From Candidatus Magnetocorallium paracelense (GTDB lineage Bacteria; Nitrospirota; Thermodesulfovibrionia; Thermodesulfovibrionales; Magnetobacteriaceae), in NCBI GenBank assembly GCA_029001845.1, contig JAREWP010000043.1, positions 1-64,000 on the forward strand: a DNA stretch of 64,000 nt, read 5' to 3'. The position numbers and the translations under genes were made by a program. How positions within the stretch are numbered: position 1 is the first letter of the stretch; each line of letters opens with the position of its first letter. The notes under the pieces were generated by a model, which was not told the DNA's origin, ran no database searches, and saw only the letters and a list, made by a program, of their open reading frames with translations. Below are positions 1 to 64,000 of the stretch, one piece after another.

Positions 1-612
1 GCGCGCTCTCCCACAATATCCAGAGCGTATGAGACATAACCCATACCACTAAAATGATAAGAACATGACGTCTGAAAAAATCCGCCATCTTCTTTAACAT
101 ACGCGGCCGTTTCTTTTCTCTCTTCAGGCTCTTTCCAATATCCGCTCCGTACGCCACGACCCTGCCCCTTGGATATTTGTACTCAAAAGGTTCCAGGGGC
201 ATTCCAAAGGCGTCGAGATACTCACGATTGGTGTCGTCTGCATAAGAGATGACGATCTCTTCGTCATACACTCCTGTTTTAGCAATATAATTTGCAAACC
301 TCAGAGGTGTTTTGTTCAAGGGATATTTATAATAGAAAACGACTTCAAAATTACAGGCCCTCGCATAATCCTCAATGGCCTGTTTGATTATAAAAGGCTT
401 GATCGCATTTGAACCCTCGACGGCATCCACAAAGAGGGCGCATTTCTCCGTTCCCTCCCTATCTTTATATATGACGGCTCCCAATACCCCAGGAACTCCC
501 TCAAAATCCGGTGTACATAATCGTAATGCTCCTCTGCCTCAACCCTTTCGGCCTTTCCCTATTCCTTCATCCGATCTTCAATTTCCTTAAGTGTATAATG
601 TCCTCTATTCAT
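1..612 (-). pseudogene. broken hypothetical gene, runs off the left edge
   Basis: Reading leftward from an ATG at 612, the frame gives MNRGHYTLKEIEDRMKE and then an in-frame TAG near 563-561. It resumes as GKAERVEAEEHYDYVHR. Around 510-540 the coding signal moves to another frame, which is open from 538 to the window edge and reads LCTPDFEGVPGVLGAVIYKD, VDAVEGSNAIKPFIIKQAIE and further good coding sequence. The visible end has a basic stretch (KREKKRPRMLKKMADFFRR) followed by a hydrophobic, membrane-like segment. One stop plus one frameshift points to a decayed gene, though a sequencing error could explain either lesion. I do not recognise the family. Confidence 0.45.
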
Positions 613-1120
613 AACAAAGCAAACGAAGTAAAAAAAAGTGGGCATTCCGTGAAGGGCATTATTTACATGTAGGGGCAGATACACAGGTCTGCCTTTACAT
701 TTTAGCAATACACATCAGCATATGCCATCATTTTATTTCATTCGTTGATTTATTTTGTATTCTATAGTGTAACCTAAATTCAAAAAACATACAACGTGAG
801 TATACAGACTTACAAATAAAAAACGTAACTGTTCAGTTTATCGCTAAATAGCATGGGTAAAAAGGTAACATCATTTATCAACATAAAAACCTGTATGGTA
901 ACAGTTGGTGACAATTAACTCAACAAAAGGCTCAGAACCGGAGCTTTGATCCATCGGAATGGAGGAAAGATTTTTACGTTTTTTTGTAAAAAAACAAAAT
1001 ATAGCAAGTTTTTAAATCTCATTCATGCTACAATATTATAAACAGAAACTATATACTTACTGGTTAGGCGTAGAGAGCCAGGGGATGAAAAATGGAAAAT
1101 CAGAAAACAAATGAGGTCAA
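613..1120. other. intergenic stretch, no gene seen
   Basis: This is AT-rich DNA with no convincing coding frame. Around 671-697 there is a short hairpin-like repeat in which GGGGCAGA is answered by TCTGCCT. The right part is the upstream region of the toxin-antitoxin pair; no promoter matches consensus well enough to call. Confidence 0.4.
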
Positions 1121-1408
1121 ATGCTTCAATATGGATGGTGCCGATTTGAGTGGGATGATGAAAATAAGAAAAACGGCAACGTCCAGCATTTACACGATCA
1201 TGGTATCGAGCCAAACGAAGCAGAAGAGTGTTTTTCCAGCAGCTACCGTTTTCATCGAGATGAACGACGATTTGATGACGTCTACATTTTAGATGGTAGA
1301 ACTGATCGTGGACGACGGTTGCGACTTGTTTTTCAGGATAAAGGGTATGGACTTGCCCGGGTATTTACAGGTTGGAATTTGATACCAAAAAAGAAGGGGA
1401 AAAGATGA
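1121..1408 (+). CDS. BrnT-like toxin of a type II toxin-antitoxin pair
   Basis: The 95-residue product matches the BrnT ribonuclease fold pattern: an N-terminal FEWDDENKKNGNVQHL block (family form F-x-W-D-x-x-K-x-x-x-N-x-x-K-H), a central acidic DERRFDDVYILDGRT block and a C-terminal GRRLRLVFQDKGYGLARVFT strand region. BrnT proteins are small RNases that block translation. The ATG at 1121 has a GAGG eight bases upstream. The stop overlaps the start of the next gene as ATGA, as in a co-translated toxin-antitoxin pair. The match is by motif only. The C-terminus (GWNLIPKKKGKR) is unlike the usual BrnT SARxAxxxE tail, so a divergent or inactive member is possible. Confidence 0.6.
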   Translation: MLQYGWCRFEWDDENKKNGNVQHLHDHGIEPNEAEECFSSSYRFHRDERRFDDVYILDGRTDRGRRLRLVFQDKGYGLARVFTGWNLIPKKKGKR

Positions 1409-1722
1409 AAAAACGATTTAGTGATTTATCCAAAGCAGAGCAAGAAAAGACAGAATTGGAATATCATCAAATGAATCCTTCTAATTTTGATAACCTGATG
1501 TCTCAGGCTAAAACTGCTGCCACGGTGTCGATACGTTTACCAAGTGATTTAGTGGAAACGCTAAAAATGGTAGCAAAGTTGGAGGGCGAACGGGGATATC
1601 AGTCGTTGGTGAGAAAATGGATCAGTGAACGTTTACAACAAGAGGCGCAAATAGCTTTGAGATTATCTGAAATGCCTCTTAAAGAAGTCGTAGCAGTATT
1701 AGAGAATCAACTTGCTAAATAA
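1405..1722 (+). CDS. CopG/BrnA-like ribbon-helix-helix antitoxin
   Basis: The 105-residue protein has a variable N-terminus followed by TVSIRLPSDLVETLKMVAKL and GYQSLVRKWISERLQQE, the beta strand and two helices of a ribbon-helix-helix DNA-binding domain. Such antitoxins neutralise the partner and repress their own operon. I place the start at the ATG at 1405, inside the ATGA overlap with the toxin and preceded by GGGGAAAAG. A longer in-frame start at 1372 lies inside the toxin gene and lacks a ribosome site. The C-terminal 35 residues (LSEMPLKEVVAVLENQLAK) probably form the toxin-binding part. Confidence 0.65.
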   Translation: MKKRFSDLSKAEQEKTELEYHQMNPSNFDNLMSQAKTAATVSIRLPSDLVETLKMVAKLEGERGYQSLVRKWISERLQQEAQIALRLSEMPLKEVVAVLENQLAK

Positions 1723-1857
1723 CTACTTCTAAGGGCCTATATTAATTGACGATTTTCGATTGACGATTGACTGATGCTGACAAAAGCGGCTCAGGAGCCC
1801 GTATTTGTTCAGAATGTCCCAATCGGAGGTTTCTTACAGATGAGTTTATCTTGTTCG

Positions 1858-1885
1858 TTGACAATGTTTTTATAATTATTATAAT
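1858..1885 (+). promoter_or_regulatory. near-consensus sigma70 promoter for the ligase/dehydrogenase operon
   Basis: TTGACA at 1858-1863 and TATAAT at 1880-1885 are both perfect consensus hexamers separated by 16 bases. Transcription would start near 1892, about 66 bases before the GTG start at 1958. Confidence 0.75.
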
Positions 1886-1957
1886 ATGACCACGTTATTT
1901 TTGTACCCGACCTGAAAACTCACTCACACCATAAGCTATAAATATTAAGGAGAAACA

Positions 1958-3448
1958 GTGCATTCCGACCCACCATATCTAACCCTGACGGGCGCTTTGG
2001 AAAATAATATATCCAACAATCCCGACAAAATATTTATAATCCATAACAACAACTCATATACATATAGCGATGTACATCTGCTCTCAAATGGTTTCGCCGA
2101 CTTTCTAATATCCGCCGGAATAGGGAAAAAGGACAAAGTCTGTCTTCTGCTCCCGCGTACGCCGGAACTGATTATCGCATTCTTCGGAATCATGAAAGCA
2201 GGCGCATTGCCTGTCCCTGTTAATTACACATTAAGCAGCAAGGAGGTTACAAACTTTATAACATCCTCGTCGCCTTCATTAATTCTATTGCATGAAAAGC
2301 TTATTCATATTCCGGATATTCATGGTATGACCTGCAAAACGGTAGTCATTGGAAATGAGCACAGGGAGTATTTAAACTGGAAAAAAATTTGTACTCCCCT
2401 GAAAAAGAGTATTCATATAGAGACAGGTATGGACGACATCGCCTACCTGAATTATACAACCGGTTCAAGCGGTGTTCCAAAGGGCGCTGTTGCAACTCAC
2501 AAGAATATTTATTGGAACACCGTCGCTGCCGTAAAAGCATTAAAAATCCTTTCCAATGACATACACCTCTGTATGTTTGCATCCTTTGCTCACCCCCACG
2601 AGCTTTTTGCAAGAGCTGTGTACACGGGAGGAACAATCGTGATGCTCGAGGAGATTAACCCCAAAACCATTACAAAAACTGTCGTAAAGAATTCCGTAAC
2701 CTCCATGATGGGACTGGCGCCGATGTTCGATATGATGAGCAGGCACTGCAATGACCTCTCTGTCGAAAGTCTGAGGATTGCCGAAAGCGGAGGGATGTTT
2801 ACACAGGGTGCAATAATTAATAGTTTTAAGCATCGATTCGGCGTACCGGTGCTCTCCGTATGGGGAAGTACCGAGACTTCAGGTATCGCTATTGCGAATA
2901 CGCCGGAATCGTATAGAGTGGACGGCTCGATGGGCAGACCCTGTCCATGTTACGATGTGCTGGTGTGTGACGAAAGCGGAAAAGAGGTTGGTCCCGGTGA
3001 AATTGGTGAGTTGCGTTTTAAAGGCGAAGGTGTCGTGTCTCGTTATTTTGAAGACGACACAGGTTTTCCATTGGATGACGGTTGGTATGTAAGCGGAGAT
3101 CTCGCTTCCAGAGACGAAGAGGGTTTTTTCTATTTTGCCGAGAGGAAAAGCGGATTGATTAAAGTGGCCGGATTGAAAGTTTACCCCTTACAGGTGGAAA
3201 ATGTGCTTTTAACGCACAAGTCGGTTAAAGAAGCAGCGGTCATCGCCATGGAGGACAGGCTGAGAGGCATGACGCCCAAAGCATTTGTGGTGCCGATTAA
3301 AGGCGAAGAATCGGACCCTATGGAAATACAAAAATTCTGCAGAAAAAAGCTGGCCGATTATATGGTTCCCAGGGAAATTGTATTTCTCGATGAAATGCCG
3401 AAAATAGGCAGCGGTAAAATAGACAAAAAAGCGTTAAAGGAGTTTTAA
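1958..3448 (+). CDS. AMP-forming acyl-CoA/aryl-CoA ligase family protein
   Basis: The 496-residue enzyme carries the full set of ANL-superfamily signatures: the phosphate loop YTTGSSGVPKG near residue 165, WGSTETSG near 300, GWYVSGD near 375, the hinge/A8 segment SGLIKVAGLKVYP near 397 and the catalytic lysine in GSGKIDKKAL near 485. These enzymes activate a carboxylate as the acyl-adenylate and usually transfer it to CoA or a carrier protein. The substrate cannot be read from sequence; the overall form resembles the benzoate/4-hydroxybenzoate ligase group. Translation starts at GTG 1958 behind AAGGAG. The stop overlaps the ATG of the dehydrogenase (TAATG), so the two are co-translated. Confidence 0.85.
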   Translation: MHSDPPYLTLTGALENNISNNPDKIFIIHNNNSYTYSDVHLLSNGFADFLISAGIGKKDKVCLLLPRTPELIIAFFGIMKAGALPVPVNYTLSSKEVTNFITSSSPSLILLHEKLIHIPDIHGMTCKTVVIGNEHREYLNWKKICTPLKKSIHIETGMDDIAYLNYTTGSSGVPKGAVATHKNIYWNTVAAVKALKILSNDIHLCMFASFAHPHELFARAVYTGGTIVMLEEINPKTITKTVVKNSVTSMMGLAPMFDMMSRHCNDLSVESLRIAESGGMFTQGAIINSFKHRFGVPVLSVWGSTETSGIAIANTPESYRVDGSMGRPCPCYDVLVCDESGKEVGPGEIGELRFKGEGVVSRYFEDDTGFPLDDGWYVSGDLASRDEEGFFYFAERKSGLIKVAGLKVYPLQVENVLLTHKSVKEAAVIAMEDRLRGMTPKAFVVPIKGEESDPMEIQKFCRKKLADYMVPREIVFLDEMPKIGSGKIDKKALKEF

Positions 3449-4620
3449 TGAAGGCCTTGGTCGTTAATGCCGAGTGGAGTCCCAGAGACGGATACCCTGT
3501 TACCATAGAAGAAAGGACGCAGAAAAGGGCTGCATCGGGAAGCCGGGTATGGAGAAACCCCGAATTCGAGTTTAAAAATATCTCTGAACCGGACTTGAAT
3601 GATGACGAGTTGCTTATAAGAGTAAAAAGATGCGGAATATGTGGAAGCGATACCCATCTTTATGAAACAGACCGAGAGGGATACATTATATTTTCAGGCC
3701 CTGTCAGACTTCCCTCCATCATCGGACATGAGTACTCAGGGATTGTGGAAAGAACAGGCAGAGGAGTAAGAGGCTTTAAAGCGGGCGACAGCGTAACAGT
3801 AGAAAGCGTTTCATGGTGCGGCAGGTGTACGCCATGCAGAAGCGGCTCATTCAACCAATGCGAGCATGTAGAGCTTGTGGGCATAACGGTGGACGGTGCA
3901 ATGGCGGATTTTGTAAAGGCAAATGATCGCTCTTGCTGGAATATAAACAGTCTCTTTGAAGTATACGATAAAGAAGAGGTTTACGATGTTGGTGCATTAA
4001 TTGAACCGGTAGGCTGCGCTTATAACGGTATTTTTATAAGCGGCGGCGGTTTCAAACCAGGGGCCAATGCCACTGTGTTCGGTGTCGGTCCTATCGGTCT
4101 GGGCGCTGTAGCGCTTCTGAGAATTGCAGGGGCATCTATTATAATTGCCTTTGACATAAAAGACGAGCGTCTGGAGATTGCAGCAAAGCTTGGAGCGGAT
4201 TTCACATTTAATGTAAACGCTCTCAGGGATAAAGGCGTAACTCCCGGGGAGATCATTATGGATATTACAAAGGGGGCGGGCGCTGAAATACAGATCGAAG
4301 CAGCGGGAGCAGCTTCTCAAACCATACCTGAAATGGAGCGAACAATGGCTGTAAACGGCAAAATCGTATATCTCGGAAGAGCGGCCCAGTCGACTCCTAT
4401 TTATCTTGACATACTGGTCTCAGGTGCAAAAAGCATTGTAGGAGCCAGAGGCCATGCAGGTTATGGTATATACAACAACATAATAAGATTACTACTCACC
4501 GGCAGGCTGAAAGTGCTGGATATGGTGACCTCTCATTTCGATTTTAATCGGGCCATGGAAGGAATAAAAAAATCGACTGAACGGATAGACGGCAAGATTA
4601 TGTTGAAAATGGACGATTAA
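3448..4620 (+). CDS. zinc-dependent alcohol/polyol dehydrogenase (MDR family)
   Basis: The 390-residue protein is a medium-chain dehydrogenase. It has the catalytic-zinc CGICGSDTH near residue 63 and GHEYSG near 93, the four-cysteine structural-zinc loop (CGRCTPCRSGSFNQC) near 125 and the NAD-binding GVGPIGLGAVALL near 211. The unusual N-terminus (MKALVVNAEWSPR, then VWRNPEFEF) resembles the sorbitol/threonine/scyllo-inosose dehydrogenase subgroup, so oxidation of a secondary alcohol on a polyol or sugar is likely. It shares an operon with the upstream ligase; that pairing suggests a small catabolic or biosynthetic module, but the substrate is unknown. Confidence 0.85.
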   Translation: MKALVVNAEWSPRDGYPVTIEERTQKRAASGSRVWRNPEFEFKNISEPDLNDDELLIRVKRCGICGSDTHLYETDREGYIIFSGPVRLPSIIGHEYSGIVERTGRGVRGFKAGDSVTVESVSWCGRCTPCRSGSFNQCEHVELVGITVDGAMADFVKANDRSCWNINSLFEVYDKEEVYDVGALIEPVGCAYNGIFISGGGFKPGANATVFGVGPIGLGAVALLRIAGASIIIAFDIKDERLEIAAKLGADFTFNVNALRDKGVTPGEIIMDITKGAGAEIQIEAAGAASQTIPEMERTMAVNGKIVYLGRAAQSTPIYLDILVSGAKSIVGARGHAGYGIYNNIIRLLLTGRLKVLDMVTSHFDFNRAMEGIKKSTERIDGKIMLKMDD

Positions 4621-4791
4621 GATCAATTCATAACAAAAACAGAAAGTCAAAAAGAACTTTAGGGTCAACCGGAAATTTTAAAAAAGTTGTATTTTTACAT
4701 CAGTTATGTTATATTTCAAACCAATCGAAACTATTATATAATTATACCAGACAGTGAGCTGTTGCAAAAAAAATCAAAGGAGACAATTCTT

Positions 4792-5646
4792 ATGACAAAA
4801 AAATTTTTGGCTCTAATCATCACAATACCGGTTATCTGCTTCCTCACATTAAGTTCATACGGCGCAGAAACCAAAACCGCGGTAACAAAGACCATTGACC
4901 TGTCAGGCGTCCCTGTAGACACTGCTGCTTCCGCCGACGGCAAATATCTCTTTGTTCTGACAAACAAAGGCGAAGTCAATATCTATACCGCAGACGGTAA
5001 ACTGAAGGACTCTGTCAAAATCGATTCCTCCGCCGACATTATCAGTGCTTCTCCCGACGGTTCTACAATATATCTGACGGACCGGGAAAAGCATACGACT
5101 CAGGTCGTGTCTATTGACTTTGTCTACGATTTCGATTTATCGAACTCACCAATAAAGGGTAAAAAAGACGCCCCTGTAGCTGTCGCTATTTTCAGCGATT
5201 TCCAGTGACCTTACTGCGCCAGGGCAGTGCCCTTACTTGAGCAGTTGCTCAAGAATAATCCCGATAACGTAAAAATAGTCTTTAAAAATTTCCCGCTGAG
5301 AATGCACAAATTCGCCTTTCCCACTGCAATTGCCGCCATGGCGGCCCACAGGCAGGGAAAGTTCTGGGAATATCATGACCTGGTTTTCGAAAACTACAAA
5401 AAGCTCAATGAAGAAAAGTTGGTCGAACTTGCAAAGCAGGTCGGACTGAATATGGACCAATTCGCTAAGGACAGGAAAGACAGAAAACTGGCTCACCAGA
5501 TACAGTCCGACATGAATGAAGGCATGAAGGCCGGTGTACGAGGGACTCCGACAATGTTTATAAACGGAAGTCGTCTGAAAGTCCGTGATCCGCAGGGTAT
5601 ACAAAAGGTGATAGAAAAAGAACTGCAAAGCTTAAAAGGTAAATAG
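4792..5646 (+). CDS. secreted DsbA-like thioredoxin-fold protein with a candidate selenocysteine (UGA 5206-5208)
   Basis: From the ATG at 4792 (AAAGGAG upstream) the frame encodes a signal peptide (MTKKFLALIITIPVICFLTL). A propeller-like stretch follows (VDTAASADGKYLFVLTNKG, IISASPDGSTIYLTD), then VAIFSDFQ-UGA-PYCARA. The frame continues intact after the UGA for 146 codons through a DsbA alpha domain, including the cis-proline loop RGTPTMFING and a normal C-terminus. UGA stands exactly where the first Cys of FSDFQCPYC would be, so the active site would read Sec-Pro-Tyr-Cys (residue 139 of 284). A hairpin fitting a bacterial SECIS follows. DsbA-family proteins handle periplasmic disulfides; Sec versions are known in some anaerobes. 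The alternative is a nonsense mutation or sequencing error. No sel genes lie in the window. Confidence 0.8.
5209..5253 (+). promoter_or_regulatory. candidate bacterial SECIS hairpin(s) downstream of the UGA codon
   Basis: AGGGC-AGU-GCCCU (5221-5233) forms a GC-rich stem whose G-containing apical loop lies 18-20 bases after the UGA, within the spacing known for SelB-binding bacterial SECIS elements. The flanking CUGC (5214-5217) and GCAG (5241-5244) can extend the stem. A second perfect 7-bp hairpin, CUUGAGC-AGUU-GCUCAAG, lies at 5236-5253. Which hairpin would act is inferred by eye, with no folding calculation. Confidence 0.5.
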
Positions 5647-5685
5647 AGTATTACAAAGCTATCGGCATTTTGACTCTTGTTGTTT

Positions 5686-5757
5686 TAACCACGAAGAACA
5701 CGAAGGTCACGAAGTTTTTAAGAATGTTCTTCTTGCCCGACCTGAACTTCGTGGTTA
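5686..5757. repeat. AACCACGAAG...CTTCGTGGTT palindromic intergenic repeat
   Basis: AACCACGAAGAACACGAAGG on the left is answered by AACTTCGTGGTTA on the right. The same sequence type recurs at about 40507-40572, and a related ACCACAGATTACACAGAT/CTGTGTCATTGTGGT pair lies near 18650-18700. Confidence 0.6.
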
Positions 5758-5822
5758 TTGAAATTAAGCCCTTTTGAGTCTATTTTGAGACAAATAATTC
5801 TAAAAACTGACAGGTAACGAAA

Positions 5823-6329
5823 ATTTCTAATCCACAAGTCATAGATCTCTGCAAAAAGGCGATTAAAAGCGACATCGCCGGCATTGACGACATTCCCTAT
5901 GAAGTAGCCAATACGATCGCCAATGTGTATTACCGTTTTTTCGACCTGACGACAAAACACACAGATCCGGCTGACCTTGAAAACCATTCCATCGAGCAGG
6001 TAAAAGATATTTTTCTCTCTTCCATTGAAGAGAAATCCGATGACCTGGAGAGCGAAGAGTATGAAAGCATCCTGCAAAATTTTGTAAAGCTTACGGCGGC
6101 GGTAGAAAGTGTTCCGCAATTCATCGAATCTTTCAGGGAAATAGACAGGGAGAACGATCCTAATGCCTACAGGCTTGCAACCGCCATGATCGTCGACTGC
6201 CTCAAGTATAACATCAAAGATGCGCCTGAAAAGAGCGTAATGAAGAGGATGCTCGAAAGGCTCAAAAAATTACGGGCAGGCGAAATCGACGATATCGAAG
6301 GCCTGGTCAATAAAATGTGGCCTGAATAA
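5823..6329 (+). CDS. hypothetical helical protein, start uncertain
   Basis: An open frame that looks coding runs from a TGA at 5808 to the stop at 6329. It includes ISNPQVIDLCKKAIKSDIAG and IDDIPYEVANTIANVYYRFF and is helical and acidic throughout, ending LRAGEIDDIEGLVNKMWPE. No ATG, GTG or TTG occurs before the GTG at 5925, which falls inside a stretch that seems continuous with the preceding codons. I give the frame from an ATT at 5823 as the fullest version; annotation from GTG 5925 (134 aa) is the conservative choice. The gene may use a rare start or have lost its 5' end. I do not recognise the family. Confidence 0.55.
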   Translation: MSNPQVIDLCKKAIKSDIAGIDDIPYEVANTIANVYYRFFDLTTKHTDPADLENHSIEQVKDIFLSSIEEKSDDLESEEYESILQNFVKLTAAVESVPQFIESFREIDRENDPNAYRLATAMIVDCLKYNIKDAPEKSVMKRMLERLKKLRAGEIDDIEGLVNKMWPE

Positions 6330-6438
6330 TATTTATACTCTCCTGTAACTGTTTCCGACTTTTGCCTGACAGCCTTCCAAAATTCTTGATGAGCTGTTTC
6401 CAATATCCTCCAAGAATCGCTGTAATATTGTCTGCTAT

Positions 6439-6468
6439 TTGAAAAAAACAACTTCTTTTTGTTATGAT
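6439..6468 (+). promoter_or_regulatory. probable sigma70 promoter of the sugar operon
   Basis: TTGAAA (6439-6444) and TATGAT (6463-6468) are each one base from consensus, with an 18-base spacer. The start of transcription would be near 6475, about 25 bases before the ATG at 6501. Confidence 0.45.
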
Positions 6469-6500
6469 TGCTATTCGTATTTTTGAATGAAGGAGAGAGG

Positions 6501-7205
6501 ATGAAGGTATCTTTAATATTACCAACTTATAACGAAGTCGAAGGGATGAAGGCTATCATGCCTGAAATAGATAAATCCTGGTATGATGAGCTGATCATAG
6601 TGGATGGCGGCTCAACGGACGGTACGATAGAATATGCTCAGGAAAAGGGGTACCCCATCTTCGTACAAAAAAAGAAAGGACTCAGACAGGGACTGATGGA
6701 GGCCTGTGAAAAGGCAACCGGCGATATAATTATCGAATTCAGTCCTGACGGTAACTCCATAGCCGAAAAGATTCCTCCCCTTATCGAAAAGATGAAGGAA
6801 GGTTACGATATGGTAATCGTTTCCAGATACGCCGACGGCGCCAAGAGTTATGACGACGATGTAATAACCTCTTTTGGCAACTGGATGTTTACGAACCTGA
6901 TTAATCTCGTACACGGAGCCCACTACACTGATGCAATGGTTATGTTCAGGGCCTTTAAAAAAGATATTATAAAAACCCTTGATCTCGATAATGACGTTCA
7001 TTATTCCTATGTAGAGAGGTTGTTTTTCACCAAAATCAGCTGGGAGCCTCTGTTGTCTGTAAGATGCGCCAAGAAGAAGCTTAAGTATACTGAAATACCG
7101 GGTGACGAACCGCCCAGAATAGGCGGTGAGAGGAAACTACAGATCGTCCGCTGGGGAAGCGCTTATCTTACACAAGTACTGAGAGAGAAAGTTTATTGGC
7201 AATAA
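6501..7205 (+). CDS. GT2-family glycosyltransferase, DPM1-like
   Basis: The 234-residue protein begins SLILPTYNEVEGMKAIM and has LIIVDGGSTDGTIEYAQEKG, the nucleotide-sugar-binding strand of GT-A family 2 enzymes. An acidic PDGN at about residue 86 replaces the usual DxD metal motif. Lack of C-terminal membrane helices and its length fit the soluble dolichyl/polyprenyl-phosphate sugar synthase type, which loads a sugar from GDP or UDP onto a lipid carrier. The ATG at 6501 has AAGGAGAGAGG just upstream. It is the first gene of a tightly spaced operon of sugar-nucleotide enzymes. The sugar donor is not known; the downstream HddA/HddC-like genes suggest a GDP-linked sugar. Confidence 0.8.
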   Translation: MKVSLILPTYNEVEGMKAIMPEIDKSWYDELIIVDGGSTDGTIEYAQEKGYPIFVQKKKGLRQGLMEACEKATGDIIIEFSPDGNSIAEKIPPLIEKMKEGYDMVIVSRYADGAKSYDDDVITSFGNWMFTNLINLVHGAHYTDAMVMFRAFKKDIIKTLDLDNDVHYSYVERLFFTKISWEPLLSVRCAKKKLKYTEIPGDEPPRIGGERKLQIVRWGSAYLTQVLREKVYWQ

Positions 7206-7238
7206 AAGAATTATTATCTCTAACAGGAAACATCTATC

Positions 7239-8195
7239 ATGAAAGAACTTAAAGAAAAGATACTTATTACCGGAGGCTCCGGCTATATAGGCTCTACTCT
7301 GATTCCATGGCTACTTGACGAAGGATATGCCGTAACTGCCGTTGACAACCTTATGTACAATCAGGCCACATTAATGGATTACTGTCATAGAGGCAATTTC
7401 GATTTTATCAGGGGAGATGCAAGGGATGAGGGACTGATAAAGGAGCTTTTAAAAAATGCCGACATAGTGATTCCGCTGGCCTGTCTCACTGGAGCGCCAC
7501 TTTGCGAGAGAGACCCCTGGGCTGCCGAAAGTGTTATGGTGGACGCCATAAATTTACTCCTGAAAAACAGGAGCAGCGACCAGCTTATGCTCTATCCGAA
7601 TACAAACAGCGGTTACGGCATTGGCGAAGAAGGCAAATACTGCACCGAGGAGTCGCCGCTCAGGCCTGTTTCACTTTATGGCAGACTAAAAGTAGAGGCT
7701 GAGAACAGGATACTTGATTCAGGCAATTGCGTCTCCTTCAGGCTGGCAACGGTATTCGGGGCTGCGCAGCGAATGCGTATCGACCTCCTGGTAAACGATT
7801 TTGTCTACCGCGCCGTTACAGACAGGTTCGTAGTACTCTTTCAGGCAGAGGCCAAACGAAATTACATACATATCAGAGATGTTGTCAAAGGATTCATACA
7901 CGCCCTCAATAATTGGGACACCATGAAAAATAACACTTACAACATGGGACTATCGGACGCCAATCTCTCTAAAAGAGAACTTTGTGAAAAAATCAGGAAC
8001 TTTATACCGGAATTCTACTTTACGATCGCAGAGATCGGAGAAGACCCGGACAAAAGGGATTATATAGTAAGCAACGAAAAGATAGAGTCTACCGGCTACT
8101 GCCCCTCCTTTTCTCTCGATGACGGAATAAAAGAGCTTATAAAAGTCTACAAAATTTTAAAACTGAAGAGGAACGATTTTACCAACAACCCCTGA
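7239..8195 (+). CDS. NAD-dependent sugar epimerase/dehydratase (SDR)
   Basis: The 318-residue extended SDR has the Rossmann motif ITGGSGYIGSTL at its N-terminus, PNTNSGYG in the central active-site strand and the catalytic pair in SLYGRLKVEAE (YxxxK near residue 147). It most resembles UDP-glucose 4-epimerase/dTDP-glucose dehydratase relatives. FRLATVFGAAQRMRIDLLVNDF is the substrate-loop region typical of these enzymes. It lies 33 bases after the glycosyltransferase and 5 bases before the radical SAM gene. The exact reaction cannot be assigned from sequence. Confidence 0.8.
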   Translation: MKELKEKILITGGSGYIGSTLIPWLLDEGYAVTAVDNLMYNQATLMDYCHRGNFDFIRGDARDEGLIKELLKNADIVIPLACLTGAPLCERDPWAAESVMVDAINLLLKNRSSDQLMLYPNTNSGYGIGEEGKYCTEESPLRPVSLYGRLKVEAENRILDSGNCVSFRLATVFGAAQRMRIDLLVNDFVYRAVTDRFVVLFQAEAKRNYIHIRDVVKGFIHALNNWDTMKNNTYNMGLSDANLSKRELCEKIRNFIPEFYFTIAEIGEDPDKRDYIVSNEKIESTGYCPSFSLDDGIKELIKVYKILKLKRNDFTNNP

Positions 8196-8200
8196 TTATC

Positions 8201-9685
8201 ATGGCGGTAGACGTCTTATTCATACATCCGGGCAACCAAAAAAAGACATACCAGGACCTCTCTAAAGAATACACAGCAATAGCCACCCCTGTATGGGCCG
8301 CCCTAATCGCCGATTATCTGCGTAACAGAGATATCGATACAGCCATATTCGATGTAAATATCGAAGGGTGGGATGAAAACGATCCTCAGGCAATTGCATC
8401 GAGCTACGATCCGGATCTTATCGTATTGATGGTTTACGGCCATAATCCTTCCGCCTCTACCCAGACCATGCCCGCCGCCGGTCGAATAGCAAGGGATATA
8501 AAGAAATACAACAGAGACATACCGGTTGCAATGGGAGGGATTCATCCTTCGGCGCTTCCTGAAAAGACTCTGCAAGAGGAAGAGATAGATTTCGTTATTC
8601 AGGGAGAAGGCCCTTATACGGTGTACGATCTGATAAACGCCTTAAAAGGTAAATCCGATCTTAAAGACGCTCGCGGACTCTGGTACCTTAAAGAGGGATT
8701 ACCCTCTTTTTCGACTCCTGCCCCGAATATATCGAATCTCGATGATGAACTTGGCAGTTACGCCTGGGACCTTTTGCCTTCATTGACCAAATACAGAGCG
8801 CACAATATGCATTGTTTTCAGGATTTTTATAAAAGCGAGACAGAGGACTTTTCGGACATCCGCTCTCCCTATGTCTCTATGAACACATCGCTCGGTTGCC
8901 CCTATTCGTGCAGCTACTGTTGTATAAACGCCATATTTGGTAAGCCGCGAATCAATTACTGGTCACTCGATACTGTCATGACCTGGATGGATACTCTTTA
9001 TAATGAATACGGTGTAAAAAATGTACGATTCGATGACGAACTTTTTATACTATCCTCTGAGAGAGTGGAGAAATTTTGTAATATGATTATCGACAGAGGT
9101 TATGACATGAACTTCTGGGTATACGGACGTGTGGATACAATAAAGGACTCCCTCTTAAAGAAGATGAAAAAAGCAGGTATCAACTGGATATGTCTGGGTA
9201 TCGAATCGGGTAATGAAAATGTAAGAGAGGGAGTCAATAAAAAAATTAAAAAAGACATTAAAGAGGTAGTGTCGGAAATTCAGGCAAACGGCATTTATGT
9301 ACTTGGCAATTATATGTTCGGTCTTCCTGACGACGATCTCCATACAATGGAAGAGACTCTGAAGCTGGCCATGGAATTGAATTGCGAGTACGCCAATTTT
9401 TATACGGTTATGGCCTATCCGGGATCGCAGCTTTACAATCAGGCCGCAAAGCGTCCCGACTGCCTGCCGCCAAACTGGGGAGGTTATTCTCAGCTAAGCT
9501 ATGAAACCATGCCGCTGCCCACGAAAAACACCTCCGCCGGAGAGGTGCTCAGGTTCAGGGATGAAGCCTTTTACAGGTATCACACAAACCCGGTCTATTT
9601 AAGTATGATAGAGGAGAAATTCGGTGCTCCTGTCAGAAGACATATCGAAAAGATGCTGGATGTAAAAATAAAAAGAAAATTATAA
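8201..9685 (+). CDS. cobalamin-binding radical SAM protein
   Basis: The 494-residue protein has an N-terminal B12-binding Rossmann domain (VLFIHPGNQKK, LIVLMVYGHNPSAS, VAMGGIHPSALPEKTL) and a radical SAM core with the cluster motif GCPYSCSYCCINAIFG (CxxxCxxC) near residue 235. NWICLGIESGNENVREGVNK and YVLGNYMFGLPDDDLHTMEE are typical of the family. Class B enzymes of this form methylate or rearrange unactivated carbons; some lack methyltransferase activity. Its place between two sugar epimerases suggests it modifies a sugar, or the lipid that carries it. The substrate is unknown. Confidence 0.85.
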   Translation: MAVDVLFIHPGNQKKTYQDLSKEYTAIATPVWAALIADYLRNRDIDTAIFDVNIEGWDENDPQAIASSYDPDLIVLMVYGHNPSASTQTMPAAGRIARDIKKYNRDIPVAMGGIHPSALPEKTLQEEEIDFVIQGEGPYTVYDLINALKGKSDLKDARGLWYLKEGLPSFSTPAPNISNLDDELGSYAWDLLPSLTKYRAHNMHCFQDFYKSETEDFSDIRSPYVSMNTSLGCPYSCSYCCINAIFGKPRINYWSLDTVMTWMDTLYNEYGVKNVRFDDELFILSSERVEKFCNMIIDRGYDMNFWVYGRVDTIKDSLLKKMKKAGINWICLGIESGNENVREGVNKKIKKDIKEVVSEIQANGIYVLGNYMFGLPDDDLHTMEETLKLAMELNCEYANFYTVMAYPGSQLYNQAAKRPDCLPPNWGGYSQLSYETMPLPTKNTSAGEVLRFRDEAFYRYHTNPVYLSMIEEKFGAPVRRHIEKMLDVKIKRKL

Positions 9686-9696
9686 GTCGTTACAAA

Positions 9697-10593
9697 TTGA
9701 AAATATTAATAACATATCCCGATTCTTTCCCTGGCGTCTTTTTAAAGAAGAGCTTAGAAAACTCTTATGAGATTATAGACAAAAAGACAGATTATGAAGA
9801 CATTGAGGCGGTCAGAAAAATACTTGCAGAGACCTCGCCGGATGTGATAATTCTCAATGTACCCTTTAGCGGCGGTATACAACTGAATATCGAGCGACCT
9901 GCTTTACTGATTACAAAAAACACGACTGCTCAGTTGAATACAATCGTCTGCGCTTTTGAACATGAGATCGGGAAGTTATTTTTTATTGGCAGTTCTTGTA
10001 TGTATCCGCGTAATTTCAATGAAAGCATGTCAGAGAAAGACCTCTTTTCCGGCCCCCTTGAAGAGACAAACCTGGCATACGCCACTTCAAAAATATCGGG
10101 TTGGCAGTTGTGTAAGGCATACAATAAAGAGCACGGAACGAAGTACAGGACTCTTATACCTGCCAATCTCTTTGGCGAACATGACGACTTCAGCGTTGAA
10201 AACGCTCATGTCATAGGAGCACTGCTTAACAGATTTCACAAAGCAAAAAAAGAAGACAGGAAGGTGGTTACTGTCTGGGGTACGGGAGAGCCGGTGAGGG
10301 ATTTTCTCTATGCCGGAGATTTCGCCGATGCCGTACGCTTCTGCCTGGAACAAGACCTCTCTTGGGAAGAGATGAACATCGGGTCCGGCAGGGGGCATTC
10401 AATAAAGGAACTTGTAGAGATAATTGCGGAAATTGTCGACTACAGGGGAGAAATAAAATATGATACAACAAAGCCTGACGGAATGAAGGTTAAGGTATTG
10501 AATTCGGAGAGGATCAATCAGGCAGGGTGGAGTCCGACAACCTCACTGAAAGAATCGATGGAAAAGACATATGAATGGTATAAAGGGAGATAA
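9697..10593 (+). CDS. GDP-fucose-synthase-like SDR epimerase/reductase
   Basis: The 298-residue protein lacks a clean GxxGxxG N-terminus (it begins LKILITYPDSFPGVFLKKSL). It matches the GDP-4-keto-6-deoxymannose epimerase-reductase (Fcl/WcaG) pattern through IGSSCMYPRNFNESMSEKDL, GPLEETNLAYATSKISGW (YxxxK), RTLIPANLFGEHDDF, HVIGALLNRFHKAK and VWGTGEPVRDFLYAGDFADA. Fcl enzymes epimerise C3/C5 and reduce C4 of a GDP-4-keto sugar. With HddA/HddC next door, a modified GDP-heptose is a plausible substrate. The start is TTG 9697 with a weak ribosome site; the degenerate nucleotide-binding loop is a real oddity. Confidence 0.75.
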   Translation: MKILITYPDSFPGVFLKKSLENSYEIIDKKTDYEDIEAVRKILAETSPDVIILNVPFSGGIQLNIERPALLITKNTTAQLNTIVCAFEHEIGKLFFIGSSCMYPRNFNESMSEKDLFSGPLEETNLAYATSKISGWQLCKAYNKEHGTKYRTLIPANLFGEHDDFSVENAHVIGALLNRFHKAKKEDRKVVTVWGTGEPVRDFLYAGDFADAVRFCLEQDLSWEEMNIGSGRGHSIKELVEIIAEIVDYRGEIKYDTTKPDGMKVKVLNSERINQAGWSPTTSLKESMEKTYEWYKGR

Positions 10594-10676
10594 AGGGGGG
10601 TAATGGTTGGCTGTTTTCGGTTTACAGTCAGGAAAACTTTATAAGCCTTAACTCACGATGGGCAACATTTTTTATT

Positions 10677-11696
10677 ATGATTATTAGTAAAACACCTTTT
10701 CGAGTATCCTTTTTTGGCGGAGGAACGGATTATCCTGTGTGGTTTCATGAAAACGGCGGGGCCGCGCTCTCGACGACGATAGATAAATATTGTTACATCA
10801 GCTGCCGCTACCTTCCGCCTTTTTTCGACTACAGGCACAGAATCGTCTACTCCAAGACCGAACAGATTACTGAAATTGACGATATCGATCATCCCGCTGT
10901 CAGGGAGGTCTTCCGCTTCATGGATCTCAAAAGGGGAGTTGAAATACATCACGACGGTGACCTCCCTGCCAGAACCGGCCTTGGGTCCAGTTCATCTTTC
11001 ACTGTAGGTTTGTTGCATACCCTTTATGCCTTAAATGGGAGAATGGTGACAAAGGATCAACTTGCAAAAGAGGCTATTTATGTAGAGCAGGGAATGATTA
11101 AGGAAAATGTCGGTTCCCAGGACCAGATAGCAGCCGCATTCGGAGGATTCAATAAAATAATCTTTCACAGAGACGGATCGTTTAGTGTGAATCCGCTCTT
11201 TCTGACGAATAATAAATTAAAAGAACTTCAGGATCATCTGATGCTTTTTTTCACCGGTTTTTCCAGAAACGCCTCTGATATCGCCGGAGAGCAGATAAAA
11301 AAGACGCCTCTCAAAAAAAGGGAGCTTCACAGAATGCATGAAATGGTTGATCAGGCCATATCCATTTTGGGAAACGATAATACCGATATTTGCGATTTCG
11401 GCAGGCTTTTGCACGAATCATGGACAATTAAACGGGGCTTGACAGATCGTATAACCACTTCCCATATCGATGAAATATATGAAGCCGCTTACAGCGCCGG
11501 TGCATTGGGAGGGAAACTATTGGGCGCCGGAGGCGGAGGGTTTATGGTGATATTTGCTAAACCTGAAAACCAGGACCTTATTAAAGAGAAATTAAGCGAC
11601 CTCCTCCTTGTACCTTTTCAGTTCGAGACATCGGGTAGCCAAATCATTATCTACCAACCGAATCTGTCATATTGTATCGATGACTACTGTACCTGA
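10677..11696 (+). CDS. GHMP-family sugar kinase, HddA-like (heptose 7-phosphate kinase)
   Basis: The 339-residue protein opens ISKTPFRVSFFGGGTDYPVW, the characteristic N-terminus of D-glycero-D-manno-heptose 7-phosphate kinase and related sugar kinases. It has the ATP loop LPARTGLGSSSSFTVGLL near residue 100 and the GHMP C-terminal motif LGGKLLGAGGGGFMVIF. HddA phosphorylates C1 of heptose 7-phosphate in the GDP-heptose route used for S-layer and capsule glycans. The next gene is the matching nucleotidyltransferase and overlaps by 17 bases. L-fucose kinase-type relatives share these motifs, so the sugar is an inference. Confidence 0.8.
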   Translation: MIISKTPFRVSFFGGGTDYPVWFHENGGAALSTTIDKYCYISCRYLPPFFDYRHRIVYSKTEQITEIDDIDHPAVREVFRFMDLKRGVEIHHDGDLPARTGLGSSSSFTVGLLHTLYALNGRMVTKDQLAKEAIYVEQGMIKENVGSQDQIAAAFGGFNKIIFHRDGSFSVNPLFLTNNKLKELQDHLMLFFTGFSRNASDIAGEQIKKTPLKKRELHRMHEMVDQAISILGNDNTDICDFGRLLHESWTIKRGLTDRITTSHIDEIYEAAYSAGALGGKLLGAGGGGFMVIFAKPENQDLIKEKLSDLLLVPFQFETSGSQIIIYQPNLSYCIDDYCT

Positions 11697-12402
11697 ACCT
11701 GAAGAAACGGACGTTTTAATTTTGTGCGGAGGCAGAGGCGTCAGACTCCAATCGATAGTCAATGACAGACCAAAGCCCATGGCCGATATTAACGCCCGTC
11801 CCTTCCTCGATATTCTGATCGAAAACATCGCCTCCTTTGGGTTTAAGAGATTTATCCTCTGCGCCGGTTATAAGGCCGACTATATTGAGAAATATTACAA
11901 AAACAGAGAATCCTCTCTTTCTATAATAATATCCAAAGAAGATATCCCCATGGGAACTGCCGGCGCTTTGAAACAGGCAGAGCAATTTATAGGGAGTAAT
12001 ATTTTCCTGGCAATGAACGGTGACTCCTTCTGCTCCGTCGATTACAAAGATTTTTTAGACTTTCATGTCAATACAATGCACCCTCTCTCAATAGCTCTTG
12101 TCCCAAGCGATGAGAACAGCAAGGACTATGGTCTTGTAACTCTGGACAAAAATCGATTTATCACAAGCTTTAGCGAAAAGGCTGCAACGAAAGGAACAGG
12201 ATATATTAACGGAGGTATATACTTTTTTCAAAAAAAGATACTCCAATATATTCCCGCCGGCAGGGAGTATTCCCTGGAAAAAGAGTTATTCCCGAAAATG
12301 ATTGAAAAAGGCGTCAGCGGATATGTTACAAAGGGGAAATTTATAGATATTGGTACTCCTGAACGTTATGAGTACTCAAAGGTTTATTTAGAAGGTATAT
12401 AA
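11680..12402 (+). CDS. sugar-1-phosphate nucleotidyltransferase, HddC-like
   Basis: The 240-residue protein has VLILCGGRGVRLQSIVNDRPKPMADINARPFLD at its N-terminus, the GGxGxRL and KPM signature of nucleotidyltransferases. LAMNGDSFCSVDYKDFLDFH supplies the metal-binding Asp. HddC transfers GMP to D-glycero-alpha-D-manno-heptose 1-phosphate. I place the start at ATG 11680, giving the standard N-terminus; a longer in-frame start at 11608 lies deep inside the kinase gene. It is the last gene of the operon. The nucleotide (GTP or CTP) is not fixed by sequence alone. Confidence 0.8.
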   Translation: MTTVPEPEETDVLILCGGRGVRLQSIVNDRPKPMADINARPFLDILIENIASFGFKRFILCAGYKADYIEKYYKNRESSLSIIISKEDIPMGTAGALKQAEQFIGSNIFLAMNGDSFCSVDYKDFLDFHVNTMHPLSIALVPSDENSKDYGLVTLDKNRFITSFSEKAATKGTGYINGGIYFFQKKILQYIPAGREYSLEKELFPKMIEKGVSGYVTKGKFIDIGTPERYEYSKVYLEGI

Positions 12403-12669
12403 GAAATATAAGGATACCCGGGCAAGGTGTTAACCTTGTATAATAAAAAGCATAGACAAAAGGTTATAAAGAAATAATAAAAAAGCTTTCTTCAATTCGG
12501 TAAAATCATGATAAAGTTGGAAGAGAAGGATTCAGCTTTGGGTTTTGAACCTGTTTTTTAGTATCTTCCTTCCACCAGGTTTAAGTCGTATAATAACATG
12601 GTGCACAGACACCGCATTGTGCAAGGATAATGATGCCTGGAAACTTTTTTCAACCGCAAAGGAGACTTT

Positions 12670-13089
12670 ATGGAGAACTATTACATGGGTATTGACGTGA
12701 GCAAAGGTTATGCCGACTTTGTTATAAAAGACAGTCATAAAAAAGTTGTTAAAAACAATTTTCAACTTGATGACACTTTTGACGGGCACAGCCTTCTTTA
12801 CAACATCCTTTCCGATTTTTTAAAAGATCATCCGGGTTCCCGTGTGTATGCGGCAGTTGAAAGCACCGGCGCATATGAAAACAATTGGTACAGTCATTTG
12901 CTTACATTTCAAGGAACCTTAAATACTCGGACAGCCAGGTTAAACCCTCTTGGTGTCAGCGCCAACAGCAGGGCCGCTCTGAAGCGCACCATAACCGACA
13001 AAATAAGCGATGAAAACATTGCCGACTATATGATCAGTCATACCGAAAAAATTTCTTATCAACAACAAGACCCCATTATCTGTCAATAA
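12670..13089 (+). pseudogene. IS110-family transposase, N-terminal remnant
   Basis: The 139 residues are the N-terminal DEDD catalytic part of IS110 transposases: YYMGIDVSKGYADFVIKD at the start (first Asp), AAVESTGAYENNWYSHLL (the Glu) and NPLGVSANSRAALKRTITDKISDENIADYM (the later acidic residues). Full-length enzymes are near 350-400 residues with a C-terminal serine-containing domain, which is missing; the frame ends at a stop and nothing resembling the C-terminal domain follows. The element is therefore dead unless complemented. Confidence 0.75.
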
Positions 13090-13999
13090 CTTGTGTCCCT
13101 AATTAATTCCCATTGAGGAAGTATCTAAATTGAAATTAATAAGGTATAAAATTAAATATAGTGAAAAGATGACAGGCACAGAATAATAAGTAAAGTAACT
13201 AACACAACAACTAAACAGAAAAAATATTTTAACATGATAGGATTGAAGCCGCCGATGAGTCTGGAGAGGTTTAGTATGGTGGAGAAAGAAAAAAGCTAAA
13301 CCAGCATGAATCAAGGGGTTGCGCCATTTTACTGTCTAATTACAGAAATCCTTTCACATATTCACACCTCATTTACTGCAACTGTAATTTAAACATTATA
13401 TTTAAGAAACAGCAGTTAGACTATATTATTCAGCTATTTAGTGTCTGAGAGAAAAAGGCTTTATTTTATTCAAGGCAAGCAGACAAATTACCTGAAAAAT
13501 TCAAAATACGGGTAAATTTAACTTTGCACCGAGCAATATAACAATTAAAAATAATTTTTCACTGTTTGCAGACAAGTCATTTACAATAAATGAACACTAT
13601 TATGCTATAGGTGCATAAACAGACCAAGTTATTTTTGAGTACCCCCTAACCTGCATAAAAAAAATGAACATTCCTATCCAATCAAGTTATTTGATTGATC
13701 TTTTTTCAGCCTAAATACCGGAGTAGTTACCGTTAGCCTTGAATGGATTGAATAGAAAAATTTTTACGGCGTAGTGGTGTAGGAGTCTTATATTTGTGGA
13801 GTATCACGGACAGCTCAGGCTGTCCATGCTACCTTAGTATTAGTGTTGCCCTGTGGCGCCAGCTTCTTTCTGTTTATATCTCAGGAAACTCAATCCACTT
13901 ACAATGGATATGTTATAAAGAAGCCGATAAAATATATTTAACAGTTTGATATCGCTTTGCTTTATATTTATAAGTATTTCAGCTCTGTATATTCGATAA
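13090..13999. other. long intergenic stretch, no gene seen
   Basis: About 900 AT-rich bases have no frame with convincing coding character on either strand. The one notable structure is a short perfect hairpin (GGACAG/CTGTCC, about 13809-13826). The stretch probably contains the decayed right part of the IS110 copy and the downstream region of rpsI. Confidence 0.5.
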
Positions 14000-14392
14000 T
14001 TATCTTTTGGAAAACTGGAATCTCTTTCTTGCGCCTTTCTGACCGTATTTCTTTCTCTCTTTTTCTCGAGAGTCTCTGGTAAGAAAGCCTTCTTTTTTGA
14101 GTCTCGATCGAAGATCTATGTCGTAACTGAGTAAGGCCTTTGCTATTCCGTGTCTTATTGCACCTGCCTGCCCTGCAAGACCTCCGCCATTTACATTGGC
14201 CATAACATCGAATTTTCCGACAAGTCCGGTCATCTCGAGTGGTTGAGTAATTATCATCCTCAATATCTCTCTCGGGAAATAGTTTTCGAAATCTCTGTTG
14301 TTGATTTTGAACTCCCCTTTACCGTCCTTGAGTATAACTCTGGCAACCGAGTTTTTACGTTTTCCTGTAGCTGTGTGTCTGATTTCCGCCAT
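14000..14392 (-). CDS. rpsI: 30S ribosomal protein S9
   Basis: The 130-residue protein has the S9 N-terminus ([15 protein letters not shown]), the [20 protein letters not shown] core and the hallmark basic end [17 protein letters not shown], whose terminal K-R reaches the tRNA in the ribosomal P site. Length is standard for the family. It lies 12 bases downstream of rplM in the universal L13-S9 operon and is read from the same promoter. Confidence 0.97.
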
Positions 14393-14404
14393 TTATCTCT
14401 CCGT

Positions 14405-14833
14405 TTATATTGTTAGTGGCTCAGGCTGCTGCGCCGCATGGGGATGTTCCGGCCCTTTGTATACTTTAAGTTTTTTCAGCATTGCCCTTCCAAGTCTGTT
14501 TTTTGGCAGCATGCCCCATACAGCGGATTTAATAACCCTGTCAGGATTCTTTTCAAGTCTCCTCTTTAGCGATTCCGACTTAATACCACCGGGATAACCG
14601 GAATGATGATAATAAAATTTTTGCAGGAGCTTTTTTCCTGTAACCTTTATTTTATCTGCGTTTACGACTACGATAAAATCTCCGGTATCGCTGTTTGGTG
14701 TAAATACAGGCTTATGTTTGCCGCGAAGGCGAACAGCGACATTTGTGGCGAGCCTGCCCAGAATCCTGTCTTTCGCATCAATGACATACCACTTTCTCTC
14801 GACTTCCGATTTCTTTGCAAATTTGGTTTTCAT
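14405..14833 (-). CDS. rplM: 50S ribosomal protein L13
   Basis: The 142-residue protein shows [21 protein letters not shown] at the start, [34 protein letters not shown] and [34 protein letters not shown], all L13 signatures. I start it at the ATG at 14833 with GGAAGG upstream. A longer frame from 14890 would add 19 residues that L13 proteins do not have. It is first in the rplM-rpsI operon. Confidence 0.97.
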
Positions 14834-14892
14834 TTTTAGGCACCTTCCAGTTTCTTTGGTATAATCCGTTATAATTAGCCTTTGAAACAAAT

Positions 14893-14922
14893 ATGATAAT
14901 AAAAGAGTTATCCAAATGTCAA
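14893..14922 (-). promoter_or_regulatory. sigma70 promoter of rplM-rpsI
   Basis: On the minus strand TTGACA (14922-14917) is perfect and TATCAT (14898-14893) is one base from consensus, with an 18-base spacer. Transcription would start near 14886, some 53 bases before the rplM ATG. Confidence 0.7.
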
Positions 14923-15672
14923 TAAAAATTATACGACCACTGTGGGTGCTTGTTCCGAAAACAGACTAAGCGTACCGGAAGCAGCAGTGATGTCCTGCCA
15001 AAACAAGCTGAAACTCGTAAACTCAAACACCACCTTCTTCCTGTAAACTCGATAGATCATGACTGTTTATCCTGCAATCCGGTCAAAAATTTCTGCGTAG
15101 ATAATATATTTATGTATTTTTTATGCTGTTTATTGTAACTGTTCACTGTGATCTGAGGTCAGAGGTCAGTTGAAGGTAAATGGGACTTTTTTTGTTGAAT
15201 TTCATGAGCAAAATTGGAATTTCCACCCTTTTCGGCGTGCTTGCCATGAAGAATCTCTTTATACAGACCACCGATCCCTGAACTCTGTGAATCAGCAAAT
15301 TCCGGTGAAAAAAGGAATCAGGCGCAGGAAGGATTTTCAGAGAAAATAAGAATAATTTTTCGTAAAGATCACTTCTGAAAGTAGGGAGAGCCGGGTGCAT
15401 GACAAAATTTATCACTCCGTCAGCAGAGAAGACATCGGAGACGAAGAAAGATTTTCCCTCGTTTAGTCAAAGAAATAACACAGAATTTATCGATAAGGGA
15501 ATTGGTATGAAAGACATCGGGTGGATATTTACCGAGAATACTTGTAACCCATCGGTGGAATTTATAGTGTTTAACAGGAGAGAAAATTCTTCTGCAAGTT
15601 GAATGAGGATGCGGCTCAGGGTCTTCCCTTTTTAGGAGGACTCAAAGGCCGGAAAACTTTCGCAATAAGTTA
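14923..15672. other. long intergenic stretch with a short dispersed repeat
   Basis: I see no gene family here; short open frames on both strands lack recognisable content. At about 15136-15190, CTGTTCACTGTGATCTGAGGTCAGA is followed by GTTGAAGGTAAATGGGACTT. The same sequence recurs with a few changes at about 26643-26692, just before glmM. Fragments of a decayed gene may lie around 15400-15600, but this is unproven. Confidence 0.4.
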
Positions 15673-16180
15673 AAGCGGGAATTCCTCGATTTTTGATTTC
15701 TGCTTGCAAAGATGTTTCCGTGAAATCACCCCTTTGATTTGTCTGATATTAGATTTGTATCATCTCCGATGGCCCGTTGAAACCGGTATTAAGGACTTGA
15801 TAGAAAATTATTTTTTGAATAAGCCTACCGGAACTTCACCGGAAAAGGTTGAAGTTCACTACTATTGTATTATGCCGGCAAGATTGGCTATAGATTATTT
15901 TCTATCAGTACTTTATGCACCTCAATGGCGAACACCTGAAGATTGGGAGTGTGTGTTGTCCACTATACGCACAAGCATTTTCAGTAATCAAAATTGTGAA
16001 ATGACTCTTGATGAGTCAGGTGACTTTTTGATAACCTATTTGGATGGTGACAATAATTATGGCATAAAGAAAAGGCTCGCAAATTTATTTAAGCAACATA
16101 AGAATTTGGGATTAAATAAAGTTTCCTGGTGGGGTGGGAAAGGTGTTCAAATAGAAATCAAAAAACAATATGACTTCTAA
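15673..16180 (+). pseudogene. DDE-type transposase, C-terminal remnant
   Basis: The frame opens after a TAA at about 15670 and reads LILDLYHLRWPVETGIKDLI, FLNKPTGTSPEKVEVHYYCI and LAIDYFLSVL. This is the YxxRWxxE..K catalytic-Glu region of IS4-like DDE transposases. It ends normally at 16180. The N-terminal two thirds, with both catalytic Asp residues, are missing and not found upstream. I cannot assign the IS subgroup with confidence. Confidence 0.6.
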
Positions 16181-16233
16181 CCACAGACTTGAAATCGCCC
16201 CGATAACGTGGCGCTGAAATCAGCCTGGAAATG

Positions 16234-16303
16234 TCTGATTTTTTTGAGTACTTTTGATTTGTGATTGTTTTTTCAGTTTTTGCCGGATTAACTGAGTTCT
16301 GGG
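16234..16303. repeat. about 65-bp repeat, inverted copy at 40438-40503
   Basis: TTTTTTTGAGTACTTTTGAT and its continuation through TTGCCGGATTAACTGAGTTC reappear as the reverse complement at 40438-40503 with only scattered differences. No coding content is evident. Confidence 0.55.
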
Positions 16304-16336
16304 GATAGTCGTAACAAGTTCCTGAATGATCAAAAA

Positions 16337-16380
16337 AATTGTTGCCTTTATGCGCACAATTTTATTTATAGCGACTAATG
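16337..16380. repeat. solitary end of the 26093-26206 inverted-repeat element
   Basis: ATTGTTGCCTTTATGCGCAC and the following AATTTTATTTATAGCGACTAA match the left arm of the element at 26093-26136 with few changes. The opposite arm is absent here, so this is a broken copy. Confidence 0.5.
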
Positions 16381-16479
16381 TATATGAAATTAGTCCTTCC
16401 GACATCGAGAATCCAATTCTCTCTTGCTCTTTTTTATAAAAAGGGATAAACTATTTTTATTATTATCCGCAGTTAGTCA

Positions 16480-16668
16480 ATGATACAAAAAGTAGTAAAG
16501 AAACATAGATTAAGCGATGATGCAGCGATTAAGAGAGATCTGGCTTTTTGGTTGAGCAGATCCGCTGAAGATCGTGTTTCGACAGTGGAGATTTTAAGAA
16601 GGCAATATGATGGAAATACAGCAAGACTTCAGAGATCTGTTAGAGTTATTCAACGTACAAAAAGTTGA
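16480..16668 (+). CDS. small protein upstream of a nucleotidyltransferase, possible partner
   Basis: The 62-residue basic protein contains KKHRLSDDAAIKRDLAFWLS, DRVSTVEILRRQYDGNTARL and QRSVRVIQRTKS. The pattern 'RvxxVExLRRQxxGxxxRLqR' is common in small proteins encoded just before nucleotidyltransferase genes. It overlaps the next gene by 62 bases, which implies translational coupling. A partner or regulator in a toxin-antitoxin-like module is my inference; the function is unknown. No strong ribosome site is visible at its ATG. Confidence 0.6.
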   Translation: MIQKVVKKHRLSDDAAIKRDLAFWLSRSAEDRVSTVEILRRQYDGNTARLQRSVRVIQRTKS

Positions 16669-17056
16669 GTATCTGATAGTCGGTGGCTATGCCATAGCTT
16701 TTCATGGAGCTCCCCGCTATACAGGAGATATAGATATTTACGTCAAACCTGATCATCTAAATGCTCAAAACATTATGACTTCTCTGGATAAGTTTGGTTT
16801 TGGATTTTTTGGTCTTACAGTAGAGGATTTTAAATATCCTGATAATGTTGTCCAGTTGGGCGTACCACCGGTTCGAGTAGATATTATTACCTCCATTACC
16901 GGAGTTTCATGGGAAAAGGCTTTTTCCGGGAGAGTTGAAGGAAAATACGGGGATATTCCTGTCTATTATATCGGTCGTAAGGAAATTATATTGAACAAGC
17001 GTGCTACGGGAAGAAAAAAGGATATGTCCGATTTGGAGGCTTTAGGTGAAACATAA
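16607..17056 (+). CDS. nucleotidyltransferase-fold protein (AbiEii/DUF6036-like)
   Basis: The 149-residue protein shows YLIVGGYAIAFHGAPRYTGDIDIYVKP (the hG[GS]...DxDhh signature of the pol-beta-like nucleotidyltransferase fold) followed by VRVDIITSITGVSW, the third Asp strand. KRATGRKKDMSDLEAL is the typical C-terminal 'KxxAgRxKDxxDlxxL' helix of the DUF6036/AbiEii-like group. All three catalytic acids are present. Members are often toxin or antitoxin components that modify tRNA or protein. The start is one of two tandem ATGs at 16607/16610 inside the preceding gene. Confidence 0.75.
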   Translation: MMEIQQDFRDLLELFNVQKVEYLIVGGYAIAFHGAPRYTGDIDIYVKPDHLNAQNIMTSLDKFGFGFFGLTVEDFKYPDNVVQLGVPPVRVDIITSITGVSWEKAFSGRVEGKYGDIPVYYIGRKEIILNKRATGRKKDMSDLEALGET

Positions 17057-17072
17057 GAAATAATCGTAAAAA

Positions 17073-17199
17073 CAGCAGTCAGCTAAGAAAAATCAAAGCG
17101 TTACGTTAAAAACAACACTCACCCAAAGTGATATGCCGGTATTATGCAAAACGTTGAAAACAGAGGGCTGACAGCTGAATGCTGATGGCTGACTGCTGC
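17073..17199. repeat. dispersed palindromic repeat, copy 1 (type A)
   Basis: The left end CAGCAGTCAGCTAAG is answered on the right by GCTGATGGCTGACTGCTG. The interior has AGTGATATGCCGGTATTATG and CAAAACGTTGAAAACAG, shared nearly exactly with the copy at 21912-22047. See copies at 24659, 40157, 58879 and 60127. Confidence 0.75.
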
Positions 17200-17206
17200 T
17201 TTTAGT

Positions 17207-17758
17207 TCATAAACATCTCGCAAGATAGAGAAAGACTTCGTTGAGATTGGTAAACAATTGTAATCCCCTGTTCGCATTCCATGAATATTCAAGACCGGTT
17301 GCTATTATGCCTTTTTGAGACGCCTTTTGAAGCAATCCCGGATGATCGTCAATAACGGCTTTTGGCTCTCTGTCAAAAAGAACGCTTTTATCGTTACTGA
17401 GATGAAGTTCGTCAAAAGCCAGCTTGTTTTTTAAAAGCCAATGTCTTGTAACATCTTCTGACGTTTTCTCTCTGTGGCTTGCGATAATGATATAGAACCC
17501 CTCTTCTTTTAATGAAGCAAGAAATTCTCCTGCTTCAGGAAAAGGAGCATGTCCGTCAGCCTGCTCTACATGAATTTCGTTTACTACTCTATAAAATATT
17601 TTATCGGATACGTATTCCGACCAGAAGTCCCATTTCCACTCGTTTTTTTCAGGTATGCCGTAGTCCTTTAGCTTATCGTATAATTGAGAGGCAAAATCCC
17701 ACAACGTGTTGTCTATGTCGACAATAATGCTTTCCGTACAATCTCTTTTCATAGCCAT
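17207..17758 (-). CDS. HAD-superfamily phosphatase (5'-nucleotidase-like)
   Basis: The 183-residue protein begins with the HAD nucleophile motif IIVDIDNTLWDF (DxDxT). It continues with FLASLKEEGFYIIIASHREK (motif II, with the S in IIAS), the Lys in SNDKSVLF and AVIDDHPGLLQKA (the acidic metal-binding motif). The lack of a large cap and its length fit the 5'(3')-deoxyribonucleotidase-type HAD group. I start it at the ATG at 17758 (an ATG six bases further in is also possible); a longer frame from 17800 adds an unlikely leader. Substrate unknown. Confidence 0.75.
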   Translation of the reverse strand: MAMKRDCTESIIVDIDNTLWDFASQLYDKLKDYGIPEKNEWKWDFWSEYVSDKIFYRVVNEIHVEQADGHAPFPEAGEFLASLKEEGFYIIIASHREKTSEDVTRHWLLKNKLAFDELHLSNDKSVLFDREPKAVIDDHPGLLQKASQKGIIATGLEYSWNANRGLQLFTNLNEVFLYLARCL

Positions 17759-17901
17759 GATATTACTGTTTCTGAGACAAAGTAAAAAAGTATAGCACAA
17801 CCAAAAGCCAAAGGCAAGCGCAACGTTTTGAAGTGAAAGTGTCGTTTACGAAAAATTTTTTAAACAGACCACTGGCTCCCTGATCACTATGAACCGTCGT
17901 T

Positions 17902-18588
17902 TTAATCTTGTCCGTAGATGATTTCGATATCCGGCTTTTCCGTACAGTAATAATGGACCCAGATATAAGCATGATGAAACAATGCAGACGCCAGGGACGC
18001 ATATGAATTGAAAAGTATCCCGGGTATCCACAGTGCAAGGAATCCGCACTTATACATAGCATTACTTGTATATCTGAAAATTCCCCCTTTAACAAACGGT
18101 ACGCTTCCAAAGGATTTATCAAAATGGTCCAGGCCAAAGGCTCTTTTCATTCCAAAATAACGATGGACGGAGTAAAAGGTGTATAAAGACGGTATACTTA
18201 GCAAAATCAGGAGAACAATGGAAATCAGGAGGTTGAGATGAAAGGAGTTCCTGTTGGAAATAGCAAGTATGGTTATCAGGATCGGTCTTAAGACGATAAG
18301 GACAAAGAAAAAGAAAGAAAAAAGAGGGAACGCCGATTTGCCCAATGTACGGGTAAGCAACTGAAAATGCAATTCCAATCTCCAAAACAACCATACATAC
18401 ACCTGATGAACAATTGCATTTCCTACAGTCACGATAAACCAGAAATATGTGCTGTATCCAAGGTATTCTCCTTTAACAAATTCGGGTATTTTTAATAACT
18501 GAAAAAAAACGACAAGAAAAACAACAACAGCAATGAGATGTAAAAGCTGATTTTGAAAAAAAAGACTTAATTTCCCCTCGTACTTCAT
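17902..18588 (-). CDS. integral membrane methyltransferase (PEMT/ICMT-like)
   Basis: The 228-residue protein has about six hydrophobic segments. Its C-terminal part, FVKGGIFRYTSNAMYKCGFL followed by SALFHHAYIWVHYYCTEKPD, matches the 'GiyrytRNPMY...E.p.' SAM-binding tail of phospholipid and isoprenylcysteine membrane methyltransferases. These methylate lipid head groups or prenyl cysteines at the membrane face. The usual Arg-Asn-Pro is Ser-Asn-Ala here, and the conserved Glu is kept. I start at the ATG at 18588; an upstream in-frame ATG at 18627 is possible. The gene stands alone. Confidence 0.6.
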   Translation of the reverse strand: MKYEGKLSLFFQNQLLHLIAVVVFLVVFFQLLKIPEFVKGEYLGYSTYFWFIVTVGNAIVHQVYVWLFWRLELHFQLLTRTLGKSAFPLFSFFFFVLIVLRPILITILAISNRNSFHLNLLISIVLLILLSIPSLYTFYSVHRYFGMKRAFGLDHFDKSFGSVPFVKGGIFRYTSNAMYKCGFLALWIPGILFNSYASLASALFHHAYIWVHYYCTEKPDIEIIYGQD

Positions 18589-19232
18589 CGTAAAGCTATA
18601 ATAAGTAAAACATGACAGTAAAGGCAAATAGTCGAATTCTCTAATGAACCACAGATTACACAGATTTTGCTAACCAATATTATCTGTGTCATTGTGGTTA
18701 GTCCGGTATCCGTTTCAGTATAACAAACCGCTTTCATTCGCGGTAGTTTGCGATTCCGCTTACAGAAAGGACAGGCGAGACGCTTGTCCTAGGTTCGTTA
18801 TTATTTTGAAATTCCTTTTAATAAACTTGACTTGACAGGGGTAAGTTTACTATTAAATAGAACCATTTTTTTGTAAAATGGCTGACTGCTATACATCAAG
18901 TTAAAAACCCCGGCTCCCATTGTTTTAAAACAACACTTCAGAAATATGACTCCCCCTGTTTCGTCTTTGCTGACAGGAAATTTTTCTCTTGAGAAAAAAA
19001 TTTTTCATCCTAAAAAAAACTCCGAAGACTTTCTGTCATTCAATCGTATTAATTAACAAATGCATATGCAATAACAGATGAATCAGGCCTGAATAAGAAA
19101 TTTAAAAGGAGGTAGCAATGGATTTTAGTATAAATATGTAATTGGTATTCATACCGGGACAGAGGAAAAAACATTCATACCGTACTTTACGGTAAATTAT
19201 ACTTATAATGAATTAAAGGAAGGTACAAAGAG
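18589..19232. other. intergenic stretch with a hairpin repeat and a possible leader ORF
   Basis: About 18650-18700 holds an inverted repeat (ACCACAGATTACACAGAT against ATCTGTGTCATTGTGGT). A TTGACA at 18832-18837 followed by weak -10-like TAAATA could be a promoter for the secreted-protein genes. No full-length gene is seen. Confidence 0.4.
19118..19141 (+). other. possible 7-codon leader ORF with a strong ribosome site
   Basis: AAAGGAGGTAGCA precedes ATG GAT TTT AGT ATA AAT ATG TAA, a seven-residue frame (MDFSINM). The Shine-Dalgarno match is the best in this region, yet no long frame follows. It may be a leader peptide for the genes at 19233 onward or the scar of a lost gene. Confidence 0.3.
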
Positions 19233-19781
19233 ATGAAAAAAATATTAGCATTAACTTTAGTGTTTTTAGCATTAACGGCATTTTGTGGAATATCCTTTTC
19301 CATGGAACTTGAACCGAAACATGACGAAACAGGTGCTTCAGGCCATGGGCGCGGACATGACGACGGGAATTTAAAAAAGCTTGCTGTTGACTCAAAGGGC
19401 AATATCTATCTTGTAACAAAAGAAGACGAAAGCGATGACAACTCTTCATATATATTAAAGGTTATTTCCAATGCAGGAGCAGAGACAACTTTCAACTTTT
19501 CCGAACATTTGTCTCATCCTCTGGTTTCGAATGACGATTCCCTCATGGTGGTAACGGCTTACGATAAAGAAGCAGATAGCTCCACAGTCTACATTTTCAC
19601 GACTCCAATGACATCTGCTTCCACCGGTATAAACGTTTCGGTTACAGGTAAGGTCACTGCACTCACTATTGAAAACGGGCAGATATTCCTTACTTCCGTA
19701 TATAGAGATGACGCCGATAAGATCGACTATCTCTATATTATTGAGTCAGACGGTACGACATCACTTCTAATGACAATATGA
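19233..19781 (+). CDS. secreted hypothetical protein
   Basis: The 182-residue product has a clear signal peptide (MKKILALTLVFLALTAFCGI, likely cleaved near SFS-M). A His/Gly/Asp-rich segment follows (ASGHGRGHDDGN), then LAVDSKGNIYLVTKEDESDD, SLMVVTAYDKEADSSTVYIF and ALTIENGQIFLTSVYRD, which read like beta-propeller or WD/NHL-type strands. The His-rich linker could bind metal. It sits in front of the small Cys-containing secreted protein and the ECF sigma module and may be regulated by them. The family is not recognised. Confidence 0.65.
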   Translation: MKKILALTLVFLALTAFCGISFSMELEPKHDETGASGHGRGHDDGNLKKLAVDSKGNIYLVTKEDESDDNSSYILKVISNAGAETTFNFSEHLSHPLVSNDDSLMVVTAYDKEADSSTVYIFTTPMTSASTGINVSVTGKVTALTIENGQIFLTSVYRDDADKIDYLYIIESDGTTSLLMTI

Positions 19782-19815
19782 GATTATAAATAAAAATTCA
19801 AGGAGGTTACGTTAT

Positions 19816-20127
19816 ATGAAAAAAACGATGATTTTTTCGCAGGCTTTGGTTATACTACTAACACTGACTTTTATAATGGCGGCGCCTTTTACTGTTTTAG
19901 CTGAACGAAGTACTCTCAGTAAAGATCACGGGCCTCCACAGGAAGCGATCGACTCCTGTTATGGCAAAGAATCAGGTGATGAATGCAGTTTTATTTCACC
20001 CTATGACCATGAGATTACAGGTATCTGCGGAACAGTGCCCACAGCCTCTACCGATTTGGCCTGCAAACCGGAAAGAGGCCGAGGCGGACACTACAGAGCA
20101 GAAGGGCCTCCCCCATACAGAGAGTAA
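19816..20127 (+). CDS. small secreted Cys-rich protein
   Basis: The 103-residue protein has a signal peptide (MKKTMIFSQALVILLTLTFI...VLAE). A mature part follows with HGPPQEAIDSCYGKESGDEC, ITGICGTVP and LACKPERGRGGHY. Four cysteines in the mature chain suggest two disulfides. The 'PP.EAI.AC.GK..GD.CSF' pattern recurs in small secreted bacterial proteins of unknown role, often beside metal-response genes. An AAGGAGGT site lies just before the ATG. A strong hairpin follows the stop. Confidence 0.65.
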   Translation: MKKTMIFSQALVILLTLTFIMAAPFTVLAERSTLSKDHGPPQEAIDSCYGKESGDECSFISPYDHEITGICGTVPTASTDLACKPERGRGGHYRAEGPPPYRE

Positions 20128-20139
20128 TTTTTTTCAAAG

Positions 20140-20170
20140 GCGGCAGGCAGGTTTGAGACCTGCCTGCCGC
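20140..20170 (+). terminator. perfect 13-bp stem hairpin between the secreted protein and the sigma factor
   Basis: GCGGCAGGCAGGT (20140-20152) pairs perfectly with ACCTGCCTGCCGC (20158-20170) around a TTGAG loop. It is followed by TATTGTTAG, so the U-tract is weak. It may terminate the upstream transcript, stabilise its 3' end or attenuate read-through into the sigma factor gene. Confidence 0.55.
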
Positions 20171-20230
20171 TATTGTTAGTTCATACAGAGGCATTCAACC
20201 GGCACACGGAATTGCACCGACAATAATTGA

Positions 20231-20785
20231 GTGAACGATCATACACATCTCGATGACGAAGGTCTCCTGAAACATATCCGCACAGGAGACCATGACGCCT
20301 TTTCGGAACTCGTTACAAGACACTCCAAAAAGTATTACAATGTAGCATACAGATTTTTAGGACAGAAACAGGACGCCGAGGATATTGTACAGGATGCGTT
20401 TTTAAAATTGTGGGAAAGACCGGAAATCTGGAATCCCGGGAAACAGGCGAAGTTTACTACCTGGTTTTACAGGGTAGTTGTGAACATGAGTCTCGATTAC
20501 AATAAAAAATTTACACCCTCGCCACTGCCTGACAATTCGGAAATTGCGGATAATCAACCTATGCAGGATGACCTTCTGGACAGAGAAAGGAAAGATGAAT
20601 TGCTTGAAACCTACATTGCTCAACTGCCACAGAGACAAAAAACAGCCCTGAACCTCTGTTTTTACGAAGGCGTTTCCAACAAGGAAGCAGCCCAAATCAT
20701 CGGCGTAAACATAAAAGCCCTTCAATCACTTATTATGAGGGCTAAATCGACTTTAAAAGTTCGATTTAAAAGGCATATAGAGTAA
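20231..20785 (+). CDS. ECF-type RNA polymerase sigma factor
   Basis: The 184-residue protein has region 2 (SELVTRHSKKYYNVAYRFLG, then QDAEDIVQDAFLKLWERPEI) and region 4 (LPQRQKTALNLCFYEGVSNK, then EAAQIIGVNIKALQSLIMRA), the two-domain layout of group 4 sigma factors. The start is GTG 20231. Directly downstream are a membrane-anchored anti-sigma candidate (3-base gap) and a periplasmic sensor-like protein. The order matches the CnrH-type metal-stress systems, although in CnrYXH the regulators precede the sigma gene. Its promoter targets cannot be read from this window. Confidence 0.9.
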   Translation: MNDHTHLDDEGLLKHIRTGDHDAFSELVTRHSKKYYNVAYRFLGQKQDAEDIVQDAFLKLWERPEIWNPGKQAKFTTWFYRVVVNMSLDYNKKFTPSPLPDNSEIADNQPMQDDLLDRERKDELLETYIAQLPQRQKTALNLCFYEGVSNKEAAQIIGVNIKALQSLIMRAKSTLKVRFKRHIE

Positions 20786-20788
20786 GCA

Positions 20789-21256
20789 ATGTCGGAAACA
20801 GACAAAGAAAAATTTGAGGAAAATTTACAGATTTACGGCGCTGATTTAGATACCTGGTCTGATGAGTCAGCACAATATTGGGTTGAGGCGTTAGCCGACT
20901 CTCATGAACTTCGTAAACTCCATGCTGAGTATAAGAAACTTGAAGAGATTCTTTTATCGAGGAAGTATGAGGAACCTTCACAGGATTTGGCAGACAGAAT
21001 CTCATACGCTGCCCTTCAAAGAGGAAGGGCAAAAAAAACTTCCCCTATAAAAGGCTTCCTTGACGAGCTTTTATCGGGAATTCATTTTCCATTGCCCCGA
21101 TATGCCTTGGCCTCTCTTTTGGTTTTTTCCATGCTGATTTCAGGCTTTGCCACCGGTTATGCTCTCTCTGAGCAATCGTACTCACAGACCACAGAGGCAT
21201 ATGTTACACAGTCCGATATCTATGACTTTTTATATTATGAAGGAGAAATGCTTTGA
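20789..21256 (+). CDS. membrane-anchored anti-sigma factor candidate
   Basis: The 155-residue protein has a soluble acidic N-terminal half (YGADLDTWSDESAQYWVEAL), then one strongly hydrophobic helix near residues 108-130 (YALASLLVFSMLISGFATGY) and a short C-terminal tail outside the cytoplasm. This layout, directly after an ECF sigma gene, is typical of anti-sigma factors. No HxxxCxxC zinc motif is present, so it is not a ZAS-type. The stop overlaps the TTG start of the next gene (TTGA), indicating co-translation with the sensor. Confidence 0.7.
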   Translation: MSETDKEKFEENLQIYGADLDTWSDESAQYWVEALADSHELRKLHAEYKKLEEILLSRKYEEPSQDLADRISYAALQRGRAKKTSPIKGFLDELLSGIHFPLPRYALASLLVFSMLISGFATGYALSEQSYSQTTEAYVTQSDIYDFLYYEGEML

Positions 21257-21798
21257 GCAGAGTTATTAAAATCGTCTTAATCGCTTCATTGCTTTTTAAC
21301 GTTCTCTTCACAGGAGCAGCGATAGGCTATTTTTCTCACTTCTTTTTAAAGAGAAACCATCCCGGAAAAACTCAACACCCCCATTTGTTACCTGAGCTTC
21401 CACCTGAAAAACAAAGAATATTTTTGGAAACAATGAAAAAAACCCATTTGTTAAACCGGGACATTCATAAAAAATTAAAAAAAGCCCGTCAAAGGGCAAT
21501 TGAAATAGTTGCAGATGAGAATTTTAATGAAAACGACTATCTTATTGTCGTTAAGCAAATCCATAATTATCGTCTGGAGATGATGGAACGTCTTGCTAAT
21601 GCAACCATAGAGCTGGCCGACAAGTTTAACAGCCGGGAAAGAGCGATCCTGGCGGAAATGCTAAGGCATCCTCCGCCTCCTCTTGAAGAGAGGAAAGACA
21701 AGCCAATGAAAAAGCCTATACCTTTTCATGACAAATGGCGGGAACCGGATGTCGGCGGAAGTAAAGGGGCGCCTCCGATTGAGCCTCCGCCGCTGTAA
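21253..21798 (+). CDS. periplasmic heavy-metal-sensor-like protein (CnrX/Spy type)
   Basis: The 181-residue protein has an N-terminal membrane anchor (VIKIVLIASLLFNVLFTGAA) followed by a mostly helical domain: PELPPEKQRIFLETMKKTHL, NRDIHKKLKKARQRAIEIVA and MMERLANATIELADKFNSRE. The last resembles the LTxxQ-like hairpins of CnrX/CpxP/ZraP proteins. The C-terminal 45 residues are Pro/Lys-rich. In CnrX-type systems metal binding outside releases the sigma factor through the anti-sigma. His residues at the start of the domain (HPGKTQHPHL) could bind metal. Translation starts at TTG, overlapping the anti-sigma stop. Confidence 0.65.
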   Translation: MSRVIKIVLIASLLFNVLFTGAAIGYFSHFFLKRNHPGKTQHPHLLPELPPEKQRIFLETMKKTHLLNRDIHKKLKKARQRAIEIVADENFNENDYLIVVKQIHNYRLEMMERLANATIELADKFNSRERAILAEMLRHPPPPLEERKDKPMKKPIPFHDKWREPDVGGSKGAPPIEPPPL

Positions 21799-21911
21799 TA
21801 CAATGACTATCCCTTCAGAAGTATGGTGATCATTCTAATTGAATTTCCACAGGTAGTTTTGTTATCCTTTCAAAACATAAACGTACAATGCCGAAACAAA
21901 TGATTCTAAAA

Positions 21912-22047
21912 ACAGCAACCAGCGATCAGCAGTCAGCTAAGGAAAATTAAAGCGCTACGTAAAAAACAGCGCTCGCCCAAAAGTGATATGCCGGTTATTA
22001 TGCAAAACGTTGAAAACAGAGAGCTGACCGCTGAATGCTGATAGCTT
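21912..22047. repeat. dispersed palindromic repeat, copy 2 (type A)
   Basis: It opens AACAGCAACCAGCGATCAGC and closes GAGCTGACCGCTGAATGCTG. The core AGTGATATGCCGGTTATTATG and CAAAACGTTGAAAACAGAG matches copy 1 at 17073-17199. Confidence 0.7.
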
Positions 22048-22171
22048 TTTTTAGGACGATCGGACTAAGATATTAAGAGTACGACAAAGCTGCTCATTCC
22101 GGCGCATATTCGGTTATTTCGGGATAACATCTTGTATATCCGGTCAATCTTGTAAAAAAGGAGATTTTATC

Positions 22172-23242
22172 ATGATATTCATTCAGGGATTGGATTTTTT
22201 CAATAAGTGGTTAACTTCTCAAAAGGATTTTACCGATAACTGGATAGAAGGAATGACCAAAATGCAGTCTGCTTTCATGCCAGGCGGAAAAACCTCAAAA
22301 GAGTCCGCCAATGAAGCTGTCAACACTTATAACTCATGGATCAAAACCATAGGTATTTTTTTTGACGAGCCTTTCAAAAAATACCCTCTTGGTAAGGGGA
22401 GTACTATATTCGAGAAGATTACCGAGCCATCCGATTTATACTCTAAACTGAATGATCTTACGGCCTCGCTTTTTAAGGCCGTACAGGATAAATCTCAAGA
22501 TTTTAAAAAATTTATGGATATCGCTCACTCAGAGGAATATAAGGCGATTATAGATAAATTATTCGACTTTGCCTCTCCTGATGTAATGTCTGACTTTTAC
22601 AGCCAAACATTAAAAATCGCAGAAAACAGGATGTCTTCGTCGAAAAATTTCCTGACACCATGGGCAGAGGCAATACAAAAGAATACCGAGGCGATTCCCT
22701 ACCTGATGACAGGAAATCCTGCGGTAGGTTTGAGTATCTTTCAAAATATATACAACGCCTTTGAGTCCACTATGACAATGGCCTTTCAAAGGGACGCCAA
22801 TGGAGAGGAGAGAGATAAGTTCGCACTGATCGTAAAAACTCTTGAAAAAAACGCTGAATTTTTAACTAAGAACACCGAGTTCCAGAAAAGTATATACCAG
22901 ACAGCACAAAAAGCCTTTGAAAAAGTTTTGGAATCTTTAAACAAAAAAGTAAGTGAGGGAACACAAGTGAATGATGGCGGAGAATTGCTCTCCCTTTGGA
23001 AAGATATAAACATAAGTGAGTTCGATACTCTCTTTTCATCGAAGGATTTTTCCGGAATTCAGACTGCTCTGCTTGAGATGGTCCTTGATACGAGGAAGCA
23101 TTTTCAGAAGTTTATGGAGACCATTGCAGAGGATTTTCAAGGCAGTGAGAACAAGTTAATGGATGACGTCTATGCTTCCATTAAAGAGATGGGCGCAAGA
23201 GTTTCAGAGATAGAAAAAAGATTCTGCAAAAATCCGGTCTGA
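22172..23242 (+). CDS. phaE: PhaE-like subunit of class III polyhydroxyalkanoate synthase
   Basis: The 356-residue protein opens FFNKWLTSQKDFTDNWIEGM, has repeated amphipathic helices and contains FASPDVMSDFYSQTLKIAEN and TEAIPYLMTGNPAVGLSIFQ. It ends in a coiled coil (DDVYASIKEMGARVSEIEKR), as in the PhaE family (about 350 residues). PhaE activates PhaC in making PHA storage polymer. The ATG at 22172 has AAAAGGAG upstream. No phaC, phaA/B or phasin is present in the window, which is unusual, so the catalytic partner must lie elsewhere. The assignment rests on overall pattern rather than a catalytic motif. Confidence 0.65.
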   Translation: MIFIQGLDFFNKWLTSQKDFTDNWIEGMTKMQSAFMPGGKTSKESANEAVNTYNSWIKTIGIFFDEPFKKYPLGKGSTIFEKITEPSDLYSKLNDLTASLFKAVQDKSQDFKKFMDIAHSEEYKAIIDKLFDFASPDVMSDFYSQTLKIAENRMSSSKNFLTPWAEAIQKNTEAIPYLMTGNPAVGLSIFQNIYNAFESTMTMAFQRDANGEERDKFALIVKTLEKNAEFLTKNTEFQKSIYQTAQKAFEKVLESLNKKVSEGTQVNDGGELLSLWKDINISEFDTLFSSKDFSGIQTALLEMVLDTRKHFQKFMETIAEDFQGSENKLMDDVYASIKEMGARVSEIEKRFCKNPV

Positions 23243-23275
23243 GCCTGCAAGGCCGGAATCAAACAGGCTTTTAAA
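23240..23275 (+). terminator. possible intrinsic terminator after phaE
   Basis: AGCCTG at 23242 pairs with CAGGCTTTT near 23264, a 6-bp stem with a long loop and a short T-run. It lies directly after the phaE stop. Confidence 0.35.
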
Positions 23276-23314
23276 ACCGCAGATTTCACAGACAAAATTT
23301 CACTTCAATTATAT

Positions 23315-24598
23315 ATGGATAAATGGGACATTGATCTGGCATGTAAAAAAATATTGAATTTTTCTTCTCTTTCTTCAAAAAACCGTGATAATCTGCTGAA
23401 ATACTTAGATATTTTCTTTCCGCCATCAAAGTATTACAAACATGCCGCCTTACGAAGAAATGCCATAAAAAACCTTCGATTGAGCAGGAATCTGCTTACA
23501 GGTGCAATCCAATTGTTTCCTCATTGCCTACAAGTTAATGATCTGCCCGCTTCCGGTTCCAGCCTTAGCGGATACGCTGTTATGTTGACGGCAGGCGGTG
23601 AAGGTGAACGTCTCAGGATCAGTCTTCAACAAAATGGAATAAAGGCTGATCAATTAAAGGACTTCACTAAAGCGACATATAAACTACCTGATTTTTATGC
23701 GGATTATGGCGCTTTACATATAAACCTTTCTCTGATATCTAATATCTCAATGGAGAATGAGATCGATATACCGGTAATCGTAACAACCGGCCCTCCAAAA
23801 TCAACTACAGCAAAGATAATACCACGTATTATCAAAGAGAATAAAAGCTTTGGTCTAAAGAATATCAGGGTTATTCAACAAAATGAGCGTCTTCATTTGA
23901 CTGAGGATGAGAAAATAGTTTATACATTTAAATACGATTCACCGGAGCCGGTTATCAATCCTGACGAAACAGGAGGCCCTGTAATGAAATTAAAGGAGGT
24001 TATGGAAACCGGAGAGACTGCCTTAAGCTGGCTGAAAAGATCAGGCTGTGATAAAATCATATTACTCCAGGCAACTGCGATTTATGACAAGGAGCTTATT
24101 CTAAAAATGGCAAGAGCCGGAAAAGCATACGACGGTGTTGGCGTTGGTATCATGAGAGAATCATTCCATTCTGATGATCCATATGGCACATATGTGCTGG
24201 TTGAAAAAGAGGAGAGTAAAAAACTTATAATTGTTGAAAAAGAGACGCGTAACGAGGCGACACGGAATCTCAGGGATCCAAACAATGTTTTTTATCTCCC
24301 CTTTAATACAGGATTATATATATTTGACCGTGCTTTAATAGAAAATAATCACCTTCCTGACTATGCCACTCCGCCAAAAGAAATACTTCCGAATCTCCCA
24401 AGATCACCAAAAATCGGATATGCAGCAACAGACATACTTCCATTTGCTTCATATCCTGCTATTTTAGCGGCGCCATCTGATTCATTTCGTGTCATAAAAA
24501 AGGCAGATGATTTGAAAGACCTTTCAATACTTGGTAAAAAGCTCGGTCTTAACAAAATATGTAAAGAAGTCAGGGAATATACAGATAGTTATAAATAA
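23315..24598 (+). CDS. UDPGP-family-like nucleotidyltransferase
   Basis: The 427-residue protein carries VMLTAGGEGERLRISL near residue 90, the nucleotide-binding loop of UDP-sugar pyrophosphorylases. KIILLQATAIYDKELILKMA and VGIMRESFHSDDPYGTYVLV correspond to the central sheet, followed by LPFNTGLYIFDRALIENNHL and KIGYAATDILPF in the C-terminal part. These enzymes join UTP and a sugar 1-phosphate. It is closer in form to the large eukaryote-like UDPGP type than to bacterial GalU. The gene stands alone between two repeat copies. The sugar specificity is unknown and the family match is by eye. Confidence 0.6.
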   Translation: MDKWDIDLACKKILNFSSLSSKNRDNLLKYLDIFFPPSKYYKHAALRRNAIKNLRLSRNLLTGAIQLFPHCLQVNDLPASGSSLSGYAVMLTAGGEGERLRISLQQNGIKADQLKDFTKATYKLPDFYADYGALHINLSLISNISMENEIDIPVIVTTGPPKSTTAKIIPRIIKENKSFGLKNIRVIQQNERLHLTEDEKIVYTFKYDSPEPVINPDETGGPVMKLKEVMETGETALSWLKRSGCDKIILLQATAIYDKELILKMARAGKAYDGVGVGIMRESFHSDDPYGTYVLVEKEESKKLIIVEKETRNEATRNLRDPNNVFYLPFNTGLYIFDRALIENNHLPDYATPPKEILPNLPRSPKIGYAATDILPFASYPAILAAPSDSFRVIKKADDLKDLSILGKKLGLNKICKEVREYTDSYK

Positions 24599-24658
24599 GC
24601 TGTTGTACTAATAGAAAAACCAATGATCCCGACAACGAGGATTCAATAACTAAATAAA

Positions 24659-24806
24659 GCATTTAGCTGTCAGCCATCAGCTGTCAGCTTTTAAATTGCA
24701 ACACTTTACTGTACCAAACACTTTCACCCATAAGGTGAAGCTTAATATTAGCATGACATCAATTCTTTCCATGGCTGAAGGCTGACCGCTGATAGCTGAC
24801 TGCTGT
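24659..24806. repeat. dispersed palindromic repeat, copy 3 (type B)
   Basis: GCATTTAGCTGTCAGCCATC at the left is answered by GATAGCTGACTGCTG at the right. The core is CACCCATAAGGTGAAGCTTA. It is nearly identical to copy 6 (60127-60275) and to the reverse complements of copies 4 and 5. Confidence 0.75.
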
Positions 24807-24824
24807 TCTATACAAGGATAAATT

Positions 24825-25772
24825 CTATAGATATGTTTCAAAAGTCTCTTCAATTCCTTTTTTTAGACTATACTCACTGCTCCAGCCAAGCAGCTCACCG
24901 GCCTTTTGAACTGAAAGACAGCTTCTTTTTAAATCTCCCGGCCTGGCTTGCTTTTTATTTGGAGAGTCAAAAGAACCGTCCATCGCATACCCCTTGGCTC
25001 GTACAGCTGAAAGAATGGTTCTATATAACTCCCCTGTAGTGGTTTCCCTTTGTACACCTAAGTTAATTTTAGCATTGTCAGCCTTTTCCAATGTCAGCAG
25101 GTTGGCTTTTACGATATCCTTTACAAAACAATAATCTCTTGTCATGCCGTCTGGCTCATTAGAGTAGTGAAATATTGTAGGTATTTCACCTGCCATGAGT
25201 TTACTCATAAATATTGACACGACTCCTGCTTCTGCATGAGGAACCTGCCTTGGTCCGTAAATATTTGCATATCTTAGAATTGAGTATTTTAAGTCATATT
25301 GATGAAGATAGTAATCCAGATAAACTTCAGAAGTAAGTTTTGAAATCGCATAAGGTGAAAGAGGACGCGGCGCATAGGTCTCTGGTGTGGGAAGAGTGTC
25401 TGACTCTCCATATACGGCGCCTCCGGAGGATATAAAAATAAACTTTTTTGTATCATTTCTAACAGAACATTCAAGAAGGTTGATCAATCCCAGAATATTG
25501 ACATCAGCATCAAAGGCAGGGTCGGTAACAGATGCCGGCACCGACATCTGAGCTGCGTGATGGTTGACAATATCAGGCTTTTCCAATTCAAACACTTTTT
25601 GAACCTCCCTGGCGCGAACATCCATCAAGTAGAATCGAGCCTTGGGGTTAATATTTTCTACTCTGCCTGAACAAAGATTATCTATAATGACAACCTCGTG
25701 GCCCTCTTCGATATACCCGTCAACTACATTGGAAGCAATAAACCCTGCCCCTCCTGTAACAACAATTTTCAT
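24825..25772 (-). CDS. UDP-sugar 4-epimerase-like SDR
   Basis: The 315-residue extended SDR has MKIVVTGGAGFIASNVVDGY at the N-terminus, NHHAAQMSVPASVTDPAFDA (the GalE-type loop), FISSGGAVYGESDTLPTPET and the catalytic SPYAISKLTSEVYL (YxxxK). RYANIYGPRQVPHAEAGVVS is the substrate-loop signature of UDP-glucose 4-epimerases. RDYCFVKDIVKANLLTLEKA follows normally. The start is the ATG at 25772, nine bases after GGAGG; an in-frame ATG at 25781 overlaps that site and is less likely. It could also be a UDP-GlcNAc or UDP-glucuronate epimerase. Confidence 0.85.
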   Translation of the reverse strand: MKIVVTGGAGFIASNVVDGYIEEGHEVVIIDNLCSGRVENINPKARFYLMDVRAREVQKVFELEKPDIVNHHAAQMSVPASVTDPAFDADVNILGLINLLECSVRNDTKKFIFISSGGAVYGESDTLPTPETYAPRPLSPYAISKLTSEVYLDYYLHQYDLKYSILRYANIYGPRQVPHAEAGVVSIFMSKLMAGEIPTIFHYSNEPDGMTRDYCFVKDIVKANLLTLEKADNAKINLGVQRETTTGELYRTILSAVRAKGYAMDGSFDSPNKKQARPGDLKRSCLSVQKAGELLGWSSEYSLKKGIEETFETYL

Positions 25773-26717
25773 TAAATTCATCCTCCTGAAAAAACAGTTA
25801 CTTATTACATAACTACTCAGTTATTACAAAGCTGAAGCAAAAAACCAAATGACTTTGGATTATCAGCCAATAAAACGTAAAGTTTTATCGATAACCTATG
25901 TTTTAACTATTAGTCTTCAGTCTATAGTCTATACACCTAACCCGGCATAGCCGGAACCAAACAGGATTTTCGGAACGTTTTAATAACAAATGACAAGATT
26001 CAAATGTCAAATCAAATCCAAATGCCTAAATGTCAAAAGCCGTACACTTTTCTTTCTTTGACATTTGAGCTTTGTAATTTGACATTGAAAAAATATTGTT
26101 GCTTTTTCGCGCACAATTTCATTTATAAGCGACTAAGTAGTTACGACTATTGCCAATTAAAACAGGCCATTATAAATGAATTTGTGAGCAAAAAAGCAAC
26201 AATATCTTTGATTATCACAGTTTTAGCCTTTATTTATAAGGATTTTAGGCATTTAGAAATGAGCTCCAACTTTTAGGTTAAGCTGCGAAAGCAGCGTTTT
26301 TTTCTTACTCCCTCTCCCCTTTTGAAGGGGGTGAGGGTTGGGGTGAGGGGGTGCGGTTAGGTACTCGACAGGATAACGCTTCTCCACCTTCACCCCTCAC
26401 CTTGTCTCCTCTCCCCTCAAGGGGAGAGGAGACTGAAAAGGAATTTCTTTAAAATTCCCAGGCATTAAATCAAATCTTTCTGGTTTCGGCTTGCCGGGTT
26501 AGGTTAATTCTCTCATGTTCTGTTATATTTTCGGGAACAACGGTAATTAGTATAAATCCACGGCTGAAGAGCGATTGAAGACTTGATATTATCGTTCTTA
26601 TTATGTTAGCTTGTCAAAACTTTTCAGGAAACTAAACAGGTATCTGTTCACAGTGATCTGAGGTCAGAAGCCGGTTAAAGATAAAAGACTTTCTTAATAT
26701 AAGGAGCTGTGCTATAG
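25773..26717. other. long intergenic stretch made of hairpin repeats
   Basis: No gene is supported. From about 25990 to 26087 a CAAATGTCAAAT/ATTTGACATTTG hairpin repeat is present. The inverted-repeat element at 26093-26206 follows. At 26306-26440 a CTCTCCCC...GGGGAGAG repeat rich in GGGTGAGGG is found, a type widespread in bacterial intergenic DNA. At 26643-26692 is the second copy of the CTGTTCACAGTGATCTGAGG repeat. Confidence 0.55.
26093..26206. repeat. 114-bp MITE-like inverted-repeat element
   Basis: The left arm (26093-26128) starts ATATTGTTGCTTTTTCGCGC and ends ATTTCATTTATAA. The right arm (26170-26206) is its reverse complement with about three mismatches and one gap. The 41-base loop has no coding content. 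A single broken end lies at 16337-16380. Confidence 0.65.
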
Positions 26718-28070
26718 ATGGGAAAATATTTTGGTACTGACGGCATAAGAGGAATGGCGAATGTCCATCCTGTAACATCTGAAGTTGCTTTAAAACTGGG
26801 TAAGGCCATAGGCTATTATTTCAAATCGACCTCAAATGTAAAGAATCCTAAAATATTAATAGGAAAAGACACCAGGATATCGGGTTATATGCTTGAGCAG
26901 GCGATAAGCGCCGGAATAACTTCAATGGGTATAGAATCACAATTCCTCGGACCTATTCCTACACCGGGGATTGCATATCTGACACGGGGAATGAGAGCTT
27001 CCGCAGGTGTGGTTATCAGCGCTTCTCACAACCCGTATCATGATAACGGAATAAAGATTTTTTCCTCTGATGGCTATAAATTGCCCGATTCCGTTGAAGA
27101 TGAGATCGAAAAATTAATAGACACCGACAATCTGAATCAAAAAGTTCATCACAGCTCGAATATTGGCAGAGCCAGGCGTATCGACGATGCAATAGGGCAA
27201 TATGCTGTTTTTTTAAAAGAAGCCTTTCCAAAAAAAATGTCTTTAGACGGCGTGAGAATCGTTCTTGACTGCGCCAATGGTGCTGCATATAAAGTTGCGC
27301 CAAAGGTGTTGGAGGAACTGGGAGCAGATGTATTTCTTATTGGTAACACGCCAAATGGAAGCAATATAAATGAAAATTGCGGTGCTCTCCATCCGGAAAA
27401 TATAATGGAGAAGGTTTTTTTATATAAAGCAGATATCGGAATAGCGCTGGATGGCGATGCAGATCGTATTATAGTCGTAGATGACAAAGGGGAAATAATC
27501 GACGGAGATCATTTAATGGCTGTTTGCGGATCGTTTATGATGGAAAAGAATGCACTCGCTCATAAGACGATTGTTACAACTGTTATGAGTAACGTAGGTC
27601 TTGACATTTGTATGCAAAAAATAAAAGCAAAGACAATACGTACAAAAGTCGGTGACAGATATATAGTGGAGGAAATGCGCAAGTCCGGTTACAATTTCGG
27701 AGGAGAAAATTCAGGACATCTTATTTTTTTGGATTCCAATACAACCGGTGACGGAATTTTAGCAGCTCTCAAGATACTTGAAATTATGCTGACAAAACAA
27801 AAACCTCTGTCAGAACTAAAAAAAGTCATGGAAGCCGTACCTCAGATATTACTGAATGTCGGGATAAGTGAAAAGAAGGATTTTATGGCAATACCGGAAA
27901 TAGCTAACCTGGTTAAGGAGACGGAAGAGACTTTAGGAAACAACGGCCGTATCTTTCTGAGATATTCCGGTACGGAAAAGGTTTTACGTATAATGGTAGA
28001 AGGAAGAGATGAAGAGTATATATCCACTCAGGCCAACAGCATCGCTGAAATGGCTGGAAAGTATTTATAG
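26718..28070 (+). CDS. glmM: phosphoglucosamine mutase
   Basis: The 450-residue protein begins GKYFGTDGIRGMANVHPVTS and has the phosphoserine loop VVISASHNPYHDNGIKIFSS, the metal loop ALDGDADRIIVVDDKG and GGENSGHLIFLDSNTTGDGI, all diagnostic of GlmM. IFLRYSGTEKVLRIMVEG near the C-terminus is the phosphate-binding loop. It converts glucosamine 6-phosphate to glucosamine 1-phosphate for UDP-GlcNAc synthesis. It is followed by glmS, separated by a 120-bp inverted-repeat element, so the two enzymes of the pathway lie together. Confidence 0.96.
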   Translation: MGKYFGTDGIRGMANVHPVTSEVALKLGKAIGYYFKSTSNVKNPKILIGKDTRISGYMLEQAISAGITSMGIESQFLGPIPTPGIAYLTRGMRASAGVVISASHNPYHDNGIKIFSSDGYKLPDSVEDEIEKLIDTDNLNQKVHHSSNIGRARRIDDAIGQYAVFLKEAFPKKMSLDGVRIVLDCANGAAYKVAPKVLEELGADVFLIGNTPNGSNINENCGALHPENIMEKVFLYKADIGIALDGDADRIIVVDDKGEIIDGDHLMAVCGSFMMEKNALAHKTIVTTVMSNVGLDICMQKIKAKTIRTKVGDRYIVEEMRKSGYNFGGENSGHLIFLDSNTTGDGILAALKILEIMLTKQKPLSELKKVMEAVPQILLNVGISEKKDFMAIPEIANLVKETEETLGNNGRIFLRYSGTEKVLRIMVEGRDEEYISTQANSIAEMAGKYL

Positions 28071-28109
28071 AAAACCAAGAATAATATTTTAAAATTAGAG
28101 GGCAATGTC

Positions 28110-28229
28110 ATTAACTTAAGGAGCAAAGCACCATCCGCCTTCAGCGGCTAAACTCGAAGGCTCAGCTTCGTTGCGCCTTCTCAAACATGACCCGCTTCCG
28201 TCGGAAGGTGCTTCACCCCTTAAGTTAAT
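28110..28229. repeat. 120-bp inverted-repeat element in the glmM-glmS gap
   Basis: ATTAACTTAAGGAGCAAAGC and ACCATCCG at the left are answered by CGGAAGGTGCTTCACCCCTTAAGTTAAT at the right, giving arms of about 28 bases. The interior also has self-complementary patches (CGAAGGCTCAGCTTCG). A partial copy is present at about 32350-32395, before the V-ATPase operon. Confidence 0.65.
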
Positions 28230-28254
28230 AGTATTGATTTAGAGGGAGTTCATT

Positions 28255-30096
28255 ATGTGTGGAATAATTGGTTATGTAGGCAGAAATAACTCAATCGATA
28301 TAATTCTTGACGGACTTAAAAAACTTGAGTACAGGGGATATGACTCAGCCGGAATCGCCTACCTGGATACGAATAACCGTATGGATATCACTCGCTGTAG
28401 AGGTAAGATAAATGAACTGGTAAATAAAATAGACCATAAAAACTTAACCAGTCATGTCGCCATTGGTCATACACGATGGGCGACTCATGGTAAACCTTCA
28501 GAGGAAAACGCTCATCCTCACAAATTCGGTAATATTGCGATCGTTCATAACGGAATAATTGAAAACTATCTGGATCTCAAAATAAAATTGAAGAAAGAGG
28601 GACATGATTTCTCATCAGACACGGATACGGAAATTATATGCCATTTAATAGCCGGATTTTTTAACAACGGAAACAGTTTTGAAAATTCCGTAAGGGAAGC
28701 GGCGAAATTATTAAAGGGGTCCTATGCTATTGCAGCCATCAATGAAAAAGAGCCTGAAAGAATTGTATGCATCAGAAAGGACAGCCCCCTTATTGTAGGA
28801 CTCGGTGAAGATGAATATTTTGCCGCTTCCGATGTGCCGGCATTTTTAAATTATTCCAGAAAGGTTATCTTTCTGGAAGACGGTGATATGGCAATACTAT
28901 CGGAAGATGGTGTTATCCTTCTGGATTCACATGATAATGCCATAAACAGAGAACCCCAAGATATCACCTGGAGCCCTGCCATGGCTGAAAAGAGTGGCTA
29001 CAGACATTTCATGCTAAAGGAGATTTATGAACAACCGCGAGCAATTGCTGATACAATAAGAGGGTCTGTAAATATAGAAAAGGGAATCGTAAACTTGTAC
29101 GAATTCGGAATGACTGAGTTAAACCTTACTCAGCTCAGGAAGATATTTATCGTTGCCTGCGGTACATCGTGGCATGCCGCATTATGCGCTAAGTATATGA
29201 TCGAAGACCTTGCGGGAGTGGCTGTAGAAGTCGATATTGCTTCTGAATTCAGATACAGAAAATCATTGATCACTAAAGATGATCTCCTGATTTCCATAAC
29301 ACAATCAGGTGAAACGGCGGATACTCTGGCGGCTTTAAGGGAGGTTAAAAAGATCGGTACAAAAACACTAACAATATGTAATGTCGTGGGCTCTACTGCA
29401 TCCAGGGAGTCTGATTTTGTTTTTCACACTCACGCCGGCCCTGAAATCGGTGTGGCATCAACAAAGGCCTTTACTACTCAATTAGCAGCATTGTACTTAT
29501 TTGCTTTGGCGTTAAGACAAGTATCAAAAAATGATCAGGATTCCTCAATAAGTAATAATATCCAATTAATCGATGATTTGCTCCATTTACCTGCGTTGTT
29601 GGAAGATGTATTATCATTTGAAAATCAAATAGAGACACTTGCAAAAGCTTTGTTTAGTGTAAACGATTTTTTATATCTTGCAAGAGGAGTGTTATATCCC
29701 ATCGCCCTTGAAGGTGCTTTAAAACTTAAAGAAATATCCTATATCCATGCTGAAGGTTACCCTGCCGGTGAGATGAAGCACGGGCCAATAGCACTTATCG
29801 ATGAGGGACTGCCTGTTGTTGTTTTATTATCACGGGATTTCCTTTATCATAAAGTTCTTGCAAATATCGAGGAAGTAAAATCCAGGGGAGGGAAGGCGAT
29901 GGTAATATCGAATTATAATAATCCTGAAATTGAAAAACTGGCTGACTACTTCTTTTATGTTCCTCAGTCGAATCAATTTCTTAATCCAATCATTATGTCT
30001 CTTCCTTTACAATTGTTGGCATACCACATTGCAGTGATAAGGGGATGCGATGTTGATCAACCCAGGAATCTGGCGAAAAGTGTGACTGTGGAATAA
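28255..30096 (+). CDS. glmS: glutamine-fructose-6-phosphate aminotransferase
   Basis: The 613-residue protein has Cys2 right after the initiator Met (MCGIIGYVGRNNSIDIILDG), the class II glutaminase nucleophile. GHTRWATHGKPSEENAHPH follows in the glutaminase domain, then two SIS isomerase domains with VACGTSWHAALCAKYMIE and SITQSGETADTLAALREVKK. The C-terminal ISYIHAEGYPAGEMKHGPIA and DQPRNLAKSVTVE are typical. It makes glucosamine 6-phosphate, feeding glmM upstream. No glmS ribozyme core was recognised in the leader; instead an inverted-repeat element is present. Confidence 0.97.
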   Translation: MCGIIGYVGRNNSIDIILDGLKKLEYRGYDSAGIAYLDTNNRMDITRCRGKINELVNKIDHKNLTSHVAIGHTRWATHGKPSEENAHPHKFGNIAIVHNGIIENYLDLKIKLKKEGHDFSSDTDTEIICHLIAGFFNNGNSFENSVREAAKLLKGSYAIAAINEKEPERIVCIRKDSPLIVGLGEDEYFAASDVPAFLNYSRKVIFLEDGDMAILSEDGVILLDSHDNAINREPQDITWSPAMAEKSGYRHFMLKEIYEQPRAIADTIRGSVNIEKGIVNLYEFGMTELNLTQLRKIFIVACGTSWHAALCAKYMIEDLAGVAVEVDIASEFRYRKSLITKDDLLISITQSGETADTLAALREVKKIGTKTLTICNVVGSTASRESDFVFHTHAGPEIGVASTKAFTTQLAALYLFALALRQVSKNDQDSSISNNIQLIDDLLHLPALLEDVLSFENQIETLAKALFSVNDFLYLARGVLYPIALEGALKLKEISYIHAEGYPAGEMKHGPIALIDEGLPVVVLLSRDFLYHKVLANIEEVKSRGGKAMVISNYNNPEIEKLADYFFYVPQSNQFLNPIIMSLPLQLLAYHIAVIRGCDVDQPRNLAKSVTVE

Positions 30097-30169
30097 AGGT
30101 CAACATGCCGGTCAGTTCGCCATTTGACTTTATACCCACTTTAAAGATATAGGAGAGTTTTAGTTAATC

Positions 30170-31543
30170 ATGGATATAAATATAAAAAAAATATGCGACA
30201 TCGCAGTAAAGGCGGGCTATCTGGCTTTAGCCAGATACAATGAGAATACCGGTGAGGATTCAGAGCAAAGCAAATCTATTTCAGCTGTAGCCGGAAAAGA
30301 ATCACATCGCTTAATCAAGGAAGGACTTATTGAACTCTACCCTGATATACCAATTATTTCAGATGAAGAAAAGGATATATCATATGATGAAATGAGTCAA
30401 ATAGAGTATTTTTGGTTTATCGATCCGATCGACGGAATAAAGGAATTTATAAATAAGGTCGGAGATTTTACCGTGAATATAGCCCTTATCAAGGGAAGGG
30501 CTCCGATCCTGGGTGTTATCTATATACCGGTAGACGAAATTATTTATTATGCCGAAAAAGGGAATGGGGCATGGAAGAAAAGCAAAAATAAAAAGCCGGT
30601 ACAAATAAATACAAGTTACACGACTCCTGAGGAAGGTCTTGTACTGTTAAAGAGTCGTTCTCACCCCTCTTTGGATCTCAAAAGATTTGTATCGAATTTT
30701 TTTATCAACAAAGCTGTTCCAATGGGAAGCTCTAAGAAGTTTTGTGTCCTGGCTGAAGGTAAAGCGGACATATACCCGAGATTGACTCCTACCGGTGAAT
30801 GGGACACGGCGGCCGGACAGTGTATTGTTGAGGAAGCGGGCGGTTTGGTTGTGGACATCAATCATAAACCTATAAGCTACAAAAAACGACAGTTTATTAA
30901 TGATAATTTTATCGTTTACTCTTCAATAAATACGATGCTTTTCAAGCCGAAAAGCGAAAATATTCCAATCCATCATGCCACGATTCAAAGGAAACATATG
31001 GAAGAGCTAAACAAGCATCGTAGCTGTATCATCTGGTTAACAGGCCTGTCCGGTTCCGGCAAATCAACTCTTGCTCACGCAATACAGGAGCAATTGCATT
31101 ATTTAGGCTGCCGGAGTTTTGTTCTCGACGGCGACAATGTCCGTCACGGACTGAATAAAGACCTGGGCTTTTCTGTATTTGATCGACAAGAAAATATCAG
31201 AAGAATCGGAGAAGTAACGAAACTTATGATGGAATCGGGGATGATTGTTTTGGCTGCTTTTATCTCTCCCTACAAGAGAGATCGTTATATGGTAAGAAAG
31301 CTTATCCCTGAGGGAGATTTTATTGAAATTTACTGTGCTTGTAGTCTTGAAATATGTGAAAAACGTGATGTCAAAGGCCACTACAAAAAGGCAAGGGCAG
31401 GGGAAATAATCGGGTTCACAGGCATCTCCTCTCCCTATGAGGAACCGGAAAACCCCGAACTGACGTTAAACACCGGAGAAACTCTTCTGTCAGAATGTGT
31501 CGATGAAGTCATTAAATACTTGATGAAGGCATCTTTTATATAA
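30170..31543 (+). CDS. fusion of a degenerate CysQ-like phosphatase domain with adenylylsulfate kinase (CysC)
   Basis: Residues 1-265 follow the CysQ (PAP phosphatase) fold but carry changed catalytic motifs. The usual TxAD is SAVAGKES, and DPLDGT is [10 protein letters not shown], in which Ile replaces the Thr that helps activate water. The acidic ISDEE and EWDTAAG motifs remain. Residues 275-457 form a complete APS kinase, with the P-loop [38 protein letters not shown] and [13 protein letters not shown]. CysC makes PAPS and CysQ removes PAP, so the fusion joins two linked steps. The N-terminal domain may now sense PAP rather than hydrolyse it. An intact CysQ follows six bases on. No sulfurylase gene is present in the window. 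Confidence 0.85.
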
Positions 31544-31549
31544 GAGACA

Positions 31550-32338
31550 ATGACATTGAGAGTTGATATTTTAAAAATTTGTGAAATTGCCAAAGAGGCC
31601 GGCTTTGCAATAATGGATATTTATGATAAAGATCATAATATCGAATATAAAAAAGATGCTTCCCCACTTACAAAAGCAGATAAAGCTTCCCATGATATAA
31701 TCATAAGCCGGCTTAAAGGGTTGTACCCGGATATACCTGTCATTTCCGAAGAGGGAAGGGATATCCCCTTTACTGAAAGAAAGGAGTGGAAATTTTTTTG
31801 GCTTATAGATCCTCTCGACGGAACAAAGGAGTTTATTAAAAAGAATGGTGAGTTTACAGTGAATATTTCCCTGATTTCCAAGAATACACCTGTTTTAGGC
31901 GTCATATACATACCTGTCGAGAAAGTCGTTTACTATGCTCAGAAAGAGAATGGCGCCTGGAAGTATTCCTCTAATACAAGACCTGTGCAAATTTATGTAA
32001 AAAGAAGCAACAGGAAGGCAGGCCTGGATATGGTTACGAGCCGATCTCATCTGACAAAGGAAACGCAGGAGTTTGTCGATAAGTTAGATATTAATGAGAC
32101 TATTTTAATGGGGAGCTCGTGGAAATTTTGTCTTATAGCCGAAGGTAGGGCAGATATTTATCCCAGATATGGCCCTACTTGGGAATGGGACACGGCGGCA
32201 GGTCACTGTATTGTAGTGGAAGCAGGGGGTGAAATCGTTGACTTTAGCAATAAACCTATTACTTATAATAAAGAGAACCTGCTGCATAATAACTTTCTTG
32301 TTTGTTCGTCATTAAACCAGGTTAATCTCCATGTCTGA
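31550..32338 (+). CDS. cysQ: CysQ-like 3'(2'),5'-bisphosphate nucleotidase
   Basis: The 262-residue protein keeps every catalytic motif of the lithium-sensitive phosphatase family: SPLTKADKASHDIII, VISEEGRD, LIDPLDGTKEFIKKNGEFT and WEWDTAAGHCIVVEAGGEI. CysQ clears PAP left after PAPS use. It is a tandem paralogue of the N-terminal half of the preceding fusion (shared GVIYIPVxxxxYYA and GSSxKFCxxAEGxADIYPR) and probably arose by duplication. It lies six bases downstream, in the same operon. Inositol monophosphatases share these motifs, but CysQ fits the neighbour best. Confidence 0.88.
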   Translation: MTLRVDILKICEIAKEAGFAIMDIYDKDHNIEYKKDASPLTKADKASHDIIISRLKGLYPDIPVISEEGRDIPFTERKEWKFFWLIDPLDGTKEFIKKNGEFTVNISLISKNTPVLGVIYIPVEKVVYYAQKENGAWKYSSNTRPVQIYVKRSNRKAGLDMVTSRSHLTKETQEFVDKLDINETILMGSSWKFCLIAEGRADIYPRYGPTWEWDTAAGHCIVVEAGGEIVDFSNKPITYNKENLLHNNFLVCSSLNQVNLHV

Positions 32339-32349
32339 TATCAATGTTA

Positions 32350-32395
32350 TTAACTTATGGAGTAAAGCTCTTTCCGCTTTATTTACTCTTAATTA
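32350..32395. repeat. partial copy of the 28110-28229 inverted-repeat element
   Basis: TTATTAACTTATGGAGTAAAGC is followed by TTTCCGCTTTATTTACTCTTAATTA. The left part matches the glmM-glmS element with a few changes, and the segment can fold back on itself. Confidence 0.4.
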
Positions 32396-32413
32396 TATGA
32401 TATGCTAATGTAT

Positions 32414-32429
32414 TGTGATATAAGTCACA
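32414..32429 (+). promoter_or_regulatory. CRP/FNR-family binding site upstream of the V-ATPase operon
   Basis: TGTGATATAAGTCACA is a perfect TGTGA-N6-TCACA site. It is centred at 32421.5. A TATAAT at 32452-32457 predicts a start near 32463, placing the site about 41-42 bases upstream, the class II activator position. Confidence 0.6.
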
Positions 32430-32451
32430 GCATTAAAATTTTTTCTTTAAC

Positions 32452-32457
32452 TATAAT
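32452..32457 (+). promoter_or_regulatory. -10 hexamer of the V-ATPase promoter
   Basis: This is a perfect TATAAT, about 30 bases before the atpE ATG. No good -35 hexamer lies 16-18 bases upstream; the CRP-type site covers that region, as in activator-dependent promoters. Confidence 0.5.
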
Positions 32458-32487
32458 TGGAAAAATCTAAATGAGGAAGTAATCAAT

Positions 32488-33108
32488 ATGGATGAACAGA
32501 TAGCATCGGATAAGATTCGGAAAATATCGGATCATATAAAGGCTAACGTTCTGGATCCCGCGGAAAAGGAAAAGGAGCGTTTAATCGAAGAAGGCAAAGA
32601 AGAAAGAGCAAGAATTATCACTGAAGCGGAAGAAGAGTCAAGGAAAATAATCGAACAGGCGGAAAATCATGCAAAACAGTTAAACGCCTCTTTGGAAAGC
32701 GCCCTCAGATTATCTGCGCAACAAGCAATTCCCGCCCTCAAGCTTTCCATAGAGACAGAAATTCTGAAGGACACAATACAAGACCCTGTAGGAGAAGTCC
32801 TTGACAAGCAGGAGTTGTTAAAAGATATTATCAGGCAAATTGTGGCCAAATATGTGGAAAACGATTTTTCAGGCGGCGTGGAAATGCTTTTGTCTGCTGA
32901 AAACAGGGAGAAATTGAGCGATTACATGCATTCGGAAATATTTGAGAAACTAAAGGGAGGTATATCGCTTACAGAGGAGAGCGGCATTTCCGGATGTAAA
33001 GTAATTTTTAAAGATCGCAGGATCATGATCGAATTGTCCGATGAATCGGTAACAGAACTCCTGGCAGGATATCTCAGACCTGAAATTCGTACCTATCTTT
33101 TCAAATAG
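32488..33108 (+). CDS. atpE: V-type ATP synthase subunit E
   Basis: The 206-residue protein has a charged N-terminal helix (EKERLIEEGKEERARIITEAEEESRKIIEQAE) forming the peripheral stalk coiled coil, then a globular C-terminal domain ending ESVTELLAGYLRPEIRTYLF, as in bacterial V-ATPase E subunits. It pairs with other stalk parts to hold the A3B3 head. It is first in the operon and follows a TATAAT and CRP-type site. Sequence conservation of E subunits is low, so the call leans on the gene order. Confidence 0.85.
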   Translation: MDEQIASDKIRKISDHIKANVLDPAEKEKERLIEEGKEERARIITEAEEESRKIIEQAENHAKQLNASLESALRLSAQQAIPALKLSIETEILKDTIQDPVGEVLDKQELLKDIIRQIVAKYVENDFSGGVEMLLSAENREKLSDYMHSEIFEKLKGGISLTEESGISGCKVIFKDRRIMIELSDESVTELLAGYLRPEIRTYLFK

Positions 33109-33115
33109 ACGGATT

Positions 33116-33940
33116 ATGCCTGACATCTACTATTTAGTTTCTTCCTTCCCGGAGTTGGAGTGGGACAGCGATATCCCCTTTAATACTTCAGGCTTTCTTA
33201 GCGAAAATGAGGCTGCCTTTCTCCCTTTCACTAAGAATATCGAAGATATTATATTAATAAATGACCTCTATAACCTCGAGTCCTATCTGAAAGCAACTCT
33301 TCCAAACTTCAGGGCCGGCTCATACCGCTCCGACCTGGAGACGGACACGGCTTTCAGAGAACCCTGCCATCTGGACAGAGTAGCCATGCTTGAGCTTATC
33401 GAATCTTCTGAAGGAATGCCTGACTTTGTACTTGATTATCTTGATCTTTACATTGACCATGAAGCACGTTTTTTGAATATGGAGTTGCTGTTTCTTTCAT
33501 ACTTCGATTATATGCAGGAGAGCCCTTCACGCTTGCTGCGAGAGTATAGTAAATTCGAGAAACAATATCGAACGGTTATAGCGGCGCTCAGAATGCGGCG
33601 CATGGGAGTAAAACTCGATGAGAATCTCCCCGGAGACGAAGAATTTAAAGGCATCATCACTGCCAACGCCTCAATGCCCGATTTCGGTTTAAAGACAATA
33701 TTTCGGGAAGCGGAATACCTGACAGAGCTTTTTGAGGAGACAACATTAACGCGCGGCAGAGGAATAGATAAAATTCGTTATGATTTTTTATGCAGGGACA
33801 TTGATGAAAATCCCTTTCTTGAAGACAGAATTTACTCCTACATACTCAGACTTTTGATCCTTGACAGATGGAGCAGGCTCGATGAGGAAAGGGGAAGAGA
33901 AACTATTCATAATATCGTATCAGGAGAAAGCGACATATGA
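33116..33940 (+). CDS. DUF2764 family V-ATPase operon protein
   Basis: The 274-residue protein starts YYLVSSFPELEWDSDIPFNT and continues through DYLDLYIDHEARFLNMELLF, RMRRMGVKLDENLPGD and LTRGRGIDKIRYDFL. DUF2764 genes sit between subunit E and A in the Chlamydia/Treponema-type V-ATPase operons. No C (d) subunit is present; DUF2764 is thought to replace it as the socket between rotor and membrane ring, an inference from gene order and size. The last bases overlap the ATG of atpA (ATGA). Confidence 0.75.
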   Translation: MPDIYYLVSSFPELEWDSDIPFNTSGFLSENEAAFLPFTKNIEDIILINDLYNLESYLKATLPNFRAGSYRSDLETDTAFREPCHLDRVAMLELIESSEGMPDFVLDYLDLYIDHEARFLNMELLFLSYFDYMQESPSRLLREYSKFEKQYRTVIAALRMRRMGVKLDENLPGDEEFKGIITANASMPDFGLKTIFREAEYLTELFEETTLTRGRGIDKIRYDFLCRDIDENPFLEDRIYSYILRLLILDRWSRLDEERGRETIHNIVSGESDI

Positions 33941-35694
33941 CTGAAAGCAAGCAAAAAAGCGATGGAGAAATAATCGCGGCTCAGGGGAATCTCATAACAG
34001 TAAAGTTTCGCGGCGACATACGCCAGAATGAAGTAGCCTTTATACACTCGGCCGATAAAAGCCTGAAAGGCGAGGTCATAGAGATAAACGGAGAGGAAGC
34101 AAAGGTGCAGGTATTTGAATTAACAAAAGGCATCAAACCCGGCGATAAGGTCTCTTTTGACAGTGACCTCTTAAGTGTGGAACTGGGCCCCGGTCTTCTA
34201 AAAACAGTCTACGACGGCCTTCAGAACCCTCTTGAGGAACTTGCCGTACAGTCGGGTTATTTTCTTCCAAGAGGAATTTATCTCCCTCCTCTGGACAGAG
34301 AGACAAAGTGGGATTTCACGCCATTGGTAAAAGCAGGAGATGAGGTGGAAAAAGCGGTTACCCTTGGTACGGTTCCGGAAGGGACGATTGAGCATAAAAT
34401 TATGGTTCCCTTTAACCTCTTCGGACGCGGTGAAATTGTTGAGATAGCACCAAAGGGGCAATATACGGTCGATAGGGAAATCGCAAAGATAAAAGATGAA
34501 AAAGGCGATATCCATTCGGTTTCCATGATGCAGCGCTGGCCTGCTAAATTTCCCATTTCATTTGGAGAAAAGATACTTCCCATGGACCTTCTCGATACAG
34601 GATGCAGGATCATCGACGGCCCCTTTCCGGTTACAAAGGGAGGCACCTTCTGCGTACCGGGGCCTTTTGGAGCGGGGAAAACAGTACTTCAGCAACAACT
34701 TGCAAAATACGCCCACGCTCAGGTTGTTATAATCGTGGCCTGCGGAGAGAGAGCAGGTGAAGTTGTCGAAGTACTCAGAGAATTCCCTGAGCTAACAGAC
34801 CCTCAATCAGGTAAAAAGCTGATGGAAAGGACATGTATCATTTGTAATACTTCATCCATGCCGGTGGCCGCCAGAGAGTCTTCCATTTATATTGGTGTCA
34901 CAATCGCCGAATATTATCGACAAATGGGCGTTGACTGTCTGCTTCTGGCGGACTCTACTTCAAGATGGGCCCAGGCGCTCAGGGAGATGAGCGGAAGACT
35001 GGAAGAAATTCCCGGTGAAGAGGCCTTTCCCGCATATCTTGCCTCTCGAATTGCAGAATTATATGAAAGAGCCGGTGTTATCGTCTCGAAAAACGGAACC
35101 GGTTCATTGACAATATGCGGCACCGTATCACCGGCCGGCGGTAATTTTGAGGAACCTGTTACCCAATCGACATTGGCCGTTGTCGGCTGCTTTCTTGGTT
35201 TATCGAGATCAAGAAGCGACGCCCGCCGTTTTCCGGCGATTGATCCTTTTATATCGTGGAGTAAATATCTCGACAGGCTTTCCTTTGAGGGCAACGAAAA
35301 GGAGATTCATCGCATACACATGATCAAATCGGCTCAGGCCACGTTACAGGCAAGTAATGAGATAGGAAAAAAGATGGCTGTCATCGGTGAAGAAGCCATG
35401 TCCCTTGGAGATGTGACAACCTTCCTGAAAGGGGAGTTCTATGACGCCGTTTTTTTACAACAAAATGCCTTTGACGAAGTAGACACAGCCACAGACAAAG
35501 AACGTCAGGATGAACAAATCGAGCTTGTGGACATGGTAATGAAAAGAGAATTTGTCTTCTCCGGTAACGATGAGGCCAGGAGATTCTTTATGGACCTGAC
35601 GAACGCTTTTATTCAGTGGAATTATACATCCAAAAACATAGAAGAATACATGGAAAGGAAAAAAGAGATAGAGGGAAAGATAGCATCACATTAA
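33937..35694 (+). CDS. atpA: V-type ATP synthase catalytic subunit A
   Basis: The 585-residue protein has the Walker A loop PGPFGAGKTVLQQQLAKYAH near residue 242, the non-homologous insert typical of V/A-type A subunits (residues 110-200), and the catalytic helix region GERAGEVVEVLREFPEL with its Glu. LLADSTSRWAQALREMSGRLEEIPGEEAFPAYL is the Walker B strand and the following A-subunit signature. It hydrolyses or makes ATP in the A3B3 head. It overlaps DUF2764 and is followed by subunit B after 44 bases. Confidence 0.96.
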   Translation: MTESKQKSDGEIIAAQGNLITVKFRGDIRQNEVAFIHSADKSLKGEVIEINGEEAKVQVFELTKGIKPGDKVSFDSDLLSVELGPGLLKTVYDGLQNPLEELAVQSGYFLPRGIYLPPLDRETKWDFTPLVKAGDEVEKAVTLGTVPEGTIEHKIMVPFNLFGRGEIVEIAPKGQYTVDREIAKIKDEKGDIHSVSMMQRWPAKFPISFGEKILPMDLLDTGCRIIDGPFPVTKGGTFCVPGPFGAGKTVLQQQLAKYAHAQVVIIVACGERAGEVVEVLREFPELTDPQSGKKLMERTCIICNTSSMPVAARESSIYIGVTIAEYYRQMGVDCLLLADSTSRWAQALREMSGRLEEIPGEEAFPAYLASRIAELYERAGVIVSKNGTGSLTICGTVSPAGGNFEEPVTQSTLAVVGCFLGLSRSRSDARRFPAIDPFISWSKYLDRLSFEGNEKEIHRIHMIKSAQATLQASNEIGKKMAVIGEEAMSLGDVTTFLKGEFYDAVFLQQNAFDEVDTATDKERQDEQIELVDMVMKREFVFSGNDEARRFFMDLTNAFIQWNYTSKNIEEYMERKKEIEGKIASH

Positions 35695-35738
35695 TGGAAT
35701 TCTCGTAATAATCGATGTAACAAAGGGGTCAGACTATT

Positions 35739-37043
35739 ATGTTTAAAAGATATAATCGAATCGAACGAATAAAAGGAAGCATCGTGCAATTGATGGCGGA
35801 CGATATTTTTCTTGGTGAGCTTGCAAGTATTAAAATGAGAGATGGGAGATCGACTCTTGCCGAAGTAATAAGCTTTAGCGGAGAGAGAGTGAATTTACAG
35901 GTATTTTCAGGCACAAAGGGAATTTCCACGGGCGATGAAGTACGTTTTCTCGGAAGGTCGATGCAAGTGCCCTTTGGAGAATCTCTGTTAAGCCGCAGAT
36001 TCAGCGGAAGCGGAGTCGCCATTGATGGCGGCCCCGATATAATGGAAGAATCCATAGAAATCGGAGGCCCCTCCTTTAACCCGGCTCGCCGTATTATTCC
36101 CCACAGGATGGTTAAAACGAATATCCCGATGATAGACATGTTCAATACATTGGTCAGCAGCCAGAAAATACCGATTTTTTCCATTGCCGGCGAGCCTTAC
36201 AATGAGCTGCTGGCCCGCATCGCCGGACAAACGGATTCCGATATTATTATACTCGGCGGATGCGGACTGAAATTCGACGATTATGAGTTTTTCCGCCGCT
36301 ACTTCGAGAAGTCCGGCGCCATCGAGAAGACAATCATGTTTATACACCTTGCATCGGACCCGATTGTTGAGTGCATGCTGGTTCCCGATCTTGCACTGGC
36401 AGTGGCCGAACAATTCGCCATCAAGGACAAAAGCGTTCTGGTGTTGTTAACCGACATGACGGCCTATGCCGATTCCCTCAAAGAGATCGCCATATCCATG
36501 GAAATGGTGCCGTCCAACAGAGGATACCCGGGGTCGCTCTACTCCGACCTGGCTGCAAAATACGAAAAGGCCGTAGATATCGAGGGTTCCGGTTCAATCA
36601 CCATACTGGCGGTCACCACAATGCCCGGTGACGATGTAACCCATCCTGTCCCTGATAACACAGGATATATAACAGAGGGGCAGTTTTATCTCCATAACGG
36701 CGTAATAGATCCATTCGGCTCTTTATCCAGATTGAAACAACTTGTCATGGGTAAGGTGACAAGAGAGGACCACTCCGATCTGAGCAACGCCATGATCCGT
36801 TTATATGCTGACGCGAAAAAGGCCCGCGACAGAGAATCCATGGGGTTTCGGCTAAGTGAATGGGACAAGAAACTAATTGCCTATGCCGACATATTTGAGG
36901 AAAAGATGTTGACCCTTGATGTGAATCTCGATATTGTCGAGCAACTCGACCTGGGCTGGAAAATACTCTCTACCTGTTTTGAAAGCAGAGAAACAGGGCT
37001 GAAAAATACCTGGCTGGACAAGTACGGACAATGGCCGAAATAA
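35739..37043 (+). CDS. atpB: V-type ATP synthase regulatory subunit B
   Basis: The 434-residue protein has [20 protein letters not shown] and [20 protein letters not shown], in which the P-loop is degenerate, as expected for the non-catalytic B subunit. [20 protein letters not shown] and [20 protein letters not shown] are B-subunit signatures (YPGYMYTDLA in other species). It alternates with subunit A in the head. Its 3' end overlaps the start of subunit D by 13 bases. Confidence 0.96.
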
Positions 37044-37648
37044 AACTAAACAAAACCGAGCTGAAAGAGCAGAAAACACTACTCGATCAGCTTACCAAAT
37101 ACCTTCCTACATTACAGTTGAAAAAGCAGCAGTTACAGGCCGAAGTCGACGTCCTCTATCCGGCGATAGAATCGTTGACTCAAAAAATCGCTCAAATCAG
37201 GAAGGAGATGGAGGGCTTCGCCGTTTTATTCAGTGAAAAAACGGGAGTGAATGTTCATGATTTTACGGTAATAGACAAAGTAGTAAAAGAAACCGAAAAT
37301 ATTGCCGGAGTTGATGTGCCGGAATATAAATCAACACTATTTAAAGAGATTGAATATTCCCTCTTTTCCACACCACCCTGGGTTGACAGAGCAAAAGAGC
37401 TGATTCGAAGTGTCATTGAATTGAGAGAAGAGAAACGTATTATAGAAGAGAAACAATCTCTTCTTGCCGAAGAGCTGAGACAGACAAATATAAAGGTGAA
37501 CCTTTTTGAAAAGCGAATGATACCTGAATGCAGGGAAAATATACGTAAAATAAAGATATTTCTCGGAGATCAGGAAATAGCAGCGATCTGTAACGCAAAA
37601 ATCGCCAAAGACAAGCTTTCTCGCAAGGAGAAGGAGGCGGCTCTGTGA
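37031..37648 (+). CDS. atpD: V-type ATP synthase subunit D
   Basis: The 205-residue protein is almost entirely helical, opening with [20 protein letters not shown] and ending with [20 protein letters not shown], the long antiparallel coiled coil of the V-ATPase D subunit that forms the central shaft (NPFERRxIP in relatives). Gene order between B and I supports the call. It overlaps its neighbours on both sides, implying translational coupling. Confidence 0.88.
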
Positions 37649-39507
37649 TAGAAAAAATGAGCAAAGTCCTTTTTGTCGGCCCCCATGAAAAGAAAGAAGA
37701 ACTGATTAAATCACTTCAGAAAATGGGAGTTCTTGAGATTAAACCTCATGAAAGCGATTTAAAGGGACTCGAAATAAACAGAAGCAGCGCCGACCACATA
37801 CGGGATACGTATATATTTCTAAAAGAATATAAGCATTTGGCCGATGAATCGACTCTTTCCACAACATATGATGATGAGCTGGAATGCGATAAATTGTGCG
37901 GCTCTTTACAAAGTTACAAAAAACAGATTTTTCAACTCCTTACTGAAGAGCAGAGTATCAGAAGTGAAATGGAAAGAATCCGAATATGGGGATATTTCGA
38001 TATTCATACCATAAAGGAGATGAGGGAGAGGGGAAAAACATATCTGCAATTTTGGGAAACCTCTCAACGTACGCAGTTTGATGATTGTCAGATACCCGAT
38101 GAAATTATAGTAGAAGATATCGCCAACATCGGTGAGAGGAAATATTTTATAACTTTCTTTTTTATGCCCATTAAGCTGGAACATTGCGAAGAGATGGTGA
38201 TAGAAGAAGACATGTCCATGCTGAAAAAAAAGTTGGATGAGAATCTCGAAGCCCAAAAGAATCTTGAAAAGGCCGTTATACAATTTATCCCCCTTTTAGA
38301 GAGAATTCACGATATCTATCAACGTGAACTTGACAGAATAGCCTATGAAGAAGCGCTGGCTTCTTCGGGAGAAGCACTCTACGGGAAGCTCTTTACCCTT
38401 CAGGGCTGGTGCCCGACGCTTCGATTTAACACTCTGAAAACGACTCTTGACGATATTTGCGTAGAGGTTCAGGAAATCGAACCGGAAGAAAACGAAAGGA
38501 TACCAACATTAATGAGTAACGGCAAAATCGGAGATATGGGGGCTGATCTGGTCAATATGTACGACACCCCTGCATATAAAGATTGGGACCCCTCATCATG
38601 GGTTTTCTTCTCTTTTGCGATTTTTTTTGCAATGATAATGGCTGACGGCGGGTATGGTCTGATTCTTCTTGCAATTATGCTTGTTACTAAAGTCAAAATG
38701 AAAAATCCCCTCCCTGCAGTTAACAGATTTATCAATCTTTCGATTATTTTGAGCAGTGCAACCGTTGTTTACGGATTGATTACCGGCGGCTTTCTCGGTT
38801 TGAGCAGTGAAAATAAACTCTTTGGATGGCTTGTAGGAAAACGTCTCTTCGATCCCCTTGACATCGATATGATGATGAACGCCTCCATAATTATCGGAAT
38901 GATTCATATCAGTATTTCCCTCTTTTTAAAGGCGATGCGGCAGATAAAGGTGTTCATGGACAAAATAACACCTGTCTCCTATCTTGCATGGATATCGGCA
39001 ATATGGTCATTCTATTTCTGGTATGGGTACGGACGCCTTGAGGGGCATCCCTTTTTTGAATCGAAAAACTTGATTCTCTCTGTATTTGTTGCATCTCTGA
39101 CATTGATCTTTTTTTTCACGGCAGGCACATTCAAACCGGCAAAGCTTATATTCGGCGGACTGGGCGGACTTTATAACGGCGTCCAGTTTTTTTCCGATGT
39201 TCTCTCCTATCTCAGACTCTTCGCCCTGGGCATGGCGGGAACGTTATTGGCTCAGACTTTTAACAACCTTGCCGTAGACGTTGCAGGCCTCGGCTTCGGC
39301 GGTGTTCTTTTTGGCTGTATCATATTTATAGTCGGCCATATAATAAATCTGGTTCTCTGCATAATGGGCGGTGTTATACACGGCCTTCGTCTGAATTTCC
39401 TGGAGTGGTACCGCTGGTCCTTTGACGGCGACGGCAAAACATTTAAACCCTTTAAAATGCTGTCTCAAAAACCCGGGATGGATGGCGCCATGTTTCAGTT
39501 GGATTAA
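37645..39507 (+). CDS. atpI: V-type ATP synthase subunit I (a-subunit homologue)
   Basis: The 620-residue protein has a cytoplasmic N-terminal half with the EKMSKVLFVGPHEKKEELIK start typical of I subunits, then about seven or eight transmembrane segments: FSFAIFFAMIMADGGYGLIL, SIILSSATVVYGLITGGFLG, SIIIGMIHISISLFLKAMRQ, LSVFVASLTLIFFFTAGTF and the helix with SYLRLFALGMAGTLLAQTFN, which carries the conserved Arg of the ion channel. It forms the stator ion half-channels. GEALYGKLFTLQGWCP marks the stalk junction. It begins in a 4-base overlap with subunit D. Confidence 0.93.
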   Translation: MIEKMSKVLFVGPHEKKEELIKSLQKMGVLEIKPHESDLKGLEINRSSADHIRDTYIFLKEYKHLADESTLSTTYDDELECDKLCGSLQSYKKQIFQLLTEEQSIRSEMERIRIWGYFDIHTIKEMRERGKTYLQFWETSQRTQFDDCQIPDEIIVEDIANIGERKYFITFFFMPIKLEHCEEMVIEEDMSMLKKKLDENLEAQKNLEKAVIQFIPLLERIHDIYQRELDRIAYEEALASSGEALYGKLFTLQGWCPTLRFNTLKTTLDDICVEVQEIEPEENERIPTLMSNGKIGDMGADLVNMYDTPAYKDWDPSSWVFFSFAIFFAMIMADGGYGLILLAIMLVTKVKMKNPLPAVNRFINLSIILSSATVVYGLITGGFLGLSSENKLFGWLVGKRLFDPLDIDMMMNASIIIGMIHISISLFLKAMRQIKVFMDKITPVSYLAWISAIWSFYFWYGYGRLEGHPFFESKNLILSVFVASLTLIFFFTAGTFKPAKLIFGGLGGLYNGVQFFSDVLSYLRLFALGMAGTLLAQTFNNLAVDVAGLGFGGVLFGCIIFIVGHIINLVLCIMGGVIHGLRLNFLEWYRWSFDGDGKTFKPFKMLSQKPGMDGAMFQLD

Positions 39508-39597
39508 GAGATATGGTACCAAAATTTCTTAATGGTGCTCCTAAAAAATAACGAAACAAAAACAACAGATCAATTTTTAACATAAAAAGGAGGAATT

Positions 39598-40041
39598 ATG
39601 GCCTTTGATTTTGGTTCATTAGGCCCTGCCGCAGCCATCGGGCTTAGCGCAGCAGGGAGTGCAGTAGGATGTTCGATCGCAGGCATGACATCACATGGAG
39701 TCATGTCAAGAAGCGATGAGGGGCATGGTAAGTATCTCGGTCTATCGGCAACACCGTCGTCACAGACAATTTACGGCTTTGTATTAATGATACTTCTTAA
39801 CGGGCAGCTGCAGGCCGATCCTCACAATTCCCTGGCTATTTTTTCCATCGGCCTCTTTTGCGGCATTGGTATTATGATGAGCGCAATATTTCAGGGAAAA
39901 GCCTGTTCTTCGGCGATCCTGGCGTCAGCGAAAAAACCTGCTATTCTGGGAAAATGCTTTATGGCTGTAGGCATTGTAGAGAGTTTCGCCCTCTTTGCTC
40001 TCATCGGAGGCATCCTGAGCATGGCCGTTCTTCCAAAGTAG
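39598..40041 (+). CDS. atpK: V-type ATP synthase subunit K (c-ring, 4 TM), sodium-type ligand set
   Basis: The 147-residue protein is a tandem hairpin c subunit with four hydrophobic segments. Compared by eye with Enterococcus hirae NtpK, the Na+ site residues are kept: PSSQTIYGFV (Gln65 and Tyr68 positions, Ser for Thr64), AIFQGKACSS (Gln110) and VGIVESFALF (Glu139). The first hairpin has no carboxylate, so one ion binds per four helices. Such rings pump Na+ in known cases. It ends the operon; AGGAGG precedes the ATG. No F, C or G subunit gene is present. Confidence 0.9.
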   Translation: MAFDFGSLGPAAAIGLSAAGSAVGCSIAGMTSHGVMSRSDEGHGKYLGLSATPSSQTIYGFVLMILLNGQLQADPHNSLAIFSIGLFCGIGIMMSAIFQGKACSSAILASAKKPAILGKCFMAVGIVESFALFALIGGILSMAVLPK

Positions 40042-40156
40042 ACTTTATCATCTGACAGGAAGGCTCTTTAAGATATAATTAACCAAGGAGTTCAGGTCAG
40101 CAGGAAGCGAAAAAAATTCGTAGAAGTCACCCATACAGTACAAAAAAATAACTAAA

Positions 40157-40300
40157 AGCAGCAGGCAGCCATCAGCAGTCAGCCTTCAGCTAAGGAAAGA
40201 ATTGATGTTATGCCAATAATAAGCTTCACCTTATGGGTGAATCTGTTTTGAAACATAAAGTGTTGCTATTAAAGGGCTGACAGATAAATGTTGTTTTTAG
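40157..40300. repeat. dispersed palindromic repeat, copy 4 (type B)
   Basis: AGCAGCAGGCAGCCATCAGC opens it. The core is AATAAGCTTCACCTTATGGG, and AGGGCTGACAGATAAATG closes it. Its orientation is opposite to copies 3 and 6. The interval after the V-ATPase operon (40042-40660) is otherwise repeats without genes. Confidence 0.7.
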
Positions 40301-40437
40301 ATAACTCACACAACGACACAAAGTAATAATCGGAAATACTGTATTCTTTGTGGCTTTGCGTCTTTGCAAGAGAATAGATATGAGGTTTAGCCGAACTCTT
40401 ACGAAAATTCTCATTTCCCTTTGACGGACTTGAACTT

Positions 40438-40572
40438 CAGAACTCAGTAAATCCCGCTAAAACTGAAAAAAACATTCGCAAATCAAAAGTACTCAAAAAA
40501 AATAGTTTTTAACCACGAAGAAGAAAGAAGAAAAAAATCTTTAAACTTCGTGCTTCATGTTCGTGGTTAGTA
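40438..40572. repeat. two adjoining intergenic repeats
   Basis: 40438-40503 is the inverted partner of 16234-16303 (AACTGAAAAAAACATTCGCA and AATCAAAAGTACTCAAAAAA). 40507-40572 is a second AACCACGAAG-type palindrome (TTAACCACGAAGAAG against TTCGTGGTTAG), related to 5686-5757. Confidence 0.55.
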
Positions 40573-40662
40573 AGTATCTTTATGTAAACTTTTTATTTGC
40601 AATTATTCTTTTCGGCTTCTCCTCATCCTGTAAGACCCCGCCTATGTCTGAAAACACTTCTG

Positions 40663-41562
40663 CTAACGCTGTAAGCCTTCCTCTTTTAATACTCTCATGA
40701 TAAAATCGATTTCCATCTCCAATACATTAGCGATGCTTGTAGGCCCCATGCCGGCTCTATTGTACAACTTGATTACAGACTCCCTCTTGGTCTTGTTTAC
40801 ACCTTCCTCCATTCCCTTTTCCATCCCGTCAAAAAGCGCCGCTTCAACCAATGATCGTTCATATCTCAAATTCTCCATATAAACATAATATGAGTCTCTT
40901 TCCTCTTCTCCTAAATTTAAAATATCCAGTCTCTTTTTCGCCAAATCTATATTCTTCGCTTTAAAGTCGTCCCTTATTTCCCCTGTCTTCAAAAAATAGA
41001 CCCACTCGTCAAAGCGCTCCTCCATCTCCTTATTTTCATCGAACTTCCCTGTTCGGATTATATAGTGCTCAGGGAATATCTCATCTATCTCTGATAGAGA
41101 GAACAATTTTTGCTGAGATTTTGTCAGTTTCAAAATATCCTTCTTATGCACTCCCCTAAACTGAGTAGTTCCTTTGTAAAGATAATCTTCTCCGCTGCCA
41201 AGCTCGAAGTATACGATACTAACGGTTATCACCTTTCTGATCTTGCCGTAAGATTCTCCCTCTTTTATAAACTGCGTAATCAATCGCGATGAACCGTACA
41301 ATATCCTGTGAAAAAAATCGAACTCCCTCTCATACTGCACCTCGATCAATACCAATGCTTCCCTTGAATCCTTTGCCAGTATATCAACCCTGTTGGATTT
41401 GTCTTTCTCCGTTTCTTTATTACTTTCGCTTTCGATAATCTCTACTATTAAAATATCCTCATGAAGCAGCTCGCTCAGAAACCCTTCCAAAATATTGAAA
41501 TTGGCTTTGTCTCTGAGTATGCGCTTTATCGCCCAGTCAAATGTAATTAATTTTCTTTCCAT
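40663..41562 (-). CDS. Rpn/PDDEXK_2-family nuclease (putative transposase-like)
   Basis: The 299-residue protein opens LITFDWAIKRILRDKANFNI and has NRVDILAKDSREALVLIEVQYE, the D...ExQ strand pair of the PD-(D/E)xK fold used by Rpn recombination-promoting nucleases. FFHRILYGSSRLITQFIKEG follows, typical of the PDDEXK_2 group. The C-terminus ends in a helix-turn-helix-like VIKLYNRAGMGPTSIANVLEMEIDFIMRVLKEEG. It may cut DNA or aid horizontal recombination. It is flanked by repeats and stands alone. A second member of the group lies at 60377-61348. Confidence 0.75.
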   Translation of the reverse strand: MERKLITFDWAIKRILRDKANFNILEGFLSELLHEDILIVEIIESESNKETEKDKSNRVDILAKDSREALVLIEVQYEREFDFFHRILYGSSRLITQFIKEGESYGKIRKVITVSIVYFELGSGEDYLYKGTTQFRGVHKKDILKLTKSQQKLFSLSEIDEIFPEHYIIRTGKFDENKEMEERFDEWVYFLKTGEIRDDFKAKNIDLAKKRLDILNLGEEERDSYYVYMENLRYERSLVEAALFDGMEKGMEEGVNKTKRESVIKLYNRAGMGPTSIANVLEMEIDFIMRVLKEEGLQR

Positions 41563-41838
41563 AGAGTTACCTTTATCCCGAAAATAAGTCTTTGGCCGCT
41601 ACATGTGGGAGTCACTTGCCTATGGGTGACCACCGGCGGCAACCTGTAAACGAACCGTTGAGGCCACCTGTGGGCAGGTGACTCTCACAATGGTTTGTAT
41701 CGTAAAATTTTCATGCTTTGTGGCGATCCTCCGGATCATGAACGATTATCCTGATTTAGTTGACAGACTCATATAAATATAATAACCAAAATGGAAATTC
41801 GATGCGAAGCCATGTATTCCTAAATTAGGACATAAACC

Positions 41839-41997
41839 CTACTTTTTCGCTATAACCCACACGGCATGAACGATGCCGGGTATATATCCAAGAATAGTGA
41901 GTACAATATTGATCCAGAAGTGCATTCCAATACCGACTTGTAAAAATACGCCTAACGGCGGGAGAAGAATAGCGACAAGAATACGAATTAAATCCAT
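41839..41997 (-). CDS. Pmp3/YqaE-family small membrane peptide (52 aa)
   Basis: On the minus strand the 52-residue frame reads MDLIRILVAILLPPLGVFLQ, then VGIGMHFWINIVLTILGYIP, then GIVHAVWVIAKK. This is the two-helix Pmp3/YqaE (UPF0057) pattern with LPPLGVFLQ and the LGYIPGIVHAxWVI end. These peptides sit in the inner membrane and are linked to salt, cold or membrane stress. A strong AAGGAGG lies just upstream of the ATG at 41997. It is followed 37 bases upstream by the DUF2959 lipoprotein gene, which reads the same way. Confidence 0.88.
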   Translation of the reverse strand: MDLIRILVAILLPPLGVFLQVGIGMHFWINIVLTILGYIPGIVHAVWVIAKK

Positions 41998-42034
41998 GTT
42001 GACAACCTCCTTATTGGATAGATTTTTTTATTTC

Positions 42035-42706
42035 CTACTGTGTTTCCATTGACTCGATAAATGAATTGGCCTCTGCAATGGACGCCTCCATCTCCTTCAC
42101 AAGTGATGAAATATTACTTTCAACGGCGGTTAACTCTGTTTTTATCGATGAAATCGCCCGGGAATTGAGATTATGTTTGATAAATAAAACCTGATCCCGA
42201 AAGGTGGCCAGAATCGGTTCGAGCTTTGATTCCGCCCGCCTCATGGCGCTCATCATCTGCGTATAACGATCTTTTGTCTGTTCGAGCTGTTGCTTACTTT
42301 CGGCCTGAAGTTTTTGGCTGGAATACTGATTGAGCTCGGACTCCCACTCCTTAAAAAGAGCTTTCGCCACATCCTCCACCTCATCGATTCGGTCATTTAC
42401 GGTATTGGCCCGCTTTTCGCTCTTGATAAACTCCGAATTAAGTTGATTATAAGTCTTTTCCAGTTCGCCGCCTTGAAAATTAATAACTGCACCGAATTTT
42501 TCAAGAGCGCTCTTAAACTGCTCCTTCGCCTGTTCCTGACTATCGCGGGCATCGATCACACTGGATACAAGCAAATCCCGCTTGTGATAGCCGAACTGCT
42601 CCATGGTTTTAAAATAGGCCTGTTGACAGGCCGGAAAAAGTAGTATTGCCGCTGCAGATATAATAAAAAAGAATTTGCCGGTTAAACGATTTTTTTTACT
42701 TTTCAT
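42035..42706 (-). CDS. DUF2959 lipoprotein
   Basis: The 223-residue protein has a lipoprotein signal (FFFIISAAAILLFPAC, lipobox Cys near residue 27) and MEQFGYHKRDLLVSSVIDAR followed by DSQEQAKEQFKSALEKFGAV, the DUF2959 signature. The rest is coiled coil. Its role is unknown; it would be anchored in the envelope. It reads away from the SPOR-kinase gene, with a shared 206-base upstream region containing the GTGACATGTCAC palindrome. Confidence 0.85.
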   Translation of the reverse strand: MKSKKNRLTGKFFFIISAAAILLFPACQQAYFKTMEQFGYHKRDLLVSSVIDARDSQEQAKEQFKSALEKFGAVINFQGGELEKTYNQLNSEFIKSEKRANTVNDRIDEVEDVAKALFKEWESELNQYSSQKLQAESKQQLEQTKDRYTQMMSAMRRAESKLEPILATFRDQVLFIKHNLNSRAISSIKTELTAVESNISSLVKEMEASIAEANSFIESMETQ

Positions 42707-42780
42707 GTCCGCTGTCCTCTGTTTTATGATACAATTATCTTATATTATCGAGAGTCTTAATTTCAATGACCATAAGAGAT

Positions 42781-42792
42781 GTGACATGTCAC
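42781..42792. promoter_or_regulatory. 12-bp palindrome GTGACATGTCAC in the divergent promoter region
   Basis: GTGACATGTCAC is a perfect palindrome between the DUF2959 gene and the polysaccharide operon. It resembles a CRP-type half-site pair with a shortened spacer, so another dimeric regulator is likely. TATAAT lies at 42847-42852 and again at 42857-42862, on the side of the polysaccharide genes. Confidence 0.4.
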
Positions 42793-42912
42793 GTAAAAAA
42801 ACTCCAAAATAATAAAATTTACAGTTTTTTTACACATAACTTACGATATAATATTCTATAATCGCTCTGCAAATCTTAAAGTATTACTTTAAGAAATCAA
42901 GGGTGCATAAAG

Positions 42913-45900
42913 ATGATAAAGAAAATCCGTAATTACAAATTTGAGATTATCTATATATGCTTCCTTTTTTTATTCCTTTCTCCTATCAACCCGCCTGAAG
43001 CTTCCGAACACTCCTACACCATACAAACAGGCGCATACAAACAGCTTAATTCAGCCCAAAACGGTTTCGCCATTCTTCTGGGTTATTTTGATGAAGACCA
43101 ACTCGATCATTTGAGAATTGAGATGGCAGGGGATTATTATAAAGTACGCATCGGTCTGGCAGATGAGAGAGAATCATTGGAAGCTCTCCTGGCGGATGTG
43201 AGCTATATCTTTCCGGAAGCCATCATTGTCAAGATATCCGGAAAAGAAAAGATTCTGGAAGAGGTCACGCCGGAAACAGAGGCGTCATCCTCGGATAGAG
43301 AGGACTTTTCCCGGACAGAGACTCCTTCGCCGGAAGAAAGCAGCCGCGATGATGAGAAAATGCCGACCGTTGAGGCAGGTGAAGTAACCAATGTCAGTGC
43401 CGATGGTATTGATGAAAAACATGGTGAAACAGAGATAAGCGACATCGGTTTATTAAATAAAAAAGAGAATAACGAAACCTCCGGTAACAATGCCGGCGCC
43501 ACTGAAACTTTTCAAAACGGTCTTTTCTACACCATTCAGGCCGGCACTTTCAGGCAGCAGGATTCTGCAGTAAAAGCATTCAAATCACTATCCGATCACC
43601 TTGGTAAGACACCCTATGAAGACCTGAGAATAGTAAGCACAGGGAGTTCCTTTGCCCTGCGATTAGGCAAAGCCGATGACAAAAACGTTTTGAATGAGAT
43701 GCTTGTAAATGTCAGGGGAGATATACCGGATGCTTTCATTGTTAAAAGTAACGGAAGAGGCCGTATTTATGAGACCGGATCCAACAGTATTCAAAGTACT
43801 CCCCTATCACTTACCGCTGAAGTTCTCGAAACAGAAGGTAAAACGGAAAGCCCGGCATCCGGCGTAAACGAAGAAGCGCCGGAGAAAGAAAAAGCCCTTA
43901 AAACCATTGAGGCGCTATCGACTGACATGTTGAAATCAGATATTCCCTTAAAATCGAATCAGCTATCTGACAGGTCCGAGGAAACAACTTTGCCTGTTAC
44001 CGGCGGAGCCAAGACAGCAACGGAGGTAACCAATATCGTCATACCCGAGGAAAAGGATAATAATATAACTGCCACACAAAGTGGTGCTACAGGTGTCACA
44101 GAGACTTTAGGGGGCGGTCTTTTTTATACAATACAAGCCGGTACATTCACAAAGCAGGCTTCCGCGAAAAAAGCGTTTCACTCATTATCGGATTATCTTA
44201 AAAAGACGGCCTTTGAGGACCTGAGAGTCGTAGGTACTGGAGGTTCTTATGCCTTACGATTAAGCAAAGCGGCTGACAGGAGTGCATTGGAAGAGATGCT
44301 GGGAAATGTCAGGGGAAAGATACCTGACGCCCTGATCGTCAGGAGCAATGGAAAAGGAAAAGTTTATGAAACAGCCTCCAACAGGGTTCAAAAAACTCTT
44401 CAATCGCTCGCCGGTGAAACATCTGAAATTGATGACAATCGCGGGAATATGGGTTCCGACACAATTAAAGGGACCACTCCGGAAGAAGTAAGCAATTTGT
44501 CAAATGAAGAGACGCCCTTAGAACCGGTTACATCCGGTATGATCTCCGAATCTGACCTGACATCCGAAAAGTCCGAGAATATTCCCCCCCCGGTTGAAGA
44601 TATACTCCTGTCTTCACAAACTGCGCCCGGAATCAACGAGAGTATTTCCAATAATAATAACACCATCCCTAAGAGTAAAACAGAAACAGCAAAAAATGAG
44701 TTTGAAGGTACTATTAATAACAATGGAGAGAGCCCGAACAGCAACGATACAGGCCACAAGGAAGGCAACGGATTGTCCGGCATATGGAATAAAGTTAAGC
44801 TTTATAATTACAATTACTTCCTATTCATTTCATCTTTGGTTGTACCGGTGCTGTTACTACTGTATTTGAGACGACGACGGGGTGCAACGGCAGACCGGGA
44901 AGTCCGACAAATTAACGACAGCTTTGTACAGCAGGAATGCAGAGACGCCGACGCAGACCTCCTAACGGAGGGTGTTTCGGATAAGAGCGGTAATAACGGC
45001 TTTCATGTCGCCGAAGAAGATCATCGTGACAATAACAGAAACGGACATGAAGATAATGTTAAAGAAAACTTAGAACAAAGCAGAAGTGACGAATTTGTTC
45101 CGATAACCACAAATGAGTATCATGACGACAATGGGAACGGTTTTTCGAATTCACTTTCAGAGGAACTTCACGAGGAAAAGGGAAATGTTGCGGCTCTGTT
45201 GTCCCCGGATGAGCATCATGAAAATGATGATAACGGTTTTGCAGACGCCTTTATGGAGAAACATCATGAAGAAAAGAGTGACCTGTTGACAATGTCAAAT
45301 ACAGATGAGTCCTGTCACGACAATGGCAACGGCAATGGCTCTTCAGACTTGCAAGTAGAGGAATCTCAGGCAGAAGAGAGCAACAGTACGGCTCTGTTAA
45401 CATCAGAGGCCCATCGTAACGATAAAGACAATGTCTATTCCGATTCGTTTTTGGAGGAGTTTGAAGAAAAAGAAAGCGGAGTAACGGCTCTACTTGTATC
45501 GGATGAACATCGGGGAGACAAAGATGGCGGTTATCCGGATTCGCTTTTAACGGGACATTCGGAAGATGAGAGCAACGAACCTTATATCTTAATTGATGAT
45601 GAGCAGCGTAGTGATAATAATAACGGAGGTAACGGCTTCTCTGCGCATGGTCATAACAATGGCGGCAATAACGGACACGATGAATCCTCCCCTGAGGAGC
45701 AAGCGGACGAAAAAAGAAACGGAAGCTCCGCCACGACTGCCGAGGAGCACATGGAGGCAGTTGAAGAGAGTTCAACAGCCGTAAATAATGAGCAGCAGGA
45801 CAATCGTAACGAGGATGTTTCCACTGACATCGTAGGGGATGAAGACTTTTACTGTAGAGAACCGGGCTCCCTTTCCAATGAAATTAAGCCGATCATAATG

Positions 45901-46524
45901 AGAAATAAAGGTGAACTCTCCTCTATTGAAGGTAATATTCTAAGCAACTCCAATAACAAACAAGTTAAAACCATCCTCGTTACGAGCAGCAGCAGAGGAG
46001 AGGGGAAAACTTTTTCCGCCGTAAGCCTTGCCTACTCACTTTCAAAAATGGCGAATACAAAGGTTGTACTGGTAGACGGTAACCTCCATACACCTAAAAT
46101 CCATGAACTCTTTAACATAGACGTCTCTCCCGGATTGTCCGATCTCTGCCTGAACGGCGCCAATGGCTATGAAGTTTTTAGAGAGACGGAATTCGAAAAT
46201 CTCTCTGTACTGCCTCGCGGTAAGAGGATTGACAATACTCTGGAAGTATTCAGGGGGCAATCCTTCAGAGAAAAACTCAGGCAATTAAAAAACCAATACG
46301 ATTATGTCATTGTTGACGGCCACTCCGTGCTCGAGTCTTCCGACACATCAATGATCGCGAAATTTTTCGATGGTATCATTTTGGTAGTGGAGTGTGAAAA
46401 GACCAAATGGCAGGTTGTTAATCTTGTAAAAGAGAAAATCACAAACACAGGAGGCGAATTTCTCGGAGTCGTTTTAAATAAGAGAAAATACTATATTCCA
46501 AAGATACTCTATGGGAAGATATAA
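42913..46524 (+). CDS. SPOR-domain/transmembrane/BY-kinase-like fusion protein (1203 aa)
   Basis: The layout is an N-terminal membrane signal (residues 8-30), SPOR-like repeats at about 33-105, 203-275 and 402-475 (SYTIQTGAYKQLNSAQ, FYTIQAGTFRQQDSAV, FYTIQAGTFTKQASAK) joined by Ser/Glu-rich linkers, and one hydrophobic helix at about 632-652. A 350-residue Asp/Glu/Asn/His-rich linker with degenerate repeats follows, then a P-loop domain from about 1017. That domain has ILVTSSSRGEGKTFSAVSLA (Walker A), VLVDGNLHTPKI (Walker A', Asn in place of the second Asp) and YDYVIVDGHSV (Walker B), as in bacterial tyrosine kinases. SPOR domains bind denuded septal peptidoglycan; BY-kinases control polysaccharide length. 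The C-terminus has KRKYYIPKILYGKI, few Tyr. It begins the operon and overlaps wza by 14 bases. Confidence 0.8.
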   Translation: MIKKIRNYKFEIIYICFLFLFLSPINPPEASEHSYTIQTGAYKQLNSAQNGFAILLGYFDEDQLDHLRIEMAGDYYKVRIGLADERESLEALLADVSYIFPEAIIVKISGKEKILEEVTPETEASSSDREDFSRTETPSPEESSRDDEKMPTVEAGEVTNVSADGIDEKHGETEISDIGLLNKKENNETSGNNAGATETFQNGLFYTIQAGTFRQQDSAVKAFKSLSDHLGKTPYEDLRIVSTGSSFALRLGKADDKNVLNEMLVNVRGDIPDAFIVKSNGRGRIYETGSNSIQSTPLSLTAEVLETEGKTESPASGVNEEAPEKEKALKTIEALSTDMLKSDIPLKSNQLSDRSEETTLPVTGGAKTATEVTNIVIPEEKDNNITATQSGATGVTETLGGGLFYTIQAGTFTKQASAKKAFHSLSDYLKKTAFEDLRVVGTGGSYALRLSKAADRSALEEMLGNVRGKIPDALIVRSNGKGKVYETASNRVQKTLQSLAGETSEIDDNRGNMGSDTIKGTTPEEVSNLSNEETPLEPVTSGMISESDLTSEKSENIPPPVEDILLSSQTAPGINESISNNNNTIPKSKTETAKNEFEGTINNNGESPNSNDTGHKEGNGLSGIWNKVKLYNYNYFLFISSLVVPVLLLLYLRRRRGATADREVRQINDSFVQQECRDADADLLTEGVSDKSGNNGFHVAEEDHRDNNRNGHEDNVKENLEQSRSDEFVPITTNEYHDDNGNGFSNSLSEELHEEKGNVAALLSPDEHHENDDNGFADAFMEKHHEEKSDLLTMSNTDESCHDNGNGNGSSDLQVEESQAEESNSTALLTSEAHRNDKDNVYSDSFLEEFEEKESGVTALLVSDEHRGDKDGGYPDSLLTGHSEDESNEPYILIDDEQRSDNNNGGNGFSAHGHNNGGNNGHDESSPEEQADEKRNGSSATTAEEHMEAVEESSTAVNNEQQDNRNEDVSTDIVGDEDFYCREPGSLSNEIKPIIMRNKGELSSIEGNILSNSNNKQVKTILVTSSSRGEGKTFSAVSLAYSLSKMANTKVVLVDGNLHTPKIHELFNIDVSPGLSDLCLNGANGYEVFRETEFENLSVLPRGKRIDNTLEVFRGQSFREKLRQLKNQYDYVIVDGHSVLESSDTSMIAKFFDGIILVVECEKTKWQVVNLVKEKITNTGGEFLGVVLNKRKYYIPKILYGKI

Positions 46525-47554
46525 TTTAGTTGTATTGTTTTTACTGCCTGTTTTTCTTTTTGGCTGCGGAGGCAAAGAAGGCTTACTTACCGGTGAAGAA
46601 ACAGTAATAGAAAGAGGAGGATTCTCTACAGACCAGGAGGGGCAGACCTATGACATCTTTCCCAAATATCATATATCTCCCGGTGATATCCTTGATGTTC
46701 TCTACCAAATAAAAACATGGATCAAAAAAGATAAATTCACCGTTGCCGTGGATCATACCATATCCGTGAAATTTCCCAACTCCCCCGGCTTAAACGAAAC
46801 ACAGAGAATACGTCCTGACGGGACCATTTCACTTCCTTATCTTGGCAGTGTCTACGTGATCGATCGGACCCTCGACGATTTGGCCGATTATCTGAAAATA
46901 CGTTACAAGGAGATACTCAGAGACCCTGAGCTCTATATTGTCGTCCCTGAGTTCCGTTCCCGTATTAAAGAACTGAAAAAAGATTTGCATACCGCGCCCA
47001 GAGGCTTGAGCAGGCTTGTAACCGTTCGACCTGACGGATACGCGACCTTTCCAATGCTCGGCGACGTTTTGGTCTCATCTAAAACCGTTCCCGAAGTTCG
47101 TGAAATATTAAATAAACGATATGACGAAATCCTGCCCGGCCTTCATTGCGACCTCTTTCTCGAAAGACATTCAGGAACTGTTGTGTATGTCGTGGGACAG
47201 GTTTATACCCCTGGAGCGCATAGAATCAGGAAACCCATTACCGTTATAGAGGCTCTTGCTCTGTCAGGAGGATACAGATACAGCGCCAAACTGCAAAGCG
47301 TATTAGTTATCAGAAAACTCAAAGATAAGATCATAGCTACAAAAATAAATGTAAAGAACACGCTTGAGTTAAAAGGAGACGGGAGTCTTTTTTACCTGAA
47401 ACCGGACGATATCGTTTACGTACCAAAAAGAAACATCACCAAACTGGCCGAGATATCGAGAGACATAGCGGATATCGCTTTTTTCAGAGGATGGAGCGTC
47501 GGGTTTAGTTGGGAGTTACATAAAGAACCTACAAAAAGAGCAGACGATAATTAG
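46511..47554 (+). CDS. Wza-type outer-membrane polysaccharide export lipoprotein
   Basis: The 347-residue protein has a lipoprotein signal (LVVLFLLPVFLFGCGG). A Poly_export domain is marked by YHISPGDILDVLYQIKT and RIRPDGTISLPYLGSVYVID, with a second PDGYATFPMLGDVLVSS copy. A SLBB-type segment follows (VYVVGQVYTPGAHRIRKPIT), with VIEALALSGGYRYSA and YLKPDDIVYVPKR. It forms the export channel through the outer membrane. It overlaps the SPOR-kinase gene by 14 bases and lies two bases before wzz. Confidence 0.9.
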   Translation: MGRYNLVVLFLLPVFLFGCGGKEGLLTGEETVIERGGFSTDQEGQTYDIFPKYHISPGDILDVLYQIKTWIKKDKFTVAVDHTISVKFPNSPGLNETQRIRPDGTISLPYLGSVYVIDRTLDDLADYLKIRYKEILRDPELYIVVPEFRSRIKELKKDLHTAPRGLSRLVTVRPDGYATFPMLGDVLVSSKTVPEVREILNKRYDEILPGLHCDLFLERHSGTVVYVVGQVYTPGAHRIRKPITVIEALALSGGYRYSAKLQSVLVIRKLKDKIIATKINVKNTLELKGDGSLFYLKPDDIVYVPKRNITKLAEISRDIADIAFFRGWSVGFSWELHKEPTKRADDN

Positions 47555-47556
47555 AA

Positions 47557-49032
47557 ATGGAAGATCATAAGAGAGAACTTTTCATAATCTTTTTCGCCCA
47601 AAAAGATATTATACTTAAGACAACTCTAATTATCTTCATAGCAACCATTTTAATCGCCTTTTTCTGGCCCCCTGTCTATGTCTCCACAGGTTCGATCATC
47701 GTTAAGGGGAAAAGGCCCGAGAAATCGCCGGAAGCACTGGAGAGAGAAGAGATCCGGCTCTTTCGAATTACAAAGGAAGACCTCTATTCGGAAGTCCAAA
47801 TTCTGACATCTCCCGATGTTATTAAGGCTACAATTGACGAACTTAAAGAGAAAAAACAATATCCCGAGAAGATAGAGAGCTCCTTTACTGACAAGCTACC
47901 TTTTTTAAAGAGAATAAAGTCTCTTTTTGAAACAAAAGAGAAACAAAATAAATACGATCCTGCCATGGATAACGAAATAAAAAAGATAAAAGGTAAACTC
48001 AAGACAGAAATCATCACCGCTTCCAATGTCATCAAAGTAAGCCTTTTTGACAAGTCTCCTGATGACGCCTCCGTCATATTAACCGAATTAATGCGTCAAT
48101 ACATAATCTATCAAATGAAGGTCTACAACCCTGCTGAGGCAGCCAGTTTTTTTTCAGATCAGGTGGAAAAATATAAAAGCGCAATCGAGGATATGGAAGA
48201 TAAACTGGACGATCTTGTGACAGCAACCAAATCGGCGAATCCACAAAAGGAGATCGAAAACAACCTGATCATAAAAAAGGAGCTTGAAACTACTTTAAAT
48301 ACTTTAAGAAGCGAATCGACTGAGAAAAAACTCTTTATTGAAATGTTGGATAAGGCGCTTAATTCAGACGAAATTCACTACTTTTCCTTTATAGAAAACA
48401 ACCTCTCCATAAAGGACCTCAGTAATGCTTTACACAAACTCGTTCTTGAAGAGGGAACGATCAGAAGAAAATTTCATCCTAAAAGCGCAAAGGCAGTGGC
48501 AATAAAGGAACAGGTAGGCAAGACATATGAAGAACTGAAGTCCGAGGTCACATACTATAAAGAGAGTCAGGAAAGCAAGTTATTGACAATAAATGAAAAA
48601 ATCGACAATCTGGAATCGAAGATTAAAGATATTATAGTGAAAAATATTGAGCTCTACAAGCAGCTTACCGAAAGCAGAAGAATCAAACGGGAAACCGAGG
48701 TGTTGAGCTTTTCCTACAAAACTTTCGCTAAAAGAAAAGAGGAAGCCGATCTTAAAATGAATGTAAACCCCGCTATCTCCAATGTCGGTATCCTTAATAG
48801 ACCATTTCCAAACTATGTCTCGGTCTTTCCAAAAAAGAAAACCATGATTCCCCTGGGCCTTATAGCAGGGTTCATTACAGGCTGCAGCCTCGGTTTTCTT
48901 AAGGAGTATTTTGATCACACCTTTAAAAAACCCAATGACGCCGTCAATTATGTCGATCTCCCTGTTATATTCTCTATACCCTCGATGGCAATCGATTTAC
49001 AGGAAGAGGAGAAGAAGCAAATAGCAGGATAG
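47557..49032 (+). CDS. Wzz/GumC-type chain-length determinant, without kinase domain
   Basis: The 491-residue protein has an N-terminal helix (TTLIIFIATILIAFFWPPVY), the Wzz domain (DLYSEVQILTSPDVIKATID), a long periplasmic coiled coil (residues 200-400) and a second transmembrane helix (MIPLGLIAGFITGCSLGFLK) near the C-terminus with VGILNRPFPNYVSVFPKKKT before it, as in GumC/CapA proteins. The cytoplasmic tail is short; there is no fused BY-kinase. The likely kinase partner is the SPOR fusion two genes upstream. Confidence 0.9.
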   Translation: MEDHKRELFIIFFAQKDIILKTTLIIFIATILIAFFWPPVYVSTGSIIVKGKRPEKSPEALEREEIRLFRITKEDLYSEVQILTSPDVIKATIDELKEKKQYPEKIESSFTDKLPFLKRIKSLFETKEKQNKYDPAMDNEIKKIKGKLKTEIITASNVIKVSLFDKSPDDASVILTELMRQYIIYQMKVYNPAEAASFFSDQVEKYKSAIEDMEDKLDDLVTATKSANPQKEIENNLIIKKELETTLNTLRSESTEKKLFIEMLDKALNSDEIHYFSFIENNLSIKDLSNALHKLVLEEGTIRRKFHPKSAKAVAIKEQVGKTYEELKSEVTYYKESQESKLLTINEKIDNLESKIKDIIVKNIELYKQLTESRRIKRETEVLSFSYKTFAKRKEEADLKMNVNPAISNVGILNRPFPNYVSVFPKKKTMIPLGLIAGFITGCSLGFLKEYFDHTFKKPNDAVNYVDLPVIFSIPSMAIDLQEEEKKQIAG

Positions 49033-49035
49033 AGA

Positions 49036-50103
49036 ATGAAAAAAAGTCCTTTCACCTTTGAATACCTTCTTGGCGGCTATTCCAGTTTCTCCACTATTTT
49101 TAACAATGCCTTTAATTTCTCTCTGGCTTTTATTTTCCTTATCATAAGTATCCCAGCCTTTGTAATTGTTTCATTAATTATTAAGCTTCAGGACAGTGGG
49201 AGTATCTTTTATAAGGGACGCAGACTGGGTAAAAATAAAAAAATTTTTTTAATGTATAAATTTCGCACCTTAATACCGGACGCCGAGAATCTGATTGGCG
49301 CCGAACTTTTATCGACAAAACAAAGGTTAGAGACCAAAACAGGAAAATTCCTGAGGGATGCACGACTTGACGAGTTACCGCAGATATTAAATATTCTTAA
49401 GGGAGATATGAACTTCCTCGGCCCCAGACCTGAACGGCCTGCTATATACGAAAAATTCTGTAAGCATATTAAGGGGTATGATAAAAGATTTTCCGTTAAG
49501 CCGGGATTAATAGGCTATTCTCAGCTTTTCACCCCCCACAACACGCCAAAAAGAATTCGAGCAACCATAGATAATCGTTTTATAGACAAAAGACAGCACA
49601 TTCTGGTTGACGTAATTATTATTTTTTATACCATGCTGGTTCTTCTGGGCGTTATCTTGAGAAAGAGTGAAAGGTTAGTCAGGGAGAACATAATCCAGGG
49701 GAAAAAATTTTCCAAAACCGGTTACAAACGTTCTTTCGAAAGAATCGCATTGACTAATGTAAAAGTCTCCATCATCGAAGAAGACGATTCCGGTGAAAAA
49801 GTATCGGGCAATGCCTTTTTGGCCGACATCAACGATGAAGCTTTTCGTATCGTCTCTGAGAAGGAGCTTGATTTGAAGGATAAAGACAATCTTTTTAAGC
49901 TTGAGACCGAACTTTACAGACCTACTGGAATAATAAAGAAAAAGAAAAAAGTCAAAACCGTGTTATGCAGAGGAAACCTTTTTAGAAGGACTGTCACAGA
50001 TGACAATGCGTCATGGTATTCATATGTAATAAACTACACCCCTGTTTCACCGCTAAACTCTTACATGCTTCATCAATACTTTTTAGGTAAAAGCGTTATT
50101 TAA
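49036..50103 (+). CDS. initiating sugar transferase with a C-terminal PilZ-like domain
   Basis: Residues 25-215 are a bacterial sugar transferase (WcaJ/WbaP C-terminal type): a membrane hairpin (FIFLIISIPAFVIVSLIIKL), FYKGRRLGKNKKIFLMYKFRT, FLRDARLDELPQILNILKGD and MNFLGPRPERP (the catalytic DE...P and GPRPE). They transfer a sugar phosphate to undecaprenyl phosphate. Residues 235-355 form an extra domain: KRSFERIALTNVKVSII (RxxxR present), SGNAFLADINDEAF (the [DN]xSxxG motif is altered) and YTPVSPLNSYMLHQYFL. This looks like a PilZ domain, a c-di-GMP receptor. The second motif is degenerate, so binding is uncertain. Confidence 0.8.
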   Translation: MKKSPFTFEYLLGGYSSFSTIFNNAFNFSLAFIFLIISIPAFVIVSLIIKLQDSGSIFYKGRRLGKNKKIFLMYKFRTLIPDAENLIGAELLSTKQRLETKTGKFLRDARLDELPQILNILKGDMNFLGPRPERPAIYEKFCKHIKGYDKRFSVKPGLIGYSQLFTPHNTPKRIRATIDNRFIDKRQHILVDVIIIFYTMLVLLGVILRKSERLVRENIIQGKKFSKTGYKRSFERIALTNVKVSIIEEDDSGEKVSGNAFLADINDEAFRIVSEKELDLKDKDNLFKLETELYRPTGIIKKKKKVKTVLCRGNLFRRTVTDDNASWYSYVINYTPVSPLNSYMLHQYFLGKSVI

Positions 50104-50108
50104 GCAGA

Positions 50109-51518
50109 GTGATTAATTTTTCTTTTTTTCATATCATTTCATTCATTCTTATTGCATTGACAATTGGTCTGCTGACAACACCCTATTATAAACTTGCCGT
50201 AGGCCCTCCCATCGCCATTTTTCTTTTCTCCCTTTTATCAAAATTTCCCCGTTTCGGGTATTATACAGTGATTTTTTTAATCCCCCTTGGCGCCTACAGG
50301 GTGCTGCCTGCAGCGGTGAAGTCACTGAAGATTCACTGGATTATCAGTTTTTGGCTGATCGTTATTATTCTATTCGAAACAGTTATGAAAAAGCACTTTC
50401 CCGAAAAACTGAAGTCGAACCTCTGGTTTTGGATTTCTATCTTTTTTGTCATATCCATGTTATCTGCGACAAAGACAATTTATTACGAAACATCCATCAA
50501 TAACCTGGTTTTATTACTTGTTGCAGTCTCTTTTATTATTATAAATCTCTATTATACTTCTGTCGATGCTTTTAGACGAATCATACCTCTTGTGATTACT
50601 TACAGCATCTGTATAAGCTCTCTTTTATCCATTCTGGGTTATTTTTTTAATATTTCTCTCTTTGCCGAAAAAGTGGAAACAGGCTCTTTCAAACGCGCTA
50701 TAGGAACGACTGTTGATCCGAATATCGCCTCTCTGGTAATTGTTTTCGGCACGCCCTTTCTCTTTCATTGGATAATATACGCGAAAAGAGGCGCCAACCG
50801 ATTGCTGGCTCTGATTTTTTTTATTCTGAATATGATTGCCCTGATAATCACATTCTCAAGGGGTGGAATAATCATTATGTCAATTGCTCTGTTTTTGATT
50901 TTTCTCAATAATATAAGCAAGATCAAGCCTTTATACTTCGGCTTGCTACTCTCGGCAATACTGGTAGCTCTGTTAACTCTTGTGGCGTTCACGCCAACCT
51001 CCTATTGGGAGCGTCTCCATGATATTACAAGCCCTACTAAAGATAAATCGATCGGAAGAAGGGCTTCTTATTTATATGTGGGAATGGAGTCCTTTACAGG
51101 CAATCCTTTATTAGGGGCCGGGCCGGGCTCTTTTAGAGACATATATGCGGAAAGCGAATTTGCTCTTCAATTTACCAGAGAGGGTCAGACTCTTAGACGA
51201 TATGCTCACAACACCTATCTGGAGGTTCTCGTAGGCACCGGCTTTTTGGGACTGGGCGCCTTTCTGTTTCTTATAAGAAGAGGTCTGAAAAATTATAAGA
51301 TTGCACGAAATGTATTCAAAAACAATGGCGATTTTGAGATGTCTTCCATCATCACGTCATACAGGATCGCCTTTATTGCTCTGCTTTTATATTTATTCCT
51401 TTTCAGTGATATTTACCACAAATATTTATTGATGTCTCTCGCCTTGTCACAGGTGGCTCTTAATTTGGCAAAAGAAAGAGAAAGCGGTATGTACGGAAAT
51501 GTTCAAGTTATTAAGTAG
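50109..51518 (+). CDS. O-antigen ligase/polymerase (Wzy-like)
   Basis: The 469-residue protein has about 11-12 hydrophobic segments. A large loop contains DITSPTKDKSIGRRASYLYVG and LLGAGPGSFRDIYAESEFAL, followed by RRYAHNTYLEVLVGTGFLGL, the HNxxLE motif of the Wzy_C/O-antigen ligase family. It polymerises repeat units on the outer side of the inner membrane, or ligates chains. Start is GTG 50109. It overlaps the next gene by 20 bases. Confidence 0.85.
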   Translation: MINFSFFHIISFILIALTIGLLTTPYYKLAVGPPIAIFLFSLLSKFPRFGYYTVIFLIPLGAYRVLPAAVKSLKIHWIISFWLIVIILFETVMKKHFPEKLKSNLWFWISIFFVISMLSATKTIYYETSINNLVLLLVAVSFIIINLYYTSVDAFRRIIPLVITYSICISSLLSILGYFFNISLFAEKVETGSFKRAIGTTVDPNIASLVIVFGTPFLFHWIIYAKRGANRLLALIFFILNMIALIITFSRGGIIIMSIALFLIFLNNISKIKPLYFGLLLSAILVALLTLVAFTPTSYWERLHDITSPTKDKSIGRRASYLYVGMESFTGNPLLGAGPGSFRDIYAESEFALQFTREGQTLRRYAHNTYLEVLVGTGFLGLGAFLFLIRRGLKNYKIARNVFKNNGDFEMSSIITSYRIAFIALLLYLFLFSDIYHKYLLMSLALSQVALNLAKERESGMYGNVQVIK

Positions 51519-52686
51519 TCTGGTATTTGCTCTTTCAGTGATTGTAATCTTTTCGGTTCTGCTCTTTAATCGCATATTTGCAACTTTTTTACAAAGGTTT
51601 TCTAAAAAAGAGCAATTTAACGCCCCCGGTTATTCTATATTCATAAGCATGATAATCGTCGTACATAATGGTGAGAAACTTATAAAAGAAAAAATAGAGA
51701 ACTCCCTTGCTCTTGCATATCCTTCTGATAATTTTGAGATAATCGTCTTTTCCGACGGCTCTGACGACAATACCGAGGAAATCGTTAAATCCTTTGTATC
51801 CGATAATGTTCGCTTTCTCTCATCGAATGAACATATTGGAAAATATAATGGTCTTAACAACTCCCTTACCGCGGCAAAAGGTGAAATAATCGTATTTACA
51901 GACGCTGATGCAATACTCGAGTCCGATGCCCTGGAGAATCTTACAAAACATTTTTCGAATCCCCTGACAGGCGGGGTATGCGGTCACAGGATGATTTCGG
52001 AAGATAATAATAATTTAAAGGAGGCCCAAAAAGGTTATATTGATTTCGATTCCTCCATAAAAATTGAAGAGAGCAAGATAGGCAGCATAACCTCCAATGA
52101 CGGTAAGTTGTTTGCAATCAGAAAATCACTCTATCAGGAGATTCCTCCTGGCGTTACAGACGATATGTTTACTCTTTTAAGTGTTGTTTCGCAAAAGAGA
52201 CGCTTTATATTCGAACCCGATGCAATTGCTTATATCAGACTTCCATCGAGAAACTCAAAACATGAAATCGTGAGACGGAGGAGAATCGTCTCTACAAGCC
52301 TTAAGGGGATTTTTTTTAGAAAAGAGTTGCTCAATCCCTTTAAGTACGGCTCTTTTTCATTAAGGCTCTTTGCCAACAAGGTGTTGAGAAGAGTTTTCCC
52401 CTTCGCACTGATTACTCTCTTCATAAGTACTTTTGTACTCTCTTTTTCATCCCTTCTCTTTGAGTTCCTCATCTGGTTCCAACTGTTTTTTTACATGACA
52501 GCAATTCTTTACAGCCTTATAATACGACATATACCGAATTCCTGTATATTCGGTAGAATCGCTTCATCGATATACTTTTTTTGTATGGCCAACATTGGTA
52601 CTTTTATTGGAGTCATCGATTTCCTCAGAGGAAAGCAGGTGATTAAATGGGCGCCGGTTAAATCCGATAACAGGCAAGATAATTGA
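51499..52686 (+). CDS. membrane GT2 glycosyltransferase
   Basis: The 395-residue protein has an N-terminal hydrophobic anchor (LVFALSVIVIFSVLLFNRIF), then SMIIVVHNGEKLIKEKIENS, EIIVFSDGSDDNTEEIVKSF and EIIVFTDADAILESDALENL (the DxD motif). PPGVTDDMFTLLSVVSQKRR is the acceptor-site EDxxL-like element, and RRRRIVSTSLKG is close to the R/QxxRW box. Three C-terminal membrane helices follow (FALITLFISTFVLSFSSLLF). It is a processive-type or lipid-linked glycosyltransferase in the polysaccharide locus; the sugar is unknown. Confidence 0.85.
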   Translation: MFKLLSSLVFALSVIVIFSVLLFNRIFATFLQRFSKKEQFNAPGYSIFISMIIVVHNGEKLIKEKIENSLALAYPSDNFEIIVFSDGSDDNTEEIVKSFVSDNVRFLSSNEHIGKYNGLNNSLTAAKGEIIVFTDADAILESDALENLTKHFSNPLTGGVCGHRMISEDNNNLKEAQKGYIDFDSSIKIEESKIGSITSNDGKLFAIRKSLYQEIPPGVTDDMFTLLSVVSQKRRFIFEPDAIAYIRLPSRNSKHEIVRRRRIVSTSLKGIFFRKELLNPFKYGSFSLRLFANKVLRRVFPFALITLFISTFVLSFSSLLFEFLIWFQLFFYMTAILYSLIIRHIPNSCIFGRIASSIYFFCMANIGTFIGVIDFLRGKQVIKWAPVKSDNRQDN

Positions 52687-52726
52687 GTCGTATCTAGTGA
52701 AAACATTTATTTAATATGGAGGGATT

Positions 52727-54184
52727 ATGAAAAAGACTTTTTTAGTTATGAATGGTTTTAAGAGACACTTTTATGTAATGGCAATTTTATTAAGCCTTTT
52801 ACTTCTGGTCAGTACACTGCCGGAAGCCCTGGCGGAAGAGTCTCCGGAAAGGGAGTGGGAGAAAATTTTCGGTGACTCCGACTATTTTGGTGCTCAAGGT
52901 TACTCGGTGGAACAAACTTCGGACGGTGGTTTTATAGTAGCCGGACATAAAACCTCATATGACACAAATGGTGAAGTATATCTGCTCAAGACCGATGGAG
53001 AGGGAAATTCCCTTTGGGAAAAAACATTTGGCGGGGCTGAAGGCGATTATGCTTACTCCGTTAAGCAAACCATGGACGGAGGATTTATTATCGCAGGTTA
53101 CACATACTCATACGGCGCCGGTTTTTATGATGTATATGTAATAAAGACCGATGGAGAGGGAAATTCCCTATGGGAAAAAACATTTGGCGGGGCCGAAGAG
53201 GACATAGGCTACTCCGTACTGCAAACCCGTGACGGTGGATTTGTTATAGCAGGATTGACATACTCTTCAGGCAGCGGAAATGGCGATGTATATTTAATAA
53301 AGTTGGATATTCTGGAAGGGGGAGATGTGAATCAAGGCGAGGAGGTAATACTTGCCTGGGAGAAGACCTTTGGCGGTGCCGGCTTCGATATGGCCTATTC
53401 AATTCAACAAACAACGGACGGAGGGTTTATTGTCACCGGAGAGACAGACTCATTCGGTACTTCTTACAGAGAGGTATATTTACTCAGGATCGAAGAAAAC
53501 GGCGATTTTCTTTGGGAGAAAACCTTTGGCGGCTCTACAATAGGGAATACAGGCAGGTCCGTACAACAAACCTCGGATGGAGGTTTTATTATTGGAGGTC
53601 ATACATATTCAGGTATCGATTATCAGTATGTATATCTGATAAAAACAGATGGTGACGGAAACTTTCTTTGGGAAAAAACATTGGGCGGCAGCTCTGTTAA
53701 CGGCGGCTATTCCATAGAACAAACAACGGATGGCGGATTTATCGTTACAGGGTTTACATATTCCTGGGGCAATGGTTATTACGGAGCAGGCGGTTATGAC
53801 GCATATTTACTAAAGACCGATGATAAGGGCAATCTGCTTTGGGATAAAACTCTTGGTTATAATTTAGACGATTACGGCTACTCGGTAAAGCAAACCTCGG
53901 ATGGAGGATTTATTGTCACCGGAACCACATTTTTGTCCGGTTCAGGAATTAGCGGCGTGTATTTAGTAAAAGTCAAAACAGGGGACTGCGACAAATGCGA
54001 CTTAAACGGTGATGGTGTCATTAACGTAAATGGAGACATCTTTGACTATTGGCGTAATAACTGCTTTTTAACCACCAATGGTATAACCGAGAGTTGCGAT
54101 CTCTGCGATCTGGATGGCGATGGTGTTATAGATGTTCAAAAGGACTTACGAGTATTCTGGAAGAATACCTGTCTAAACCAATAA
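52727..54184 (+). CDS. secreted seven-repeat propeller protein with dockerin-like calcium loops
   Basis: The 485-residue protein has a signal peptide (YVMAILLSLLLLVSTLPEAL). Seven repeats of about 50-60 residues follow, each with a [ST]Vx[QK]TxDGGFIxxG strand (SVEQTSDGGFIVAG, SVKQTMDGGFIIAG, then five more) and WEKTFGG. Seven copies suit a seven-bladed beta propeller. The end holds two CDxCDLxGDGVI loops (CDKCDLNGDGVINVNGD and CDLCDLDGDGVIDVQKD), which match the Dx[ND]xDGxI calcium loops of dockerin/EF-hand domains and carry Cys pairs. It may bind surface polysaccharide or calcium. It follows the glycosyltransferase by 40 bases. Confidence 0.8.
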   Translation: MKKTFLVMNGFKRHFYVMAILLSLLLLVSTLPEALAEESPEREWEKIFGDSDYFGAQGYSVEQTSDGGFIVAGHKTSYDTNGEVYLLKTDGEGNSLWEKTFGGAEGDYAYSVKQTMDGGFIIAGYTYSYGAGFYDVYVIKTDGEGNSLWEKTFGGAEEDIGYSVLQTRDGGFVIAGLTYSSGSGNGDVYLIKLDILEGGDVNQGEEVILAWEKTFGGAGFDMAYSIQQTTDGGFIVTGETDSFGTSYREVYLLRIEENGDFLWEKTFGGSTIGNTGRSVQQTSDGGFIIGGHTYSGIDYQYVYLIKTDGDGNFLWEKTLGGSSVNGGYSIEQTTDGGFIVTGFTYSWGNGYYGAGGYDAYLLKTDDKGNLLWDKTLGYNLDDYGYSVKQTSDGGFIVTGTTFLSGSGISGVYLVKVKTGDCDKCDLNGDGVINVNGDIFDYWRNNCFLTTNGITESCDLCDLDGDGVIDVQKDLRVFWKNTCLNQ

Positions 54185-54331
54185 GTTTTATGAAATTTCA
54201 TGAACACTCTCTAAAGAGAGTCTGAAATTCAGGATTAATGTTCTTTTTTAGCTCATTCATCTTATTATTTTGTTTTTCTCAACCAATGCCTTGCTCTTTT
54301 TCTCATAAATCTTTGGTAGAATATAAACGCG

Positions 54332-54586
54332 CCAACGATTAAAAATATTTCCGGACAATATCGTTTCTTCTTCTATAGTTTTGATTGTAATGAGCCAATG
54401 CATGTACATGTTCAGAGAGAAAGGATGATATCTAAGTTTTGGCTGGAACCGGTTGTGTTAAGCAAGAATTATGGTTTTTCCTCACAAGAATTAAATTTCA
54501 TTAAAAAAGTTATTCAAAAAAACCGTCAAAGAATAATGGAGGCTTGGAATGAACATTGCGGTCAACCATCGGGAAATCAGAATTAA
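54332..54586 (+). CDS. DUF4160 protein, start codon not found
   Basis: The frame from 54332 reads PTIKNISGQYRFFFYSFDCN, EPMHVHVQRERMISKFWLEP, VVLSKNYGFSSQELNFIKKV and IQKNRQRIMEAWNEH. It matches DUF4160 (usual start MPTI; HVHVxR, then KFWLEPV). The codon before Pro is GCG where family members have ATG, and an in-frame TAG lies at 54317. The ATG at 54398 would lose a third of the domain. The gene is therefore either disabled at the start or uses an unusual codon. It is paired with the DUF2442 gene, overlapping by 38 bases. Confidence 0.6.
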   Translation, partial: PTIKNISGQYRFFFYSFDCNEPMHVHVQRERMISKFWLEPVVLSKNYGFSSQELNFIKKVIQKNRQRIMEAWNEHCGQPSGNQN

Positions 54587-54845
54587 AGATGTAACCATCA
54601 CTGAGGATACAATAATAGCTTCTCTTGTTGATGGGAGAACAATCAGTGTTCCTCTTGTATGGTCCCGGCGATTATCCGAAGCAATTCCTGAACAGAGGAA
54701 CAATTATATGATTATTGGAGATGGCTATGGCATACATTGGCCTGAAATTGACGAAGATATTAGTGCTGAAGGAATGTTATTCGGAACACCTGCCCCCGGA
54801 CCCCACATTAATTTTAGTAATGAATCCGATATTTTGGCGAGATAG
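54549..54845 (+). CDS. DUF2442 protein
   Basis: The 98-residue protein has MNIAVNHREIRIKDVTITED, TIIASLVDGRTISVPLVWSR and YGIHWPEIDEDISAEGMLFG. These are the DUF2442 signatures (DGRxIxVPLxWxxRL, GxGxHWPxxDEDIS). DUF2442 and DUF4160 genes are found side by side and are thought to form a toxin-antitoxin-like pair. It starts at ATG 54549 inside the partner gene, with GGAGG just upstream. Confidence 0.85.
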   Translation: MNIAVNHREIRIKDVTITEDTIIASLVDGRTISVPLVWSRRLSEAIPEQRNNYMIIGDGYGIHWPEIDEDISAEGMLFGTPAPGPHINFSNESDILAR

Positions 54846-54929
54846 TTTTTACTTGGATCAGGTGGGTTAGAGAAAGTACTAAATTTTCAGGTGATCATAC
54901 CGGTAAGTTCTCAATATTGGATCTGATAC

Positions 54930-55113
54930 TTAGGGTCTGCGCAAAAATAAATTGGTCTGTTGGCGTTCATAATTGTATCATATTCGGCTGAACTGATTGA
55001 GCAAAAGCGGAGGAATAGCAGAGCTCTTTTGAGCATTTTGCGATTGAAATTCAGTCGAAGATGATATGAGTATGAAATGCAAAGAGGGTAATTTATTTTT
55101 GCGCAGACCCTAA
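54930..55113. mobile_element. 184-bp MITE with perfect 24-bp terminal inverted repeats
   Basis: Positions 54930-54953 (TTAGGGTCTGCGCAAAAATA and AATT) are the exact reverse complement of 55090-55113. The interior has no gene. Perfect arms point to recent or conserved mobility driven by a transposase encoded elsewhere. It sits between DUF2442 and wzx. Confidence 0.8.
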
Positions 55114-55263
55114 TTACAAGTGGTGCGTGCATTGGTTCTTGGACAGCCGGCATTCTGTCAATCCTGTCAAAAAAACTTAAAATTGACTTTCCATTCTAAA
55201 ATGTGATACATACTTTATGTAAAAGCCATTGTTTATGAATACAATAACGCATGGATATTAATA

Positions 55264-56730
55264 ATGGGATTTGCTTTGAAAGAGACCGGTAATACTGCCA
55301 AGAAAATCGCGCTCTATTCTTCCAGCAATATATATCGCCAGATATTAAAAGTCTTTACTGCATTTATCAAACCCAAATTATTATCGCCCGACCTTTTCGG
55401 TCTGTATAATCTCCTGAGCATTATTCCCACATACGCCTCCTATTCCCATCTAGGAGCTCGTACCTCCATGGTTTATAAAACGCCTTACTACCTTGCTTCC
55501 AATGATATGACAAAGAGCAGAGAAATTTACAGCACCGTTTATAAAGGATCGTTTTACATGACTCTTCTTCTTGTAATTGCAATCGTAATGACTGCCATTA
55601 TCGGTAATTTCACAACAGAGGAGAAGTGGGGACTCCTTGCAACTGCTGCTGTCGTCATGATCGGCTGGTATTACGAGTACTTTATAGCGGTTTTAAAATC
55701 GAAACAGACATTCTCTCTGATTACTTCATCGAATTATATAAAAGCCACTTTTACATTTGTACTTTCTATTTCATTAATATACTTTTTCAGAATTTACGGC
55801 GTATATCTGACAATGGTATTGTCGCTCTTAATAGTTGTTTTCTATTTAAGGCTCAAATACAGACCTGAACCGTCAGTAAAATTTAAGCCTATATTATTTT
55901 TTGAACTCATAAAGCATGGATTTCCTATTATGATTTTCAATCTGATAGTCGCCCTGATTATAACTTCCGACAGAGTCGTAATTTCACTCTTTCTGGGAAA
56001 CAGAGAGCTCGGTTACTATGGAATTGCTATTATGGTTTTCAACTTTCTCATGAATATTCCCAATGTTGCAAGAACCGTGATCGAGCCGAAACTGATGCAG
56101 GAAATGCAAAGTGAAAGCAGAGAAGAGAGCCTGAAAAAATACTTTCTCTCTCCCCTTTTTAATACAGCCTACTATATGCCAATCCTTGCAGTTCCGGTTT
56201 TTTTTATTCTCCCCCCTGTAATCCCTCTCCTCTTACCACGATATACACCGGGTATCGAGCCTTCACAAATACTTATAATCGGTTGCTACTTCCTTGCCCT
56301 TGCCCATGTATCCAGAGGAATCATTGTAGCGAACAATCTGCAAATAAAAGCTCTTGGAATCGCCTTTTGCGTATTGATTCTAAATATCTCTGTAAGCTCC
56401 ATACTCGCTATAAAAGGCTTTGGAATAAACAGCATTGCAATCTGCAGCACGATCTCTTTTTTTATATTCTTCATCAGTCTCTTTGTTTTCGTGAAAAGAA
56501 TATATAAAAAGGATTACAAAGAGTGGAATTTCATATTTAGGGGATTGTTGCTTCCTATATCGATAACAGCAGGATATCTTCTTATTATAAATTATATAGA
56601 CAATCGATTTTTAATCAATGAGTTTATAAAGACAATAACGTGTCTTATTTTGTATTCGATTATTATGGTTGTTATGTACTTACATGCGCAAAAGAGATAT
56701 TCACTGTTGAAAAAGATTAGGCTGCCTTGA
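55264..56730 (+). CDS. Wzx-type polysaccharide flippase
   Basis: The 488-residue protein has about 12-14 hydrophobic segments. It opens KKIALYSSSNIYRQILKVFT and FIKPKLLSPDLFGLYNLLSI, the MATE/MVF-type start of the polysaccharide flippase family. It moves lipid-linked repeat units to the outer face of the inner membrane. With Wzy, Wzz and Wza it completes the Wzy-dependent pathway. An inserted MITE and a toxin-antitoxin pair separate it from the first part of the locus. Confidence 0.87.
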   Translation: MGFALKETGNTAKKIALYSSSNIYRQILKVFTAFIKPKLLSPDLFGLYNLLSIIPTYASYSHLGARTSMVYKTPYYLASNDMTKSREIYSTVYKGSFYMTLLLVIAIVMTAIIGNFTTEEKWGLLATAAVVMIGWYYEYFIAVLKSKQTFSLITSSNYIKATFTFVLSISLIYFFRIYGVYLTMVLSLLIVVFYLRLKYRPEPSVKFKPILFFELIKHGFPIMIFNLIVALIITSDRVVISLFLGNRELGYYGIAIMVFNFLMNIPNVARTVIEPKLMQEMQSESREESLKKYFLSPLFNTAYYMPILAVPVFFILPPVIPLLLPRYTPGIEPSQILIIGCYFLALAHVSRGIIVANNLQIKALGIAFCVLILNISVSSILAIKGFGINSIAICSTISFFIFFISLFVFVKRIYKKDYKEWNFIFRGLLLPISITAGYLLIINYIDNRFLINEFIKTITCLILYSIIMVVMYLHAQKRYSLLKKIRLP

Positions 56731-56799
56731 ATACAAAGCTATAATGAATGTGATATAGTATGGATTCAATGTCTGACTCAACATAACTGAAACCGGACA

Positions 56800-57864
56800 A
56801 TGTACATTAATATTCAATCGATAATAAGAATTTCCTGTCATAATATCTCTGATGATGTATACGCTTTTTTAAAACAACAGCTTGGCCATTTTTTTACAGA
56901 TATCAAAGACGATACAGAGAAGTCTGATATTGCCATTTATTGTCTTAATAAACCACCGATCTTACAAAAGACCATGAGTCGCTGGGACACACTCTTCTCT
57001 TTTTATATTTCGGAATATAAAGATCATAAAGCTTTAATATTAAACCACAAAGACAAACCTGACATTATAATAACCTTTTCGAAAGTAATTAACATCTACT
57101 ATATAAAAAGGTCTAAAATCGAACGAAAATTGTATGCCCATCTACTCTTTTGCATAAATATTGTCCTTAAAGGTAAAAAGGGGTTACTTTTCCACGGAGC
57201 CGCTGCAACACTAAACAATAATGTCGTGGTGCTGACCGGACACAGGGGAACTAAAAAAACCTTGTTGTTACTGGAAATGCTCAAGGAAGGTTGGGGTTTT
57301 ATAAGTGACGATAAAGCCATATTGCATAATAACAAGTTTCATCTATTCCAGCCCTTTATCCCCATAAGGGAACATCACATGGAAGCACTGCCATGGATAT
57401 CCGAAATAGTGTCTTTAAGGAAGGATTTTATAAAAAAAAGCGATTGGAAGAAAAAACTCCTGAAAATATCGAGAAAGTATTTAAACAAGCATCTCTTACC
57501 TGCTTTGGACAGATTCTTTAATTCCTTGATTTCAATCGATCCTACAATTATCTCCAATAAAAGGGTTGTAAGAAATTCCTCCACTCCTTTAACGTTTTTT
57601 ATATTATCTTCGGGAGTTACATATAAAATGAAAGCTCTCACTGTGGTGGAGGCATTGGATAAAATATCTGCTATACAAAAACTGGCGTTTAACGAATTCG
57701 ACAGGATTGAGTATATTCTTCGCCTCTACAACATGATTCCAACCTTTGACGAAAAGGAAATAGTTGAAACGAATATTTTAAATAAAAACTATTTTTCCAT
57801 AACTGCGCCGGAGGATTTCCCGGTTAATCTTTTATACACAAAGGTGCTTACGTGTTTACAATAA
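56800..57864 (+). CDS. HprK-like P-loop kinase, degenerate
   Basis: The 354-residue protein has LLFHGAAATLNNNVVVLTGHRGTKKTLLLLEML near residue 130, close to the HPr kinase pattern (hHA..v...g..v.l.G.sGsGKSt). The loop reads GHRGTKKT, with Lys where Gly stands before the conserved Lys. GFISDDKAIL supplies the next acidic strand. HprK-like genes occur in exopolysaccharide clusters of unknown role. It overlaps the following glycosyltransferase by 13 bases. Phosphorylation of a glycan precursor or a protein are both possible. Confidence 0.65.
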   Translation: MYINIQSIIRISCHNISDDVYAFLKQQLGHFFTDIKDDTEKSDIAIYCLNKPPILQKTMSRWDTLFSFYISEYKDHKALILNHKDKPDIIITFSKVINIYYIKRSKIERKLYAHLLFCINIVLKGKKGLLFHGAAATLNNNVVVLTGHRGTKKTLLLLEMLKEGWGFISDDKAILHNNKFHLFQPFIPIREHHMEALPWISEIVSLRKDFIKKSDWKKKLLKISRKYLNKHLLPALDRFFNSLISIDPTIISNKRVVRNSSTPLTFFILSSGVTYKMKALTVVEALDKISAIQKLAFNEFDRIEYILRLYNMIPTFDEKEIVETNILNKNYFSITAPEDFPVNLLYTKVLTCLQ

Positions 57865-58799
57865 GTGTTGTTATACCGACATACAACAGGCAGGAAGAAC
57901 TGAAGAACTGTATTCAGTCAATAGTGAGTCAAAGCATAAAACCAAAGGAGTTAATTATTATAGATGATGGCGATCTCCAAACCATTCCACTGGAAAAGGA
58001 GTGTACGCAAGAGGGAATCGAATGTATCTATTTTAAGAAAGATGAGCCCGGGCTGACGGAATCGAGAAATAAAGGAGTAGCTCTCGCCTCAGGAGATATT
58101 ATCCAGTTTTTTGATGATGATGTAATTCTTAGGGACGACTTTTTCAAAGAGATTTTAGAAGTCTATGAGAGGGATGGTAATCATTCGGTCGGAGGAGTCG
58201 GCGGTGTTATAGAGAACCGAAAACATCTCACTCTTCCCAGGCGTTTCAGAAGATTGCTGGATATCGTCTTTCTAATGTCCGGCTTCAGGGAAGGCAGAGT
58301 ATTACCATCGGGGTTTTGCACGGATTACGGAACAACTGAATTTCAAATTAAAACAGTAGAGGAAGTTGATTTTTTCTCCGGATGTGTAATGTCTTTCAGA
58401 AAGGGGGTATTCGACGATTTTTCATTTACCGGAGGATATCGTGATTACGGTTTTGGAGAAGATAAAGATTTTTCCTATCAGGTGTCAAAGAAATACAAAC
58501 TTCTCATCACCCCAAAGGCCGGACTTCTGCACCTGGAATCGCCGAAAATGCGACCTGATAAGGAGATGTATGGAAGGAAATTCGTTCTTGGCAGATATCT
58601 CTTTTTAAGGGATCACGTTAAAAAAAGCAGGCGTAACGAAGTTCTCTTTTTTTATTCTCTTGCCGGGTATTTATTTGTAAGATCTTTATATTTTGTAATT
58701 CGTCCCACTCAAAGTGAATTCTCTCATGTTAAAGGCATTTTAATGGCCATTAAAGAGATTCTAAAGGAAAGTTTCTTTAATGTCAGAATAAAGAGATGA
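57852..58799 (+). CDS. GT2 glycosyltransferase
   Basis: The 315-residue protein has TISVVIPTYNRQEELKNCIQ, LIIIDDGD, GLTESRNKGVALASGDIIQF and FFDDDVILRDDFFKEI (the DxD metal motif), a classic GT-A family 2 start. GGYRDYGFGEDKDFSYQVSK contains the acceptor-site ED. No membrane helices are evident, except a hydrophobic stretch near the C-terminus (YSLAGYLFVRSLYFVI). Start is GTG 57852 in the end of the kinase gene. Its product is probably an early step of the repeat unit. Confidence 0.87.
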   Translation: MFTISVVIPTYNRQEELKNCIQSIVSQSIKPKELIIIDDGDLQTIPLEKECTQEGIECIYFKKDEPGLTESRNKGVALASGDIIQFFDDDVILRDDFFKEILEVYERDGNHSVGGVGGVIENRKHLTLPRRFRRLLDIVFLMSGFREGRVLPSGFCTDYGTTEFQIKTVEEVDFFSGCVMSFRKGVFDDFSFTGGYRDYGFGEDKDFSYQVSKKYKLLITPKAGLLHLESPKMRPDKEMYGRKFVLGRYLFLRDHVKKSRRNEVLFFYSLAGYLFVRSLYFVIRPTQSEFSHVKGILMAIKEILKESFFNVRIKR

Positions 58800-58878
58800 G
58801 AATTTCATGTTTTGTCGGTAACTGTCCAGGTTTTTAGAAATAAACGTTTTTCATGTAATCTTCTTTGAACCTAAAAAT

Positions 58879-59006
58879 GGCAGTCAGCTTTCAGCTAAAG
58901 AAAGTATTGATAATATGCCAATAATAAGCTTCACCTTATGGGTGAATGTATTTTGAATCGTAAAGCGTTGGAATTAAAGAGCTGATGGCTGACTGCTAAA
59001 TGCTTT
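58879..59006. repeat. dispersed palindromic repeat, copy 5 (type B)
   Basis: GGCAGTCAGCTTTCAGCTAA opens it. The core is AATAAGCTTCACCTTATGGG, as in copy 4, and GAGCTGATGGCTGACTGC closes it. It lies between the convergent ends of the glycosyltransferase and the next secreted protein. Confidence 0.75.
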
Positions 59007-59032
59007 TTTTATAGAAGGTTGAAAAGCTGCCT

Positions 59033-60103
59033 CTATTTCTTTACAATCGGCGCCCCTGTATATACGATCCTTAATCTCTTTGTTGGAATCCTTTTAATAT
59101 TCCTGTAAAATCCCGGAAAGCGTTTCTCCCATTCGGCTCTGTTTTCCCTTTTAGAGGGGCCGAGCAATTGTGCTTGAAGCGCCATGGCGCCGCCATTGTC
59201 GCCAAGGTACATACCATATCTTTGTAATGCAATGGCGACTATCTTACCCTCTCTGTTCAAACCCCATTTATCAAAATCTTTCTCTGAGAGAGCGGGATCA
59301 AGTTGAAATCTCATCCCTTCTATGGGGAATTCATCTCCTTTATGCTTTCCATCGCTCCTGCATGCAGGAGGCAGAAAGATATTTCCGCCGCTTATGTCAC
59401 GCCTGTTTTTCGGATAGGTAAAGACCAGGGCATGTCGAATTTCGCCTGCTTCCAGCTCTTCAGGCCGAATCAGTCCGGCGATTATGGGAAAACCGGAACC
59501 TCTGCCGCCTCTTGTTTGCCATCTTTTCCCCTCAAAAGGATTTCCCATCCCGGTTCCGTTAAGATCCCAAATATTGAATGTTGTACACTGGGGCGTGCTT
59601 TTGTTTTTCGGCCACTTGAATCGGGAAAACTCCCATGCCGTCATCTTAAGGGGATCGATAATGCATAAATGGCCGTCATTTGTCGGCTCAGGCCACATCT
59701 CTCTGATAACGGGTACAGCGACATCGCTCCATCCGTCTCTGTCGCTGTCCCACTTGTCGAAAATTCTTCTACTCCTCATCTTAACTTTTGGGATCTTATC
59801 AGAGTCGATCACCCACAGAGGAATCGAATAGATTTGGGCAAGACGAATATTTGTTGCTTTTTTTGACATCAAATAAATTATTTTATCACTATCGGGATGG
59901 GAAATCGCATCTTTGGAAACAGGCACATTCCAAAGGGAATCATCGGAAAAGGGTCTCCATTTTCCCGGAAGGGAATTCGTAATTTCACTTTTCGAAGAGG
60001 TAAGCGCAACGTCAGTGGAACTATCGGAGCTTGTCGTTTGTAATCCGACGGCAGTATAAAAAAACAGAAGTGCAACGATAATTAAAAAAAATTTTTTTCC
60101 CAT
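59033..60103 (-). CDS. secreted hypothetical protein of the polysaccharide locus
   Basis: The 356-residue protein has a signal peptide (KKFFLIIVALLFFYTAVGLQ). A globular domain follows with WRPFSDDSLWNVPVSKDAIS, HPDSDKIIYLM, EPTNDGHLCIIDPLKMTAWE, SGFPIIAGLIRPEELEAGEI, RHALVFTYPKNRR, EGMRFQLDP, ALQRYGMYLGDNGG and LQAQLLGP. This pattern ('FsxxSpWNxPi...HLxIiDP...GLIRPeE...HALaF') recurs in secreted proteins of unknown function in Actinobacteria and others. It may act on an extracellular glycan; this is a guess. The start is the ATG at 60103. Confidence 0.65.
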   Translation of the reverse strand: MGKKFFLIIVALLFFYTAVGLQTTSSDSSTDVALTSSKSEITNSLPGKWRPFSDDSLWNVPVSKDAISHPDSDKIIYLMSKKATNIRLAQIYSIPLWVIDSDKIPKVKMRSRRIFDKWDSDRDGWSDVAVPVIREMWPEPTNDGHLCIIDPLKMTAWEFSRFKWPKNKSTPQCTTFNIWDLNGTGMGNPFEGKRWQTRGGRGSGFPIIAGLIRPEELEAGEIRHALVFTYPKNRRDISGGNIFLPPACRSDGKHKGDEFPIEGMRFQLDPALSEKDFDKWGLNREGKIVAIALQRYGMYLGDNGGAMALQAQLLGPSKRENRAEWEKRFPGFYRNIKRIPTKRLRIVYTGAPIVKK

Positions 60104-60126
60104 AAACACCACCTAATTAATTAAAA

Positions 60127-60275
60127 ACAGCATTTAGCCGTCAGCCATCATCTGTCAGCTTTTAAATTACAACACTTTAAGGTTCAAAGCAGCTTCACCC
60201 ATAAAGTGAAGCTTATATTGGCATAACACCAATTCTTTCCTCAGCTGAAGGCTGACCGCTGATAGCTGACTGCTG
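60127..60275. repeat. dispersed palindromic repeat, copy 6 (type B)
   Basis: ACAGCATTTAGCCGTCAGCC opens it. The core CACCCATAAAGTGAAGCTTA and the closing GATAGCTGACTGCTG follow copy 3 almost base for base. Confidence 0.75.
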
Positions 60276-60376
60276 TTTGTAGGTTAACAATTACTAAGGT
60301 ATCAGGCAACCACAGGCAGGTAGAACAAAAATAAGGATCAATGGGGAGTATTTGCATTATTCTCAATACCGCCAGG

Positions 60377-61348
60377 TCAGGCCCCGGACAATCTCTTTTT
60401 TAACTCTTCTATTATTTTATCCCTTTCATCCAGTGTCTTTTTATTCTTATCCAATGCCTTATCTTTCTCTTCCAGGGCTTTATCTTTCTCTTCTAAAGCT
60501 CTATCTTTCTCTTCCAAAGCTCTATCTTTCTCTTCTAAAACTTTATCTTTCTCTTCCAGCGCCTTTTTTTTCCCCTCGATTACCTTATCCTTACCGGCTA
60601 TCGCCCTCTCCAAACCCTGAAGCTCCTCCAGTATATCGTCCTCTACATCCATCTTATCCCTCATCTCAGGCTCCAGTATCGCCCTCTGCAATCTCCGGAT
60701 CACTTTCCTAAAGTCTTCCGAGTGATCTTCCTCCTTTATATTCAATCTGTGACCGTCAGATGTTACATGACTCTGATCGAATACGCTTAACAACCTCTCG
60801 ACATCCGTCTTTGCATCTCTCCTCAAGCAGGGTATCTGAATTACAAAACTGTCATGACTCAGACTCTCTATAAACTCCTCCCTCTCCTTTATCTCCTCTC
60901 CTGTACTTACATCATAATAATTCCTCGACACCTTTATGACAGGTACGTTTATATGCTCCAGTGCGTATCCCAAAAAATATATATTCAGCAGAGGCATCGC
61001 CTTTTTCCTTGCAATCCCCCCTTCAACTGCCATATAGGCGTTGTCCTTACTCTCATACTGTCTGCCCAAATACCGTCTGAATCTCATAATGTCTGTCGCC
61101 AGTTTGGCCTTCTGTATCTCTATGATGACATTTTTGTAATCTCCATGGCTGTCCCTGACCCTGGCCGAAAAGTCCATCCTGTATACTGTAAAAGAACGGC
61201 GATCTACTTCCACTGTTCTTTCCTGTGGAAGAAATTCCAACTCCACGATATCTTCGCCGGTAATTGTCGATATAATCAAAGCGGCAATTTCGTTATCTTC
61301 CATTAGATATTTAAATATTACATCATATATAGGATTGGCTATTTCCAT
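60377..61348 (-). CDS. PDDEXK_2-family nuclease with a C-terminal heptad repeat
   Basis: The 323-residue protein begins MEIANPIYDVIFKYLMEDNE and has RMDFSARVRDSHGDYKNVIIEIQKAK, the catalytic D...ExQ strands of the PDDEXK_2/Rpn group. RFRRYLGRQYESKDNAY follows. The C-terminal 90 residues are charged and repeat the heptad LEEKDKA/LEEKDRA at least five times, forming a coiled coil for oligomerisation. The repeat is encoded by near-identical 21-bp units (60454-60567). Role probably DNA cleavage or recombination; a distant relative of the gene at 40663. Confidence 0.75.
   Translation of the reverse strand: MEIANPIYDVIFKYLMEDNEIAALIISTITGEDIVELEFLPQERTVEVDRRSFTVYRMDFSARVRDSHGDYKNVIIEIQKAKLATDIMRFRRYLGRQYESKDNAYMAVEGGIARKKAMPLLNIYFLGYALEHINVPVIKVSRNYYDVSTGEEIKEREEFIESLSHDSFVIQIPCLRRDAKTDVERLLSVFDQSHVTSDGHRLNIKEEDHSEDFRKVIRRLQRAILEPEMRDKMDVEDDILEELQGLERAIAGKDKVIEGKKKALEEKDKVLEEKDRALEEKDRALEEKDKALEEKDKALDKNKKTLDERDKIIEELKKRLSGA
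60454..60567. repeat. 21-bp tandem repeat inside the nuclease gene
   Basis: About five and a half copies of TTATCTTTCTCTTCCAAAGC occur with scattered changes, encoding LEEKDxx heptads on the minus strand. Copy number may vary between strains. Confidence 0.75.
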
Positions 61349-61607
61349 TGCAATGCTCCTTATTCACTTATTATAAAACAAAAGGACTTATATCTCAATA
61401 GTCATAACAGTCAAAGCAAAGGATCGTACTCATACAGTGAGTATTTGTACTCAAAAAAGCAGATATCAGACGAAGGATTCAATGAGGAATAGAACGCTCT
61501 TGAAGAGTCTCCGAGAATCTTAGAGTTTGGAGTCCACTGAGAAGATTGCAGGGAGGTGTTGGGTCGGTGTGTGAAAAAATAATAGAAAAGCCATTGCCGG
61601 AGGTCGC

Positions 61608-63896
61608 TTAACTGTTTTTATCCCTGTAAAATCTAAAACTGTCGCCACCCTCTTTTTTGGCTTCATACATGGCGGTGTCGGCTGACTTTAATATTTGCTG
61701 GAATTCCTCTCCATTATCGGGGAAAATGCTTACTCCCATACTGGCCGATGTTGAGCACTCGATACCGTTGAGGTTATAGGGGCTGCTTATTCTTTTTATT
61801 ATTTTACTGACGACTGCAACAACATCGGACTTATTCAAGATATAAGGTAATATCAGTACAAACTCGTCTCCCCCTATTCTGGCTATGGTATCTGAATCCC
61901 TGATGCATTCCTGTATCCTTACTACTACCTCTTTTAACAGCATATCTCCCGCATCGTGTCCAAAGGTATCGTTGATTGGTTTAAAGCTGTCAAGATCGAT
62001 AAAAATAAGTGCAAATTTATGATCATACCTTTTGGCATGAGTTATGATGTGATGTAATCTGTCATAAAACAGCGAACGGTTGGGTATGCCGGTCAGCGAG
62101 TCGTAGGTCGCCATGTGACCGACTTTCTCTTCGATTCTCTTGAACTCTATAATATTCGCTAACGTTTTGGCCACTGAGGTCAGGAAAAGGTCCTCTTTGT
62201 CTGTTCGTTTATAGCCGGCGCTGACATAAAGATTCAATACTCCGAAAAGTTTTTCTTTAAATATTATGGGAACACAGTAGTGACCATGTGGCTTCATGCC
62301 ATTAAACTGAATATCGTGATCGTCGGTTATGCTATCGTGAAACACGATTTCCTTTCTCAGGGCGGCTTTGCCGCACAAACACTTCCCAAAGGGCACTTTC
62401 TCGCAAAGTACTAACAGCTCCTTACTTAATTTGTAATCGGCTTTCATGGTTAAAATATCGTCCTCATCGACCAAAAAGATGCATCCCTTGGGATCTAAAG
62501 CCAGCCATGGCAATGTAGCCAACATTTCCAAAACTTTATAAAGTATTTCATCTAAAGTAAGAGATTCCATCAAACATTGTAGTATAGAGTTTAGTACATT
62601 CTGGGTATGGTAATTCTGTTGTAATTCCAGCTCACGGTTTTTCTCGTTCGTTATATCGCGAGAGATTCCTATTGTTCCTATTATGTCGCCGGACTGGTCA
62701 TACCAGGGTACTTTTGTTGTCGACGCCCAACAGGTTGAATTGTTCTTCTTTTTAAGCAATTCGACTTTGTTTATTAGAGGCTCGCCGGTAAGCATAATCC
62801 TTTTTTCGTCCTCTTCCGCTTCTTGCGCGATATTGTCTGAGAGGTAGTCGGAGTCTCTTCTTCCTATCATTTCCTCAGGTAGTTGCATCTGATTATGCTC
62901 TGCTTTCGCTTTATTGAGCTTTACGAACTTGTGGCTTTTGTCTTTAAAATATATGGAGTCAGGCGAGTAGTCCATAAGTGTTTGAAGCAAAAAATGAGAC
63001 GAATTCAATCTGTTTTCCAGGCTCTTACGTTTGGTGATATCTTCACCGACACTTAAAAGACCTATTGTTTTGCCGTTCTCATATAACCTGTTATTATACC
63101 AGCCTATTAAACGTTCGTTTCTTTTTGCATCCAATATTGAATATTCAAAATATCTGTATTTATCGTACTCCTCTTTGTACAATATGGCATTAAATGCTCC
63201 CCTTGCTTCTTCTTCCGTTCGATGGGTTAAAAAACGGCTAAACCAGTTTTTTCCAATGATTTGCTCTTTCTGTAGTCCCAATATTTCACAACCGCTTCTG
63301 TTTATCAGGTTAACGGTCTCATCTCTGTTAAGAACAACGATAATCATGTTGGTTGTATCCAGGTACTCATGGGCTGCATCCAGCTCCATCCGAAGCCGGC
63401 GCTCTGATGCAACTCTTGCCGTTACGTCAAAGAGGAAGAAGAAAAAACCGGAGACCTCACCGTCTCTTAAGATCGGTTGAAGACTCCAATCGTAATATCT
63501 TTCTCCTTTTCCGGAATTATCGATGAAGATAAAAGGGGCTGAAGAGGAAAAACAGGTTTCTTTGGTTTCTAAGGTATGTTTAAATAATTGAGAGATTTTT
63601 TCGTCGGGGTAGAGTTCAAATACGTTTTTCCCTGTGTAATCGGCTGTTTTCTTATTGTCTGACTTTGCAAAAGCTTCATTTACATTTATGAAGTTAAATG
63701 AATTGTCGATTTGTGCTGTTATGAAGGCGGAATTATTTAAAAAGTCGTTTTCACGAGGCTTATCTTTTAATTGTACGATTGTGTCGATTAAGTCGTTGTT
63801 CTGTGCTTTTAATGAAGTAATTTGATCATTCAGCTCGCTATTGGCAGCTTTCAAAGCCTTCATTTCGTTTAAAAATTGTTCGTTTTTTGTACTCAT
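61608..63896 (-). CDS. PAS-PAS-PAS-GAF diguanylate cyclase
   Basis: The 762-residue cytosolic-looking protein has an N-terminal coiled coil (ALKAANSELNDQITSLKAQN). Three PAS domains follow, at about 55-165, 175-290 and 305-420 (FINVNEAFAKSDNK; INRSGCEILGLQKEQIIGKN; FVKLNKAKAEHNQM), then a GAF domain at about 440-590 (GKCLCGKAALRKEIVFHDS). The GGDEF domain is at 600-760. DSLTGIPNRSLFYDRLHHII and ARIGGDEFVLILPY mark an intact active site. IRDSDTIARIGGDEF carries the RxxD inhibitory site, so product feedback is expected. No EAL domain is present. It would make c-di-GMP in response to small signals, possibly for the PilZ-tailed sugar transferase upstream. Confidence 0.92.
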   Translation of the reverse strand: MSTKNEQFLNEMKALKAANSELNDQITSLKAQNNDLIDTIVQLKDKPRENDFLNNSAFITAQIDNSFNFINVNEAFAKSDNKKTADYTGKNVFELYPDEKISQLFKHTLETKETCFSSSAPFIFIDNSGKGERYYDWSLQPILRDGEVSGFFFFLFDVTARVASERRLRMELDAAHEYLDTTNMIIVVLNRDETVNLINRSGCEILGLQKEQIIGKNWFSRFLTHRTEEEARGAFNAILYKEEYDKYRYFEYSILDAKRNERLIGWYNNRLYENGKTIGLLSVGEDITKRKSLENRLNSSHFLLQTLMDYSPDSIYFKDKSHKFVKLNKAKAEHNQMQLPEEMIGRRDSDYLSDNIAQEAEEDEKRIMLTGEPLINKVELLKKKNNSTCWASTTKVPWYDQSGDIIGTIGISRDITNEKNRELELQQNYHTQNVLNSILQCLMESLTLDEILYKVLEMLATLPWLALDPKGCIFLVDEDDILTMKADYKLSKELLVLCEKVPFGKCLCGKAALRKEIVFHDSITDDHDIQFNGMKPHGHYCVPIIFKEKLFGVLNLYVSAGYKRTDKEDLFLTSVAKTLANIIEFKRIEEKVGHMATYDSLTGIPNRSLFYDRLHHIITHAKRYDHKFALIFIDLDSFKPINDTFGHDAGDMLLKEVVVRIQECIRDSDTIARIGGDEFVLILPYILNKSDVVAVVSKIIKRISSPYNLNGIECSTSASMGVSIFPDNGEEFQQILKSADTAMYEAKKEGGDSFRFYRDKNS

Positions 63897-64000
63897 CTAT
63901 TCTGTATTTATCTTAACAGCGACAGAGAAGATGTGTAAATAGCGCATTGTTATGACAAAATAATGTAATTAAACTATTTTTTTATACCAACAGATCGCCC

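Follow-up and report, generated by a model that had tools for sequence, protein, structure and literature searches.

A DsbA-like protein of Candidatus Magnetocorallium paracelense with a probable active-site selenocysteine and a predicted two-blade N-terminal module

The gene at positions 4792..5646 (+) of the window, the 64,000-nucleotide stretch of Candidatus Magnetocorallium paracelense DNA analysed here, very probably encodes a selenoprotein of 284 residues, in which the UGA at codon 139 is read as selenocysteine (Sec) and the TAG at 5644-5646 ends the frame. A ribosome-binding site, AAAGGAG (4776..4782, +), was read directly from the sequence 9 nt upstream of the ATG. The single in-frame stop of the ORF is the TGA at 5206-5208 (+), in the context SDFQ-U-PYCAR, and it opens the (U/C)PYC active site, in which Cys142 (5215-5217, +) is the partner of Sec139. 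The earlier note had placed the only interruption of the frame at the first Cys position of a CPYC motif, with which both the frame and the alignment of homologues agree. The 145 codons that follow the UGA carry Pfam matches to DSBA and Thioredoxin_4, which bears out the claim of a DsbA fold behind this codon. The Thioredoxin_4 match (residues 119-276, 2e-26) crosses the UGA and reaches 93.6 bits when the codon is read through, compared with 64.8 bits for the downstream part alone. The mechanical ORF listing splits the gene into two fragments, as had been foreseen for ORF calling in general, and such genes are therefore likely to be mis-annotated.

Among 51 homologues with the same architecture, the window gene counted, the site is UGA in 32 and TGC or TGT in 19; one of the two search patterns demanded a Cys codon and so biased the collection toward Cys members, and for this reason 32:19 should not be taken as the ratio in the population. 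In each of the five closest homologues (41-47% identity, among 199 relatives), a single TGA falls at this site in the alignment, and all five have the N-terminal module in common; further homologues, mostly from Desulfobacterota, came from a wider genome collection. All of them run on past the site via UGA, TGC or TGT and none stops there, so that the comparison proposed in the earlier note, namely whether Cys replaces UGA or relatives end at this point, came out on the side of a selenoprotein, with Cys in the 19 members mentioned above. In the pair of UGA members L082 and L090, the segment after the UGA shows a dN of 0.053 against a dS of 0.81, which indicates that the region 3' of the UGA is under purifying selection at the protein level. 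On this comparative evidence, decoding of the UGA at 5206-5208 as Sec is predicted with near certainty.

An in-frame stop codon could also stem from a sequencing or assembly error or from a nonsense mutation in a pseudogene, and the presence of the stop is itself what such an explanation has in its favour. UGA is found at the same codon in 31 other full-architecture homologues from many genomes, which makes a sequencing error not credible, and the purifying selection that persists past the UGA, together with the complete Sec machinery described below, leaves this explanation very improbable. A genome-wide reassignment of UGA, for example to Trp, is even harder to sustain, and we give it practically no weight: 14 of the 51 ORFs of the window end in TGA, that of this gene included, the 13 others (at least 130 aa) nearly all meet a second stop soon after, and the relatives show Cys at the site, never Trp. 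A long open frame after the TGA was found in just one of these 13 ORFs, where it is the next tandem gene. This locus (22172-24598) was considered as a further candidate and rejected, being two tandem genes and not a selenoprotein; it consists of a PHA synthase III subunit E-like gene, a TGA, and then an in-frame gene without a Pfam match.

The genome (6.0 Mb, 99.6% complete) holds the full set of genes for which the earlier note had recommended a search, with matches to selA (613 bits), selB (363 bits), and selD (338 bits), and a tRNA-Sec (selC; 74.6 bits) with the anticodon UCA as given by ARAGORN. The selD gene (G000:C50:17721-18650, L048) has its own in-frame TGA at the active site, TCG-U-AAK, and we take it to be the known selenoprotein form of SelD; it thus serves as an internal control that the cell decodes UGA as Sec. 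Across the family, selA is present in 28 of the 30 genomes of Sec members, and both exceptions are MAGs (those of L056 and L066), in which a full selA was not found and incompleteness is plausible. Among the genomes of Cys members, selA is present in 15 of 19 and absent from 4.

A GC-rich hairpin with its loop 18-20 bases 3' of the UGA had been proposed in the earlier note as a bacterial SECIS. The hairpin itself is there as described, a candidate SECIS with the core AGGGC-AGU-GCCCU (5221..5233, +) and a loop at +18 to +20 after the UGA; its fit to a bacterial SECIS is strong at the level of the family and weak in this gene alone, where the hairpin does not differ significantly from synonymous recodings (fraction 0.092). 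The register of its stem is off by one from that of most relatives, and no Rfam match was found in the window. In the Sec members, the segment from +6 to +30 has a mean z of -2.41 against synonymous shuffles, with 23 of 32 members at 0.05 or better, whereas the Cys members have a mean z of -0.66, with 2 of 19 at this level. The contrast in hairpin stability between Sec and Cys members gives p 2.5e-6 in a test that ignores relatedness; among phylogenetically independent, supported Sec/Cys pairs, about 6 of 8 agree and none oppose it, with a median p of 0.03. A wobble G at +21 occurs in all 31 Sec members scored and in 5 of 18 Cys members. The stems differ among clades and lie in nearby registers, and it is the stem that separates the two groups, since the rule of a G within the first two loop bases gives no separation (6/32 vs 4/19) and not every member of the family has a G at one fixed position of the loop. 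L082 and L084 are a close pair, 87-92% identical in protein, and yet carry Sec and Cys, respectively: both sides of the stem are altered in L084 (GGC to AGC and TCG to GCA), and the hairpin is broken where Cys replaces Sec.

On a maximum-likelihood tree calculated with the site masked, 14 changes between Sec and Cys are required, and the well-supported branches force at least 9 of them. Recurrent Sec/Cys evolution is an established theme, as a survey of sequenced bacteria sets out (PMC1794560). In the present family, Sec and Cys have thus replaced one another repeatedly at the catalytic site; that the RNA signal was switched along with the residue is part of a more tentative reading, which also includes the intermolecular propeller discussed below. 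The family offers a good natural experiment on what selenium gains a periplasmic disulfide enzyme, and it also suits the question of how a SECIS within a coding sequence is gained or lost. The AU test rejects a clade made up of only the window gene and the Nitrospirota members (p 7.7e-7) and does not reject a wider grouping (p 0.45), and hence we make no claim of horizontal transfer. A search of 18 genomes of the window's own family gave nothing beyond a weak partial match to the gene, which is accordingly sporadic. Several variants were met along the way. In the UGA members L054 and L063 the motif reads URYC and ULYC instead of UPYC, an unusual change directly after Sec. A shorter exported DsbA-like protein without the propeller module has its UGA in UPHC (L034-L047 and other loci); numerous genomes in the order and class carry it, and it appears to be widespread in the group. 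Another short variant, FSCFQ/E-U-PAC, was seen in Desulfobacterota (L099, L100, and L101), with an extra Cys three residues before Sec.

The protein begins with a predicted signal peptide (residues 1 to ~25; 4792..4866, +), which ends in ...LSSYGA before E according to its sequence pattern and appears as a lone helix (residues 2-18) in the AlphaFold model. This model, calculated from a 41-member alignment, has a mean pLDDT of 94.5 and a pTM of 0.83. The N-terminal module (4867..5133, +), delimited by profile and model secondary structure, comprises an outer strand, d0 (residues ~29-37), and two YVTN-type blades, which agrees with the propeller-like N-terminal domain that the earlier note had described. 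In the model, blade 1 consists of four strands (residues 41-76) and blade 2 of three (residues 83-107), the fourth, outer strand being missing, and the DsbA-like domain starts at residue 121. That domain (5146..5643, +) matches Thioredoxin_4 (PF13462, 93.6 bits) and DSBA (PF01323, 82.7 bits, 3.9e-23), both above the curated cut-off, and also has fold matches to ScsC, BdbD, and DsbA; its nearest relatives by fold are 3gyk, BdbD, Corynebacterium DsbA, ScsC, and Wolbachia DsbA2. The cis-Pro of the GTPT motif, P253 (5548..5550, +), is invariant in the 41 members, and T252 directly before it is nearly so.

When compared with the YVTN propeller of the surface-layer protein 1l0q, the N-terminal profile aligns (E-value 7.7e-25) in such a way that strand d comes first and two blades follow; the blades are alike in sequence and in the order of their strands, and residues 29-37 correspond to an outer strand d, which is unpaired in the monomer model. 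In YVTN propellers at least four blades close the ring within one chain, whereas the model here shows two blades with 4 + 3 strands; with the second blade lacking its outer strand, a single chain would be unable to close a ring. In a closed propeller, the outer strand d completes the last blade, so closure between molecules would be the natural reading of a module that begins with such a strand. A solved propeller, 6r5z, is composed of three identical three-bladed fragments. By analogy and from the monomer model, oligomerisation through the blades is a serious possibility that falls just short of probable. A more specific arrangement, in which d0 of one protomer fills blade 2 of its neighbour to give a ring, for instance a six-bladed trimer, bearing several Sec-containing DsbA domains, is possible but rather doubtful when taken jointly with the repeated Sec/Cys switching. 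If true, the protein would be an oligomeric selenium-dependent protein foldase built via an intermolecular propeller.

With respect to function, neither DsbB (PF02600) nor VKOR (PF07884) gave a profile match in the 99.6% complete genome, which has two proteins with DsbD_TM, that is, reductant carriers of the DsbD/CcdA type, and encodes, in addition, a DsbC of the Cys type that carries DsbC_N. As a matter of general chemistry, reduction and isomerisation are favoured when the attacking group is a selenolate. The threonine ahead of the cis-Pro, which has been described for ScsC, and the fold matches to the trimeric ScsC isomerases point the same way. These three points, the lack of DsbB and VKOR matches, the two DsbD_TM proteins, and Sec at the attacking position, lead us to favour, with some reserve, a periplasmic disulfide reductase or isomerase over an oxidase. 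SelA, SelB, SelD, and tRNA-Sec would insert Sec at the UGA, aided by the downstream hairpin, and the protein would then be exported to the periplasm. There, the selenolate of U139 would attack substrate disulfides and Cys142 would resolve the mixed selenenylsulfide, while a membrane carrier of the CcdA/DsbD type most likely keeps the enzyme reduced, which would make it act as a disulfide reductase or isomerase. Its two-blade module may well serve to oligomerise it, as DsbC_N does in DsbC and the N-terminal helices do in ScsC.

The same selenoprotein could instead work as a dithiol oxidase of the DsbA/BdbD type, recharged by a quinone or cytochrome partner. The DSBA and Thioredoxin_4 matches are compatible with this, and BdbD, an oxidase, ranks second in closeness among the solved relatives, in sequence as in fold; the lack of DsbB and VKOR matches, the two DsbD_TM carriers, and the chemistry of the selenolate, all set out above, speak against it, and although another oxidant than DsbB or VKOR could exist in the genome, we regard an oxidase as distinctly the less likely function. 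A different proposal concerns the UGA itself, which might act as a switch, so that when selenium is scarce translation terminates and the exported two-blade module is released with a role of its own. A ribosome that stops at the UGA would already have translated the N-terminal module together with the opening strands of the catalytic domain, and the option is necessarily open to all Sec members. However, no stop interrupts the 19 Cys members at this point, which shows that the family can function without the truncated form, and the truncated product would end after residue 138, inside the catalytic domain, with a stray strand. Such a switch is thus improbable.

As for the genomic surroundings, a PhoH-like ATPase gene lies directly 3' of the homologue in 21 loci (within L056-L092, mostly Desulfobulbales), in some cases overlapping it. 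No PhoH-like gene follows the window gene in this way, and synteny suggests no partner for it. Just 3' of the gene, an imperfect inverted repeat (5689-5760; accacgaagaacacgaaggtcacgaag ... cttcgtggtt) resembles a dispersed repeat element. Farther on, at 6468-12402, genes for nucleotide-sugar, glycosyltransferase, and B12-binding radical SAM proteins resemble a polysaccharide biosynthesis cluster.

DsbA-like selenoproteins with a UxxC motif (PF01323) have been described from the Sargasso Sea in 2005 (PMC1088965), figure in the 2006 survey of sequenced bacteria cited above (PMC1794560), and were listed as "DsbA 1" in the Global Ocean Sampling study of 2008 (PMC2398784); a 2026 review tabulates a "DsbA-like protein form 1" and a "DsbG-like" UxxC protein, NF041057 (PMC13188914). 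The DsbA fold, the Sec at the first position of UxxC, and the downstream bacterial SECIS are all alike in those proteins and in the one predicted here. The nearest named NCBIfam model, the Rcas_1661 family thioredoxin-like (seleno)lipoprotein NF041057, matches 41 of 41 aligned members, but the window protein, at 76.9 bits, stays far below the cut-off of 190 bits, with a match confined to the catalytic domain, and no lipobox Cys is seen in its signal peptide, unlike in the NF041057 lipoproteins. Among the papers searched, none described a DsbA-type selenoprotein with a YVTN or other beta-propeller module like the two-blade one predicted here. In the case of DsbC and DsbG, which join an N-terminal module to a CPYC/CGYC catalytic domain and have DsbD as reductive partner, the domain layout is alike; the DsbC_N domain (PF10411) was found neither in the window protein nor in any of the 41 members, and the DsbG model matches the window protein only weakly. 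The ScsC proteins of Proteus mirabilis and Caulobacter crescentus form trimers, act as disulfide isomerases, and have a DsbA-like catalytic domain; their activity depends on an N-terminal oligomerisation region, and their partner is a DsbD-like carrier (PMC8900818, PMC5524982). They share with the window protein the DsbA-like fold, the Thr-cis-Pro, and an extra N-terminal module, but this module is made of helices and the active site has Cys in ScsC, in place of the predicted beta-blades and Sec of the window protein. In comparison with these systems, the catalytic selenoprotein type is known, the N-terminal module is apparently undescribed, and the switching between Sec and Cys is unusually clear.
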